From a virus: DNA of 46,917 nt. The position numbers and the translations under genes are program-made. The DNA lies in IMG/VR virus record IMGVR_UViG_3300020021_000001, positions 1-46,917 of that record; one strand, 5' to 3'. Positions within the stretch are counted from its first letter, which is position 1. The number at the start of each line of letters is the position of its first letter. Of the stretch, positions 1-46,917 are shown piece by piece. Under the pieces are notes generated by a model that was not told the DNA's origin, did not search any database, and worked only from the letters and a program-made list of their open reading frames with translations.

Positions 1-127
1 CTTGGACCGGGTACGAAATTTGCTCGCGATGGCTATGCGGATCGCCGCCGAAGAAGCTTACGATGAATTTGCCCCCCAAACTTCGGCGCAACTCTGGCCA
101 GATAATTTGGAAATAGTACGGAAAAAG
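1..127. repeat. Terminal direct repeat, left copy
   Basis: Bases 1-127 are identical to bases 46791-46917. An exact 127-base overlap at both ends is what a k=127 de Bruijn assembler leaves when it closes a circle, and a gene reads across the join without a frameshift. I read it as an assembly overlap of a circular or circularly permuted genome, not a physical phage terminal repeat. Confidence 0.93.
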
Positions 128-166
128 GTGGCTGCTCGTATTGAGTCAAGGATAGGAGAGAAATGA
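1..166 (+). CDS. Hypothetical phage protein, 3' part (gene wraps the contig ends)
   Basis: This is the 3' part of the gene beginning at 46690. Reading frame starts at base 2 and ends with TGA at 164-166. The joined protein is 88 residues, acidic, with a helical central part (residues about 34-58) and a basic C-terminus. No family is recognised. Its stop overlaps the next start (ATGA at 163-166), which places it in the same transcription unit as the following gene. Confidence 0.75.
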   Translation, partial: LDRVRNLLAMAMRIAAEEAYDEFAPQTSAQLWPDNLEIVRKKVAARIESRIGEK

Positions 167-489
167 AGCCGAAGGACGCGAAAGTTTTTCTGACTTACGA
201 TCAGGCCGTCAAGCGTCTGCCGAAGGGCGATCGCGTGCACACTTTCGTGAACCCGCTGGGAATGCTGGTGGGTGCGGATTGGCCGCGAGAAGAACTCCTG
301 AGGCAGCTCGCCAAATACGAAAAGACGATTGAAGAAACAGGCGCTATGGCGATGCAGATGAATCATGGGCTCGCCTTCAACGATGGAGAGCGGGTCGTGT
401 TTGTCGCAACCAAACCTTCTGCAAACAAACGAGTTGGGGATATAGGGGAGAAGAAAACTGTGATTTCAAACAAGCCCCAAGCGGGGTAA
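163..489 (+). CDS. Conserved small phage protein, function unknown
   Basis: 108 residues, starting at the ATG that overlaps the previous stop. The N-terminal half carries an HTFVNP segment followed by LVGADW about ten residues later, and then a charged helix and an MNHGLAF segment. I have the impression that small phage proteins with this HTF-N-P / GADW pattern are widespread and uncharacterised; that is recollection, not a search. The last 25 residues are rich in Lys, Asn and Ser and look disordered. No signal peptide or membrane segment. It belongs to the early/accessory gene run that crosses the contig ends. Confidence 0.75.
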   Translation: MKPKDAKVFLTYDQAVKRLPKGDRVHTFVNPLGMLVGADWPREELLRQLAKYEKTIEETGAMAMQMNHGLAFNDGERVVFVATKPSANKRVGDIGEKKTVISNKPQAG

Positions 490-515
490 ATCTGGAAAGT
501 GGAGAGGAAGTACAA

Positions 516-1208
516 ATGAAACTACCAATCCGTTCAATCCTGGCGATGCTCTGTATCTTGGCCTCGCTCAATGCGTTAGGCAGCACTACAACCCTCGGCA
601 AACAGTTAGAAACCTACAGCGTCAAAGTGGCCAATCAGAAGTACGATGGCCTCCCGCCCACAGCCAGCCAGATGGAAAGTCTGTCGAGTCGGATCGTCGC
701 TTATGCGAAAGCAGCCCAAGCTGATGGGACGCTGCAGGCGGCTGAAGCTGCTTTCCTGAAAGGGAAAACGAAGTTCATCAATTCAGAGTTGAACTCGACC
801 AGCATCTATAGCAATCTAAAATCCAGTGGCTGGAAAGGAACCTTGCAGGAAGTTCAAGGCTGGACTGAGCAATCGGACGTGGCCGGCCGGAAAGCCCTGG
901 TGAACAAAGTTCAAACCGAAGGACTGTACAAGATGCTCGCCGTCGATTTTGCCGGCGCGATCGGCCAAGTGGAAAAGCAGCTGGCGAGCAATTTGCACAA
1001 GCCGCGATTCCTCAATGCGAATTACAATGGCACGTTTGTGCAAGTCGGGATGAACGCACATGATTGTACGGCGATGAATGGAGCAGGCTTGGCTATCGCG
1101 GCTATCGGAGGGGTTGCGATGATAATACCTGGAACTGAGGTTTTAGGTGGCTTATTGCTGGCAAGTGCAGGTTGTTTCATGTTCTGCGTATGGTGCATGT
1201 GCGACTGA
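516..1208 (+). CDS. Exported protein with hydrophobic Gly/Cys-rich C-terminus
   Basis: 230 residues, preceded by a GAGAGGAAG ribosome site. Residues 1-22 are a signal peptide (basic start, hydrophobic core, likely cleavage after LNALG or LGS). The middle (about 30-180) is helical and polar. The last 45 residues form a Gly/Ala-rich hydrophobic hairpin-like stretch ending in a cluster of four cysteines (GCFMFCVWCMCD). I do not recognise a family. A secreted protein with a glycine-rich membrane-active tail could be a bacteriocin-like or envelope-modifying moron, but this is only a possibility. It sits directly before a small two-helix membrane protein. Confidence 0.7.
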   Translation: MKLPIRSILAMLCILASLNALGSTTTLGKQLETYSVKVANQKYDGLPPTASQMESLSSRIVAYAKAAQADGTLQAAEAAFLKGKTKFINSELNSTSIYSNLKSSGWKGTLQEVQGWTEQSDVAGRKALVNKVQTEGLYKMLAVDFAGAIGQVEKQLASNLHKPRFLNANYNGTFVQVGMNAHDCTAMNGAGLAIAAIGGVAMIIPGTEVLGGLLLASAGCFMFCVWCMCD

Positions 1209-1216
1209 GCCGAAAA

Positions 1217-1429
1217 ATGATGAAGAAAATAACGATGATCGCAGTAACATTCGTGTTGATCGGAATGCCTGTTGCAGCTTGGATTCGATCAACACTTACC
1301 GGCAAGCCAATTGACAAGCTCTTTTTCGCAGGATGCACTGTATGCCTCATCTTCGGAATCGGGTCTGCAATAAAGCTTGTCTATCAATGGTTGAAACAAA
1401 CTTCCGAGTACGGTTTGCGTCAACCCTGA
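1217..1429 (+). CDS. Small membrane protein, two transmembrane helices
   Basis: 70 residues from the ATG at 1217 (a second ATG lies at 1220). The frame is open upstream to 1172, but that would overlap the previous gene and put a polar extension before the first helix, so I prefer 1217. Two hydrophobic helices (about residues 4-20 and 35-55) are separated by a short polar loop. There is no strong ribosome site, so it is probably coupled to the exported protein whose stop is 8 bases upstream. It may act with that protein in the envelope; function unknown. Confidence 0.55.
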   Translation: MMKKITMIAVTFVLIGMPVAAWIRSTLTGKPIDKLFFAGCTVCLIFGIGSAIKLVYQWLKQTSEYGLRQP

Positions 1430-1481
1430 ACCTGGACTAAAAGACTGTAAATCATTGCAAAGAAATCAGCGGGGGCAAGCC

Positions 1482-1913
1482 GTGACGCAGCACGGCACCC
1501 ATTTTTACCCTATGGTTGAGGCCTTCAAAATCCAGGCAGGAACCTTTGAAGAGTTTTGGGTGCTGTTGCTTGCCATCCCAAATCAGTATCGGCCTGACGC
1601 CGCAGAAGCATTACGAGTGGCCTGGCATTCGGCGCGCGCCGCGGAAAGGAAAACGCCGACTCAGTATTGCAGCCGCTGCGACCTCGACAAACCCCGAGTA
1701 TTATTCCCTGACAATGAATGGAAAAAACGCCCGGAACTAAAACGCTATTGCTCGCAATGCAAGAAAGAAACCCAAACCGGCCGCAGTGGAGAGCCCAAAC
1801 TTGAACAGAAAACCAGAGTCTGGGCAAAGACGCTGCGGTCGAATTACGAAGAAGACTCACAGGTAAAATCACAGAGCAAGGGCGTGAAACGGTTCTTCAC
1901 GCCGCACCCGTAA
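1482..1913 (+). CDS. Zinc-ribbon protein, hypothetical
   Basis: 143 residues from GTG at 1482, chosen because a GGGGG ribosome-site-like run lies 8 bases upstream; TTG 1455 and ATG 1512 are alternatives. The middle (about residues 60-95) has two CxxC pairs (CSRC and CSQC) about 30 residues apart, spaced by a charged segment with FPDNEW, resembling the treble-clef zinc finger found before HNH-type phage proteins. The C-terminus is basic. No HNH residues follow the fingers, so it may be a nucleic-acid-binding remnant or an independent zinc-finger protein. Confidence 0.6.
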   Translation: MTQHGTHFYPMVEAFKIQAGTFEEFWVLLLAIPNQYRPDAAEALRVAWHSARAAERKTPTQYCSRCDLDKPRVLFPDNEWKKRPELKRYCSQCKKETQTGRSGEPKLEQKTRVWAKTLRSNYEEDSQVKSQSKGVKRFFTPHP

Positions 1914-1965
1914 TCAGCCCAGCCGATCAGGATCCACCCACACCCGCGAAACTCAAAGACTGGAA

Positions 1966-2247
1966 TCATAAACTTCCCTTTTCCCTCATCAGCCTCTGCA
2001 TCTCGGAATTACTCGGCAATGCTTTAGACGCTTTGGCCGGCTTCGCGGTTTCTTCAAACTGTGCTTCTCTGATTTGGTCGAAGACTTCCGCGACAGGCGA
2101 AGTGCCGAGCGCAGGCCTCGCCAGCCACGTCGCCGGCTTCCTACAGTCAGGTTTCGGGCAGCGTTTCGGATTCAGATCCTTCACCGGTATCCATTGCCGC
2201 CCGCACGCTGTGCACTGCAGCACAATCGCTTGGACCTTGATGATCAC
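1966..2247 (-). CDS. Zinc-ribbon protein, possible regulator (only minus-strand gene)
   Basis: 93 residues on the minus strand from GTG at 2247; a TTG at 2253 in the same frame would lie inside the operator array. A zinc ribbon is visible at the N-terminus: CTAC then a W-I-P segment, then CPKPDC about 18 residues later. The remainder is Ala/Lys-rich and helical. It is the only minus-strand gene I can support, and its start abuts the first of three identical dyad repeats, so it is probably autoregulated or controlled by whatever binds them. The CxxC-WIP-CP-C pattern resembles zinc-ribbon proteins of many phages. A regulatory role is inference from position only. Confidence 0.6.
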   Translation of the reverse strand: MIIKVQAIVLQCTACGRQWIPVKDLNPKRCPKPDCRKPATWLARPALGTSPVAEVFDQIREAQFEETAKPAKASKALPSNSEMQRLMREKGSL

Positions 2248-2304
2248 TGGCAAACTTTACCACGGTGGCAAACTTTACCAGGCCGAAATTGGCAAAGTTT
2301 ACCA
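2248..2304. promoter_or_regulatory. Three-copy 15-bp dyad operator array
   Basis: TGGCAAACTTTACCA occurs at 2248-2262 and 2266-2280, and TGGCAAAGTTTACCA at 2290-2304. Each is a near-perfect palindrome of the form TGG-N-AAA-N-TTT-N-CCA. Start-to-start spacings are 18 and 24 bp. The array separates the minus-strand zinc-ribbon gene from the plus-strand genes starting at 2394, as operators between divergent promoters do. On the minus strand each copy also contains TGGTAAAGT or TGGTAAACT, which could serve as an extended -10. Confidence 0.8.
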
Positions 2305-2358
2305 AACGCAACATGGACGGACGATGGCCGATTTCCCGCCCAAACCGACTTCGGTAAC

Positions 2359-2387
2359 TTGTCAACCCACCGCTGGGATATTACTCT
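2359..2387 (+). promoter_or_regulatory. Sigma70-like promoter of a possibly leaderless gene
   Basis: TTGTCA (2359-2364), a 17-base spacer and TACTCT (2382-2387) precede the ATG at 2394 by only 6 bases. Transcription would start at or next to the start codon. The same geometry is seen at 33668-33696. Confidence 0.45.
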
Positions 2388-2393
2388 CTATAC

Positions 2394-2558
2394 ATGAGCA
2401 AAGACATAGTGACACTCGCAGAAATTAACGGATTCTGGGCCGCGAAAAGCACTCAAACCAGCACCCAGATTCAGACCTCGCAACCCGCAACCCTGACTCA
2501 ACTGGATCACGTCATGATCGAAACCTTTGCCCGCATGTTCGCTGCGAGGGCCGTATGA
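2394..2558 (+). CDS. Small phage protein, 54 residues
   Basis: Starts at ATG 2394, 6 bases after a -10-like box and without a ribosome site, so it may be translated from a leaderless message. Acidic N-terminus, a Gln/Thr/Ser-rich middle and a short amphipathic helix at the end. No family recognised. Its stop overlaps the next start (ATGA), making it the first of three coupled tiny genes facing away from the minus-strand gene. Confidence 0.55.
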   Translation: MSKDIVTLAEINGFWAAKSTQTSTQIQTSQPATLTQLDHVMIETFARMFAARAV

Positions 2559-2722
2559 CCCAATCCTGGCACAGCAAGCAAATGGTCGAGCAGTCCACCA
2601 GCCATGACATCGCCGCCTGGCAGGATGACATTCTCGGACGAATTGAGCTGCAACTGATGGACTTCGTGATCGTGCCCAAAGTCCAAATCGAGGATGACGA
2701 CGCAATTCTAGAGATTCAATGA
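2555..2722 (+). CDS. Small acidic phage protein, 55 residues
   Basis: ATGA overlap with the genes on both sides supports it as real. The protein is acidic at its C-terminal end (a run of three Asp) and is predicted to be helical around residues 20-40. No family recognised. Second of three coupled small genes under the operator-controlled region. Confidence 0.55.
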   Translation: MTQSWHSKQMVEQSTSHDIAAWQDDILGRIELQLMDFVIVPKVQIEDDDAILEIQ

Positions 2723-2898
2723 ACTGTCCGCATTGCGGTAAACCAATCACGCTCACGTCCCAACAAGCCGCTACAGCCCTGGGCGAACTGAAGTCTACAC
2801 GCAAAGCCCAAGCCGCGATTGAGAATGGCAAACTCGGCGGCCGTCCGCGAAAACCCAAACGCACGCGCGCCCAGAACGCGCTAGAAAATCGCCCCTAA
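2719..2898 (+). CDS. Small zinc/AT-hook-like DNA-binding protein, 59 residues
   Basis: Begins MNCPHCGKPI, a CxxC knuckle, continues with a helical Ala-rich segment and ends with a basic GGRPRKPKRTR stretch resembling an AT-hook (GRP core flanked by basic residues). This suggests DNA binding. It overlaps the preceding gene by ATGA and is the last gene before the parS-like site and the late promoter element. Lying between an operator array and the terminase promoter, it could be a regulator of the switch to late genes; that is inference. Confidence 0.6.
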   Translation: MNCPHCGKPITLTSQQAATALGELKSTRKAQAAIENGKLGGRPRKPKRTRAQNALENRP

Positions 2899-2911
2899 TC
2901 CTCGCTGAAAT

Positions 2912-2927
2912 TGTTCCACGCGGAACA
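2912..2927. promoter_or_regulatory. parS-like 16-bp palindrome
   Basis: TGTTCCACGCGGAACA matches the bacterial centromere parS consensus TGTTNCACGTGNAACA at every defined position except one central base (C for T). It lies between genes. No ParB gene is recognised in the genome, so if functional it would use host ParB. It could instead be an unrelated operator or a hairpin without a U-tract. Confidence 0.45.
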
Positions 2928-2948
2928 CTCCCCGAAACATCTCTGCCC

Positions 2949-2984
2949 AAAAATCTTGCACATCGTTTCAGTTTCAGATAGTTA
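2949..2984 (+). promoter_or_regulatory. Repeated phage promoter-like element, copy A
   Basis: TTGCA (2956-2960), eight variable bases, then CAGTTTCAGATAGTTA (2969-2984). The same 29-base element recurs at 25890-25918 and 30442-30470. Copies A and B also share 11 bases AAAAATCTTGC. Read as TTGCRN-17-TAGTTA it has -35/-10 spacing. It precedes the terminase/head block by 70 bases. Confidence 0.75.
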
Positions 2985-3054
2985 GCCCACACGACGAGCA
3001 CTTTTTACACCAAACGTGGTTCTTGAAAACACAAAGCTTTAGCCAATAGAAAAT

Positions 3055-3354
3055 ATGGCGGGACGCCCCATAGGTTCGGTCAACAAACGCTCACGCCGCG
3101 CCGCGGAATTATTCGGCCCGCATGTCGATGATGCCATTGCTGTTCTGAAGCAGATTGCGGCGAACGATGATGTGATGATGAGGCTGGTAGACGGGAAAGA
3201 AGTCTACATGCCGGCCTCGCGCGATGCCGACCGTATTGCTGCCTGCAAAATAATCTGCGAATACGGCTTAGGCAAACCAGCGCAACCCGTCACTGGCGGT
3301 GTAGATGATGACGGCAACGATATCCCCATCGGCGTGAAGGTGACGTTCGTATGA
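3055..3354 (+). CDS. Putative terminase small subunit
   Basis: 99 residues, overlapping the terminase large subunit by ATGA, which is the main reason for the call. The N-terminus is basic (GRPIGSVNKRSRR), followed by helices and a DADRIAACKIICEYGLGKP segment typical of small phage proteins that recruit DNA to the packaging motor. The ending is acidic then hydrophobic. It is shorter than most TerS proteins (about 140-180), so it may be a minimal or divergent form. First gene after promoter copy A. Confidence 0.6.
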   Translation: MAGRPIGSVNKRSRRAAELFGPHVDDAIAVLKQIAANDDVMMRLVDGKEVYMPASRDADRIAACKIICEYGLGKPAQPVTGGVDDDGNDIPIGVKVTFV

Positions 3355-4652
3355 TGAACGCCATTCAATACACCGACGTCCAATTTCCCAAGTGGGCACG
3401 ACCGCTGTTTGAGCCCAAGGATTACAAGATTGCCTATGGCGGCCGCGGAAGTTCAAAGTCTTGGTCGGTCGCCGCAGCGCTGTTGCTGAAAGCCTCCGAA
3501 AAGAAGCTGCGCATTCTCTGCGCGCGCGAATTCCAGAAGACGATTAAAGACTCAGTTCATAAGCTCCTCGTCGATTCGATTGAGCGCCTGGGCCTGGGCT
3601 CAAAGTTTAAAGTCACCGACAAAAGCTTTCAGGGCGTCAACGGTTCCGAGTTCATCTTTTGCGGGCTGCATGCCAATGTCGGTCAAATCAAATCGCTCGA
3701 AGGCATCGACATCTGCTGGGTGGAAGAAGCGGAAACCGTCAGCGAGGATTCGTGGAAATATCTTCTGCCGACCATCCGCAAAGCTGGCTCTGAAGTCTGG
3801 ATCACATTCAACCCACGCGAAGAAGACGATCCCACCAGTGTGCGGTTCCTGAAGAATGCGCCAGAAGACTCGCTGGTGATTCCGGTCAACTACAAAGACA
3901 ATCCATTTTTCACTGAGCGCAGCCGCAAGGAAATGGAGCACGACTACAAAGTTGATGCCGATGCAGCGGACTGGATTTGGGGCGGCAAATTCCGCAAACG
4001 CTCGAAAGCTCAGATCTTTGCCGGCAAGTGGCGCATGGAAGCGTTCGAAACTCCGCACTCAGATCCTAAGTTAGCGCTCGACACTTCATGGGACGGTCCC
4101 TGGTTTGGACTGGATTGGGGATTCTCGAATGACCCGCTCTCAGCCCATAAGTATTGGGCAAAAGGGGACACGCTTTATGTGGAGTTCGAAGTCTATGAGC
4201 TGGGCGTCGAGCTGAACGATATCGCGCCTCTGCTCCGGTCGAAACTGCCTGAGATTGACCGCGGTTATATAGTGCGGGCGGACTGCTCGCGCCCAGAAAC
4301 GATTTCTCATGTTCGCGGCTTCGGTCTGAAGGTAATCGCTGCCGAGAAGTGGCCCGGCTCAGTCGAGGATGGTATCGCTTGGCTGAAATCTCTAAACGAA
4401 ATCGTCATTCATCCGCGTTGCGTTCATGCGATGGACGAAGCGGCACTCTATGTATGGAAGACGAGCAAACTCAACGGCGAGATCCTGCCTGAGCCGGTCG
4501 ATAAGCATAACCACTTCTGGGATGACTGCCGCTATGCGATGCAACCAGCCATCAAGACTGCCGAGCGGGAAATCACGCTGGTGCATGAAGAGCAGATCAG
4601 CATCGCGCCGGAGTTAGATCAGATCGAGCAACCGGAGTTTATGGCATGGTGA
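3351..4652 (+). CDS. terL: Terminase large subunit (PBSX/Terminase_3 type)
   Basis: 433 residues, the usual length for this class. ATPase: Walker A GGRGSSKS at residues 30-37, Walker B ICWVEEAE at about 121-128 with catalytic Glu, and the TFNP coupling motif near 154. Nuclease: an RNase H-like fold with Asp255 in LDWGFSNDP, Asp311 in ADCSRPE and Asp391/Asp392 in FWDDC. It pumps DNA into the prohead and cuts the concatemer, docking on the portal two genes downstream. The start overlaps the putative small subunit (ATGA). Confidence 0.95.
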   Translation: MMNAIQYTDVQFPKWARPLFEPKDYKIAYGGRGSSKSWSVAAALLLKASEKKLRILCAREFQKTIKDSVHKLLVDSIERLGLGSKFKVTDKSFQGVNGSEFIFCGLHANVGQIKSLEGIDICWVEEAETVSEDSWKYLLPTIRKAGSEVWITFNPREEDDPTSVRFLKNAPEDSLVIPVNYKDNPFFTERSRKEMEHDYKVDADAADWIWGGKFRKRSKAQIFAGKWRMEAFETPHSDPKLALDTSWDGPWFGLDWGFSNDPLSAHKYWAKGDTLYVEFEVYELGVELNDIAPLLRSKLPEIDRGYIVRADCSRPETISHVRGFGLKVIAAEKWPGSVEDGIAWLKSLNEIVIHPRCVHAMDEAALYVWKTSKLNGEILPEPVDKHNHFWDDCRYAMQPAIKTAEREITLVHEEQISIAPELDQIEQPEFMAW

Positions 4653-4834
4653 CGCTCATCACATTCGCGAATTCGTGCAAGACAAAACATCTCACGCGCC
4701 TGGAGATGGAAGAACTGTTCAGTTTCTGTTTCCACGTTCATGACCATGACGCCTGTTCGCCCGCAGTGCCGATCTACTGGGAACGGGTGGGCACGGCGCG
4801 AAACAACTTTGGTCAGATGCGCTGGGTCAACTGA
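4646..4834 (+). CDS. Small hypothetical protein between terL and portal
   Basis: 62 residues, starting inside the last codons of terL and ending at the TGA that overlaps the portal ATG, so it is bracketed by coupling signals. A short helix (TRLEMEELFSFCF) is followed by a His/Asp/Cys segment HVHDHDAC, which could bind metal, and a WERVG segment. No family recognised. A gene in this slot may assist packaging or simply be a small accessory insertion. Confidence 0.6.
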   Translation: MVTLITFANSCKTKHLTRLEMEELFSFCFHVHDHDACSPAVPIYWERVGTARNNFGQMRWVN

Positions 4835-6939
4835 TGGGCATTCAAGAATCAATCCGCAATCTCTTCGCGCCGCAGAAAGAAGAATCGCTTTCGATGTCGG
4901 AGATGACTTCGCTCTCAACGAAAGCTGCCGTAGATTTCCTGAGCCAGATTCCGGAAATCAGCGAAGCCTTTACCCAGGCAGACATTGAACTCGCGTTAGA
5001 CGATCGCGGCTGGCTGGTGGGCGGCAAGCGCATGGCCGGGGAACTCGATCCGCTCAGCCGTCAAGTGCAAGTCAATCGCGCGCGTTATTACTGGCTGCGA
5101 GATCCTTTAGCGAAACAGGCGGTCAGACTTTGGACCGATTACGCCTTCGGAGATACAGCAGTTACCTGGACCTGCGAAGAAGACTCCGGCGTTGAAGACA
5201 GACTGAACAAGTTCATGAATGACCGCCGCAATCGCAGAATCACTTCGCGGGCGGGCATGAGACGGATGTCGCAGCGGTTGTTAGTCGATGGGGAAATCTT
5301 CTTTGCCCTGTTCGACGATGGCACGATCCGCTATTTCGACTGCCTGCAAATCACTGACATCATCTGCGATCCCGACGATGAAGACACAGTAAAGGCTTAC
5401 AAGCGAGAGACGGCAGGCGCAAACAATACAGCTTCGAAAACTCTGTATTACCAGCCGTGGGATTCAGACGACGAGACGCCCGATGTAGTCGATCCGGCCA
5501 CAAAGAAGTCATTCACGCTTGAGACCAAAGTCAAGATCTATCACCTGGCCTTTGACGCACTCGACAAGCGCGGCAATTCGTTGTTCGGGGCGTGCTCGGA
5601 TTGGTCGCGCGAACACAGGCGTTTCATGATTGCCCGTGTGGCTCTTACCCAAGCTCTCAGTCGGTTCGCCTACAAAGGCACCGTCAAGGGTGGCCAGAAG
5701 ATTGTCGATTCAATCCGCTCCAAGATGGAATCGACGTTTGCCCAGACTGGTTTGTCAGGGGGCACCGAAAAGAATCCACCCAACGCTCCTGGCGGGACGT
5801 GGTTGCAAAACGAAGGCATCAACCTCGAAGCCATGCCGCGGACCACAGGCGCGAACGATGCCAAAGCCGACGCGGACGGACTGAAACTCATGGTCTCGGC
5901 GGGCACCGGAATCATGCTGCATTATTTTGGCGATCCGAGCACCGGAAATCTGGCAACTGCGACAGCGATGGAATTGCCGATGCTGAAAATGTTCGGCGCC
6001 TATCAGCAGTTCTGGAAAGATGCGTGGCGGGATATTTTCTCAATCGTGCTCGAAGAAGATCCGGACAAGCCGCTCGAAACTATCGCCATTGAGATGCCGG
6101 CCATCATCGAAGACGACCTGGCTGCACTGGGAACGTTTATCACGCAACTGACTACTGCATTCCCGGAAGCCAAAGTGCCGGAAGTTCTGCAGATGTGCCT
6201 CACGTCAATGGGCGTGCAAAACATCAACGACGTGATGGGAACGATCGAGAAGCAGAAAGAAGCTAACGACGCGCTGGCCGCGAAGAATGCCGCACTGCAA
6301 GCGAAAGCTATAGCAGCGAAACCAATCGGGGCGAACGGAAACGGCGCAAACAACGGAACACCTCCGGATGGTGGAGTTGCAGGAACCAATACCGACACGA
6401 CCGAAGCGGTCTCAGAAGCTGACGATCTGGACCTCTTGGAGGGGTGGGTGACGATCAATGGCACTCACATCGAAATAGGTTCAGATGGAAATATAGAAAA
6501 GGGCCCGGCGGCTCTAAAAGATGCACAAGGCAGCGATGAACACTACCACGGCACGTCCGAGAAGAACGTCAAGTCCATTTTAAAAAACGGTCTGATAGCA
6601 CATGAACCAAGGGGTGCGGGGGGAAAGGCTACTTATGTTTCCCGCAGCAAAGATCTTGCCTTCTCATACGGTACCCAGTCAGGCAAAGGCAACGTTGCTG
6701 TAGTCGTGGTTAAGGGTGAAGGGTTAGAGCACGGGACGGGCGCTTTTAAGGATGTAGGTATTGCCAAAGGAGGAGTAAAGCCGAGCAGTATTTCGCGTAT
6801 CGAGATATATCGGCGTGGTGCTGCTAAAGGCGAAGCTCCGCTGAAGGTTCATTATCCGAGCAGTTCGAAGGAATCCTATTCGGAAGCGGTGTCGCAGTTA
6901 ATCAACAAGCTGGACGAACTGACTGAGGCACTGCGATGA
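4834..6939 (+). CDS. Portal protein with C-terminal ADP-ribosyltransferase-like domain
   Basis: 701 residues. Residues 1-490 are a dodecameric-portal-type protein (RYYWLRDPLAKQAVRLW, later TGIMLHYFGDPSTGNLATAT), forming the DNA gate at the prohead vertex and the terminase dock. A low-complexity linker (about 490-530) leads to a GWVTING...GP segment (about 537-555) that in my recollection precedes toxin-like domains in phage head proteins. From about 570 a second fold appears: HYHGT with His570/His572, SILKNGL, then TYVS with Tyr601, an A-x-x-YG motif, and a GGVKPSSIS ending. This order matches PARP/KptA-like ADP-ribosyltransferases (H, Y, third-position acid). The third catalytic residue is unclear. 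Function of the extension is inference. Confidence 0.85.
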   Translation: MGIQESIRNLFAPQKEESLSMSEMTSLSTKAAVDFLSQIPEISEAFTQADIELALDDRGWLVGGKRMAGELDPLSRQVQVNRARYYWLRDPLAKQAVRLWTDYAFGDTAVTWTCEEDSGVEDRLNKFMNDRRNRRITSRAGMRRMSQRLLVDGEIFFALFDDGTIRYFDCLQITDIICDPDDEDTVKAYKRETAGANNTASKTLYYQPWDSDDETPDVVDPATKKSFTLETKVKIYHLAFDALDKRGNSLFGACSDWSREHRRFMIARVALTQALSRFAYKGTVKGGQKIVDSIRSKMESTFAQTGLSGGTEKNPPNAPGGTWLQNEGINLEAMPRTTGANDAKADADGLKLMVSAGTGIMLHYFGDPSTGNLATATAMELPMLKMFGAYQQFWKDAWRDIFSIVLEEDPDKPLETIAIEMPAIIEDDLAALGTFITQLTTAFPEAKVPEVLQMCLTSMGVQNINDVMGTIEKQKEANDALAAKNAALQAKAIAAKPIGANGNGANNGTPPDGGVAGTNTDTTEAVSEADDLDLLEGWVTINGTHIEIGSDGNIEKGPAALKDAQGSDEHYHGTSEKNVKSILKNGLIAHEPRGAGGKATYVSRSKDLAFSYGTQSGKGNVAVVVVKGEGLEHGTGAFKDVGIAKGGVKPSSISRIEIYRRGAAKGEAPLKVHYPSSSKESYSEAVSQLINKLDELTEALR

Positions 6940-7136
6940 GCGCTCTAATGTGGAAAGAAGAAATCGACTCCGAGCCGCCAGCTTGGTTCGTGTTCATTTT
7001 CATGGCAGTTATGTTTTGCATTATTTGGGCTTGTGTGTTTTTGCGTTTTGGAGTTATCTGGACCAGCGCTATGGGAAAAAGAATGCCTGTTTCTAGGTGG
7101 ATTTCTTACCGGCTATGTGTTGGGACGAAGAAATAA
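6936..7136 (+). CDS. Small membrane protein between portal and MuF
   Basis: 66 residues with one or two hydrophobic helices (about residues 16-37, FVFIFMAVMFCIIWACVFL) and a basic C-terminus. It is AT-rich compared with the flanking head genes. Its start (ATGAGCGCTCTAA) nearly duplicates the start of the MuF gene 213 bases downstream (ATGAGCGCCTTAA), suggesting that it was inserted between portal and MuF. A membrane protein here is not needed for capsid assembly, so it may be a moron, possibly linked to the ADP-ribosyltransferase-like domain just upstream. Confidence 0.6.
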   Translation: MSALMWKEEIDSEPPAWFVFIFMAVMFCIIWACVFLRFGVIWTSAMGKRMPVSRWISYRLCVGTKK

Positions 7137-7148
7137 ACGGAAACAAAA

Positions 7149-8231
7149 ATGAGCGCCTTAACTCAACTCGTAGTGTCGGCTCAAGCATTCATTGAGAAAG
7201 CTTCGCGGCCCGGCGTGCTTGGGCTGGTCGGGCAGAAACTGGAACGTGGATGTGCCCGCGACCTCAAAGCTTATTTCCTCGAACTGAAAGCCAAAGTCGA
7301 AGCCCTTCATCTTGAGGACCGGCAATGGGACGCGGGAACGGTGCGGCATGTAGTCGAAGCGGCGCTGGCAAATGTCCTTCGCAAGCAGCGCGAGACCTTA
7401 ACCTCGACGCTGAAAGTCAACCTGCAAACTGCCTATCTGGCCAGTCTGAAACTAAATCACATGCAGGAATCGGATGATGAACTGCGCGACGAGACCGGCA
7501 AATGGACGGCAGGCGGGTCAGGTTCTTCAGGCGACGAAGGCCAGCCCGGCACGCTCAATGATGCCCAGCCAGGAAACATTGTCGCCTTCAACGGATCCCA
7601 TGTAGCTGTGATGACCAAAGAAGGCTTGATGGATTCCACGCCGGAACGTGGCGTGGGGATGACCGGGACACCCGCCAAAAACGATCCCTGGTATCGCGGG
7701 CCGATTCATATCGTGAAAGGCGGAGAGATCAAAGAAGCGGTCGTAGATGTTGGGATTAAAAGCCGAATCATCGTTCGAGACAAATTGGGCGATGTTGCCA
7801 AGCGCGCGGCCGACTGGGCAAGTTCACAAGCGGCGGAACTGGTGACGGGCATTGATGAGACCACCATTGACCGCTTGGCTTCAGTGATCGAGCAGGGCAT
7901 TGAAGAGATGCGCGGGCCGTATGGAACGGGGCAACTGATCCGGGCGGAAATGGAAGACATGAGTGTGAGCCGGGCGCTAACGATCGCTTCGACGGAAATG
8001 AATCGGGCGATGAGCGCGGCCACACTCGACAAGCTGGATTTTCTGGGCGTCGAGTACAAGCAATGGATTCTCGATCCGGATCCCTGCCCGATCTGTATCG
8101 ACAATGCTGATGCTGGCGTGATTCCAGCCAGTGAAGAATTTCCCTCTGGTGACGACGGGCCGCCCGCTCATCCCAACTGCCGCTGCGCTGTAACCGGTGC
8201 GAGAGCTCCAGATAGTGAGGACCAAGAATGA
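7149..8231 (+). CDS. MuF-like minor head protein with inserted domain
   Basis: 360 residues. The C-terminal third has the head-morphogenesis (SPP1 gp7/Mu gpF) signature: a helical STEMNRAMSAATLDKL region, then CPIC and PAHPNCRC about 30 residues apart, a metal-binding pair. Between residues about 105 and 200 is an insertion: a flexible RDETGKWTAGGSGSS linker, then PGNIVAFNGSHVAVMT and DPWYRGP, which resemble the His-containing half of an NlpC/P60 fold although no catalytic Cys is visible. MuF proteins sit inside the head near the portal and can be ejected with DNA. Starts at ATG 7149; ends in ATGA overlap with the protease gene. Confidence 0.85.
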   Translation: MSALTQLVVSAQAFIEKASRPGVLGLVGQKLERGCARDLKAYFLELKAKVEALHLEDRQWDAGTVRHVVEAALANVLRKQRETLTSTLKVNLQTAYLASLKLNHMQESDDELRDETGKWTAGGSGSSGDEGQPGTLNDAQPGNIVAFNGSHVAVMTKEGLMDSTPERGVGMTGTPAKNDPWYRGPIHIVKGGEIKEAVVDVGIKSRIIVRDKLGDVAKRAADWASSQAAELVTGIDETTIDRLASVIEQGIEEMRGPYGTGQLIRAEMEDMSVSRALTIASTEMNRAMSAATLDKLDFLGVEYKQWILDPDPCPICIDNADAGVIPASEEFPSGDDGPPAHPNCRCAVTGARAPDSEDQE

Positions 8232-9457
8232 TTACCGAAGTAGAGAAGCGCCGAATAGCTGTAGTCGCGATCGAAGCCATTCAGGAGTCTGCCTACGATC
8301 CCTCGACCGGGCAAATCACCGTAACTCTGATCAAGCCTGGACTGAGCAAGAACAATCGCTTCTATTCGCCCGAACTGCTCAAGAAATCGCATGGCATCTT
8401 CGAAGGCGCCAAGATGTTCGCCGATCACCAGACCGACAAAGAAGCTCACTCCCGGCCCGAAGGCAGTATCAAAGATTGGGTTGCCACGCTAAAGAAAGTC
8501 TGGCCGGAAGCGGATGGCACCTTGAAAGGCACAGGCGTGGTTATCGATCCGCCCTTTAAAGCCAAACTCGATTCTCTGAACTCGAACAAAATGCTCTCGC
8601 AGATGGGCGTTTCGATTCGCGCAATCGGGGAAGCTTCAGATGGCGAGATGGGCGGCAAGCGGGTAAAGATGATCGAGTCTTTACTGGCGGCGCGCTCGGT
8701 AGACTTTGTGACTTTTGCAGGTGCAGGCGGTCAAGTGGATGCAATCGAATCAGCTTTCGATGAAAACGATATTGACCTGATCGACGAATCGCGGTTGCGG
8801 GCTCGCCGGCCGGATCTTATCGAATTAATTGAGAGCAGAAAGGAAACCAAGAATATGGAAACACGCGAGACCTATTGTCCTCCCATGACTGCCGCGGATC
8901 ACGCCGGCAAAGCAGCTTCGTTTCAGTCGAAGGCGGACGAGTTGAAAGCTGGAGACAAGAAGAAAGCATTTCAGGACGCGGCAGACGCCCACGGCAAGGC
9001 TTCTGAAACGGCCACGGATGCAGCCAAGAAAGCGGCGCTAGCTCAATTGCAGGATGAAAGCGCCGGAAACGGAGATGACATGGTAAATGCGCAATACCTG
9101 AAGGAAAACGAAGAACTGAAAGCGAAGGTCACGTTGATGGAATCGACGGCGAAAAAGGCCGTCGCACAAACCGAACTGACCAAGCTTTTGGCCGAAGCCA
9201 AACTGCCGGAAGTGGCTGCCAACCGTATCAAGAAACATTTTGAGACGGCTGAATCCACCGAAGGCATGAAAGAAATGATCACTGCCGAACAGGACTATGT
9301 GAAGAGCCTGAGCGGATCAGTGAAGAAAAATAACGGCGCTGCTGATAACGCCGCGGGAGATGAATCCGATCCATCCAAGGCCAAAGCCAACTTGATTGAA
9401 AGCTTCAAAAGAAATTTTGGAGTGGACGACAAGCAGGCCGCGATCATGGCGCAGTAG
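8228..9457 (+). CDS. Prohead protease fused to scaffold
   Basis: 409 residues. The N-terminal ~190 residues fit the capsid maturation protease family related to T4 gp21: LIKPGLSKNNRFYSPELL, then FADHQ with candidate catalytic His67, and MGVSIRA with candidate Ser129. The C-terminal part is Ala/Lys/Glu-rich and helical (coiled coil about 285-360, ending in a DESDPSKAKANLIESFK tail), as scaffolding proteins are. It would guide capsid assembly and then process head proteins, including itself. It overlaps the MuF gene by ATGA and precedes the cement and major capsid genes. Confidence 0.85.
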   Translation: MITEVEKRRIAVVAIEAIQESAYDPSTGQITVTLIKPGLSKNNRFYSPELLKKSHGIFEGAKMFADHQTDKEAHSRPEGSIKDWVATLKKVWPEADGTLKGTGVVIDPPFKAKLDSLNSNKMLSQMGVSIRAIGEASDGEMGGKRVKMIESLLAARSVDFVTFAGAGGQVDAIESAFDENDIDLIDESRLRARRPDLIELIESRKETKNMETRETYCPPMTAADHAGKAASFQSKADELKAGDKKKAFQDAADAHGKASETATDAAKKAALAQLQDESAGNGDDMVNAQYLKENEELKAKVTLMESTAKKAVAQTELTKLLAEAKLPEVAANRIKKHFETAESTEGMKEMITAEQDYVKSLSGSVKKNNGAADNAAGDESDPSKAKANLIESFKRNFGVDDKQAAIMAQ

Positions 9458-9523
9458 CAGTAGCTTCAAAAATCCGCCTCGACGCCGGGTAAAAATGGCA
9501 GGGCGAAAAACAGGAAAAGCTCA

Positions 9524-9919
9524 ATGAAGAACTTCGTGCAGGACGGTGATCGCATCACGTTTCCGAAAACATCCTTGGTCGGTCCGAACGCAGCCATCCT
9601 CTCTGGCGATCCGGTGGTAGTAGGCCGGCTGGCTGGCGTGGCGGCAGCGGATGCTGTTCCGGGTACGGCTGGGCCATTCAATGACTCGAATGTCGTAGTC
9701 GTACTCAAGGGCGTGTTCAGCCTCTCAGTGGTTTCAGTCCATCACAACATCACTCCCGGATCAACGGTTTATATCGATCCGGTCAGTGGAGTTGTCTCGG
9801 ACGATCTGACCGATGTGCCTTTTGGCGTCGTGCTGGATCAGGTGAACTCAGGCGCCACCACAACGGTGCGCGTCAAGCTGTTCGGCATCACGCCGGGCTC
9901 GAGCGGAGCTGATAGCTAG
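9524..9919 (+). CDS. Capsid cement/decoration protein (DUF2190 type)
   Basis: 131 residues, beta-rich. It matches the DUF2190 pattern: an N-terminal KNFVQDGDRITF, a GDPVVVGRLAGVA strand pair, a VFSLSVV segment, PGSTVYIDPVSGVVS, and a terminal TVRVKLFG strand. Such proteins bind the outer surface of capsids. Its position directly between the protease/scaffold and the major capsid gene agrees. A GGAAAAG ribosome site lies upstream of ATG 9524. Confidence 0.8.
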   Translation: MKNFVQDGDRITFPKTSLVGPNAAILSGDPVVVGRLAGVAAADAVPGTAGPFNDSNVVVVLKGVFSLSVVSVHHNITPGSTVYIDPVSGVVSDDLTDVPFGVVLDQVNSGATTTVRVKLFGITPGSSGADS

Positions 9920-9976
9920 CTTCTCAGGATTTTTAACGCGGCGGGGTCGGTGATCCGGCTCCGCCCTCAACATAGT

Positions 9977-9991
9977 CCGGCCCTTGGCCGG
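9977..9991 (+). promoter_or_regulatory. 5' UTR hairpin before the major capsid ribosome site
   Basis: CCGGCC-CTT-GGCCGG is a perfect 6-bp stem with a 3-base loop, followed by GGTCAAAGGAG and the ATG at 10010. An equivalent hairpin plus TCAAAAGGAG precedes the tail tube gene (15516-15528). Likely an mRNA-stabilising or translational element. Confidence 0.65.
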
Positions 9992-10009
9992 GGTCAAAGG
10001 AGAAACACC

Positions 10010-11161
10010 ATGGAATTCCTCGAAATGCTGAAGGAAGGCGAGGACTTTGGTTCCAGTCTCGGCCAAAGAGCAAAAAAGATCGCCCACTTCGATGAAAAAC
10101 TTTCCCGCTTCATGGACCTGTGCGGCAACGCCAAAGGTTACTCGGCGAACCAGCGCCGTTTCCTGATGAAAGAAGCGGAAACCACTTCTGATTTTCCCAC
10201 CCTGTTCGGCACCGTGCTCGAGCGGACGCTGCGCATGAAGTACCAGTTGGCAAAGCCCGACTGGCGCCAGTACATCAAAGTCGGCACCCAGAACGATTTC
10301 CGCACGGCATGGGACATGGCGACTTATGGCAACCGCGCCACATTGGCGGTGGTCAAAGAGCTCGGTGAATACAAAGCCTCGGCGCTGAAAGACGGAAAGT
10401 TCACCATTAACCTGCAAAAGTTCGGACGCAAGTTCGGGCTGTCGTGGGAAACCATCATCAACGACGATCTGGGCGCATTTTCGGATGTAGCCGCTGATCT
10501 GGTTTTGTCGGCGACCAATACTGAAGCCTTCCAGGCGACGAGCTTATTCGTTGGTTCGGGCGGCCCGAATTCGACGTTGTTCAATACCAGCGGAACGCAT
10601 CCGATCGATGGCGGCTCATTCGCGAACAAGGGCACGCTGACCTTCACCGGCGACAACCTGGCTACGACCATCACGGCCATGCGGTCGCAGAAGGACTTCG
10701 ACGGCAACCCGATCATCATTGACCGCGTGCATCTGGTCACCCCGGTCGCTTTGGAATACAAGGCGATGCAGGTACTCAGCCAGAATTTGCTGATCGCAAC
10801 CGCGCTCGGTTCGACTTCTTTGGCCGGAACCCAGACCAGCGAGAACGTAATCGCCAAATACCCGATCACCCAGCACACCAATCCGTGGCTGGACATCATC
10901 GATACGACCCATGGCACCACGAGCTGGTACGTGTTCGGAGATCCGGCGGACGGCGACGCGGTCAAAATGAACTTCCTGAAGGGCCACGAAGGTCCGGAAG
11001 TGGTTCAGAAAATGTCGGACAAGATTTCCCTGGGTGGTGCGCCGATCAGCCCGCTCGAAGGTGACTTCGATTCCGATTCGATTCAGTGGCGTGTGCGCGA
11101 CATCATGGGCGGAACGCAGACCGATCCGCGTTATGCCTATGCTCAAGCGGCGACGTCCTAA
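10010..11161 (+). CDS. Major capsid protein
   Basis: 383 residues from ATG 10010, chosen for the AAAGGAG ribosome site; the frame is open to 9950 but that stretch contains the hairpin. Helical N-terminal segment (about 1-60), then an HK97-fold-like body: DFPTLFGTVLERTLRMKY, KFGLSWETIINDDLGAF, VDRVHLVTPVALEY-type core and a C-terminal SLGGAPISPLEGDFDSDS with QWRVRDIMGG. The sequence resembles the Mu gpT-like branch of capsid proteins. Its 5' and 3' hairpins and strong ribosome site suggest high expression. Confidence 0.88.
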   Translation: MEFLEMLKEGEDFGSSLGQRAKKIAHFDEKLSRFMDLCGNAKGYSANQRRFLMKEAETTSDFPTLFGTVLERTLRMKYQLAKPDWRQYIKVGTQNDFRTAWDMATYGNRATLAVVKELGEYKASALKDGKFTINLQKFGRKFGLSWETIINDDLGAFSDVAADLVLSATNTEAFQATSLFVGSGGPNSTLFNTSGTHPIDGGSFANKGTLTFTGDNLATTITAMRSQKDFDGNPIIIDRVHLVTPVALEYKAMQVLSQNLLIATALGSTSLAGTQTSENVIAKYPITQHTNPWLDIIDTTHGTTSWYVFGDPADGDAVKMNFLKGHEGPEVVQKMSDKISLGGAPISPLEGDFDSDSIQWRVRDIMGGTQTDPRYAYAQAATS

Positions 11162-11184
11162 GTCAGTCCTTCCCCAGGGGAAAT

Positions 11185-11219
11185 CCGTGGGCGGGTTTTC
11201 GAAGGTGCCCCGCTCACGG
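11185..11219 (+). terminator. Stem-loop after the major capsid gene
   Basis: CCGTGGGCGGG (11185-11195) pairs with CCCGCTCACGG (11209-11219): 11 bp with one G-U pair and a 13-base loop. There is no U-tract, so it is more likely a 3' stabilising or processing hairpin, or a leaky attenuator, than a full terminator. Confidence 0.5.
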
Positions 11220-11244
11220 ATAACTTTCAGTTTGAGAGCTGACC

Positions 11245-11610
11245 ATGGATGACATCACAGCAGTAAGAACTCTGATCGGTGACCAAACATCCACGCTGTT
11301 TACGGATGACGAAATCACTCTGTTCAATACTCTGGCAGGAGTGAACGGGCCGGGCTCGGAATACTTTTTCTCGGCCTCGATGGCCATGGACGCACTGTCC
11401 TCAAAGTTCGGCGCCACGCTGCAAGAAATTCGCATTGGCGACTTCATGGACTCGAGCGGGCGAAACAAAGTTACAGCTTTACAAGCCGCCGCTGACGCTT
11501 TCAGAGATCTGTACTACAACACGCCAGCCTGGGCAATCGTCGAGTCGGACGAGTCGGATTTAAACGCGCTCGTGATTATTAGAAACTGGGTGCTTAGACA
11601 TAATCCGTGA
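11245..11610 (+). CDS. Head-tail connector protein (gp6-like)
   Basis: 121 residues. Starts with DDITAVRTLIGDQTSTLFTDDEI, a pattern typical of small all-helical connector proteins that form the first ring under the portal, and continues with an Ala-rich helix bundle and IRIGDFMDSSGRNKVTALQ. Position directly after the capsid gene agrees with a head completion role. ATG 11245 follows a weak purine-rich site. Confidence 0.75.
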   Translation: MDDITAVRTLIGDQTSTLFTDDEITLFNTLAGVNGPGSEYFFSASMAMDALSSKFGATLQEIRIGDFMDSSGRNKVTALQAAADAFRDLYYNTPAWAIVESDESDLNALVIIRNWVLRHNP

Positions 11611-11617
11611 AAAACAT

Positions 11618-12256
11618 ATGAGCCCTGAAGAGCGAAAACTAAGACAGCGGGAAGCATCAAGGCGCTGGTATGCAATACCTGAAAATCGGGACAAGATGCG
11701 TGCAACATCTAAGCGCTGGATGTCGAAGCCCGAGAATCAAGACAAGCACCGCGAAGCGGTCGAGCGTTGGTACAACAAACCTGGCAATCGAGAACGCGAA
11801 AGAGAAAGAGCTAAAAAATATTGGGCATCACAGCCCGACAGCCGCGAGAGGAGGAAGAAAGCACACGATGAATTGTTGAAGCGCCGTCCGATGTACGTGG
11901 CGATGATGAACGCGAAGATTCGAGCCAAGAAAATGAACTTGCCATTCGACATTACGGACGCTGATTTAGTTGTCCCAGACTCTTGTCCGATTCTTGGGCT
12001 AAAGCTTGAGTTCGCACGCGGCAAAGGTCCGGAAGACAATTCCCCGAGCGTGGATCGTATCCGGCCTGAGCGTGGCTATGTAAAAGGAAATGTGAGGGTC
12101 ATCTCCAATCGCGCGAATCGCCTTCGATCCAACAGGACACTCGAAGAGATGCGAGCGCAGATGCAAGCCAACCGCTTTCGCGCCGCGACTATTGAAGCGA
12201 TGCGCTTAATTATGGCCGACGAGGAAAGACTCGCAGAAATGAATAGGGCAGCCTAA
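11618..12256 (+). CDS. HNH-type homing endonuclease, free-standing
   Basis: 212 residues. The N-terminal 90 residues contain four imperfect repeats of about 20 residues, each with a W (RRWYAIPEN, KRWMSKPEN, ERWYNKPGN, KYWASQPDS), a charged helical DNA-binding array. The C-terminal half carries SCPILGLKLEF, then SPSVDRIRPERGYVKGNV and SNRANRLRSN, the signature of an HNH/His-Me finger family common in phages. It interrupts the connector cluster between two head-completion genes, as selfish homing genes do, and it overlaps the next gene by TAATG. Confidence 0.85.
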   Translation: MSPEERKLRQREASRRWYAIPENRDKMRATSKRWMSKPENQDKHREAVERWYNKPGNRERERERAKKYWASQPDSRERRKKAHDELLKRRPMYVAMMNAKIRAKKMNLPFDITDADLVVPDSCPILGLKLEFARGKGPEDNSPSVDRIRPERGYVKGNVRVISNRANRLRSNRTLEEMRAQMQANRFRAATIEAMRLIMADEERLAEMNRAA

Positions 12257-12627
12257 TGCCTGACGATTTCGATCTGCTGTTGATTTCGGTGTGCGACATC
12301 TTGGAGAAGGTTCAGTACGGCTCTGGAGGAGACGACGTTTACGGGCAGCCGCCACAGGATTTGAGAACGAAGATTTCGGCATGGCCGTGTCGGGTAAGCA
12401 CAGTAACAACGCTGGGCCGGGAATGGAAGATTGGAAAAGAGTTTTCAAAGAACACCTTCACGGTATTTATGAGACCTCCGACTGAAGACGATTCCGGCGT
12501 TCCGTTTTCGCTGACGCCGCACAACTGGATCCAGGTGGGCCCGCAGCTATTCAACATCCTCGGAGTGAACGATCCGAGTTTGCTAGGACATCATCTCGAA
12601 ATATCAGTCGAGCAGGTGATTCCATGA
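12256..12627 (+). CDS. Head closure / head-tail adaptor protein
   Basis: 123 residues, beta-rich, with an SAWPCRVSTVTTLGREWKIG segment and a C-terminal half consistent with a small beta-barrel. Function is assigned mainly from position: it lies between the gp6-like connector and the HK97 gp10-like protein. The start overlaps the HNH stop (TAATG). Confidence 0.6.
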   Translation: MPDDFDLLLISVCDILEKVQYGSGGDDVYGQPPQDLRTKISAWPCRVSTVTTLGREWKIGKEFSKNTFTVFMRPPTEDDSGVPFSLTPHNWIQVGPQLFNILGVNDPSLLGHHLEISVEQVIP

Positions 12628-13004
12628 GCACGATGGAAGTCAGATTCAATCCGCAGGCGCTGCTCACAGTCAAGCGGGCAGTGTTTGCCGAAACGCAAGA
12701 CACGTTCGAATTGGACATCAAGCCGGAAGCGGCCCGCAATTCTCCTGTGACAGAAATCGGACTGGCGCATAACGAAGCGCTGAAACGGCAGCGGCCGGGC
12801 GGCACAGGAACGAACCGGCGGTCAATCGATGTCTCGGTGGTAGACGGGCCGGACGGAGTACATGCGGAACTTTTTACCACGTCAGGCTATGGCGGATATT
12901 TGGAAGTTGGAACCAGCAAGATGGCAGCGCAGCCGTATCTGTATCCGGCATTTGTTTTGAAGATCAAGGGATTGCAGGAGCGGATCAAGGCACGGATTAA
13001 ATAG
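12624..13004 (+). CDS. HK97 gp10-like tail/neck completion protein
   Basis: 126 residues. The C-terminal half shows the family hallmark GYGGYLEVGTSKMAAQPYLY followed by a basic helix that ends the protein. The middle has RRPGGTGTNRRSI-like polar loops. These proteins sit at the head-tail joint and help terminate the tail. Overlaps the preceding gene by ATGA. Confidence 0.75.
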   Translation: MSTMEVRFNPQALLTVKRAVFAETQDTFELDIKPEAARNSPVTEIGLAHNEALKRQRPGGTGTNRRSIDVSVVDGPDGVHAELFTTSGYGGYLEVGTSKMAAQPYLYPAFVLKIKGLQERIKARIK

Positions 13005-13021
13005 TTTTCGAGTTTCATAGT

Positions 13022-13489
13022 ATGTCGGATCCAGTCAAAATCGTGCGTGGACTCCTGCTGGCCAATAGCGGCGTGACCTCGCTGGTCGTTGGCAATATCT
13101 TCGGCGGCGTTCTGCCGGAGAAGTTCGACCCGACGAACGTGGGCGGAATCACAATTTCAGTGAAAGGTGGAACCTCTCACTCGGAATTACCTCTTCAGTA
13201 TCCCAGCGTGCAAGTCACTTGCTGGGCAGGCGTGAATCAGTTTGTGCAGGCCAGACAACTCTACAGCTCAGTCTTTGCCGCGCTCCATGGTCTGAACGAT
13301 ATCGACTTTGGCGACGATGGCAGATTGATTTCCTGCGTCGAAGAAGCCGTTGGACAAGATGTCACCGACCCTGATTCCGGCTGGGCGACAGTCATCAATG
13401 CGTTTGCTTTGAAACTCACGGCTTTGCCATTCGCGGGCGTGCCGATTATTTCTAGCGGGTCGGCAGTTCTGTTCGGAGGCTATCTGTGA
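13022..13489 (+). CDS. Tail terminator / tail completion protein (DUF3168-like)
   Basis: 155 residues starting PVKIVRGLLLANSGVTSLVVGNIFGG, followed by QYPSVQVTCWAG and QARQLYSSVFAALHG, the arrangement of tail terminator proteins that cap the finished tail tube. The end is extended by a hydrophobic GVPIISSGSAVLFGGYL tail. The stop overlaps the GTG start of the tail fibre gene. Confidence 0.65.
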   Translation: MSDPVKIVRGLLLANSGVTSLVVGNIFGGVLPEKFDPTNVGGITISVKGGTSHSELPLQYPSVQVTCWAGVNQFVQARQLYSSVFAALHGLNDIDFGDDGRLISCVEEAVGQDVTDPDSGWATVINAFALKLTALPFAGVPIISSGSAVLFGGYL

Positions 13490-15495
13490 GCGTGAAATAT
13501 TTTGTCGTGTCATTGCTTGCGGACCTTCCGAGTTCGAGTGCGACTGATGGCGATCTATTCTTCGTGAAAGAGAATTCCGGCTGGTATGTGTGGGACGGCA
13601 TAGCGCTTCAAATGAAAGAAGTTGCTGCGGGAGGCTTGTCTCTACCGATAGCGGAATCAGATGTGACGGGGCTGGTTACGGATCTTTCTAATCTAGCCAC
13701 AACGATTGCCTCAGAGACGGGCCGGGCGGAATCAGTAGAAGGCGGAATCGAAAATGATCTGGCGGCAGAAGTATCGGCCCGGCTGGTAGCGGAAGGGACA
13801 ATTGTAACCTCAGTCACTACAGAAGCAAGCGCACGAGCGGCGGCAGATACCACGAATGCCACAGCAATTTCTGGTGAGATCTCGAGAGCCACTACTGCTG
13901 AGGCTTTACTCGCGCCGAAACTGACGCCTCTGTTCACTGGGCTAGCAACATTTGATCAAGACAACCTTGGCGGGATTCATCCACAACCTGCGTCTCTAAT
14001 AATTGAAAACCTCACGCCAGCTACGTTAGTGCAGGCGCAGAATCCAGGCATCCTTAGATTCATTGGACAGTTTTGGGATGGCACACAATCAGTACAGGGC
14101 ACGTTGGATCTCAGTGCGCAATGGAGCGATGGCAGTCCAACATCTACAGGCCTGATCGTCAGCCTGCAAGGCCCAGCGGGCAAAAGCAATTTCATAATTT
14201 TTAGGAATAACAACCCTGCCACAAGTTCACAGAACTGCGCAGCCCCCGCCTTTTCTTTTGTCGGGTTTTATTGGGATGGGGCGGTCTCCCAGCAAGAAAC
14301 TTGGGAGTTGATTCACAAGTTCGCTACCGGATCTAACCCGACGAGCACCCTGAGTTTCAATCATTTCGGATCGAGCGGGCAGGCGACTCTTGATTTAACC
14401 GGCGCTGGGAATGGGGGGACGGCATTCAAGGTACAAGTTTCAACGAAAGCGGTCGATACAAACACGACCGACGCGGCGTCAACAGCATTCGTCTTGGGTC
14501 AGGCTGCGAGTGCAACTCCTATCGTGGATGGGACTGGCACGGTCGGAACCAGCACGCGATATGCCCGCGCTGATCACGTTCACCCGACAGACACAACTCG
14601 GGCGCCGCTTGCTTCTCCTGGGCTCACCGGAACTCCGACCGCGCCGACCGCGACCCCGCTTACCGGCACGACGCAAATTGCAAGCACCGCTTATGACGAT
14701 GCTGCAGTCGCAGTTGAGAAGGCGCGAGCACTAGCGGCGGAAGCGTTGTTCCTTCCGAAAGCAAGCCCTGCATTCACCGGTACGCTTTCAGGTCCGACCG
14801 TCGCCGTAACCAAGTCGATCACGTCCGGCATCAATGCCATGGGGAATGTGACCGGGGCGAGCCTGTCAATTGATCTCTCGCTCGGCAACGTCATCACCAT
14901 GACTTTGACCGGCAATGTCACGTCGTCATCTTTCGCTAACGCAGTGGCAGCGGCAGGGCAGGAAATCACCTTCATCATCACCCAAGACGCCACTGGAGGG
15001 CGGACGTTTGTTTGGCCTGCGGCTATTGTTCCGACAGGTATTGCTCCGGCACCAACACTAACGGCTAGTTCCGTTTCCGTTTTCAAGGCTGTGATTGACG
15101 GCGCGGGAAAGGCAAACTTCATTGCGAACGGCCCGGTTACTGTGGCCCGCTTCCTCGTCGGCAGCATTACGACCTCCAATGTAAGCAATGAAACCCTTTT
15201 CACGCCGCCCGTCATTGGTCGTTATCGTCTCACTGCGATACTTTCCGTTGTCACCATCGGCGCGGGCGGATCCTCGATGACGATAACGCCGACTTTTAGA
15301 GGCGGGAACGCTTTGGGCTCAGCTTCTCCTGGCTTGGTGAACTCAGTGTCAGTGGTATCAAACGGAGCGATTTCTTCCACTTTTGCGGGCACTGCTACAG
15401 CTCCCTCAGCGATGGGTTTTTTGACGACATTGACAGGCACCATCGGAACAGCGGTGTATCAAGCTGACGTCGTAATTGAGTTCTTAGGACAATGA
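13486..15495 (+). CDS. Tail fibre-like protein in an unusual position
   Basis: 669 residues from GTG 13486, coupled to the tail terminator. The N-terminus (LPSSSATDGDLFFVKENSGW, YVWDG) is a short anchor. Residues 60-150 are Ala/Glu/Ser heptad-like triple-helix repeats. A central DHVHPTDT metal-binding motif (about 362-369) is typical of trimeric fibre shafts, followed by repeated SPxFTGTxSGPT-like elements and a beta-rich C-terminal domain that probably binds the receptor. Fibre genes normally follow the tape measure, so its place between tail terminator and tail tube is odd and suggests insertion or a shaft/whisker role. Confidence 0.8.
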   Translation: MSVKYFVVSLLADLPSSSATDGDLFFVKENSGWYVWDGIALQMKEVAAGGLSLPIAESDVTGLVTDLSNLATTIASETGRAESVEGGIENDLAAEVSARLVAEGTIVTSVTTEASARAAADTTNATAISGEISRATTAEALLAPKLTPLFTGLATFDQDNLGGIHPQPASLIIENLTPATLVQAQNPGILRFIGQFWDGTQSVQGTLDLSAQWSDGSPTSTGLIVSLQGPAGKSNFIIFRNNNPATSSQNCAAPAFSFVGFYWDGAVSQQETWELIHKFATGSNPTSTLSFNHFGSSGQATLDLTGAGNGGTAFKVQVSTKAVDTNTTDAASTAFVLGQAASATPIVDGTGTVGTSTRYARADHVHPTDTTRAPLASPGLTGTPTAPTATPLTGTTQIASTAYDDAAVAVEKARALAAEALFLPKASPAFTGTLSGPTVAVTKSITSGINAMGNVTGASLSIDLSLGNVITMTLTGNVTSSSFANAVAAAGQEITFIITQDATGGRTFVWPAAIVPTGIAPAPTLTASSVSVFKAVIDGAGKANFIANGPVTVARFLVGSITTSNVSNETLFTPPVIGRYRLTAILSVVTIGAGGSSMTITPTFRGGNALGSASPGLVNSVSVVSNGAISSTFAGTATAPSAMGFLTTLTGTIGTAVYQADVVIEFLGQ

Positions 15496-15515
15496 AAACT
15501 TTAATTCTTAAAATT

Positions 15516-15528
15516 CCGGCCTAGCCGG
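15516..15528 (+). promoter_or_regulatory. 5' UTR hairpin before the tail tube ribosome site
   Basis: CCGGC-CTA-GCCGG, a 5-bp stem with a 3-base loop, is followed by TCAAAAGGAG and the ATG at 15546. It matches the hairpin ahead of the major capsid gene in sequence, in spacing (17 versus 18 bases to the ATG) and in the adjoining ribosome site. Confidence 0.65.
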
Positions 15529-15545
15529 TCAAAAGGAGATTCACA

Positions 15546-16118
15546 ATGTCTGAACCTGATGCAACTCAAATTGTGGCCGGCTCGGGGAAACTCTACGTTG
15601 CCCCACTTGGTACGGCCTTACCCATTCTTGATATGACCGGGGAATTCCCGGTTGTGTGGACTTCGTGGAGCCCAGTCGGTTACACGGATGACGGAATCGA
15701 TCTGGTCTACACGCCTTCCATCAAAGAAATCATGGTGGACGAAGAAGCCAGCCCTGTACTCGACGTGCTCACGACCGAGAAGTTTCATCTGGCCGCGAAG
15801 CTCGCCGAAGTCACTCTGGCCAATCTGAAGAACGGAATTTCGGCCTCAACTCTGGTCGATCATTCTGCCACTCTGGGTGATATCAACCTCAACGCCGGAT
15901 CGCAACCGCTCGGCTACACCATGGTAGGCGTGGAAGCTCCGGCGCCGGGCACCGATAAGACACGGCTGATCATCGTCTACAAAGCCATTACCACGACGGC
16001 GGTGAGCATGAAGATCCAGCGCAAGGACAAAGTAGTGATCCCGGTGCAGTTTGAAGCGCGAAAGATCTCAGGACAGCATCTTTTCGATATCTGGGATTTG
16101 ACCGCAGTCGCCAGCTAG
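15546..16118 (+). CDS. Major tail tube protein
   Basis: 190 residues with a strong AAAAGGAG site. Starts with QIVAGSGKLYVAPLGT and proceeds through the beta-sandwich pattern of tail tube proteins: DDGIDLVYTPSIKEIMVDEE, then TLANLKNGIS and a closing ARKISGQHLFDIWDL. It polymerises around the tape measure to form the tail. It is flanked by hairpins in the same way as the major capsid gene. Confidence 0.85.
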   Translation: MSEPDATQIVAGSGKLYVAPLGTALPILDMTGEFPVVWTSWSPVGYTDDGIDLVYTPSIKEIMVDEEASPVLDVLTTEKFHLAAKLAEVTLANLKNGISASTLVDHSATLGDINLNAGSQPLGYTMVGVEAPAPGTDKTRLIIVYKAITTTAVSMKIQRKDKVVIPVQFEARKISGQHLFDIWDLTAVAS

Positions 16119-16127
16119 GCAACCGAA

Positions 16128-16161
16128 ACTCAGGCTGTGGCTCAAACGTCATGGCCTGAGT
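16128..16161 (+). terminator. Stem-loop after the tail tube gene
   Basis: ACTCAGGC (16128-16135) and GCCTGAGT (16154-16161) form a perfect 8-bp stem with an 18-base loop, right after the tail tube stop. No U-tract follows. A 3' stabiliser or weak attenuator is likely; it mirrors the stem-loop after the capsid gene. Confidence 0.45.
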
Positions 16162-16169
16162 CAATTCTC

Positions 16170-16199
16170 GAAATTAGACCCCGTGCGGACTCCGCACAA
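16170..16199. repeat. 30-bp palindrome-bearing repeat, copy 1
   Basis: Bases 16170-16199 match 37870-37899 at 28 of 30 positions. The core GTGCGGACTCCGCAC (16183-16197) is a perfect 7-bp dyad around one base. It ends directly before the AAGAGGA ribosome site of the tail chaperone gene and could affect that gene's translation. Confidence 0.7.
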
Positions 16200-16207
16200 G
16201 AGGATGT

Positions 16208-16600
16208 ATGGCAAGAAGCGATGAGCAAAAGTTGCTAATGGCGCCGATTGAAATGACTTTCGGGCAGACCAAGTACAAAGTGCAGCCTTTGAGACTGGGT
16301 GCAGCTAGGGAATGGCGTGAGCAATTGAACGACACCATGGCACCACTCGCCGAGACCTTCCAAAGCAGCATTGTGGGCGGCGGCGCGGTCTCGCAAGGCC
16401 TGGCGCAGATGCTGCTCCAATTCCCTGACAAGATGCTGGCGCTGATTCTCGCCTACGGGCCAGATCTGCCGAAAGAAACAATCGTAGCTGAGGCAACCGA
16501 GGAGCAGCTTATTACTGCTTGGAATGAGTTACTGGCGGTTGCTTTCCCTTTTGTGGGGCCACTGGCACTGATGTTGAAGGTCATCCGTCCGACCCGATAA
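16208..16600 (+). CDS. Tail assembly chaperone G
   Basis: 130 residues, helical apart from an N-terminal beta segment (IEMTFGQTKYKVQPLRLGAAREW). It lies between tail tube and tape measure, where siphophages encode the chaperone that coats the tape measure during tail assembly. The end of the gene carries a slippery heptamer allowing a -1 shift into the downstream frame. The start at ATG 16208 follows AAGAGGA and a strong palindrome. Confidence 0.75.
   Translation: MARSDEQKLLMAPIEMTFGQTKYKVQPLRLGAAREWREQLNDTMAPLAETFQSSIVGGGAVSQGLAQMLLQFPDKMLALILAYGPDLPKETIVAEATEEQLITAWNELLAVAFPFVGPLALMLKVIRPTR
16546..16552 (+). promoter_or_regulatory. -1 ribosomal frameshift slippery site
   Basis: C CCT TTT in the zero frame fits X XXY YYZ exactly. 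After a -1 slip the frame stays open into the following gene with no stop, giving a G-T fusion of about 206 residues. Position 48 bases before the G stop is typical of siphophage tail chaperones. Confidence 0.75.
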
Positions 16601-16611
16601 CAGTATCTGAA

Positions 16612-16827
16612 GTGTTCGAAGTGGCGCTGTTTGAATGGAAATTGACGCCGGAATACATCAATTCTCAATGGACGGAAGAGAAGCTGCAGCTCATGTTCGA
16701 AGCGCGCACAAAACGACTTCAGAGAACTTTCAGCCCTCCAGTTGAGCGGCCGCCGCTGCGCAAGAGCTCGAATTCTGAGTTCTTTGCCCGTCACCATATT
16801 CGAGTGAAGGAGGTTAAACGTGGCTGA
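16612..16827 (+). CDS. Tail assembly chaperone T portion (made by -1 frameshift)
   Basis: 71 residues if started at GTG 16612, but the frame is open upstream past 16549 and the intervening translation (GTDVEGHPSDPITVSEVFE) reads like protein, so it is most probably produced as a G-T fusion by a -1 shift at 16546-16552. The sequence contains FEWKLTPEYINSQW and a basic C-terminus. In lambda-like phages the T portion binds the tube protein. Its stop overlaps the GTG of the tape measure gene. Confidence 0.75.
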   Translation: MFEVALFEWKLTPEYINSQWTEEKLQLMFEARTKRLQRTFSPPVERPPLRKSSNSEFFARHHIRVKEVKRG

Positions 16828-18994
16828 CGGAATCAGCGTTGGGGACGCCGTCTTAACTTTCTTCGGAGACACCTCCAAGCTTGATCAAAGCTTTGCCAAC
16901 GTGCGCACCAGTGCGGCGCAGACGGCTGCGGTAGTCGAAGCGACTCAGGGAACGGCGACAGCAGCAATTGCCGGGACGGGCCAGCAGGCGGAACTGCTCG
17001 GGCAGGAGATGAACAAGATTCCGCCCGTGTCGCCTATGGTGCCGGAATCTTTCGTCCCCGTAAAAGTCAATGCGCGTGAGGCGCGCGGCGAAGTTATGTT
17101 GCTGGGCGAGGCCATTGGCGTCCGACTGCCGCGACACGTTGCTGGATTCTTAGCGGAACTGCCGGGCGTAGGCCAAGCGCTCAATGCTGCTTTCGCAGTC
17201 ACGGCGGTTGGATTTCTGGCTGTCGCGTTCGTTGAGATCACGGAAAAGGTCAGTGAATTCGCGGCTGCGGTGCTCTACGGAGCGGGCGCGGCCAAAGAGA
17301 CCATGGATGCCGCGATTGCTTTAAACAAAGCCATCGTAGATTTGAACTCTCAATATCAAACTGCAAAGACTGCTGTCGAAGAGTTCGGCAAATCTCACTA
17401 CCAGCTCGCCCAAGATGCTCTAGTAAAAGCGGTCAAGGCTTCGAATGACGCGAAAGAGGCATACGAGGAACAGACTGTTGCCCTGCAAAATGCAAAAAAG
17501 GCTGCGGACGATCTGGCGAAAGAGCAATCAGCGATTACCTACTGGCAATCACTAAAGCAGGAAGCGGGAATCTACATTGACGCATTGAAAGGCGTCGTCA
17601 CCGGCTCGCTCACATTTTCTCAGGCCATCGCGAAGATGACCGATGACAATGGAATCGCGGCGCCCGCTATCGCCAAAGTCGCCGAAGAGACCAACAATCT
17701 GGCCCATGCCCAGCAGGTAGCCAAGACAGCAGCAGAGCAGGCCACGCTGGCCCGGCTGAACGCTAACGCCGCTCTGACTGCGGAAGTCAAGAGACTGATC
17801 GAACAAGAAGCCGCCGAAGACAAAGCACTGGCCGCTCAAGGCGAAATCATCAGCGCCGCAAATCTGGCCTATCGGGAACTAGGGTTTGGAGTTTCAAAAG
17901 CGGCTGATGAGATTCAGCAGATCGCGATCAAGCTATCGCCGGCTGCGCAGGAAATGCTGAAAATCGCCGCGGCCATGAAAACAACGGGCATTGAAACGCT
18001 CGATCTTCGTAACAAGATGGACGCGCAAAAAGCGGCTGTCGAAACACTAAAGGGCGCCTACACGACCGCCGGACTCAACATCCACCAGTTCCGCGATGCG
18101 CAGATTTCTGCGATTGAAGCCGAGATTGCCTATGATAAAGCGCTCGGAATTGGCACCGCGGCGCTCGAGAAGCAAGAGCAGGTATTGAAGCGCCAAAACG
18201 GTGAGGCCAACTCAACCGTCAAAAATTACGAAAAGATGACGCATGCGGACAAGACCTACGTGCAGTCCGTACAAGACGGGAATAGCAAACTGCAAGCAAG
18301 CTGGGCTGCGGGAGGCGTTGCCTTCGAAGACATGGTCGGTGACTATGCTTCTGGGTCTGATTCGATGGCTCAAGCCGTCGAGAAGATGATTGGGCGGGAA
18401 CTCGAAGCGCTGTCTGAATGGGCAATCTCGAAAGCTATTGAGCAACTAGCCGAAGGTTATGCCAACGCGATCGATGATCCAGTCAGTGCGGCTAGCCATT
18501 TTGCCTCTGCTGCTGAGTGGGGATTGCTTGGAGGAGCATCCGCGGTGGCTGGCCACATGGTAGGTAGCATGGGTTCGGGCGGTGGCGGCGCATCGTCTTC
18601 GGGTGGATCGTCAACCGGTGGCGCGGCAGCGCAATCTAGTCCCGCCACAGCTACTACAGCGCAAAGTTCAGTGCAGGTCGTAAATGTTCAGAAGGTGGCC
18701 GGTGGCGGATTAGTTAGCGGTCCAACTCTGGCAATCGTGGGTGATGCTCCTGGCGGCGGCGCGCAGAAAGAAGCCATCCTGCCGCTTAACGATTCTTCCG
18801 CCATGCAACAAATTGCTGCAGCCATAGCGAAAGCTGGAGGTTCAGGCGGTGGAGATATTCACGTTCACGTTGCCGGACTGATCTCGCCGGACAATTTGAA
18901 CAAAGTCATCAGCCAGATCAATCAGCGGGTAAAAAGCGGGAAATCCAATCTGACATCTTCGAACTCGATGCGGGTTACTAAGAGGTCTCAATGA
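16820..18994 (+). CDS. Tape measure protein
   Basis: 724 residues from GTG 16820 with an AAGGAGG ribosome site. Largely helical: coiled coil about 20-70, a hydrophobic segment about 95-140 (FLAELPGVGQALNAAF), long Ala/Glu/Lys helices to about 550, then a Gly/Ser-rich stretch (about 585-620) and a GGLVSGPTLAIVGDAPGGG ending with AILPLND, common at the C-terminus of tape measures. At roughly 0.15 nm per residue the tail would be about 110 nm. It sets tail length and may cross the host membrane during DNA entry. Confidence 0.88.
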   Translation: MADGISVGDAVLTFFGDTSKLDQSFANVRTSAAQTAAVVEATQGTATAAIAGTGQQAELLGQEMNKIPPVSPMVPESFVPVKVNAREARGEVMLLGEAIGVRLPRHVAGFLAELPGVGQALNAAFAVTAVGFLAVAFVEITEKVSEFAAAVLYGAGAAKETMDAAIALNKAIVDLNSQYQTAKTAVEEFGKSHYQLAQDALVKAVKASNDAKEAYEEQTVALQNAKKAADDLAKEQSAITYWQSLKQEAGIYIDALKGVVTGSLTFSQAIAKMTDDNGIAAPAIAKVAEETNNLAHAQQVAKTAAEQATLARLNANAALTAEVKRLIEQEAAEDKALAAQGEIISAANLAYRELGFGVSKAADEIQQIAIKLSPAAQEMLKIAAAMKTTGIETLDLRNKMDAQKAAVETLKGAYTTAGLNIHQFRDAQISAIEAEIAYDKALGIGTAALEKQEQVLKRQNGEANSTVKNYEKMTHADKTYVQSVQDGNSKLQASWAAGGVAFEDMVGDYASGSDSMAQAVEKMIGRELEALSEWAISKAIEQLAEGYANAIDDPVSAASHFASAAEWGLLGGASAVAGHMVGSMGSGGGGASSSGGSSTGGAAAQSSPATATTAQSSVQVVNVQKVAGGGLVSGPTLAIVGDAPGGGAQKEAILPLNDSSAMQQIAAAIAKAGGSGGGDIHVHVAGLISPDNLNKVISQINQRVKSGKSNLTSSNSMRVTKRSQ

Positions 18995-19404
18995 GTGTCG
19001 GAATCACGCCGCGCTTTGCCTACAATGCCGGATTGGGTATTGTCGATTTCACGCCCGCGATCCCGCCGACCAAGAAAACGCCATTCGCTCCGCTCGAGGC
19101 TACGCGCCACGATTCGATTACCAGTACCGGGCTGAAGCAGTCAGTGCTCGAGCGGATCGATGTGATGACCGTACTTTCGTTTGAAAATGTTCCAGAATCC
19201 GATATGGCCAGCTGGCGCGATTTCATGGCCTGGACTCTGGCGGGAAATCAATTTACCTATTATCCGGATTCAACCGACGAATCAACTTCGACTGAATACA
19301 CTCTCGAAAATACCGACTGGACGCCCAAATGGAATTCTCTGCAAAACTACAGCTTCACTTTCAAGATGCGGACCTATGTCGGCGGATCTGAGCACTTCTC
19401 TTGA
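18991..19404 (+). CDS. Distal tail protein candidate
   Basis: 137 residues, beta-rich, with NYSFTFKMRTYVGG at the end and a DMASWRDFMAWTLAGNQFTYY core. Genes directly after the tape measure usually encode the distal tail ring that connects tube to hub. ATGA overlap with the tape measure; stop overlaps the TTG start of the hub gene. Confidence 0.6.
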   Translation: MSVGITPRFAYNAGLGIVDFTPAIPPTKKTPFAPLEATRHDSITSTGLKQSVLERIDVMTVLSFENVPESDMASWRDFMAWTLAGNQFTYYPDSTDESTSTEYTLENTDWTPKWNSLQNYSFTFKMRTYVGGSEHFS

Positions 19405-20795
19405 TCGCAGTTCCGCCCAATTACGCGACAGCCTTACAAGCTTTCACCGCCGGGAAGATCATTTACACCGTCGAGATTGCAGGCTATGGGCGTGTGTTCT
19501 CAAATGATTCCGGTTACGGTAATGCCCCCTGGCTAGGCGCAATCGATGACATGAGTGTAACCATTGAAGACGTAGACGGCGGCGCCGACCAGATTTCCTT
19601 TGGCTTCTCCGTGCAAGATCGCGGGCAACTCATCACTGGAGATTTCCCTAGCTTCACCTTCGAAGGCAAAGCAGTCACGATCAAGACGGGCTTTCCGGGA
19701 ATGGACTACGCGGACTTTGCCGTGCTGTTCAACGGGCTGGTCGATTCGGTGTCTTCGATCAATTCGAACCTTGACTACTACTTCAACCTGCTCGACATCT
19801 CCGACGTGCTGGCCAAAGTTATCTTTCCCTTGGGGAATGACGGCAAAAATGCCCCCTCGAGCGATAATCCTCTGACCTTAAACGCTCATCCGCTGGATAT
19901 CCTGCTCAACATTCTGTTAACCGAGGTCGGGCTCGATTCCCCACTGGTCGATTCCGCCAAGATCGAAGCTTACCGCGACGGGCCCTTTGCCGGAATCCAG
20001 TTTATTTACGAAGTGAGCCAATCTCCGGCGGCGCTCGATTTCATCACAGCGCAAATCATGAAACCACTCGGAGGCTATGCATGGATAAACTCGAAGGGTC
20101 AGGTGACCGTCAACTTCTTCTACCCGCTCGCCGGCCCCGTCGCGGTGTTCAACTTCAATCCCAGCGTTTGGACCTCGATTCCCTCGGCCGATCAAATCAG
20201 CTCGAATGCTTCCAGGGACATGATCAATACGGTTCAATTTCAATTCGACAAAGACGATAGAGACTCTGGTGGAAGTGGCAATTATTTGTCGCAAGACACA
20301 GAGGAGTATGGGCCGTCCGTTTCGCTTTACGGAGTTTATGGGGAGACCGTAATTCAGGCGGACGGCCTGCGCTCAGCGTTTCAGGGCTTCTTCATTTCGA
20401 AACTTATTTCCCGTCTAATATTTCTACGCTACGGGCTGAAAACTCTTCTCATCGATTCAAACGCCGCAGACTCGCTGTGGAATTCCGTACTACTCGAGCC
20501 CGGCGATATCGTCAGTGTGACGCACGATAAAATCCCTGACCGCAAGAACGGCGTCATGGGCATCACCAACAAGCTGTTCGAAATTATCTCGAAAGCCGTT
20601 CACTTCACCACCGGCACAGTCACATATTCCATGCTCGATGCCAGCTATCTCTCAACCTTCGGATTCTTCAAGATCGCGCCGACCGGCGAAGGCGATTACA
20701 CGACAGTGAGCGCGGGCGACAAAGCCAAGTACGAATTCTTCTCGAACGACAGCGCCGAATATTCGAACGGCGACGCGGGCAACGTGCTGGGCTAA
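19401..20795 (+). CDS. Tail hub / baseplate protein
   Basis: 464 residues from TTG 19401 (TTGA overlap with the preceding stop). Begins IAVPPNYATALQAFTAGKIIYTVEIAG and contains SVTIEDVDGGADQISFGF and FNGLVDSVSSINSN, consistent with the multi-domain beta-rich tail hubs that follow distal tail proteins. The C-terminus is rich in Asp, Gly and Asn. No peptidase or lysozyme motif was seen, so a purely structural role is likely. Confidence 0.65.
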   Translation: MIAVPPNYATALQAFTAGKIIYTVEIAGYGRVFSNDSGYGNAPWLGAIDDMSVTIEDVDGGADQISFGFSVQDRGQLITGDFPSFTFEGKAVTIKTGFPGMDYADFAVLFNGLVDSVSSINSNLDYYFNLLDISDVLAKVIFPLGNDGKNAPSSDNPLTLNAHPLDILLNILLTEVGLDSPLVDSAKIEAYRDGPFAGIQFIYEVSQSPAALDFITAQIMKPLGGYAWINSKGQVTVNFFYPLAGPVAVFNFNPSVWTSIPSADQISSNASRDMINTVQFQFDKDDRDSGGSGNYLSQDTEEYGPSVSLYGVYGETVIQADGLRSAFQGFFISKLISRLIFLRYGLKTLLIDSNAADSLWNSVLLEPGDIVSVTHDKIPDRKNGVMGITNKLFEIISKAVHFTTGTVTYSMLDASYLSTFGFFKIAPTGEGDYTTVSAGDKAKYEFFSNDSAEYSNGDAGNVLG

Positions 20796-20804
20796 GTAAA
20801 TGCG

Positions 20805-22889
20805 ATGAGCAATCTGGTTCTCAATTCGATACCGGGATTCTCCGACCTCCCGGACGTGAACCTCGAAGCCGAGAGGCTTGCGCTCGGTCTCGAAGTGGCG
20901 AAGATTGCCTCGAATGCGGCCTTTGGCATGGTCCGGCTGGAAGTCTTTCAGGGCATCTACATCGATGGCGATTCTGTGACCCTGCCCGTCTCCCCGGTCG
21001 ATGAATACAACTACGCGCGCGAAGAACTTACTTATGTCTGGGCGCTTTACAACACCGACAATCAATCGTCAGGCTGGATCACCGGACCGGATTCGCTCTG
21101 GTATGCAGCATGGCTGGTCGATCAGAACACAGGCTTAGTGTCGTGTGAAGAACACTACCGAACCTCCGCCAATCCGCCCAAGTCAAACATCTCGAACGAT
21201 GGCCAGTTGCTGGTCTTCACTATCGCTCAAAGACTGAAGACCGAACTGGTGATGGACGCGATTCCGAGTTTCGATCCTATCGTCCAACCTGAACTGGCAA
21301 CTGATGCGGCATGGTCGGAGGACCGGGCACAAGCGCTGAACCACAACGCCAAATTCGGCGTGGTCTCTACCGAAGCAATCTACATGGGAGAATTCGTAAC
21401 CGGCGACACCATTCCTGAACCCGTTTCCCCGGTCGATGGATTCGTTTACGACTACAGCACGGTTGTGTTTCTGCCTTCGTGGCGCTGGACGTGTTTAGGA
21501 ACTAGATTCTCTCAGCCAGCCGTATCACTTGGGCAGCTCGGGCCCATGCAGCTTGCCATCAATGGGACCGGCGCCGTGACTTTGAATGTGAGCATGTTCA
21601 ATTCCGGCCTGACCAATGAATCGACTTTCGGCCGGATCTCGGTAGTCGCACTTTGCCAAAGGCCTTTAAACCGGCTGGTCGTGCCTGGCACTACAGCACC
21701 GTGGAAGTACACAGCGTTTCCGGTCATAGGATTTAACCCAAGCTTCCCGAACGACACCAATTATCCAACTCAGCCGCTATCCACCCTGCCGGTAGTTTTA
21801 CCGGTGGCTTTACAAGCCGGAGACACGGTCACAGTGACTGCCGTAGGCTCGGTCACCTACACGGTCGGCTCTGGCTTTACGGGCGGTCCTGACGGAATCC
21901 CCGGAACAGCCGGACCTCCCAACCCTGACGTATTACAGACTGGCGGCACAACTATCGGCAAGCCGGGATTGCTCGGGGCTTTCACGGACGATAACGGTGA
22001 AGTAATTCAAGTGGTGGGCGTGGGTTCTTCTGCGGTCCTGACCGTGCCATCCGGCGCTACACGTTTTCAAATGGGTATTGATGACACAGACTTTTTAAAC
22101 CATACCGGAAGATTCATTGCGCTGGTGGCCTGGTCGCCTTCGTCGCGCTTCCCGCTCTCCGATGATTTCACCGATCTGGATATTTACGATTTCATGCCCG
22201 GAGAAGTACTGAAAGCTTCAGACATTGCCCAACTCAGTCTGAACTGCAACGAAGCCGCGCTATCGCCAGAAGTTTTCGGCCCGTTCACCAAAGGTGACGG
22301 AGATTCGCTTTCACTTCCTGTCAGCGCGATTGATGGCTATACCTACGCCCGTTCTGAACTGGCTTACTTCTGGGAATGGTCGGACACCACGCCAACCAGT
22401 TCAGGGCATACCATGCGCCCGGCGATTCTCAGCGCGTCGATCAATAATTCGAACGGGGTTTGCAGTGTGAAAGTTTACAACCTGGTGGATGGTGGGCCGA
22501 TCACGGAGCAAGGCACAGGCTTTGCGACTATTCGCGTGACGATTCTGGCTATGAGACAACAGCAAGTTTCGTTCGGCAGTTTCACGCTGACGCAGGTAAT
22601 CGTCAACGGCTCGACCACGACTTACCTGGGCACGATCCAAGGCGGGGCAAATAATGAGTACGCTGGGCTGAGTTTCACCATCGCCGGATTCTCGAATGCC
22701 GGAAACAATGTGACCATCAAAGTCTTGAGTTCAACGGCGGCAAGTCTGGTTTGCGCGACAACGACGCAGGTCAATGAGACCACTTCGGCGACGGCGGCAA
22801 ATTCTTCGAGCACGGCGGCGCCTACAGATGCAGCTACAACGCCAGCGGATATTCCTGGAGATGGCGCGGATCAGATTAACGGGGTCTAA
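20805..22889 (+). CDS. Tail adhesin with three internal repeats
   Basis: 694 residues, almost entirely beta-strand and loop. A recognisable unit recurs three times, at about residues 47-88, 190-225 and 488-535: a GD-S/T-LPVSPVD-x-YxYARxEL-like core (GDSVTLPVSPVDEYNYA; GDTIPEPVSPVDGFVYD; GDSLSLPVSAIDGYTYA) followed by aromatic strands. This suggests three diverged copies of one domain. The C-terminus is a Ser/Thr/Ala-rich disordered tail. Likely a tail-tip or baseplate protein contacting the cell surface. Confidence 0.65.
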   Translation: MSNLVLNSIPGFSDLPDVNLEAERLALGLEVAKIASNAAFGMVRLEVFQGIYIDGDSVTLPVSPVDEYNYAREELTYVWALYNTDNQSSGWITGPDSLWYAAWLVDQNTGLVSCEEHYRTSANPPKSNISNDGQLLVFTIAQRLKTELVMDAIPSFDPIVQPELATDAAWSEDRAQALNHNAKFGVVSTEAIYMGEFVTGDTIPEPVSPVDGFVYDYSTVVFLPSWRWTCLGTRFSQPAVSLGQLGPMQLAINGTGAVTLNVSMFNSGLTNESTFGRISVVALCQRPLNRLVVPGTTAPWKYTAFPVIGFNPSFPNDTNYPTQPLSTLPVVLPVALQAGDTVTVTAVGSVTYTVGSGFTGGPDGIPGTAGPPNPDVLQTGGTTIGKPGLLGAFTDDNGEVIQVVGVGSSAVLTVPSGATRFQMGIDDTDFLNHTGRFIALVAWSPSSRFPLSDDFTDLDIYDFMPGEVLKASDIAQLSLNCNEAALSPEVFGPFTKGDGDSLSLPVSAIDGYTYARSELAYFWEWSDTTPTSSGHTMRPAILSASINNSNGVCSVKVYNLVDGGPITEQGTGFATIRVTILAMRQQQVSFGSFTLTQVIVNGSTTTYLGTIQGGANNEYAGLSFTIAGFSNAGNNVTIKVLSSTAASLVCATTTQVNETTSATAANSSSTAAPTDAATTPADIPGDGADQINGV

Positions 22890-23780
22890 ATGGCGAACAA
22901 TCCGAAAAATTATAACGACACTTCGCCAGCAATTCCTTCAGGCAAGGCCGGAGTCAAATGGCAGGCAGCTACTCCGGACGTTAACCCCGCAGTGGTTCGC
23001 GATGTCTCTGCCTATGTAGATCCTTGCACGGCAACCGCGCCTGGAGCAGTACCTACTCCTCCGAACGATGCCAGCCAGTTTCTTGACGGCACCGGAGTGT
23101 TCTCAACTCCCTCTGCGTCTCTTAGCAATCCTATGACGACGCCCGGAGATTTGATTGTCGGCGGAACTTCAGGCACACCGACGCGCTTAGGAATTGGTTC
23201 TGCCGGTCAGGTGCCAACCGTCGTTACTGGCGCAATTGCGTGGCAGACTCCGGCGGGCGGCGGTGGAGGAGCGTCACCACTGACGAACGTGGTTCTGATT
23301 CCCGCGTTTACCGGCGCCAACAATTACGGCACTCCTGGCAATTTCACGGTTTTTGGAAAACTTGCGTCAAGACTTCTCGTCCTGAATCCGACTACCTGGA
23401 AGTTCTCAATCGTTTCGGGTGCAGCAACTGGGCTTCTAGGCGCGGCTGTGGTTTATCGAACCTTGAAAGATAGCGCCACGATCATCGACTCGACGGCCGT
23501 AACCTTCTCCGGGATTTCTACCGTCTCACTGCCAGCCGCGGAAGTTTTCTCCGACTCGATTGCGCTCGCCATAGACATGATTCATGACTACTACATTGCA
23601 GTCTGGTTCGATGGCGCGGGCGGGGTTGCCTCCATCCAGAATTTCTCCACTCCGACCAATGTGCCTGGAGTGATTGGCGGGTACATCTCGGGAAACAGCA
23701 CAACGCTGACGGGCGGCGGCTCAATTCCTGCGCTGACTTCGGTCGAATGCATTCTTAGCCAGGTGGTGGCACTATCGTGA
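22890..23780 (+). CDS. Tail fibre or receptor-binding protein
   Basis: 296 residues. The N-terminus (NPKNYNDTSPAIPSGKAGV) is followed by a Pro/Thr/Gly-rich shaft with DASQFLDGTGVFSTP and a GDLIVGGTSGTPTRLGIG segment, a common phage fibre motif, and a poly-Gly hinge (AGGGGG). The C-terminal ~160 residues form a beta domain, probably the receptor-binding head. It starts immediately after the adhesin stop and ends overlapping a glycosyltransferase gene. Confidence 0.7.
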   Translation: MANNPKNYNDTSPAIPSGKAGVKWQAATPDVNPAVVRDVSAYVDPCTATAPGAVPTPPNDASQFLDGTGVFSTPSASLSNPMTTPGDLIVGGTSGTPTRLGIGSAGQVPTVVTGAIAWQTPAGGGGGASPLTNVVLIPAFTGANNYGTPGNFTVFGKLASRLLVLNPTTWKFSIVSGAATGLLGAAVVYRTLKDSATIIDSTAVTFSGISTVSLPAAEVFSDSIALAIDMIHDYYIAVWFDGAGGVASIQNFSTPTNVPGVIGGYISGNSTTLTGGGSIPALTSVECILSQVVALS

Positions 23781-25234
23781 GATTGATTTTATGCATTGTC
23801 AGTTGCCACGCGCTGGCGGCAAGGCGTCAGGCGATTCGCGAAACTTGGCTGCCTCTGGTGCCTCGGGAAATGGATTGCAAATTCTTTCTCGGGCGCGGGC
23901 AGCATGCGACACTTCAGCCGGATGAAATCGTGCTCGATGTAGATGACTCCTACCGCGGACTGCCGGCAAAGACGAAAGCAATCGCACGCTGGGCTCTGGC
24001 GCATGGGTATAGCTATCTCTGCAAATGTGATGATGACGTTTACGTGCAACCGGACAGGCTTCTGGCTTCAGAATTTGCCAAGTTGGGTAACTACGTTGGA
24101 CGGAAACGCGGGCCATCGGGCGGACAGTCGGCGCCGTATGCTTCAGGATTCTGCTACTGGCTGTCGAACTTCGCCATGAAAGCTTTGATTGACGCACCGC
24201 TGACGGACGATCCGGCAGAAGATCGCTGGGTGGGAAACAGTCTTCTCGCCGCGGGAATAGAGTGCGCGGCTGATTATCGTTACGTGGTCATCAATTCAAC
24301 CCGCTGTGCTGTGTCTCATACCGAAGGGCCGCGAAAAGGAAACACAGTTATTTCAGCTTGCGAATTCAATCCCGAGAAGATGAGGCAGACGCATAAAGAA
24401 TGGCTAACTCTGACCTCCGGCGATGATTGTCTTTTACCGGACGGCCCGTTCGCAAAAGTCTGCGTGCTGGTGAAAACCTTTCTGCGCGACGGCTACTTAC
24501 TGCGCACGATCGAAGGCCTGCAGAAGAATCTACCGAGCGCGAAGATTGTCATTGTTGATGACGGGCGGGAATCGAATTTCAAAATCTCCTGGTATGCGAA
24601 ACTTCGTCGCCTTGGACACATTTGCCGATGGATGCCGTTTGATTCCGGATTTGGGGCAAAAGCGAATGACGGAGTACGAGCCTGTGACCGGCCTTATGTT
24701 TTGATTGCGTCAGACGATTTCAACTTCGAAGATTCGGCGGCGGCGGAAGGCGTGCTGAAGATGGTAGAAATTTTGGATCAAGATCCGCAGATAGCGGTTG
24801 CCTCAGGACGAGTAAACGGCAATCCCTATGAAGCGACTCTCGAACTCAAGGGCTCGGAATGCATCGAGCGCAAAGGCGTCTACCAAGACCAGTACGGGCG
24901 CGGCGTCGTCCACAATTCCCGCTATTATGTCACCGATCTGACCGTGAATTATTCTCTCATCCGGCGGGAAGTCTTCAATGAAATCAAGTGGGACGAAGAC
25001 GTAAAGATTGGCGGCGGCGAGCATGGAGCGTTCTATATCGACCTGAAGCGGGCAGGCTTTAAAGTCGCTTGGGTCGAAGGCGTGAACATCAACGAACTTC
25101 ACGGTACGACCGACTGGTCAAGCGTGGAGTATCACAAGTACAGAGCGCGGGCTCGCCAGCCGGGAAGAATCTGCCTGAAACGCCGTGGCATAGATCGCTA
25201 TCACCTTATGGGGGGAGAAGTTGAACTCACCTAA
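23777..25234 (+). CDS. Two-domain glycosyltransferase: GT31-like plus GT2/GT7-like
   Basis: 485 residues from GTG 23777. Residues 1-220 carry the hallmarks of beta-1,3-galactosyltransferase family GT31: RRQAIRETW (16-24), FFLGRG, VDDSYRGLPAKTKA, the metal-binding CDDDVYV with Asp85-87, a YASGFCYWLS segment and E148-D149. Residues about 226-470 are a second GT-A-like domain with IVIVDDG, ASDDFNFED, an internal RREVFNEIKWDEDVKIGGGE and HGAFYID. A GT31 domain followed by a second GT domain recalls the layout of chondroitin synthases. The enzyme could modify tail fibres or the host surface; the donor is unknown. Coupled to a fibre gene. Confidence 0.82.
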   Translation: MRLILCIVSCHALAARRQAIRETWLPLVPREMDCKFFLGRGQHATLQPDEIVLDVDDSYRGLPAKTKAIARWALAHGYSYLCKCDDDVYVQPDRLLASEFAKLGNYVGRKRGPSGGQSAPYASGFCYWLSNFAMKALIDAPLTDDPAEDRWVGNSLLAAGIECAADYRYVVINSTRCAVSHTEGPRKGNTVISACEFNPEKMRQTHKEWLTLTSGDDCLLPDGPFAKVCVLVKTFLRDGYLLRTIEGLQKNLPSAKIVIVDDGRESNFKISWYAKLRRLGHICRWMPFDSGFGAKANDGVRACDRPYVLIASDDFNFEDSAAAEGVLKMVEILDQDPQIAVASGRVNGNPYEATLELKGSECIERKGVYQDQYGRGVVHNSRYYVTDLTVNYSLIRREVFNEIKWDEDVKIGGGEHGAFYIDLKRAGFKVAWVEGVNINELHGTTDWSSVEYHKYRARARQPGRICLKRRGIDRYHLMGGEVELT

Positions 25235-25883
25235 GCTCCTCGTCGCCATCGTCTCCTGTGCCCGCGACCGCGACACCCACGAAGCAGTCCGGCAGACCTG
25301 GGCGACAAACCGTCAAGGCCTGGCAGACTACAAATTCTTTATGGGCAAAGGCGCGGCCACGGATGACGAAGTTAGTCTCGGCTGTGATGATTCTTATTAC
25401 GGGCTGACCGATAAAGCTCTGGCAACGTTCGAGTGGGCGCTTGAAAGAGGCTACACCCACGTCATGCATGTCGGACGGGATACTTATGTGGACGTGCCGA
25501 AACTCTACCATGCCGGACTCTGGCAAGCTGACGAGCGCCTGATTCACTACGCTGGGAACGGTGGAGGAACGCATGGCTGGCAAGGCGGATTTTGCAGTTC
25601 GCTGCCAGACGATAAGGGCCGCTGGAATTACGCATCCGGGGGAGCAGGATCCTGGCTGACAGCGCATGCCATGCGGATAATTATTGATTCTCCAATCCGG
25701 CACGAAGCTGACGATTTAATGTTTGGCTGGGCTCTCGGCTCAGTAGGAATTTATCTGTTTGACGATCCGCGATTTGCCAAGCATGGCAGTCGTTTAGTTG
25801 GAGAACAGTTCTCTCTGCATCTCTCGCGCGGACCGGGCAACTACGATCCGCAGTGGATGTACGACGCGCACGCCAATTCCTGA
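25221..25883 (+). CDS. GT31-like glycosyltransferase paralogue with degenerate DDD motif
   Basis: 220 residues from TTG 25221, which overlaps the end of the preceding gene and follows GGGGGGAGAAG. It is a clear paralogue of the N-terminal domain of that gene: EAVRQTWA, FFMGKG, CDDSYYGLTDKALATFEWAL, then VGRDTYV where the neighbour has CDDDVYV, a GAGSWLTAHAMR segment and ADDLMFGWAL. Two of the three metal-coordinating Asp are replaced (Gly85-Arg86-Asp87), so it may be inactive, use a different donor, or act as a partner, as chondroitin polymerising factor does for its synthase. Confidence 0.78.
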   Translation: MNSPKLLVAIVSCARDRDTHEAVRQTWATNRQGLADYKFFMGKGAATDDEVSLGCDDSYYGLTDKALATFEWALERGYTHVMHVGRDTYVDVPKLYHAGLWQADERLIHYAGNGGGTHGWQGGFCSSLPDDKGRWNYASGGAGSWLTAHAMRIIIDSPIRHEADDLMFGWALGSVGIYLFDDPRFAKHGSRLVGEQFSLHLSRGPGNYDPQWMYDAHANS

Positions 25884-25918
25884 AAAATCTTGCGGTTATG
25901 GGCAGTTTCAGATAGTTA
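25883..25918 (+). promoter_or_regulatory. Repeated phage promoter-like element, copy B
   Basis: TTGCG (25890-25894), eight variable bases and CAGTTTCAGATAGTTA (25903-25918), with the upstream 11 bases AAAAATCTTGC identical to copy A. It lies in the only gap between the tail/glycosyltransferase block and the membrane/lysis block, 47 bases before ATG 25966. Confidence 0.75.
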
Positions 25919-25965
25919 CAGCAGGCGTGTGTCAATGGTTCGCAAGACTCTGAGGGGAGGCAACC

Positions 25966-26139
25966 ATGGAGGCTTCGTTTCATTTGATCCTGATCGTTCT
26001 AGCTTGCGTGCTGTTTTTTCTGGCCGGAGTTGGTGATTTCTTTGGCCGCGGTGAACCGCATACCCCCTGGCCATGGTCGGGCAGGCTCATCGCTTGGGGC
26101 CTGTGTTTCTGGGCTCTCAGCACCATCGTCAAAATTTAG
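25966..26139 (+). CDS. Small membrane protein, holin candidate
   Basis: 57 residues. Strong hydrophobic helix at 6-22 (LILIVLACVLFFLAGVG), a short Pro/Trp loop (PHTPWPWSG), and a second helix about 40-55. First gene after promoter copy B and followed by two more membrane proteins, the arrangement of a lysis cassette. The ribosome site is GAGGGGAGG upstream. Could be a holin or pinholin; function unproven. Confidence 0.6.
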   Translation: MEASFHLILIVLACVLFFLAGVGDFFGRGEPHTPWPWSGRLIAWGLCFWALSTIVKI

Positions 26140-26154
26140 GGAGGCACTTCTGAA

Positions 26155-26517
26155 GTGGTGCCTCCGGATCAGTCCGTAGTGAGTGCTTGGGTGGCCCTGT
26201 TCACCCCGATAAGCGTAGCCATACTGACCACGATTCAGTTGATCGCAGCCGTTCGGAACAAGAGACAAGTGGAAGAATCCAACAGGAAACTGGATGCGAA
26301 CAACAGGAAACTGGAGGCCGTTCATGTGCTGGTCAACAGCGATCATGGTCTCGCATTGCGGCAGGTAGCCGTGGCCCTAGAACGAATTGCCGGGATGACC
26401 AATGCGGACAAGGACGAAGCCAACGCAGTCGATGCGAGGAAATTGTCTGACGATCACGACCGCAAGCAGAGAGAAGTGGACCAATCTCGCGAGGCTGAAA
26501 AAGAGGCTTTAACGTGA
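26155..26517 (+). CDS. Membrane protein with coiled coil, lysis-module candidate
   Basis: 120 residues from GTG 26155 (GTG 26158 also possible). N-terminal membrane helix (about 11-30, AWVALFTPISVAILTTIQL) followed by a basic-acidic coiled coil with repeated NRKL units (about 36-52), VHVLVNSDHGLALRQ and a highly charged C-terminus. Single-helix proteins with periplasmic coiled coils in lysis cassettes are often inner-membrane spanins, but no partner pairing is provable here. Confidence 0.6.
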   Translation: MVPPDQSVVSAWVALFTPISVAILTTIQLIAAVRNKRQVEESNRKLDANNRKLEAVHVLVNSDHGLALRQVAVALERIAGMTNADKDEANAVDARKLSDDHDRKQREVDQSREAEKEALT

Positions 26518-26858
26518 GCACTCTTTTGACGAACTGGAAAACGACCCTGACCGGCCTGGTTGCGTTGCTTCTGAACGTGCCTGTCTTCGTGACTGCGCTT
26601 TACGCTTGGGGAAAACACGAGCCGGTTGATTGGCGCAACGTGCTGGTTACAACCGCGATTACGGTCATTGGTGCCGGACTGCTGGCTGCCAAAGATTCGA
26701 CCACTCATTCCACAGCTGCTCAGGTGGAAGTTTCGACAGAGAAAGCAGTCGCGGCAGAAGTTCCTGCCCCAATGAATCTTCCCGCGCGCGCCGCCTCATT
26801 CCTTCCACTTGAGAAAGCGCCACGTCCAATCCTGCTTCCAGAGGAGCCTAAAAAATGA
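26514..26858 (+). CDS. Holin-like membrane protein
   Basis: 114 residues. Starts NWKTTLTGLVALLLNVPVF, a pattern seen in small phage holins, with a second helix (VLVTTAITVIGAGLLAAKD) ending in the AKD motif, then a Pro/Ala/Glu-rich cytoplasmic tail. Two transmembrane helices with a polar turn (GKHEPVDWRN). ATGA overlap with the neighbours on both sides. Confidence 0.7.
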   Translation: MSTLLTNWKTTLTGLVALLLNVPVFVTALYAWGKHEPVDWRNVLVTTAITVIGAGLLAAKDSTTHSTAAQVEVSTEKAVAAEVPAPMNLPARAASFLPLEKAPRPILLPEEPKK

Positions 26859-27361
26859 AGCTTACAACGCTGCTGCTGTTTCTCGTGCTGACGGTCGGAT
26901 GCATCCATAAATCAGGAACAGTTTCGCCCATGGAAAGAGCTACTACTGACAACGCTCTATTCGCCCAGGTCGATAACTCCGTCGAACAAGGCGCCGAAGC
27001 TGTAGTTACAAGCGGGCTCGTCTCTGCCGAAACCATGAAGCCTGTAATCGCATGGACCGGCCAGATTGCCAGCATTCACGAGCAAATCACCGCCATTCTG
27101 GCAAAGGGCACAGTCCTGAGCGCGGGCGACTACACGACCATCCAAAGCCTACTCGCCCAGATCCAGACTTCGGGAACGGCGCTGATCAACTCCGGCGCTC
27201 TGGGCGTAAAGAATCCTAAATCCCAGCAGACCATCGCCGCCGATATTCAGGCGCTTCTGAATCTGGCGTCCGCGATCCTGTCTGACCTCAGCGCACTGCA
27301 ATCCAACCCGGCGCAGTCTCAATATCCGCTTGCGCCCGCCTTGAATGGAGGCACACGTTGA
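26855..27361 (+). CDS. Lipoprotein, possible outer-membrane spanin
   Basis: 168 residues. Residues 1-16 form a lipoprotein signal with lipobox LTVGC (Cys16). The rest is helical with Gln/Ala/Ser-rich segments and a C-terminal Pro-rich end. Located directly after the holin-like gene. Outer-membrane spanins are lipoproteins, though usually shorter; a lysogenic-conversion or superinfection-exclusion lipoprotein is also possible. Confidence 0.6.
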   Translation: MKLTTLLLFLVLTVGCIHKSGTVSPMERATTDNALFAQVDNSVEQGAEAVVTSGLVSAETMKPVIAWTGQIASIHEQITAILAKGTVLSAGDYTTIQSLLAQIQTSGTALINSGALGVKNPKSQQTIAADIQALLNLASAILSDLSALQSNPAQSQYPLAPALNGGTR

Positions 27362-27591
27362 CCATCGCAGCGTTAATTGAAGCCCTTATCACCGGCGGCC
27401 CGGTCATTGTGGATTTCTTCATCAAAATTGAATCGCTGATGAATCTCAGCCCGGATGACAAGCAGAACATTGCCAATGCCATTGCCGCGGCGAACATGAC
27501 CGATCAGGACACCATCAACAAAGTGGGCGCATGGATGGCAGCCCACGGTTTTGTGCCTCAGGTCAAATTCATTCCGAAGGTGACAGCATGA
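27358..27591 (+). CDS. Small helical phage protein
   Basis: 77 residues from TTG 27358, which overlaps the lipoprotein stop (TTGA). An N-terminal hydrophobic helix (ALIEALITGGPVIVDFFI) is followed by an Asn/Ala-rich helical part (PDDKQNIANAIAAANMTD) and a beta tail. No family recognised. Its stop overlaps the start of the FnIII protein. Confidence 0.55.
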   Translation: MTIAALIEALITGGPVIVDFFIKIESLMNLSPDDKQNIANAIAAANMTDQDTINKVGAWMAAHGFVPQVKFIPKVTA

Positions 27592-28196
27592 AAATATTCA
27601 AGGCTTTACTGATTGCGATCCTTCTGACGGGCGCGGCCGCGGCGCAAACTCATCAGGTGAATCTCTCCTGGGTAAATGGAACCCAAAGCCCAGCTTGCAC
27701 AGTTGCTACAACCACGAATCTGTATCGTGCGACGACAGCGGGCGGCGAAGGCTCGACGCCCTACAAAACGGGCATTTCCGGAATTACCTTCACTGACTCG
27801 ACGGTGACCGATGGTACGACGTACTTCTATCAGGCCACCAACGTCTGCTCGAGCGACACAGCCACGCCCGAGAGTGTGAAGACTTCAGAGATTACAGCTG
27901 TGATTCCGCCAGCGCAGCAAAAAGGCCCTCCCCCCGCGCCCGGCAACTTCACAGGAACAGTTACAACTCTAGGCGCGTCTCTCAATTGGAATCCGGTGCC
28001 TGGCGTGAATTCTTACGATGTTTTCAAAACGGGTCCAGCGCAGGGACGGTGGCATTTCTTAGCCACAGCCACGACGCCAAGCTATTTCGATACCACTGCG
28101 AAGGCGAAGGGCGGCAGTTACAGCTACTTCGTGGCGTCATTTGATGGGACGAGCGACGGAACGCCGTCAATCCCGGTGACATTGAAACGTCCATGA
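27588..28196 (+). CDS. Secreted protein with two fibronectin type III-like domains
   Basis: 202 residues from ATG 27588, inside the overlap with the preceding stop. Signal peptide at 1-19 ending AAAAQ. Two Ig-like beta domains follow: the first with VNLSWVNGT, NLYRATTAGG and GTTYFYQATNVC, the second with SLNWNPVPGVNSYDVF and YSYFVASFDG, each matching the FnIII W, Y and Y pattern. A Pro-rich linker (PPAQQKGPPPAPG) joins them. It could be a surface-attached or virion-exposed binding protein; no enzyme domain is present. Confidence 0.75.
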   Translation: MKIFKALLIAILLTGAAAAQTHQVNLSWVNGTQSPACTVATTTNLYRATTAGGEGSTPYKTGISGITFTDSTVTDGTTYFYQATNVCSSDTATPESVKTSEITAVIPPAQQKGPPPAPGNFTGTVTTLGASLNWNPVPGVNSYDVFKTGPAQGRWHFLATATTPSYFDTTAKAKGGSYSYFVASFDGTSDGTPSIPVTLKRP

Positions 28197-28906
28197 CGCA
28201 GGCTACAGACGAGATCGAGCGAGCGATTGATGACGCTTTCCTGTTCGATCAGATGGGAATCGCGCATACCAATCTACATCTCTATCCGTCGAGCCCGAGC
28301 GAAGGGCTGTCAGGATGGAACCAGCCGGGGAATGTGGGCAATACGGGCGGCGCCAGTCCAAAACCTCACGGTACCAGCACCTGGACGCCGGGCGCAATCG
28401 TCACGGCCAGACCGGTGATCCCTTACGACAATTTTTATTTCGTCAAAGACTTGCCCGTTCCGGCCGTTGCTCCTACGCGCTTCGTGAGTATCCGCCAGCA
28501 TTCAATCGCAAACCTTGCCGGCTGGCAGGCGCTTGAATTTGAACACGAACTGCACTGGTCGAGCTTCGTTTACAACATGGCTTGGCAATTCGATCAGGCA
28601 AACAAGCGAGTCGGCTACTTCAATTACAACATCAGCGATTGGGAATATACCAAGATCCCGATGCCCGTGCTCTCAAATCTGGTCACCGTCGCCGAGTTCG
28701 CAATCGACACCGCGGCTCGTACCTGCACCCACGTCGCTCTGACAATCTGCGGCGCACAGTACACGCGGTATCCGGTGAACATTACCCAGCCGGCGACGCC
28801 AAAACAGACGCCGAACAAGCTGACGATCGCTGAGCAAATGGATCCAAACGGAGTGCCAGTTCCAATTTCAATGACCATCGGCCAGTGTGATCTGAGAATT
28901 ATTTAG
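28193..28906 (+). CDS. Beta-rich protein, lectin-like candidate
   Basis: 237 residues, overlapping the FnIII gene. Mostly beta-strand with several Trp (ALEFEHELHWSSFVYNMAWQF, SDWEYTKIPM), a layout that could fit a concanavalin-A-like jelly roll, but I cannot confirm it. Acidic and aromatic residues cluster at 115-150. The N-terminus is helical. No signal peptide. Probably a structural or carbohydrate-binding partner of the neighbouring beta-propeller protein. Confidence 0.5.
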   Translation: MTQATDEIERAIDDAFLFDQMGIAHTNLHLYPSSPSEGLSGWNQPGNVGNTGGASPKPHGTSTWTPGAIVTARPVIPYDNFYFVKDLPVPAVAPTRFVSIRQHSIANLAGWQALEFEHELHWSSFVYNMAWQFDQANKRVGYFNYNISDWEYTKIPMPVLSNLVTVAEFAIDTAARTCTHVALTICGAQYTRYPVNITQPATPKQTPNKLTIAEQMDPNGVPVPISMTIGQCDLRII

Positions 28907-28914
28907 GAGAAAAA

Positions 28915-30171
28915 ATGACTTTCGCCGCCCGGACAGACTTCGATTCCATCCCAATCTCCAAAGTTCCGCCCATTCCGACCATTGGCACCAGCGCAATGGA
29001 TCCTGATTTCAAAGCAGAGATCCTTCGCGTGACCGGGCCGGGCTTCAATCCGCAGCATCCAGACTTCGCTTATGGGGCAGGAATCGGCGGAAGTGCAGAT
29101 ATGAACGTCTGGAATAAAGCTTCCACAAAGTTTGTGTTTGAAGATCAGGGCAACCGAGTGTTCATCATGGGCTTCGATCCGGTGAACTTCAAAACGTTCC
29201 CTCTTTTTCCGGGAGTCTTCCCGCAAGGCACCTTTGGCATCCCTGGCGGCGGGCGCGGAATCTTTGCCAAGACTGGCGACGTATTCTTTGAGTTCGATGG
29301 CCAGAAAATCAACAAGTACGACTTTAGCTTGAGTCCAATCGTTCCGCCGGCCGCCCAAGTGGTCTACGACTTTGCCCCGGTCATGCAGGGATATATACCT
29401 ACCGCCTGGCAATCAATCGGCGGCGCCTCGGCGGACTCGCAAACCTTCGCTATTGCGCTCTCTAACGCAGGCGGGCAGGGTTCAGGCACGACGATCATGA
29501 TCTACCGGGTCGGAAAGGGCTGGCGAAGATTCGAGACGCATACAGGAATCGTCACCGGCCAGTGGGGCACGATCGGCAAGATGGTCACGAAAGATCACTT
29601 CACCATCCACAACATCAAGCTGTCGCCGGGCGGAGACTATCTGGTCATTGCGGTCGGCATCGTTGACGACGCGCTGGCAAAGAACAAACATTTCTGGAAT
29701 ATCGAAACGCTTGAACTGACTGAAGCGGCCAATTTCACCGCCGGGCACTTCACCGAAGGCTACTCCCATTGGGTGAATAACGGAGGCGTGCCGTTCGGAC
29801 AGTACTCTTCACGGCTTTTCACCGCGCCCACTGCGCCAGTGAACCTCATCAAGCCCATGCCCAAGGTCAAGATCATTCCTCGGCTCGATTCCCATCTTTC
29901 TTGGAACAATGTGGGCCCGGCAGACGAAGCACCATTCTTCGCCACGACGACAAGCACGAATACGACCTGGCAGACCTGGCAGCATGAAGTCTTGGGCTTT
30001 CAGGGAGGAAAGGTTTACCGCTTCTGCCACACCTTCAACACGGGCAGTTCGCCGCTATTCTCGACTGCGAATGCAATTGGATGTGTCTCGCAGGACGGCA
30101 AGTTCATGCTGTTCAGTTCTGACTGGCAGGCGCAAACGAAGGGCGACGTGTTCATTGTCGCGCTCAAGTAA
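28915..30171 (+). CDS. Beta-propeller-like protein
   Basis: 418 residues with a good AGGAG site. It contains repeated four-strand blade-like segments: HNIKLSPGGDYLVIAVG, HLSWNN, CHTFNTGSSPLFSTANAIGC then VSQDGKFMLFSSDW. The S-x-DG-K and S-P-GG-D turns are typical of TolB-like/oligogalacturonate-lyase-type propellers. No signal peptide. In a phage it may be a tail-associated carbohydrate-binding or depolymerising protein; the active residues are not identifiable by eye. The stop abuts the HTH gene. Confidence 0.6.
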   Translation: MTFAARTDFDSIPISKVPPIPTIGTSAMDPDFKAEILRVTGPGFNPQHPDFAYGAGIGGSADMNVWNKASTKFVFEDQGNRVFIMGFDPVNFKTFPLFPGVFPQGTFGIPGGGRGIFAKTGDVFFEFDGQKINKYDFSLSPIVPPAAQVVYDFAPVMQGYIPTAWQSIGGASADSQTFAIALSNAGGQGSGTTIMIYRVGKGWRRFETHTGIVTGQWGTIGKMVTKDHFTIHNIKLSPGGDYLVIAVGIVDDALAKNKHFWNIETLELTEAANFTAGHFTEGYSHWVNNGGVPFGQYSSRLFTAPTAPVNLIKPMPKVKIIPRLDSHLSWNNVGPADEAPFFATTTSTNTTWQTWQHEVLGFQGGKVYRFCHTFNTGSSPLFSTANAIGCVSQDGKFMLFSSDWQAQTKGDVFIVALK

Positions 30172-30471
30172 ATGAAGAAAGGCCAATCCTTTCGCAGTTA
30201 TCGGCTTCCCGTTGAGAATCGGGAGTTCACTGCCCACCAGCGCAATATCGCCCGTCTGATGGCAACTGGAGTATCTAACATTGAGATAGCCAAACATTTC
30301 GGCGTGACCTACTGCTGCATCAAGAACACGATCAAGAGAATCAACGATAAGTCGGGAATGTCGTCACGTCTCGAGTTTGCCATGTGGTACTGGCATCACT
30401 TCCCGGAAGAACTGGAATTGAAGCGCACGGCGGAAACGGTGTTGCGTACTGAGGCAGTTTCAGATAGTTAA
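30172..30471 (+). CDS. LuxR/NarL-type helix-turn-helix regulator
   Basis: 99 residues beginning directly after the propeller stop. Residues about 18-75 match a GerE/LuxR HTH: FTAHQRNIARLMATGVSNIE, then EIAKHFGV, a recognition helix around IKNTIKRINDKSGM and SRLEFAMW. There is no receiver or ligand-binding domain, so it would act as a stand-alone DNA binder. The last five codons lie inside promoter copy C, so the gene's own 3' end contains the promoter of the next block. Could be the late-gene activator; that is inference. Confidence 0.75.
   Translation: MKKGQSFRSYRLPVENREFTAHQRNIARLMATGVSNIEIAKHFGVTYCCIKNTIKRINDKSGMSSRLEFAMWYWHHFPEELELKRTAETVLRTEAVSDS
30442..30470 (+). promoter_or_regulatory. 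Repeated phage promoter-like element, copy C
   Basis: TTGCG (30442-30446), eight variable bases and CAGTTTCAGATAGTTA (30455-30470), overlapping the last codons and stop of the HTH gene, 24 bases before ATG 30495. The 16-base right part is identical in all three copies. Confidence 0.7.
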
Positions 30472-30494
30472 GCTTTGCTTCTGGAGGTAAACGG

Positions 30495-30695
30495 ATGTCG
30501 CAAGATTTGGCCGGACTCTCGATCTCTCTTCGGATCGATCCAGATCAGTTCAACGTGATCAACCGGAAGTTGGATCTCATTATCAAGGCACTGGCCACAC
30601 TCGCGGAAACCGGCAATCTTTCGGCTGTTACTGCAAGCCTGAAGGCATCCGGCGACGCCCTGGCGGCCGCTGTCGCGCAAGATCAACCGAAGTAG
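30495..30695 (+). CDS. Small coiled-coil protein, paralogue 1
   Basis: 66 residues with a CTGGAGG site. MSQDL start and a C-terminal SLKASGDALAAAVAQDQP that strongly resembles the end of the gene at 31188-31433 (SLKASSDALGAAIVQDTP). The middle is helical with hydrophobic heptads. It is separated from its paralogue only by an HNH gene. Function unknown; promoter copy C sits 24 bases upstream. Confidence 0.65.
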   Translation: MSQDLAGLSISLRIDPDQFNVINRKLDLIIKALATLAETGNLSAVTASLKASGDALAAAVAQDQPK

Positions 30696-30699
30696 TCAC

Positions 30700-31164
30700 A
30701 TGGCAAGCCACGGCGATACGAGACTGCCGCTCCGCTTTTGGAACAAAGTCGAAGTGCGTCAGGCTAGCCAGTTAGTAGCAACGCCTTGCTGGGTGTGGGT
30801 TGCTTACGTAATGCCGAAACAAGGCTATGGGATGTTCAGGTGGGATCTAAAAACCTGCTTGGCTCATCGCGTAGCTTACCAAACATTAGTAGGCCAAATC
30901 CCGAAAGGGCTAGAGCCGGATCATTTGTGCAGAGTACGAACGTGCACCAATCCTGACCACATGGAACTGGTGACCCGGCAGGTCAACGTCCTCAGAGGAG
31001 AAGCCAGCGCGGCGAAGTTTGCCAGACGAACTGTTTGCGGCAAAGGCCATCCACTGAGCGGAACGAACCTAATACCGTGCCGATTGAAGCACGGCCTACG
31101 AAAATGCCGCACATGTTACAACGCGTGGCAAAGTGAACGGCAGAAGTTAAAAAACGCAGCCTAG
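30700..31164 (+). CDS. HNH homing endonuclease
   Basis: 154 residues. Shows the free-standing phage HNH layout: RFWNKV, CWVWV, GYGMFRW, AHRVAYQTLVGQIPKGL, then DHLCRVRTCTNPDHMELVT carrying the His and Asn active-site residues. A second finger-like region (CGKGHPL...CRTCYNAW) closes the protein. It lies between two paralogous small genes, either as an intruder or as the agent that caused their duplication. Confidence 0.85.
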   Translation: MASHGDTRLPLRFWNKVEVRQASQLVATPCWVWVAYVMPKQGYGMFRWDLKTCLAHRVAYQTLVGQIPKGLEPDHLCRVRTCTNPDHMELVTRQVNVLRGEASAAKFARRTVCGKGHPLSGTNLIPCRLKHGLRKCRTCYNAWQSERQKLKNAA

Positions 31165-31187
31165 AAACCCCGAAAAGGAGAACTAAC

Positions 31188-31433
31188 GTGAGCCAAGAAT
31201 TTGATGCCCTAGTAGCCCAAGCCGCCGCCAATACCGATGCAGAAGCCGCAGCGGTGACCCTCCTTAACTCCCTGGCAGCCTTGCTGCTTGCCAACCCGAC
31301 CGCAGCCCAAGTCAACGCGCTGGGTGTCAGCCTGAAAGCCTCTTCGGACGCCCTCGGCGCCGCGATTGTTCAGGACACTCCCGCCGATCCGAACGCGCCG
31401 CCCGCTGCCACTCCGCAAGCGAAACGCGGCTAA
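31188..31433 (+). CDS. Small coiled-coil protein, paralogue 2
   Basis: 81 residues from GTG 31188 with an AAAGGAG site. It shares an MSQ[DE] start and the SLKASxDALxAAI segment with the gene at 30495-30695, then adds a Pro/Ala-rich tail. It ends just before the strong terminator at 31455-31486. Confidence 0.65.
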   Translation: MSQEFDALVAQAAANTDAEAAAVTLLNSLAALLLANPTAAQVNALGVSLKASSDALGAAIVQDTPADPNAPPAATPQAKRG

Positions 31434-31454
31434 GTCTACCCCGCTGCACTCCGA

Positions 31455-31486
31455 GGCCACTCCCTTTGCACGGGGTGGCCTTTTTT
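31455..31486 (+). terminator. Rho-independent terminator
   Basis: GGCCACTCC (31455-31463) pairs with GGGGTGGCC (31472-31480), with one G-U pair and an 8-base loop, followed directly by TTTTTT. It ends the block started by promoter copy C, probably together with the upstream late genes. Confidence 0.9.
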
Positions 31487-31559
31487 CATGGGTAACCACA
31501 GCTTTGGGTACGGAAGGTACCTATCAGGGAGTCGGGCCACGCGCTAAGATTCAGGCATT

Positions 31560-32126
31560 ATGAAGACTTTCCTGGCATTGCTGATTCTGGCCTCATCTGC
31601 TTTCGCGCAACAGCCGCTGCAGTTTCATGGTCTGGCGCTGGGGCAGTCGGTCTCGACATTCAAAGACTGCTTAATAACGCCGAAAACTCCAGCCGAGATC
31701 ACGGCGGACGACTTCGGTTATTGGCGCGGGATTGAGAAGACGAAAGCAATTTGTGCCGGCGGACCGGGTTCTTTTGCGGTGAATGTAAAGCAACTCGAGG
31801 ACGGTCGAATTGATGAGGATGACGTAGTTTTCAAAAATGGTCGCGTTAGTTCAATTGCGATGTCGATGCACAAGCAGACCTTCGAAAACGTGGTTGCGGA
31901 TATGACTGCCAAGCTGGGCCGCAAGCCTGACAGCACCGAGCCCAAAGTTCTTCAGAATGCTTTCGGGGCGAAGTGGTCTTTCAACAGAGCCATCTGGGTG
32001 GGCGATGTCATGGCCACAGTGGAAGATGCGGTGGACGATAATCGGCATCCAGTCGCTACTGGCGTTGACGTAGTAATTGCGGACGGCAAGCCGCTCCCCG
32101 TCGAGAATCGCGCGAGCAGTTTGTGA
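31560..32126 (+). CDS. Exported protein of unknown function
   Basis: 188 residues. Signal peptide MKTFLALLILASSAFAQ (cleavage likely after FA-Q). The mature part is alpha/beta with two Cys (DCLITP, KAICAGG), which may form a disulfide, and a TFENVVADMTAKLGRKP segment. The start is near a TAAGAT -10-like box 10 bases upstream and has no ribosome site. It follows a terminator, so it is a separate unit, plausibly a lysogeny-expressed moron. Confidence 0.65.
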   Translation: MKTFLALLILASSAFAQQPLQFHGLALGQSVSTFKDCLITPKTPAEITADDFGYWRGIEKTKAICAGGPGSFAVNVKQLEDGRIDEDDVVFKNGRVSSIAMSMHKQTFENVVADMTAKLGRKPDSTEPKVLQNAFGAKWSFNRAIWVGDVMATVEDAVDDNRHPVATGVDVVIADGKPLPVENRASSL

Positions 32127-32377
32127 AGACTTTCCTAACCTGGACGTTCCGTGTGGGGGCATATTTCACTGCTGTGATTCTCGGGATCGTCTGGTTTGCT
32201 TCCTACGGCGAGCAATTGAATGCCACGCAAGGGTTCGACGCTGCCGCGAAGCTGAACAAAGAACTGATCCGCATTGAGGGCAACCGCCACGGCCAGTTCG
32301 GCGAGAACTTCAGCGCGAACGGAACCTACATCGGCGACGCGACAAAGGTAGTAGTTCTTGTCCAAGCCAGCCGCTAG
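32123..32377 (+). CDS. Small membrane-anchored protein
   Basis: 84 residues from GTG 32123, overlapping the preceding stop. The first bases (GTGAAGACTTTCCT) repeat the start of the upstream gene (ATGAAGACTTTCCT). One transmembrane helix (about 7-26, FRVGAYFTAVILGIVWFASYG) precedes a polar tail. Function unknown; probably works with the neighbouring exported protein. Confidence 0.6.
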   Translation: MKTFLTWTFRVGAYFTAVILGIVWFASYGEQLNATQGFDAAAKLNKELIRIEGNRHGQFGENFSANGTYIGDATKVVVLVQASR

Positions 32378-32438
32378 TTTTCTAGCCCACTTTTACGATT
32401 CGCGGAACGGCTAACCCGAAAGTTAGAGTACTCAACCG

Positions 32439-32467
32439 TTTCAGTTAATTCGATTCTGTGCGATAAT
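32439..32467 (+). promoter_or_regulatory. Candidate promoter of the integrase gene
   Basis: An extended -10 TGC-GATAAT (32462-32467) has TTTCAG (32439-32444) at 17-base spacing. It lies in the 158-base gap between 32378 and 32535, which otherwise shows only an AT-rich leader before the recombinase start. The TTTCAGTTA part echoes the late element core but is not a full copy. Confidence 0.4.
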
Positions 32468-32535
32468 CCCGCCTTCCGTTCGGATTTTGTAAATTACTTT
32501 CCTTTTTACATTCCCTTCGCTGGCCGGAAGGCACT

Positions 32536-33609
32536 ATGCAACGCGCTCTCCCCGTCGCCGCTCAGCACACGCTGGGTCATGTTGACTGTCCGGCCTGTTT
32601 GGAATTAAAGAAAATGATAGTCAGGACCGGCGACCTAGGCGGGATTACCTTTGCCCAAGCATGGCCAATCTGGTGGGAAGCGAAACAGCAGGAGATCGGC
32701 CCGAAGACTCAGAAGTGTCACAAGGGCTACCGCACTTCGCTGGTGCTGTTCCTTGGCGACGTTCTGCTCAAGGACATTCACATCGGCCACATCGTTGCCT
32801 ATCGCAGTTCAAGAGTCTCGGCGGGCTCAGGGCTGATCAATCACGAAGTCAACCAGCTAAAGCAGATCCTCGAGTTTGCCGGCCTGTGGTCCGTGATCGC
32901 GAAACACTACAAACCCTTGCGAGTTCGAAAGGGCGGCCCTGGCTACCGGATTGAGCTCGAGGAACTGAAGTGGTTGTTTCAGGTCTGCCAGAGTAAGCCG
33001 CGATGGAGGCTGGCATTTTTGTGCGGCATGGTGAGCGCTCAGACAGCTGCGGGCCCGAACGAGATTCTGAATCTCAGGCTCAAAGACGTGGACTTTAACC
33101 GCATGCAGGTGCACTTCATTGAAGGCACGAAAGTAGACGAGCGGGTGCGGACAATCCCCATGACGAACGATTGCATGTGGGCGCTGCGAGAACTCGAGTT
33201 GATTGCCAAAGAGAAGGGCGCAGACGAGCCGAGCCACTACCTGTTGCCGCGAAGGGCTTACGTCGCTGGCGGCCGGCCGGATCCGACCAGGCCGATGTCG
33301 AGCTACAAACGGGCTTGGATGGCTGCCCGCCTGGCGGCTTCGAAACGCTTCCCAGCCCTGAAGCATGCCCGCCAGTACGATCTTAGGCACACCGCGGCGA
33401 CAATGATGGCCGAAAATCCCAATATTGACCTTCCCACGTTGAAAGAAGTCTTAGGCCACGGGCCGGGCTCAAAGCTGGCTACAGACCACTATTTCCACTC
33501 GGCGCGCGCCCGCCGCAAGATGGCCGTAGACGTTCTGGACGGCCTGCGAAAACCCGCCGCAACTGCCAAGGAAATCGAAGACTCCGACGAAACCGAGTAC
33601 ATTCAGTAG
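32536..33609 (+). CDS. Tyrosine recombinase / integrase with altered catalytic residues
   Basis: 357 residues. N-terminal CPAC pair, then a SAM-like core-binding domain (ITFAQAWPIWW to about 140) and a catalytic domain. Lys199 (GTKVDERVRTIPM), Arg284 and His285 (YDLRHTAATMM), His308 (LGHG) and the nucleophile Tyr319 (TDHYFHS) are present. The usual first catalytic Arg, three residues before the Glu of box I, is Gly173 (TAAGPNEIL), and the box II His three residues before Arg284 is Tyr281. It lies next to a half-tRNA attP. Probably the phage integrase; whether it is active is uncertain. Confidence 0.8.
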   Translation: MQRALPVAAQHTLGHVDCPACLELKKMIVRTGDLGGITFAQAWPIWWEAKQQEIGPKTQKCHKGYRTSLVLFLGDVLLKDIHIGHIVAYRSSRVSAGSGLINHEVNQLKQILEFAGLWSVIAKHYKPLRVRKGGPGYRIELEELKWLFQVCQSKPRWRLAFLCGMVSAQTAAGPNEILNLRLKDVDFNRMQVHFIEGTKVDERVRTIPMTNDCMWALRELELIAKEKGADEPSHYLLPRRAYVAGGRPDPTRPMSSYKRAWMAARLAASKRFPALKHARQYDLRHTAATMMAENPNIDLPTLKEVLGHGPGSKLATDHYFHSARARRKMAVDVLDGLRKPAATAKEIEDSDETEYIQ

Positions 33610-33626
33610 CTTGTGCAAATCTCGCC

Positions 33627-33649
33627 AAGTAACCAGAAACAGGTTACTT
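33627..33649. promoter_or_regulatory. 8-bp inverted repeat upstream of a small DNA-binding gene
   Basis: AAGTAACC-AGAAACA-GGTTACTT is a perfect 8-bp dyad with a 7-base centre, between the integrase stop and the TTGACG promoter at 33668. It could be an operator for the next gene or an arm-type site of attP. Confidence 0.6.
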
Positions 33650-33667
33650 TCGTGTCTCATAATTCTA

Positions 33668-33696
33668 TTGACGGTATTATACAAACACGCTACATT
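33668..33696 (+). promoter_or_regulatory. Sigma70-like promoter of a possibly leaderless gene
   Basis: TTGACG (33668-33673), 17 bases, TACATT (33691-33696), then 6 bases to ATG 33703. No ribosome site is present. This repeats the geometry at 2359-2387. Confidence 0.6.
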
Positions 33697-33702
33697 CTAA
33701 CC

Positions 33703-33912
33703 ATGGCAAGGCCAAAGCGAGAATTCATAATCTTCCGTCCGACAATCAGAGACAAGGCCGCCATAGATACTCTCTGCGAAAAGCTTGGAATTTCGGCAGC
33801 AAACGTCATGCGACTCGCGGTTAACCGCATGGCGGAACTTGAAGGAGTGCAGGAACAGGTAGCGGCGAAAGCGACTCTGCTGGAATCTAGGGTGGTTAGC
33901 TCAGTTGGTTAG
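33703..33912 (+). CDS. Small putative DNA-binding protein next to attP
   Basis: 69 residues from ATG 33703; the frame is open to 33613 but the promoter at 33668-33696 favours 33703. Begins ARPKREFIIFRP, a basic beta-like N-terminus, followed by two helices (RDKAAIDTLCEKLG, SAANVMRLAVNRMAE), compatible with a ribbon-helix-helix fold. The last eight codons lie inside the tRNA-Val-like attP segment. Could be an excisionase or integration regulator; unproven. Confidence 0.55.
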   Translation: MARPKREFIIFRPTIRDKAAIDTLCEKLGISAANVMRLAVNRMAELEGVQEQVAAKATLLESRVVSSVG

Positions 33913-33932
33913 AGCGCCTGCCTTACAAGCAG
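33890..33932 (+). other. Half tRNA-Val (UAC) sequence, probable attP core
   Basis: The segment reads as the 5' half of a tRNA-Val: 7-base acceptor strand GGGTGGT, TA, D-arm (GCTC/GAGC), and an anticodon arm CCTGC-CTTACAA-GCAG with anticodon TAC. Identity to a tRNA stops within the 3' side of the anticodon stem and no T-arm follows. A tRNA fragment beside an integrase is a classic sign of an attachment site, with crossover in the anticodon arm. Here the phage carries the 5' rather than the usual 3' half. Confidence 0.8.
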
Positions 33933-33993
33933 TTTCCCTTTCTCATAGCACTTAGGCCGCCTGCCGATCCTGCCTCAGAAAACGGGGCAGCAA

Positions 33994-34179
33994 GTGCAAA
34001 ACTCATTCGATCAGTTACCACTTCCAGATCTAACACTCCGCTCTTATCCAGCCACGCGCGTAATCAAGTCTTGGGGCCTGCCGCCCTTCAAATCTGAAGC
34101 TCAGATCCGCGAAGAAATGAACACCCCGTATTTGGGCGTCGAGCGCCGTGTTCAGCCCTGGAAGCGGAGGCAGTCATGA
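33994..34179 (+). CDS. Small phage protein
   Basis: 61 residues from GTG 33994. Basic, Pro- and Arg-rich, with LRSYPATRVIKSWGL and a C-terminal RRVQPWKRRQS. Its stop overlaps the next start by ATGA. No family recognised. First gene of the long early block; the stretch between the half tRNA and this gene (33933-33993) shows only a weak CTGCC/GGCAG stem. Confidence 0.5.
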   Translation: MQNSFDQLPLPDLTLRSYPATRVIKSWGLPPFKSEAQIREEMNTPYLGVERRVQPWKRRQS

Positions 34180-34478
34180 ACTGCCTTTACTGTCAACGGC
34201 CAATCGGTGAAGTAACTGACTGCGACGGTGGCAAGCACGGCTGGAGGCACGATCACCAAAGCGGGCCCGATGCGTTTGCCTTTTGTGGCCACGAATACGG
34301 AACCTGTGCCATGCCGGAATCGACCCTAATCGATGGCCTGCTCCTGACCGTAGCCAAGTGTGAATACGAATACCCGGAGTCCAGTTCCGGGGCCTGCGAC
34401 GGTGGGCAGAAATGCCAGCGACAGCCTGCCGTCCTCGATCTGACCGACGAAATTATCAAATGCGCTTTTCATCAGTAA
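34176..34478 (+). CDS. Cysteine-rich phage protein
   Basis: 100 residues. Starts MNCLYCQRPI (CxxC), followed by a His/Asp-rich loop (CDGGKHGWRHDHQ) and further Cys pairs (FCGHEYGTC, CDGGQKC, KCAFH). Probably binds zinc, perhaps two sites. Possible small DNA-binding protein. Overlap with the preceding gene supports the start. Confidence 0.6.
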   Translation: MNCLYCQRPIGEVTDCDGGKHGWRHDHQSGPDAFAFCGHEYGTCAMPESTLIDGLLLTVAKCEYEYPESSSGACDGGQKCQRQPAVLDLTDEIIKCAFHQ

Positions 34479-34530
34479 ACCCGTTCCCAAGTTCCTGTGG
34501 TGGGATTTTGCGACACGGGAGAAACACATC

Positions 34531-34902
34531 ATGAAAAAGATTCTGGCATCAATCGCAACCTGGGCTCTTATCGTTAGCTGCTTCGCTGTGATGCAGGCCC
34601 AGGCGGAAACTCCGAACGCGCCAGTACCGGTCAATGATGGTCAGCAATTCCATCGCGTAAATGACGTGATGTACGGACTGCTGCCAGCGACCTGTGTCGG
34701 TCTCGCAACCAAGCGCCCATGGATCGGGCTGGCGACAGGCATCGGTTTGGGCGTCATCAACGAGAGCCGATACGGGAAAAACTTTTCTGTTTACCACTTG
34801 TCGCTGATCTCGGCTGGTGCGCTTGCAGGCTACGGATTCTCAAAACTTGAACGGCACTTCGCGAAAAAGAATGCACTCAAAGGAGAGCCATGGCAACAGT
34901 AG
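34531..34902 (+). CDS. Exported/membrane protein
   Basis: 123 residues with a GGGAG site. Signal peptide 1-25 ending AQA-E. Hydrophobic segments about 50-70 and 85-103, with PWIGLATGIGLGVINESRYG between them. Function unknown. An exported membrane-embedded gene inside an early block could be a superinfection exclusion factor, but no sequence evidence decides. Confidence 0.6.
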   Translation: MKKILASIATWALIVSCFAVMQAQAETPNAPVPVNDGQQFHRVNDVMYGLLPATCVGLATKRPWIGLATGIGLGVINESRYGKNFSVYHLSLISAGALAGYGFSKLERHFAKKNALKGEPWQQ

Positions 34903-35063
34903 CCGCAGACTCGAAATTGTGGCGCATCGGCCGCAACGTACCGATCAATGTGTACGACGGCGATCGGCCGGTTTGCCAGTGCCAGACGGCGCTTGATGCA
35001 AAGCTCATCGTCGAAGCCGTCAACAAATTTAAAGGCGAGCTAAGACAGAAATATGGCTACTAA
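34890..35063 (+). CDS. Small hypothetical protein
   Basis: 57 residues; ATG 34890 overlaps the end of the preceding gene and follows AAAGGAGAG. Beta-rich start (KLWRIGRNVPINVYDG) with CQCQ and a C-terminal Lys-rich helix. This pattern of short phage proteins reading 'IGRNVPINVYxGDRPVCQ' is common in early regions; function unknown. Confidence 0.6.
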   Translation: MATVAADSKLWRIGRNVPINVYDGDRPVCQCQTALDAKLIVEAVNKFKGELRQKYGY

Positions 35064-35106
35064 AAAACCATCTTCCCCCGCAACAGAAATTCAGAAGGAG
35101 ACACCG

Positions 35107-35316
35107 ATGCTATTTCAATTCGCAGTAGCGGGGATCGAACGGGACGACGCGACGACCGGCAAAGTTTCGTTTCATGGCAGGACTAAGGCCGGGCGGCTAA
35201 TGCTGGCGAGTATCACCGTGCCGATCGGCGAACTGAAAAATTTCAGCATCGACGACAAGTTTGTTTTGCTCCCCGCTGAAACTCAGGTCCGCACCACGGA
35301 GGTAATCAGCGAATGA
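35107..35316 (+). CDS. Small hypothetical protein
   Basis: 69 residues from ATG 35107, chosen for the GAAGGAGACACCG ribosome site; ATG 35053 would add an 18-residue Pro/Lys-rich start. Beta-rich (LFQFAVAGIERDD, KVSFHGRTKAGRLML). Coupled to the next gene by ATGA overlap. No family recognised. Confidence 0.55.
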   Translation: MLFQFAVAGIERDDATTGKVSFHGRTKAGRLMLASITVPIGELKNFSIDDKFVLLPAETQVRTTEVISE

Positions 35317-35480
35317 AGAATCTCTGGTTCGGCCTGATGTCCACTGTGTTCGTTGCTGGGGTGGCTCTGATTGGCGGAATCATGAGCTCGTTCATTCTAT
35401 CGGCGTGGCTGCTCTGGGAAGGGCTTTCTACTCTGCGCGGACATCCGGTTAAAGAGCCGTTGGTATTACCACGGGCATGA
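35313..35480 (+). CDS. Small membrane protein
   Basis: 55 residues, one long hydrophobic stretch (about 4-38, MSTVFVAGVALIGGIMSSF) that may form one or two helices. Begins MKNLWFG, which resembles MKNFWFS at the start of the second membrane peptide downstream. Three such tiny membrane genes follow one another, possibly from duplication. Confidence 0.55.
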   Translation: MKNLWFGLMSTVFVAGVALIGGIMSSFILSAWLLWEGLSTLRGHPVKEPLVLPRA

Positions 35481-35581
35481 AAGGCGACTCAATGAAGAAC
35501 TTTTGGTTCTCGTTCGGATGTATCTGTTCCGTCGCAGGCTTGGCTTGGTTTATTTACGCCGGAAGCGTTGGGATTCCATGA
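35477..35581 (+). CDS. Tiny membrane peptide
   Basis: 34 residues from ATG 35477 in ATGA overlap with the previous gene; an internal ATG (35492) gives MKNFWFS, matching the neighbour's start. A single helix (FWFSFGCICSVAGLAWFIYAG) spans most of it. Function unknown; may be a paralogue reduced in size. Confidence 0.45.
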   Translation: MKGDSMKNFWFSFGCICSVAGLAWFIYAGSVGIP

Positions 35582-35582
35582 C

Positions 35583-35723
35583 GTGCGGACGGAATTGGAT
35601 CTCGACCAGTTCTTTATAGTCGTTTTCTTTTTCATGATTGTGTTCGCGGTTTTAGGCGTGGTCTTGTCGGAAGTTTGGGCGCGACGGAGACGGGTGAGGA
35701 AATGGAAAAAAAGCCAACGCTGA
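35583..35723 (+). CDS. Tiny membrane protein with basic tail
   Basis: 46 residues from GTG 35583, just after the preceding stop. Hydrophobic helix about 11-31 (FIVVFFFMIVFAVLGVVL) and a very basic C-terminus (RRRRVRKWKKSQR). Overlaps the next gene's start region. Membrane peptides of this type can be pore-forming, holin-like or membrane anchors. Confidence 0.5.
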   Translation: MRTELDLDQFFIVVFFFMIVFAVLGVVLSEVWARRRRVRKWKKSQR

Positions 35724-35914
35724 TTTCACTCAAGGTCGCAATGTTTTGCGAGAACTGCACCGTCATATCGGAGCTTAAGACTGAAACTTGCCCGGCCTGC
35801 GGAGCGCATGGATGCATGCTGAGTTTGAGGCGTGTCATGAATCCAACCCCCGAACTCGGCTCGATAAATTTTGTACTTAAAGGGGACAAAACTTACTGGT
35901 CTAACTGGCCGTGA
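35702..35914 (+). CDS. Zinc-ribbon protein, small
   Basis: 70 residues from ATG 35702, with GTGAGG upstream. Two CxxC pairs (CENC and CPAC) about 16 residues apart form a zinc ribbon; the second half is a polar strand-rich segment (GSINFVLKGDKTYWSNW). Possible nucleic-acid or protein-binding adaptor of the replication region. Confidence 0.55.
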   Translation: MEKKPTLISLKVAMFCENCTVISELKTETCPACGAHGCMLSLRRVMNPTPELGSINFVLKGDKTYWSNWP

Positions 35915-35972
35915 TCCGCACGGCTCAACCGTAAACCCTAACTCTCCCCCTTCAAACGAAGGAGACACATAG

Positions 35973-36731
35973 ATGGATGACCTAGCCGTAATCACGCAGC
36001 AACCAATTGACGCGCTGGCAATCAGCCGCGCCCCGGAAATTGTTCTCGAAGAAGCGATGCGGGCCGCCAAAGCTCTCACCGATGTTATCGAGAAGAAAGC
36101 CAAGAAGATAAGCTTCAATGGCAAAACCTATCTTCAATTCGAGGACTGGCAGACTCTGGGCCGCTTCTACGGAGTGACCGCCGTTGTGCGCTCGACCAAG
36201 TTTGTCGAGTACGGCGAGGGCGACGAGAAAGTCTCGGGCTTTGAATCCGTCTGCGAAGCGCTTCTGGTCGCGACCAATCAGGTCATCTCGTCCGCTGAGG
36301 CGATGTGTCTCAATGACGAAACCAACTGGCGCAGTAAGCCGTTGTTCCAGCTCAAGAGCATGGCCCAGACGCGGGGATGCGCGAAAGCGCTTCGCAACGT
36401 TTTGGCCTGGGTTGTGGTTCTCGCCGGATACGCGCCGACGCCCGCGGAAGAAATGACGGGCAATGAAGAATCGAACGGCCAGCAATACGTGCAGTCTCCC
36501 AAGCGCAAATCGGAGCCGGTCAAGACGGCGACGCCAGCACCCGAAGAGTTGAACGGCGTATTCGAGGATTCAACTCCCGCGGCCAAGCCTCAGCCGGTTG
36601 CTGATGCGACGATGACGAGATGCGACAAGTGCGGCTCGACACGGATTCAGCCGGCGGGAATATCGAAGGCCAGCGGGAAACCTTACAAGGCGTTTTGCAG
36701 AGATTGTGCCGCAAAGAAGGTAAGCGCATGA
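35973..36731 (+). CDS. Conserved early phage protein, recombination-associated candidate
   Basis: 252 residues with GAAGGAGAC. Residues about 25-165 show a conserved-looking block: IEKKAKKISFNGKTYLQFED, WQTLGRFYGVTA, AEAMCLNDETNW, FQLKSMAQTRGCAKALRNVL, AWVVVLAGYAPTPAEEM. The last 40 residues form a zinc finger (CDKCG..CRDC). It directly precedes an exonuclease, the layout of phage annealing/exonuclease modules, so a single-strand annealing role is plausible, but I cannot name a family. Confidence 0.6.
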   Translation: MDDLAVITQQPIDALAISRAPEIVLEEAMRAAKALTDVIEKKAKKISFNGKTYLQFEDWQTLGRFYGVTAVVRSTKFVEYGEGDEKVSGFESVCEALLVATNQVISSAEAMCLNDETNWRSKPLFQLKSMAQTRGCAKALRNVLAWVVVLAGYAPTPAEEMTGNEESNGQQYVQSPKRKSEPVKTATPAPEELNGVFEDSTPAAKPQPVADATMTRCDKCGSTRIQPAGISKASGKPYKAFCRDCAAKKVSA

Positions 36732-37333
36732 GTACAGCCACGTTTTCATTTGAAGAGATCGGGCATCGCTACACGACCGAGGACGGAGCCGTAGTTCCTT
36801 CCGTGTCGCAGTGCATGGAACTTTCCGGGATCTCGGATGTTAGCGGCATTCCGGCCCACATCCTCGAACGCGCCTCAGCAATCGGCACGGCAGTCCACCA
36901 AGCCTGTGAATTCCTGGATCAGGACGATTTAGAGCTCGATTCGCTGGATCCTTCGATTGTCGGCTATGTAGTCGGCTATCAGAAGTTCCGCGAGGAGCAC
37001 GAATTCATTCCCGAACTGGTCGAGCATCGCATCGTCGCCGAGCTGGGCGGCATGAGATACGGAATGTGCGTTGATCGGGTGGGCCGGTTCAAAGTCTCAA
37101 AGAACACCATCCTGCTCGATATCAAAACCTCGTCGAAGCCACAACCATCATGGGGAATCCAGACCGCAGCTTATGCCGCCGGGCTCGGTCTCGACTGCGA
37201 GCGCAAAGTTGTGCACGTTGCCAAGGATGGAACTTACAGGCTCATTCATCACCGGGAAGACGATCTGACGACCTGGGCGGCGGCTTTGCAGGTTGCTCAT
37301 TGGAGGCTGGCACATGGCGCCAAGATCAAATGA
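36728..37333 (+). CDS. PD-(D/E)XK exonuclease (RecB/Cas4-like)
   Basis: 201 residues from ATG 36728, overlapping the previous stop. GTAVHQACE holds the conserved His, VEHRIVAELGG and MCVDRVG (Asp116), then LLDIKTSS with Asp131 and Lys133, and QTAAYAAGL, together the RecB-type nuclease core. It would digest or resect DNA ends in phage recombination with its upstream partner. Confidence 0.82.
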   Translation: MSTATFSFEEIGHRYTTEDGAVVPSVSQCMELSGISDVSGIPAHILERASAIGTAVHQACEFLDQDDLELDSLDPSIVGYVVGYQKFREEHEFIPELVEHRIVAELGGMRYGMCVDRVGRFKVSKNTILLDIKTSSKPQPSWGIQTAAYAAGLGLDCERKVVHVAKDGTYRLIHHREDDLTTWAAALQVAHWRLAHGAKIK

Positions 37334-37430
37334 TCTTGAACAGGACTCGCCGTACTCTCCTCCGTCCGGCGAACCTGCTCCAGCAACAGACTCGTGCCCC
37401 TTCCCAAGAGTCGTCCGAGTCTGCTGCTGA
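37314..37430 (+). CDS. Tiny ORF overlapping exonuclease end, uncertain
   Basis: 38 residues from ATG 37314 with GGAGG 10 bases upstream. The product is Pro/Ser/Asp-rich (SNDLEQDSPYSPPSGEP) and ends in VRVCC. A competing 41-residue frame (37330-37455) overlaps it. Either could be real; only the ribosome site speaks for this one. Confidence 0.3.
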   Translation: MAPRSNDLEQDSPYSPPSGEPAPATDSCPFPRVVRVCC

Positions 37431-37445
37431 AGCCGGTAAAAATTT

Positions 37446-37691
37446 ATGGATGTGACTGTGGATGAAGTTCTCGAAGATCTGCGGGATAGATGGCAAGCGA
37501 TCGAAGACGATTACGCACAGCTTTTTGAGGGATTGGGCCGAATGGTCTGGCATCACCGAGATTTGAGCGTGCCCCCAATTAAAGAGCAGATCAGGCTGCT
37601 CGAAGATGCGCGCGCCCGGCAACGGACAATCTCAGAGTCTATTGATGCAATTAAGAATGCCGCTGCCTCTGTAAAAGTGAAGCCCGCATGA
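37446..37691 (+). CDS. Small helical early protein
   Basis: 81 residues, helical throughout with alternating acidic and basic stretches (EVLEDLRDRWQAIEDDYAQL, EQIRLLEDARARQRTISES). Coiled-coil-like. Its stop overlaps the start of the zinc protein. Function unknown. Confidence 0.55.
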   Translation: MDVTVDEVLEDLRDRWQAIEDDYAQLFEGLGRMVWHHRDLSVPPIKEQIRLLEDARARQRTISESIDAIKNAAASVKVKPA

Positions 37692-37948
37692 AGCTAACGT
37701 GCATCCTCGCCGAGTGCCAGAACGAGATACCCCTGAGCCGGGCGCGGCGAGGCGGGAAGACTTGCTCACCTGAATGCGCTCGGGAACTAAACCGGCTTCT
37801 GCGTTCTCAGGCTGCTGTGAGTCACTGCCGTCTTTGTGGGAGGAGATACCGCAGCCGAAGCAAAGAATTGAAATTAGACCCTGTGCGGAGTCCGCACAAC
37901 GGTACACAGGAACCGTTGAGATTGGAAGTGAGTGTTGACGAAGAGTGA
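37688..37948 (+). CDS. Zinc-finger early protein
   Basis: 86 residues with CILAECQ, CSPEC and HCRLC knuckles in its N-terminal 60 residues, a compact treble-clef-like arrangement, plus a basic stretch (RRYRSRSKE). The C-terminal part is encoded by the second copy of the 30-bp palindromic repeat, so that DNA serves both as coding and as a structured element. Confidence 0.6.
   Translation: MKLTCILAECQNEIPLSRARRGGKTCSPECARELNRLLRSQAAVSHCRLCGRRYRSRSKELKLDPVRSPHNGTQEPLRLEVSVDEE
37870..37899. repeat. 30-bp palindrome-bearing repeat, copy 2
   Basis: Matches 16170-16199 at 28 of 30 positions; core GTGCGGAGTCCGCAC at 37883-37897 is a perfect dyad around one base. A second dyad overlaps (AACGGT 37898-37903 with ACCGTT 37912-37917) and CCTGTG/CACAGG flank the core. 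It lies 80 bases before the replication gene. Confidence 0.65.
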
Positions 37949-37980
37949 ATAGTCCAGCCAGATCGGAAGTGTACGGGTAA

Positions 37981-38751
37981 ATGGGAAAGCTACCGGCCTA
38001 TCTGCATTGGGCCAAAGACTGGTTAACAGATGTTGACCTCTGCCGATGCAGTAAGGCGGCAAAGGGAGTGTGGATAGACGTATTGGACACGATGTTCCTC
38101 AACTGCATTCGCGGTGTGGCGTGTACCGAAGATGGCAAACCCTGGTCTGATGCTGACCTGGCTCGGGCCATCGGAGGCGACATAACTGAGAATGTCACAA
38201 GCATTCGTGAACTTCTGGCCCGAGGCGTAGCCCGACGCAATGCGAACGGTGCGATTTACTCACGGCGGATGGTAGCGGATGAAAAAGAACGTCAGTCCAA
38301 CAAAGAAAGGCAACAGAGACACCGTCACGGTGAAAGTAACGCACCTGTCACGGTCGATGTAACGGACGTGTCTGGAACTGGAACTGTAAAAGCTTTTGAA
38401 GTTGATGTTGGTTTTGGTTCTAAAAAACCGACGATCCCTGAAGCTGTGCGTTCGGCAAGGTTCGCGCTGCCCGCTCTCGGGGAGATTCAGGCCTATTGCC
38501 AGGAACGAAACAACCGCGTCGATCCGGGGCAGTTTTTTAATTACTACACATCGAACGGCTGGAAAGTCGGGCGGAATCAGATGCGAGACTGGCGCGCGGC
38601 GGTCAGGACTTGGGAACGAAACAACTTTGATTCGGGAGGGAGCGATGGAAGAGAAAAGCCTAGCAAATCAAAAGCACGATCTGACCTTAGCAAGCAAAAC
38701 ATCCTTGACGGCTTCGCAGCAAACGCTGGCCGTTCAGATCCACCTGTGTAG
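37981..38751 (+). CDS. Replication initiation protein (DnaD/O-like)
   Basis: 256 residues. Starts YLHWAKDWLTDVDLCRCSKAA with a helix-turn-helix-like N-terminal domain to about residue 105, a low-complexity linker, then a C-terminal IPEAVR...GEIQAYCQERNN module with FNYYTSNGWKVGRNQMRDWR, a pattern found in phage replication initiators and DnaD-type proteins. The tail is basic. It overlaps the next gene by 107 bases. Probably binds the origin and loads the replisome through the next gene's product. Confidence 0.7.
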   Translation: MGKLPAYLHWAKDWLTDVDLCRCSKAAKGVWIDVLDTMFLNCIRGVACTEDGKPWSDADLARAIGGDITENVTSIRELLARGVARRNANGAIYSRRMVADEKERQSNKERQQRHRHGESNAPVTVDVTDVSGTGTVKAFEVDVGFGSKKPTIPEAVRSARFALPALGEIQAYCQERNNRVDPGQFFNYYTSNGWKVGRNQMRDWRAAVRTWERNNFDSGGSDGREKPSKSKARSDLSKQNILDGFAANAGRSDPPV

Positions 38752-39283
38752 CTTGAACTCAAAAACCGTGATGGAGCCGGAACTAATTGCGGAATTTGAC
38801 CGGGTACTTTCCCGCCAACCCGCCGAGGCTCTGGCTTACGCATTCGCTTGCTGGCGGGAAGTCTCTGCGTTCCTCCCGGCAATTTCTGACATCCGTTCAC
38901 TCCTGAAAGGCTGGCATCGCAACAAGCAAGAAATCGAAAGCAAAGAACTGCGAAACCGGCTCATGGATGAACGGGAGGCTGCACGGGCCCGCGGCGAACT
39001 TGTGGATTTCAGCGAAGTTAAATCAGAACTTCTGCGCATAGCGAAATGGCCGGAATCTCCACAAGAGCACCAGCGAGAGTTCAGCCGTGCAATGGAACGG
39101 ATGCGCAAAATTGACGCGCCGCCGGCCGTTGCGTTGACCAAGGAACAATTGGCCGAACTGGCGAACCCAACCACGCCAGAGGGAATTGCGCGAAAAGCTC
39201 GAGAACGCGAGCAGTTGGCGAAAGAGATCCAACGGCTACAGAGTCTTGACCGCCAGAAATGGGACGGCAACTACGAAGGCTAA
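38645..39283 (+). CDS. Putative helicase-loader / replication accessory protein
   Basis: 212 residues from ATG 38645 with a GGGAGGG site; it begins inside the initiator gene in another frame. Long helical protein with ALAYAFACWREVSAFLPAISDI and multiple coiled-coil-like basic/acidic stretches. In many phages the gene after the initiator encodes a helicase loader; this assignment rests mostly on position. Confidence 0.55.
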   Translation: MEEKSLANQKHDLTLASKTSLTASQQTLAVQIHLCSLNSKTVMEPELIAEFDRVLSRQPAEALAYAFACWREVSAFLPAISDIRSLLKGWHRNKQEIESKELRNRLMDEREAARARGELVDFSEVKSELLRIAKWPESPQEHQREFSRAMERMRKIDAPPAVALTKEQLAELANPTTPEGIARKAREREQLAKEIQRLQSLDRQKWDGNYEG

Positions 39284-39302
39284 AGAAGCCATCCCGACGC
39301 AT

Positions 39303-39458
39303 TTGCTAAAGCCGGTCACGGTTAGGCCGATCTGTACCTGTCGCAGTTTTCAGTTTCCGCACGATCTTTCAGCGCACAAAAAACTTCTCTCGCACTTCGA
39401 CTGGCGCACATGGCAGGAACGGAGGAATTCTGAAGTATTCAGCGAGAAAATCCGATGA
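39303..39458 (+). CDS. Small zinc-binding protein, uncertain start
   Basis: 51 residues if started at TTG 39303; the frame extends to TTG 39186 in overlap with the preceding gene. It has CTCRSFQFPHDLSAHKKL and SHFDWRTWQERR, in which Cys and His pairs could bind zinc; the wording is typical of a family of small phage proteins. Stop overlaps the next ATG. Confidence 0.5.
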   Translation: MLKPVTVRPICTCRSFQFPHDLSAHKKLLSHFDWRTWQERRNSEVFSEKIR

Positions 39459-39595
39459 GCAAGGCCTTCAAAATCGCCAACCAGCAGCGAGACATGACCG
39501 AACTCGCTGCCAGAGTTTTGAAGAACGAGACCAAGCGGGTTGAAACCAAGCGCCAAGCAGCGATGAAAGCGGCCAGACAGAAAGCCCGGAAGTGA
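39455..39595 (+). CDS. Small basic helical protein
   Basis: 46 residues, ATGA overlap on the left and GTGA overlap on the right. Highly basic (KRQAAMKAARQKARK), one long helix; probably binds nucleic acid. Confidence 0.5.
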   Translation: MSKAFKIANQQRDMTELAARVLKNETKRVETKRQAAMKAARQKARK

Positions 39596-39717
39596 AGTTC
39601 ATTTGCGGCATTCAGCGCTGCGGAAGAAAGCCGTGCGGGAAGACTTTTAAAACGTGGGAAAAGTTGATCGAGCACATTTGCAGGCATTGCCGCCAGAAAG
39701 AGAAGTTCAGGAAATAA
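39592..39717 (+). CDS. Tiny zinc-finger protein
   Basis: 41 residues from GTG 39592. Cys-rich (CGIQRCGRKPCGK, then CRHC) with His between, resembling a small C2H2/CCHC finger. Overlaps both neighbours (GTGA, TAATG). Confidence 0.5.
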   Translation: MKFICGIQRCGRKPCGKTFKTWEKLIEHICRHCRQKEKFRK

Positions 39718-40049
39718 TGAAAGAGAGCGACATCCTAGCCACGATCATGGACGGGTTAGCCGCGAAAAGAATTTGGCGGAAGCGGATGAACTCAGGAGCC
39801 ATTCTCTCTTCGTACAAGGGCAAGAAACGAATGATCAAATTTGGCGAGCCGGGCATGGCCGACATTGTGGCGTGGATTAAAGGCGGAATTGGCTGGGTGA
39901 TCTGGATCGAAGTTAAGAACGAAAAAGGCCAGCAGTCTTCGGAGCAAGAGGCATTCATGCGAGAAGTCAGAGCTGAGGGCCATCACTACGTACTGGCGCG
40001 ATCGTGGGATGACGTACAGGCATACCTGAAGGGAGAGTTCGGACTGTGA
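39717..40049 (+). CDS. VRR-NUC domain nuclease
   Basis: 110 residues from ATG 39717 in TAATG overlap. The VRR-NUC core is clear: GEPGMADIVAWI with Asp49, WIEVKNEKGQQS with Glu65 and Lys67, and EAFMREVRAEGHHYVLARSW. Single-domain VRR-NUC proteins in phages cut branched or flap DNA, often as Holliday-junction resolvases. It sits between the replication genes and an HNH nuclease. Confidence 0.85.
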   Translation: MKESDILATIMDGLAAKRIWRKRMNSGAILSSYKGKKRMIKFGEPGMADIVAWIKGGIGWVIWIEVKNEKGQQSSEQEAFMREVRAEGHHYVLARSWDDVQAYLKGEFGL

Positions 40050-40456
40050 GCCGACTAAAGCGCAACCAAGTGTGTCCGCTGCACAGGCGCCGTGATTGTT
40101 GCGGCAGGGACGCCGAAGCTTATCAGCGCCAAGGAGTGCGGAAGCTTCCGGCTATCAATGGTGTGACGAAGTATCCAGACGGAAGAGAGAAGTGTTCTCC
40201 AGCAGCTTTGCGGCGACGGAAAGACATGCTCTTGCAGAAAAATCCAGTGTGCCTGGCGTGCGGAGAAAAGTTTACCGACTACTCCGAAGTTGAGCTGGCG
40301 CACCGGGAGAGTAAGGGCATGGGCGGAGGTCGGCGCGATGATTCGTGGACTAATTTGTATTTAATGTGTGCCAAAGGAAACCGGGAGCAGGGCAGCCGAA
40401 GCCTAGAACGCTATCTTGCCGACTGTGAAGCGGAAGGAAAGAGGCCGTGCCAATGA
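40046..40456 (+). CDS. HNH endonuclease
   Basis: 136 residues from GTG 40046, overlapping the VRR-NUC stop. N-terminal Cys/His knot (CPLHRRRDCCGRDA), then CLACGEKF, LAHRESKGMGGG with the HNH His, and SWTNLYLMCAKGN with the catalytic Asn. It is probably a DNA-processing or packaging-associated HNH, or a homing-type enzyme. Confidence 0.75.
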   Translation: MSRLKRNQVCPLHRRRDCCGRDAEAYQRQGVRKLPAINGVTKYPDGREKCSPAALRRRKDMLLQKNPVCLACGEKFTDYSEVELAHRESKGMGGGRRDDSWTNLYLMCAKGNREQGSRSLERYLADCEAEGKRPCQ

Positions 40457-40469
40457 AAGGGAATTTCTG

Positions 40470-40904
40470 ATGGCGTACGAAGATACAGAAGTAGCTGTTG
40501 CGAAGTCGCAGGACGGGATTCGCAAGCTAATCTACGCCCACAAAGGGACTGGGTTGTCTCTAATTTCTCATCCTCCCCGCGAAGGCTTTGAGGCGCTGGT
40601 CGAGATTGAAAAGACGAGCTATCGCCTGCGAATCATGGCGACGTGCAAGCAAAAAACGCGGTACGGATCGAGCTTGACTGCCAACCAGAAACAGCAGGAG
40701 GAGCGGCGGGTTTGGCGAGTTCTCTACTGGCATCTGAAGGCCATGTTCGAGGCCGCGGACTCCGGCGTGATCGACATTCGCGATGTAGTCATGCCCTACG
40801 TGGTGATGCACGACGGCCGGACGCTCTCGGAGCACATTGTGCCGCGCATGCCCGAATTGATGACCATGGATGCGAGTCACTTACTCACGGCAGGCCAGTC
40901 ATGA
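40470..40904 (+). CDS. Conserved phage hypothetical protein
   Basis: 144 residues from ATG 40470, preceded by AAAGGGAA. Begins AYEDTEVAVAKSQDGIRKLI, followed by YRLRIMATCKQKT and EERRVWRVLYWHLKAMFEA, a pattern I have seen in many phage early regions without known function. Coupled to the next gene. Confidence 0.65.
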   Translation: MAYEDTEVAVAKSQDGIRKLIYAHKGTGLSLISHPPREGFEALVEIEKTSYRLRIMATCKQKTRYGSSLTANQKQQEERRVWRVLYWHLKAMFEAADSGVIDIRDVVMPYVVMHDGRTLSEHIVPRMPELMTMDASHLLTAGQS

Positions 40905-41164
40905 AATCTGATGCTCACATAGCGAACGCCGCCGAACCGCTGAAACAGTTCTCAACAATTAAGTCCGTCTGTGGAACTGAAGTTTTAAATGCTGAATTTG
41001 TCCGAGTTTGGCAGATGCAGAAAATCCGGCCAACCCTTGACGATCCTGAGTGGCATGGAATCTGTAGAAAGTGCATCAAGCGGTGCATGGCAACTCCACT
41101 GGAAGAAAACATTGTGTATCTGATTCGAAATGGGCAGGAGATTCTTGCAGAGGGTGAGCTATGA
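40901..41164 (+). CDS. Small hypothetical protein with Cys pair
   Basis: 87 residues. Contains CGTEV and GICRKCIKRC, a possible zinc site, and helical ends. ATGA overlap with the next gene. Function unknown. Confidence 0.5.
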   Translation: MKSDAHIANAAEPLKQFSTIKSVCGTEVLNAEFVRVWQMQKIRPTLDDPEWHGICRKCIKRCMATPLEENIVYLIRNGQEILAEGEL

Positions 41165-41424
41165 GCGTTAAAGTTCGAGCGGCTTTTCCTTGGCCGAATA
41201 ACCATGCGGGTAAGGGGCGTACTTACATAGTGCCGAAGGGGGCCGGTCCAACACAGCACAGTAGGGCGGTATTTACTCTCGGGACGCCGAAGGAGCCACG
41301 TGGATGGAATTGCGGAACGGATGTAGTTTGGCCAGTGCTGCAAGTGGACTGGCCGACAAAAGTAGCCAATATCGATTTGGAAAACATCTACGTGTGCCGA
41401 CATCAGATCGAAGCCGGAGATTGA
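41161..41424 (+). CDS. Small hypothetical protein
   Basis: 87 residues, beta-rich with several Trp (FPWPNNHAG, PRGWNCG, DWPTK). No family recognised. The overlap with the preceding gene supports the start. Confidence 0.5.
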   Translation: MSVKVRAAFPWPNNHAGKGRTYIVPKGAGPTQHSRAVFTLGTPKEPRGWNCGTDVVWPVLQVDWPTKVANIDLENIYVCRHQIEAGD

Positions 41425-41467
41425 AATTTGGTGGGCAGGAGATTCTGACGGGGCAGGAGGAATAAAA

Positions 41468-41716
41468 ATGTTTGTTTGCGGAAAATGTAATCGCGTAATG
41501 AAGCCGAAAAAGACTGGGATTGGCTTGGTTGAACTGGCGCAAGACGAGCCCTACAAACTTTGGATGGCCGACCTTTGGGAGTGCTCAGATTGCGGCTCTC
41601 TTGTGCTGTATACCCATGCCTCCCAGCAACCCATCGCGGAGCACTATCAGCCAGACTTCGCCGCCAAGATGGCTACTTACTCGCCGCAGTTTCAGGCCAA
41701 AGAATGGAATCGATGA
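41468..41716 (+). CDS. Zinc-ribbon protein
   Basis: 82 residues with GCAGGAGG. CGKC (N-terminus) and CSDCGSL (about residues 38-44) form a zinc ribbon, with a Trp-rich middle (LWMADLWE). ATGA overlap with the following gene. Confidence 0.6.
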   Translation: MFVCGKCNRVMKPKKTGIGLVELAQDEPYKLWMADLWECSDCGSLVLYTHASQQPIAEHYQPDFAAKMATYSPQFQAKEWNR

Positions 41717-41865
41717 CCGAAAAGCTTCGTTGTTACCTCTGCTTAACACTTTTAGAAATGAAGGGAAAAATAGGCTGGTGTCCAAAAGATAAGTTTTGGG
41801 TAGATAAACCGTGGGAGAAAAGATTCGAAGATCATTTGATTCTACGAGTCAGTAGCACGAAATAG
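41713..41865 (+). CDS. Tiny zinc-binding protein
   Basis: 50 residues, ATGA overlap with the preceding gene. CYLCLTLLEMKGKIGWCP suggests a small zinc site; the remaining part is basic and aromatic. Function unknown. Confidence 0.5.
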   Translation: MTEKLRCYLCLTLLEMKGKIGWCPKDKFWVDKPWEKRFEDHLILRVSSTK

Positions 41866-41913
41866 TGCATTCCGGGGCCCTGCCCAGCAATCAGGGAGAG
41901 AGGTGGTTAGAGC

Positions 41914-42243
41914 GTGTCCACTGATGGCAAGTTGATGCCGCTGTTTCTCATCAAGCCGGGCAGCATGAAACGGCGGGATATTATTCGCGCCGAGAAGCAG
42001 TCCGGGATTTGCATCGTAGAATGCGCGGAGCCGGAGGCGGCCCGATATCAAGAGCTGCCAATTTCCTACAACTTGGACGATCAAGCGAGAGCAGCGCTTT
42101 CATTGATGCGTTCAGTCATTAGCAGCCCGACAGTGGATTTTAAGCGCGGCGATCTTACGAAGTGGTTCGTGGATGCGCTGCTGTCATGGAATCAACCGAA
42201 GCAGGTTTTGCCTGTCACTCTGGCCACGAGCAAAAAAGCCTGA
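41914..42243 (+). CDS. Small hypothetical protein
   Basis: 109 residues from GTG 41914, with GAGAGAGG upstream. Alpha/beta, two Cys in ICIVECAEP, a C-terminal segment VLPVTLATSKKA. No family recognised. It ends just before a terminator-like hairpin. Confidence 0.5.
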   Translation: MSTDGKLMPLFLIKPGSMKRRDIIRAEKQSGICIVECAEPEAARYQELPISYNLDDQARAALSLMRSVISSPTVDFKRGDLTKWFVDALLSWNQPKQVLPVTLATSKKA

Positions 42244-42250
42244 GGGGAGG

Positions 42251-42276
42251 GACCCATCCCACGGGTCTATTTATTT
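42251..42276 (+). terminator. Weak terminator-like hairpin
   Basis: GACCC (42251-42255) and GGGTC (42263-42267) form a 5-bp stem with a 7-base loop, followed by TATTTATTT. Short stem and broken U-tract make it a weak terminator at best. Confidence 0.4.
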
Positions 42277-42305
42277 CCACGGACTGGTAGACGAAAGGAA
42301 TTTAA

Positions 42306-43184
42306 ATGGCAGCAGACTGGATCAAGAAAGCAGCCCGAGAGATTGCCGGACTAACAATGGCGATTCCTGACGGATCGTCCGAAGACTACTGCGACAAATA
42401 TGCCAAATTCGTTGATTCGATTGAGGAAGTGATCGCCCGTAATGTTCCCCCGAATGATATTTTTCCGGGTCCGGCCGAGGCAGCTTTGGCCCGAAAGATT
42501 CACGATCATTTCTGTGAGAGCGTTGACGATTCTTGCACGGACGAAATTAAAAACGTCGCGCAAATATTGGCCCAGGCCCGTAATGTTCCCCAACCTCAAG
42601 AATTGCCGGAGAAATTGCTGAAAGAATGGACGCGGGATCTTGTACAGAAGCCTCGCGATCCGAAGCATCCCGGCAACGTGGAAGCGAAGATGTTCGTCAT
42701 GTTCAACGATGCCGAGGCCGCGCTGAGAAAAGCGTTCGAATTTGGAGCAAAAGTTGTTCCCCAAGGGTCAGCCCCGGAGCCGAGCGTCGAAGAAATTGAG
42801 CGGTTACTGAGCCACGTCGCGGATGCAATTCAGAGTCTTGCCCGAGAGGGATCGGAATCGCTGAGTTGGAAAGCAGCATGTAGCGGAATTGCCAAACTAC
42901 TTCGCACCGGATGGCCATTTCCTGATCCTAAAATTATGGCCCGTGATGTTCCCCAAAGTAAGCCGGATGGATGGATTAGCGTCAAGGATCAGCTGCCGGG
43001 ATTTTCGGACGTGGTGATTGTCGTGATCGATGGAATTGTGCAGGACGTGCCAGCCGCGCTATCTGCGGACGATCGCTGGGAATGGATGAACGAAGGCGAC
43101 TCCGCGCCGAAAGAGGCAGTCTCGCACTGGCAGCCATTCCCTAAATTTGTGGTTCCCTTAGTCCCTACCAAGGAGGAAAAGTAG
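42306..43184 (+). CDS. Modular protein with C-terminal DUF551-like domain
   Basis: 292 residues with AAAGGAA. N-terminal helical modules, each followed by an ARNVPP, ARNVPQ or ARDVPQ linker (about residues 44-49, 92-97 and 213-218) and ending in a DUF551-like domain: WISVKDQLPGFSDVVIVV and a terminal VSHWQPFP. The linkers are encoded by a nearly identical 16-base segment (GCCCGTAATGTTCCCC), suggesting that modules were added by recombination at this site. DUF551 proteins are small phage proteins of unknown function. Confidence 0.65.
   Translation: MAADWIKKAAREIAGLTMAIPDGSSEDYCDKYAKFVDSIEEVIARNVPPNDIFPGPAEAALARKIHDHFCESVDDSCTDEIKNVAQILAQARNVPQPQELPEKLLKEWTRDLVQKPRDPKHPGNVEAKMFVMFNDAEAALRKAFEFGAKVVPQGSAPEPSVEEIERLLSHVADAIQSLAREGSESLSWKAACSGIAKLLRTGWPFPDPKIMARDVPQSKPDGWISVKDQLPGFSDVVIVVIDGIVQDVPAALSADDRWEWMNEGDSAPKEAVSHWQPFPKFVVPLVPTKEEK
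42435..42450 (+). repeat. 16-base linker repeat, copy 1
   Basis: GCCCGTAATGTTCCCC. Further copies lie at 42576-42591 (identical) and 42939-42954 (one base different), all in the same frame and encoding the ARNVP-type linker. Confidence 0.75.
42576..42591 (+). repeat. 16-base linker repeat, copy 2
   Basis: Identical to copy 1 at 42435-42450, in the same reading frame; both encode ARNVP. Confidence 0.75.
42939..42954 (+). repeat. 16-base linker repeat, copy 3
   Basis: GCCCGTGATGTTCCCC, one base different from copies 1 and 2, encodes ARDVP directly before the DUF551-like domain. Confidence 0.75.
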
Positions 43185-43562
43185 ATGCTGAAAGAATTAG
43201 ACGATTACGACTGGGCAGAGGTTTTTGGCGAAGGTTCGAGTATGGCCGCGATTGTTCCGCAGCCTGCTCCGGGGTTCGCCGGTTCGACCGCGACGTTTGG
43301 CCGCGAGGACGTGGCCGAGATTTCCCAAATCGCCCAGGGAGAGAACGACGGGCCGGACTGGATCGTGTACGGATTGCTCAAGGATGGGCGCTGGTTTGTG
43401 GCACGCGGCGGATGCGATTACACCGGCTGGGATTGCCAAGCGGGGAATTCCGGCGACGTAGCGGGGTCGAAAGAAGCAATCATCAAATTCGGCCTGACTG
43501 CCGACGAACGCGACAGATTCCAAGTTGTGGTTCCCGTAGACCAGCCCAAGGAGAAAGTGTGA
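43185..43562 (+). CDS. Conserved phage hypothetical protein
   Basis: 125 residues with GGAGG. Contains ENDGPDWIVYGLLKDGRWFV and RGGCDYTGWDCQAG, which in my recollection occur in small conserved proteins of many phages. Beta-rich; function unknown. Its stop overlaps the next start (TGATG). Confidence 0.65.
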   Translation: MLKELDDYDWAEVFGEGSSMAAIVPQPAPGFAGSTATFGREDVAEISQIAQGENDGPDWIVYGLLKDGRWFVARGGCDYTGWDCQAGNSGDVAGSKEAIIKFGLTADERDRFQVVVPVDQPKEKV

Positions 43563-44014
43563 TGATCTACATTTTTGACATTGATGGCACTTTGGCGGAT
43601 TTATCGCACCGGCTGCATTACATTCAACAGAAACCAGCCGATTGGCGCTCGTTCTTCGCGGGCTGCCCAGACGACAAGCCGATTGTTGACATGGTGTATC
43701 TGGCGCGGCTGATTGAGCGTGCGGGCCACGTTGTGGTCTACGTGAGCGGTCGCAGCGACGAATGCCGAGAGGCTACTCGGGATTGGCTGAAGAAGCATGA
43801 TCTGCCCGCGCCCGCCCGGAAAATATACATGCGTAAGGCCGGAGACCACCGGCAGGACAGCCAAGTAAAGGCCGAGCTGCTGGATGAGCTGATTGCCGAT
43901 TTCCCGCCTAGCCATCACCAAATTATCGGCGTGTTCGAGGATCGCCAGCAGGTGGTGGATATGTACCGCGCCAAGGGCCTGCGAGTGTTCCAAGTTGCGG
44001 AAGGGAAATTCTGA
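43562..44014 (+). CDS. HAD-family phosphatase, polynucleotide 3'-phosphatase-like
   Basis: 150 residues from ATG 43562. HAD core: FDIDGTLADLSHRLHYI with the two Asp (6 and 8), a second motif VVVYVSGRSDEC, Lys in the MRKAGDHRQDSQVK region and GVFEDRQQVVDMYRA. The length and the SHRLHYIQQKPADWRSFF cap match the 3'-phosphatase domain of phage polynucleotide kinases. It could repair nicked DNA or tRNA; no kinase domain is present. Confidence 0.82.
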   Translation: MIYIFDIDGTLADLSHRLHYIQQKPADWRSFFAGCPDDKPIVDMVYLARLIERAGHVVVYVSGRSDECREATRDWLKKHDLPAPARKIYMRKAGDHRQDSQVKAELLDELIADFPPSHHQIIGVFEDRQQVVDMYRAKGLRVFQVAEGKF

Positions 44015-44041
44015 CCACGTTCCAGCAGAGGGGTAAGGGAT

Positions 44042-44311
44042 ATGAGCGAAGAAGCCAAGAAGGACGAGATAGCGCCGAATGAAGATGAACAGTGCTGTTC
44101 GTGCACGGCTGACAATCTGTTGCTGCATGTGGTCGAGCCGAGCGTGTTTACTTCTGGAGTAAAACATCAGCACTGCGACCTGTGCTTTGAGACCTTCGCG
44201 GGGAATGCCTGCCAATATCCGAGCCAGTACCCAAACAAAGATGTCCTGCAACACATCAACTTGGTAGCCAATATTCTCTTGCGAAAAATCGGAGGCAAGC
44301 TGAATGACTGA
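44042..44311 (+). CDS. Cys-rich small protein
   Basis: 89 residues. CCSC and CDLCFE pairs (about residues 18-21 and 45-50) suggest zinc; the C-terminal half is helical. Coupled to the next gene, which starts inside its end. Function unknown. Confidence 0.5.
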   Translation: MSEEAKKDEIAPNEDEQCCSCTADNLLLHVVEPSVFTSGVKHQHCDLCFETFAGNACQYPSQYPNKDVLQHINLVANILLRKIGGKLND

Positions 44312-44798
44312 AAACTCTTTTGTTAAAGGGAAGACACTAGGAACTCCGCGAACAATGCGCCTGCCGAAAAACTCGTTATATCCCAATTACAAAGAAACTC
44401 ACCTTGAGGACGACTGGTGCTCGAAAGTAGGCTGCACGCCTGTATGCGAGCCAGTTGCCCCAGAGCCCACCTTCGAATATGCGAACAAGGCTTATCTTGC
44501 AGCCGAAGATGCCAAGGCGGCTCCCCCAGAGCCCAACGATTGCGATATTCGGCGTAAGAAGTTTACTTCTGGCGGTAAACAAAACGGGGGAGAAATGACA
44601 ACCAAGGGACGGGACACAACGCAGGATTTTGAGAAGTGGTACGCGCTGGCAAACATTCCCCGGCATCATCGGCACATCGCCGAAAAAGCTTGGAATGCCG
44701 CAAAGAAATTTGCTGAGTCCGAACTTACCTCCCTAAGAGACGAAAGGGATCAACTCAAAGTGGAAATAGAGAGGTTACGCAATGGCGCGAATCAGTAA
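44304..44798 (+). CDS. Hypothetical protein with C-terminal coiled coil
   Basis: 164 residues with CGGAGG. N-terminal low-complexity part with Cys pairs (CSKVGCTPVC), then TTQDFEKWYALANI and a C-terminal coiled coil (SLRDERDQLKVEIERLRN). The end overlaps the next gene's start by 17 bases. Confidence 0.5.
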   Translation: MTENSFVKGKTLGTPRTMRLPKNSLYPNYKETHLEDDWCSKVGCTPVCEPVAPEPTFEYANKAYLAAEDAKAAPPEPNDCDIRRKKFTSGGKQNGGEMTTKGRDTTQDFEKWYALANIPRHHRHIAEKAWNAAKKFAESELTSLRDERDQLKVEIERLRNGANQ

Positions 44799-45048
44799 GG
44801 ACTTGATAATTCTCCGCGATGCGGTGCAAGCGATCGGCTCTGGGCATGATCCCGCCGCGCCGGGCCATGATGGATTGATGCATTGCTCATGCGAACAGGC
44901 TGTCAGGTATAGGGCCGCGCACGACGACTATTGGGAGAAGCGAAAATTGCCGAATCCGCGCCGATCTAGCCGATCCACATATGCCGAGTTGGAGTCCCAA
45001 GTAGTAGAGCTACAGAAGGAACTGGCCGAAATTCGAGGGAAATCATGA
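44782..45048 (+). CDS. Small helical protein
   Basis: 88 residues. HCSCEQAVRYR contains a Cys pair, and the C-terminus is a coiled coil (ELESQVVELQKELAEIRG), similar in style to the neighbours on both sides. Overlaps the next gene by ATGA. Confidence 0.5.
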   Translation: MARISKDLIILRDAVQAIGSGHDPAAPGHDGLMHCSCEQAVRYRAAHDDYWEKRKLPNPRRSSRSTYAELESQVVELQKELAEIRGKS

Positions 45049-45470
45049 CGTATCGGGAGTTTGGGACTTGCAAGTCTCACAAAGGGCTTCACTTTTCGGG
45101 GCAGTTTATGACCATGTGCGAGGAATGGGAGGTTGAAGAATGCCCTGAATGTGGCAGTCCGACGCGGGGATATTTGTACTATCTCTACAACGATCCTCCG
45201 CCAGCACCGGGAACCGTGTATTCGACGGAAAATTCGCACGCCTGCGAAAACGGTTGGCATAAATGCTTCGACACCAAATCTGAAGTTCAAAAACTCCGGT
45301 CCCAAGTACTAGAGCTAACCGCCAGCCGGGACACGTTGTTGAGTACGGTTCGGGAACTTTTGGCACACGACGGCGGCCCCGGATCGCGGGATTGGGACGC
45401 GGCTAAGCATTTGGTTGCTCGGGAATATCTGGCTGGGCTCACCGGGGAACTTAAGGAGGCGAAAGGTTGA
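45045..45470 (+). CDS. Zinc-ribbon and coiled-coil protein
   Basis: 141 residues. CPECGSP with upstream Cys in FGTCKS and MCEEW may bind zinc; a second half is a coiled coil (QKLRSQVLELTASRDTLL). Its stop overlaps the TTG of the next gene. Confidence 0.5.
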   Translation: MTYREFGTCKSHKGLHFSGQFMTMCEEWEVEECPECGSPTRGYLYYLYNDPPPAPGTVYSTENSHACENGWHKCFDTKSEVQKLRSQVLELTASRDTLLSTVRELLAHDGGPGSRDWDAAKHLVAREYLAGLTGELKEAKG

Positions 45471-45640
45471 CTGCGATTTGCGCACATTGCAAGGCAGAGT
45501 TTGAAGCGGACGATAGGGCCCAATATCTTCGTCACGAGCACAGATTCTGCCTCACGAATCCCGGACGCGGCAAGGGCGAGCTAAACCGGCAGAAGCGTTC
45601 TGAAGGAGCACTCCGAGGATGGAAAAAGCGGCGTAAGTAG
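45467..45640 (+). CDS. Small C2H2-like zinc-finger protein
   Basis: 57 residues from TTG 45467 with an AAGGAGG site. CAHC, then HEHRFC about 18 residues later, forms a zinc knuckle, followed by a very basic C-terminus (LRGWKKRRK). Likely nucleic-acid binding. Confidence 0.6.
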   Translation: MTAICAHCKAEFEADDRAQYLRHEHRFCLTNPGRGKGELNRQKRSEGALRGWKKRRK

Positions 45641-45662
45641 TTGATTAAGGGGGATCACAGCT

Positions 45663-46154
45663 ATGACGGAACGCAGGGATGGACACAACGCTTTACGAGT
45701 CAGCAATGGCAAGTTGGAGGATTTCGACCCGCACCCGGAAACCGCTGAGGCGAAAAGGCTGGCCGACCTACTTTGTCCGCCACACGCCCACTTGGATGCG
45801 CACGGTCAACTATTACCATTTGACAACTGCATCGCGTGTATTCGAGTGGAACGTGACGAACTTCGTGCTGCTTATCCTCCGGGCGAGTTGCGGCTAAGAG
45901 AGGGACTGAAGGCAGATGATCCAGTTCGCCGGGATCGGGAAGGCTGGGAGGCAGGTGTTGAAGCTGCCGCGCAGAGATTGCAGGACGAAATTGCGGACTG
46001 GGCCGAATCCGGCAATTACAACGACATCACCGAGGCCGAGCGGGCGTTCGTTGCAAAGCGGATCGCCCAGATGAAAACTCATGTAGCTCAGATTCGGGAG
46101 CTTAAATATCCGGGCGCGGCTGAGTTGATTGAAGGAGAGAAGAAGACATCGTAA
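45663..46154 (+). CDS. Hypothetical early protein
   Basis: 163 residues. N-terminal half with CIACIR and DRxEGWEAG; C-terminal half helical (ERAFVAKRIAQMKTHVAQIRE). No family recognised. Followed by the 179-base gap that holds a candidate structured RNA. Confidence 0.5.
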   Translation: MTERRDGHNALRVSNGKLEDFDPHPETAEAKRLADLLCPPHAHLDAHGQLLPFDNCIACIRVERDELRAAYPPGELRLREGLKADDPVRRDREGWEAGVEAAAQRLQDEIADWAESGNYNDITEAERAFVAKRIAQMKTHVAQIRELKYPGAAELIEGEKKTS

Positions 46155-46158
46155 AAGT

Positions 46159-46292
46159 TTGTGCGGCGGAGTGGAAGGACACTCTAGCTTTTCGCGAGGC
46201 GACGGCGGGGGTCTCGACAACCCTCGGTAGGGACGCGAATCCTGAACAGGCCGAAAGCCTAACCTAGCCGGAATCAAGCCCGGCCCGCACAA
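46159..46292 (+). ncRNA. Candidate structured RNA in a gene-free gap
   Basis: The ends TTGTGCGG (46159-46166) and CCGCACAA (46285-46292) form a perfect 8-bp closing stem. Inside are GAGTG/CACTC with a GAAGGA loop (just after the closing strand, D-arm-like), CGGGGG/CCCTCG around a 9-base loop, AGGC/GCCT, and GCCGG/CCGGC with an 8-base loop directly next to the 3' closing strand (T-arm-like). At about 134 nt it is too long for a tRNA. No class is recognised. Confidence 0.4.
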
Positions 46293-46333
46293 TTCAGTTT
46301 GGTTTAACCAATGAGTAGGGAAAGGGAATAAAA

Positions 46334-46570
46334 ATGTTCATGCACGCTTATATTTCCCCGAGCAAGTGGTATCGCCGAGAATTCGCGTGGCGCTTCAAGA
46401 TTGTGTTGTGGCCGGGATGGCTTGCTCGGAAAATCTGCACCCATGCCGTGATTTATGAATATCGAAAAGCTGACCCGGAATCTGCATTTATGTGCACCGA
46501 TTGCGGAGCGTTAATTTATGGGCCTCTTTGTCCGTTGGCATCCATTTTGACTGAAGAGGAGACGAAATGA
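46334..46570 (+). CDS. Small hypothetical protein with Cys site
   Basis: 78 residues. Aromatic N-terminus (SPSKWYRREFAWRFKIVLWPGW) and CTDCGALIYGPLCP near the end. A possible zinc protein. ATGA overlap with the next gene. Confidence 0.5.
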   Translation: MFMHAYISPSKWYRREFAWRFKIVLWPGWLARKICTHAVIYEYRKADPESAFMCTDCGALIYGPLCPLASILTEEETK

Positions 46571-46680
46571 GCGCCATTGAATACACCGAAGATCAACGCC
46601 CGTGTCTGGTTGCGCGGAAGCCATGCGGCTGTTTCGTTGCGGCTTATGCGCTCGGGCCGAATATGGGCATCGAGGCATAA
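46567..46680 (+). CDS. Tiny hypothetical protein
   Basis: 37 residues, ATGA overlap with the preceding gene, Cys-rich middle (CLVARKPCGC). No family recognised; may be a truncated or minimal gene. A ribosome site for the next gene (AAAGGAG) follows the stop. Confidence 0.4.
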   Translation: MSAIEYTEDQRPCLVARKPCGCFVAAYALGPNMGIEA

Positions 46681-46689
46681 AGGAGATAA

Positions 46690-46917
46690 ATGACTGACGG
46701 GGATGGTATGGAGTTCCAAAAAGCTGCCGAAGTATTGATCGCACGAGAGCCTAACTACTCACCTTTCAATGACGACATATACATGCTCGACTTGGACCGG
46801 GTACGAAATTTGCTCGCGATGGCTATGCGGATCGCCGCCGAAGAAGCTTACGATGAATTTGCCCCCCAAACTTCGGCGCAACTCTGGCCAGATAATTTGG
46901 AAATAGTACGGAAAAAG
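46690..46917 (+). CDS. Hypothetical phage protein, 5' part (gene wraps the contig ends)
   Basis: ATG 46690 with AAAGGAG upstream. The first 34 codons lie before the repeat, and the remainder equals bases 2-166 of the window; the joined gene encodes 88 residues. Its continuity across the join is the best evidence that the genome is circular or circularly permuted. Confidence 0.8.
   Translation, partial: MTDGDGMEFQKAAEVLIAREPNYSPFNDDIYMLDLDRVRNLLAMAMRIAAEEAYDEFAPQTSAQLWPDNLEIVRKK
46791..46917. repeat. Terminal direct repeat, right copy
   Basis: Exact second copy of bases 1-127. Removing one copy gives a 46,790-bp circle and restores the gene that starts at 46690 and ends at 166. Confidence 0.93.

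Follow-up and report, generated by a model that had tools for sequence, protein, structure and literature searches.

Glycosyltransferases of CAZy family GT31 include B3GALT6, B3GNT2, C1GALT1, B3GALT5 and Fringe. In B3GNT2, the first aspartate of a DDD motif points at the donor sugar site and the second binds the ribose, the third binds the metal together with a C-terminal histidine (C-His), and the aspartate of the xED motif (Asp333) serves as the catalytic base (PMC7948508). C-His is also missing in some GT-A enzymes, for example MGAT1 (PMC7948508). The GT12 enzyme B4GALNT1 is a β-1,4-GalNAc transferase. Two GT-A domains in one chain are found in the E. coli K4 chondroitin synthase (K4CP, KfoC) and in heparosan synthase, both without GT31; the domains of KfoC are of GT2 type. 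In the animal chondroitin synthases CHSY1/3, an N-terminal GT31 domain is joined to a C-terminal inverting β-1,4-GalNAc-type GT-A domain, and the enzymes have a GT31-bearing partner, the polymerising factor CHPF, in whose human form DxD is missing along with other donor-binding residues (PMC12748766).

Glycosyltransferases are common in phages, but it is seldom possible to say what they do. Both such transferases and the glycosylation of virions are established phenomena; among mycobacteriophages, glycans are located on capsid and tail-tube subunits according to Freeman 2023, as cited in PMC12619734. A limited literature search for phage GT31, or for GT31 with GT12, returned nothing relevant, and we found no description there of a GT31 plus GT12-like fusion, of its GT31 partner, or of a link of either to fibres.

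Here we analyse such a cassette in a soil phage. The window, i.e. the whole stretch of DNA that was analysed, comes to 46,917 bases and is a viral record of IMG/VR; its genes include those for terminase, portal, capsid, tail and integrase. The cassette comprises P0001, in which a GT31 domain (A) precedes a GT12-like domain (B), and P0002, a second GT31 protein; A-B and B-A denote the domain order in a fusion. The phage enzymes share with the CAZy GT31 enzymes whole-domain homology, the predicted fold and the DxD, xED and Gly-loop landmarks. They differ in being viral and soluble, in the fusion of one GT31 to a GT12-like domain, and in two substitutions: the fused copies lack C-His and have an invariant Glu at its position, while the partner copies lack the first two aspartates of DDD.

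Gene layout and domain composition of the cassette

The original prediction had placed two genes at positions 23777–25234 and 25221–25883, directly behind the fibre genes, and open reading frames are present there (Table 1). The start of P0001 overlaps the stop of P0003 by 4 bases (GTGA), and P0002 begins within P0001, the two sharing 14 bases, so translational coupling of all three genes is likely. The segment GGGGGGAG is situated just upstream of the TTG start of P0002. Neither P0001 nor P0002 contains a predicted membrane segment or a strongly hydrophobic segment. The C-terminal part of P0004 contains a 40-residue stretch with 45% Ser/Thr, the richest among 53 window ORFs, the enrichment being modest.

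Table 1. Positions of the cassette, its upstream genes and its sequence motifs in the window
Feature	Position	Strand	Remarks
Tail protein	19401..20795	+	conserved upstream of cassette; also in GT-less sister phages
P0004, large fibre-like protein	20805..22889	+	homologue upstream of 12/15 A-B fusions
P0003, fibre/tip-like protein	22890..23780	+	homologue abuts fusion upstream in L049, L094, L105
P0001, two-domain glycosyltransferase	23777..25234	+	485 aa, GTG start
P0001 GT31 domain (A)	aa ~1-210	+	Pfam, HMM domain bounds
P0001 GT31 DxD motif, D85-D86-D87	24029..24037	+	DDD in 18/18 fused GT31 domains aligned
P0001 GT31 xED motif, A147-E148-D149	24215..24223	+	Asp in all fused domains; catalytic base
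P0001 C195-E196, at site of GT31 metal-binding C-His	24359..24364	+	
P0001 GT12-like domain (B), KTFLR and SDDFNF (DxD) motifs	24443..25231	+	aa ~223-484
P0002, stand-alone GT31 partner ('xxD + C-His' subfamily)	25221..25883	+	220 aa, TTG start
P0002 G85-R86-D87 (VGRD87), last DxD Asp kept	25473..25481	+	GT31 metal ligand
P0002 A163-D164-D165, xED catalytic base position	25707..25715	+	
P0002 H200, C-His in SLHLSRG	25818..25820	+	GT31 metal ligand (PMC7948508)

The Pfam model Galactosyl_T (PF01762, GT31) matches residues 15–97 of P0001 with 47 bits (cut-off 23; E = 3.4e-12). A profile built from 13 phage GT31 domains, searched against the PDB, gives significant matches to GT31 enzymes only and over the full domain length, in the order B3GALT6 (4.5e-18) and B3GNT2 (3e-14), with C1GALT1, B3GALT5, CHSY3 and Manic fringe also present. 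These matches verify the proposed GT31 identity of the first domain and rule out an ordinary GT2 domain in its place. Phage homologues proved to be many, none with a known function.

The GT31 signatures of P0001 had been described as unusually complete. The DDD and xED motifs are indeed present; the C-terminal His is not. Specifically, C-His occurs in 0 of 18 distinct fused GT31 domains, while the Glu found at its site is invariant in the 15 A-B fusions and therefore, judging from the alignment, may take over its role. The absence of C-His makes the metal dependence of the fused GT31 domain uncertain and, with enzymes such as MGAT1 also lacking this residue, the GT31 assignment rests on homology and fold.

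Domain B follows after a linker of ~13 residues. Residues 229–403 of P0001 match Pfam Glycos_transf_2 with 34 bits against a cut-off of 23.3 (E = 3.1e-8), and a five-member domain-B profile has one sole strong match in the PDB, B4GALNT1 (GT12; E = 3.3e-18 over ~190 residues), the next being the E. coli K4 chondroitin synthase (E = 1.7e-5). KTFLR and DD-F-F are motifs common to domain B and B4GALNT1. Unlike B4GALNT1, domain B is fused or adjacent to GT31, and it has no membrane anchor. We use the label GT12-like because the Pfam name is Glycos_transf_2. The Pfam and B4GALNT1 matches thus uphold the predicted fusion of GT31 to a second GT-A-like transferase.

The structural model of P0001 predicted by AlphaFold has a pLDDT of 84.5 and a pTM of 0.64, the latter leaving the relative placement of the two domains uncertain. 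The top Foldseek match is CHSY3, which spans both domains with an rmsd of ~20 Å, and other good scores are obtained for B4GALNT1 (E = 7e-14), K4CP, LH3 and heparosan synthase. The predicted model indicates a general likeness to two-domain GT-A enzymes, not membership among the chondroitin synthases. The original prediction had seen in the pair a mirror of chondroitin synthase and its polymerising factor. This likeness extends to a GT31 domain joined to a second GT-A domain and to a GT31 partner, and it breaks down in detail: the C-terminal domain is GT12-like rather than GT7 (no GT7 Pfam match), P0001 has neither a middle domain nor a membrane anchor, the two-domain arrangement is not superposable, and P0002, unlike CHPF, is single-domain and keeps D87, D165 and H200. 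A looser analogy may still hold, in which a β-1,3-type GT31 and a β-1,4-GalNAc-transferase-type domain would be combined in one chain.

The stand-alone GT31 partner

P0002 shares 30% identity with P0001 (E = 2e-19). Alone, it scores 16.8 bits against Pfam Galactosyl_T, under the cut-off of 23; for its AlphaFold model (pLDDT 88.7), nearly all of the first 38 Foldseek matches are GT31 enzymes, B3GalT6 among them (E = 1.7e-11). The first reading of the sequence took P0002 for a decayed paralogue lacking most of the DDD motif. The full DDD is indeed missing and is replaced by GRD, in which the last aspartate only is kept, but decay is contradicted by three lines of evidence, namely the kept metal ligands and base, the constant pairing with the fusion, and the GT31 tree.

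In particular, the third aspartate is present in 64 of 65 stand-alone phage GT31 domains and the base aspartate in 63 of 65, while the first aspartate is present in 42 of 65, so that only the last DxD aspartate is family-wide among phage GT31s; C-His is aligned in 39 of 65, the C-terminal part being unalignable in many others. These counts make the loss of the first two aspartates a recurring variant, and in phage GT31s a missing DDD does not mean decay. Furthermore, the last DxD aspartate, C-His and the catalytic aspartate are kept in all 12 partners found beside A-B fusions. In the GT31 tree, the fused domains and these partners are split by a 97/96 branch, which rules out a recent duplication of P0001 as the source of P0002. 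On sequence grounds, P0002-like partners are an old, conserved 'xxD + C-His' GT31 subfamily, found beside every testable A-B fusion, and P0002 is probably catalytically active.

A catalytically dead P0002 that serves P0001 only as a scaffold, in the manner of CHPF with CHSY, is doubtful. In favour of such a role, the two aspartates that P0002 lacks are those contacting the donor sugar and ribose in B3GNT2 (PMC7948508), and a partner of this type always accompanies the fusion. The metal-binding last aspartate, C-His and the catalytic aspartate are nevertheless retained in P0002 and all 12 companions, the last aspartate is the only one of the motif that is family-wide, and CHPF, unlike P0002, is without DxD and other donor-binding residues (PMC12748766).

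Recurrence and relatives of the cassette

Viral contigs were scanned with domain-B motifs alone. The scan, whose five domain-B seeds had themselves been found through GT31, recovered 40 loci, with GT31 within 8 kb in 39 and fused in 20 of them. With duplicates removed, 35 loci remain, of which 34 have GT31 nearby and 16 have it fused (14 A-B and 2 B-A). The 14 distinct A-B loci and the window make up a set of 15. The same tail and fibre genes lie upstream in 12 of these 15, and an xxD/C-His GT31 partner lies downstream of all 12 A-B fusions that have ~2 kb or more of sequence there, the contig ending within ~1.6 kb of the fusion at the other three. A 100/99 branch of the domain-B tree separates A-B from B-A fusions, evidence that A and B were joined on at least two occasions. 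That the fusion exists in both domain orders is a good indication of joint action by the two domains.

In the closest relative of the window phage (L049, whose capsid is 68% identical), the tail protein is likewise followed by a fibre, a P0003 homologue and the GT31-GT12-like fusion, and then by an NAD-dependent epimerase and a GT31 partner (WAD). Its P0001 orthologue (L049:13890-15470) is 43% identical over 487 columns (E = 2e-115). Three sister phages (L047, L048 and L051) possess the tail and fibre homologues, and GT31 and domain B are absent throughout their 40–49 kb contigs, as judged with a GT31 profile that picked up GT31 in control records; there, the fibre gene is followed by apparent lysis genes, as read from sequence. 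The cassette is thus an optional module.

Selfish or accidental cargo, lodged in the interval from the tail to the lysis genes and lacking a specific target in the window phage, would also be missing from sister phages. The GC skew, positive in the cassette and mostly negative in both flanks, is a mild sign of separate origin and would fit as well. We consider this explanation highly unlikely, in view of the conservation of gene order, domain architecture and catalytic motifs across divergent phages whose fusion orthologues are 43% identical, a conservation that needs selection.

More distant relatives are found in several settings. In larger phages (e.g. L098, L102 and L125-L131), domain B and GT31 are unfused and sit in clusters of glycan genes at a distance from the tail genes; the linkage to fibres is therefore not universal. 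In the clusters of other viral relatives, the neighbours are GT11 domains, GDP-mannose dehydratase, UDP-galactopyranose mutase and heptose-kinase-like genes. L088 encodes a more divergent domain-B protein behind a tail-fibre gene. The gene just ahead of a GT2-GT31 fusion in prophage records L008-L010 encodes a Thr-Gly-repeat protein, whose Ser+Thr content reaches 57% in a 40-residue stretch and which we infer to be a natural O-glycan acceptor. In one Acidobacteriota record (G082), a B-A fusion terminates a locus for an extracellular contractile injection system (eCIS), identified by a core domain (E = 3e-22) and an AAA ATPase, with sheath, tube and baseplate-like genes read from sequence.

GT31 is found in 2 of 396 Acidobacteriota genomes, namely G082 and, on a phage-like contig, a Bryobacterales MAG; this rarity rules out a normal host gene of this phylum. 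The phage-like contig (L019) carries GT31-GT2-GT31 followed by apparent lysis genes, and this contig alone provides a lead to Acidobacteriota as the host of the window phage. The GT31 tree places the window gene inside a broad viral GT31 radiation; the two eukaryotic sequences that it includes are both on long branches, and on this basis a recent eukaryotic capture, one meaning of the earlier label 'eukaryote-like', is rejected. Neither P0001 nor P0002, used singly to scan viral contigs, gave a result, and tblastn of cultured phages found no relatives beyond a weak domain-B match in Salinibacter phages. The cultured Acidobacteriota phages Tunturi 1, 3, 4 and 5 yielded no GT31, the annotated 'galactosyl transferases' of Tunturi 5 not being GT31 by profile.

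Proposed role in virion glycosylation

The enzyme family identity of the pair is well supported, and we infer from it and from the gene context the target, sugars, linkage, activity and biological benefit of the cassette. We favour, with somewhat better than even confidence, a role in which the cassette glycosylates the virion, most likely the tail fibres, with a chain made by two coupled inverting transferases. The cassette would be switched on with the late genes and translated alongside the fibre genes, so that the enzymes would encounter fibre protein in the cytosol just after its synthesis and, being soluble, would draw on host UDP-sugars there. P0001 would add two sugars in succession, one through its GT31 domain, of a β-1,3 family, and one through its GT12-like domain, closest to β-1,4-GalNAc transferases. 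P0002 would prime, cap or extend the chain with another sugar, and the resulting glycan would protect or modulate that end of the particle which binds the receptor.

A fibre target is suggested by the position of the P0001 start within the fibre-gene stop, by the tail and fibre genes shared upstream, and by the three sister phages that carry fibres without the cassette. It is further suggested by the eCIS-associated B-A fusion, by the neighbours of the fusions or domain-B proteins in L088 and L008-L010, by the solubility of the enzymes, and by the mycobacteriophage precedent. In that precedent, as relayed in PMC12619734, phage structural proteins are likewise glycan carriers, with capsid and tail tube there in place of the fibres proposed here; the comparison concerns the carriers and not the enzyme families. 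Counted against a fibre target, the slot behind the fibres could be a common accessory-gene site between tail and lysis genes. The domain pair is tied to fibres across many uncultured phages by gene order, overlap, presence or absence among sisters and the conserved partner, which makes fibre glycosylation a concrete hypothesis, testable with two small soluble enzymes. If it is true, phages make elaborate glycans by means of enzyme families that are known chiefly from animals.

Alternatively, the enzymes might alter a surface polysaccharide of the host during infection or lysogeny, thereby hiding the receptor of the phage and keeping superinfecting phages out. Temperate-phage glycosyltransferases frequently have such a role, and the window contains an integrase. 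We judge this quite unlikely, however: among the 39 window proteins scanned, a subset of the ORFs, there is no GtrA/GtrB flippase partner, P0001 and P0002 are predicted to be soluble, and the genes are fixed across many phages in the late fibre-lysis region, not in a lysogeny region.

The late tail-lysis position also speaks against the glycosylation of modified phage DNA bases for restriction evasion, as do the closest homologues, which act on glycans, and the absence of any base-hydroxylase or hydroxymethyl-pyrimidine gene among the same 39 proteins. Although some phage-encoded transferases do glycosylate DNA bases according to Pyle 2024, as cited in PMC12619734, we regard this function as extremely improbable for the cassette.

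A more elaborate reading, unlikely in our view when taken with all its parts, makes the cassette a polymerase for a polysaccharide of the virus. Here, P0001 would alternate β-1,3 and β-1,4 transfers and P0002 would prime or cap the chain, so that fibres, and related contractile injection systems, would be dressed in an animal-like chondroitin- or ganglioside-type chain, through a combination of GT31 and GT12-like domains that arose separately from animals.

For virion glycosylation, the reading that we prefer, the candidate donors are hinted at by GalE-like epimerases encoded between the fusion and the partner in L049 and L093. Their scores lie below curated cut-offs, and they point to UDP-Gal or UDP-GalNAc.

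Domain B outside the cassette

In G359, an Acidobacteriota genome, there are three distant homologues of domain B, the GT12-like domain of the window's fusion protein, and each is fused to a sulfotransferase-like C-terminal part (L086-L088), possibly producing a sulfated glycan on phage fibres. One of the three fusions is preceded by a tail-fibre and LamG-like gene. A further distant homologue, which lacks GT31, is present in 168 records of cultured Salinibacter phages, offering a culturable model for domain B.

At G082:C44, a contig of another Acidobacteriota genome (L041, L045, L046), an extracellular contractile injection system locus with eCIS_core, AAA ATPase and sheath/tube/baseplate-like genes ends with a domain B-GT31 fusion together with a putative transferase of 955 aa. 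The injection-system particle is a possible target of glycosylation.

GT31 in other architectures

In prophage records L008, L009 and L010, a GT2-GT31 fusion gene begins 2 bases past the end of the gene for a Thr-Gly-repeat (mucin-like) protein. On Rhodobacterales plasmids (L089-L091), GT31 resides inside giant multi-domain glycosyltransferases of about 1,400-2,000 aa, with sulfotransferase genes nearby in two of the three loci. One phage protein is a tandem fusion of two GT31 domains, and in a related record a UDP-galactopyranose mutase gene lies upstream of the tandem-GT31 gene.

Other genes of the window

The C-terminal stretch of the portal protein (aa ~560-630) is similar to PARP / RNA 2′-phosphotransferase, and may represent an ADP-ribosyl domain on a portal.

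Locations of individual features
Feature	Location	Annotation or basis
Portal protein	window 4834-6939	phrog_10963
PNKP-like HAD phosphatase	window 43412-44014	Pfam HAD_PNKP, E 2e-32
Salinibacter phage domain-B homologue	L092:4992-6110	'hypothetical'
Tandem-GT31 phage protein	L003:7235-8818	
UDP-galactopyranose mutase gene	L044:12503-13699
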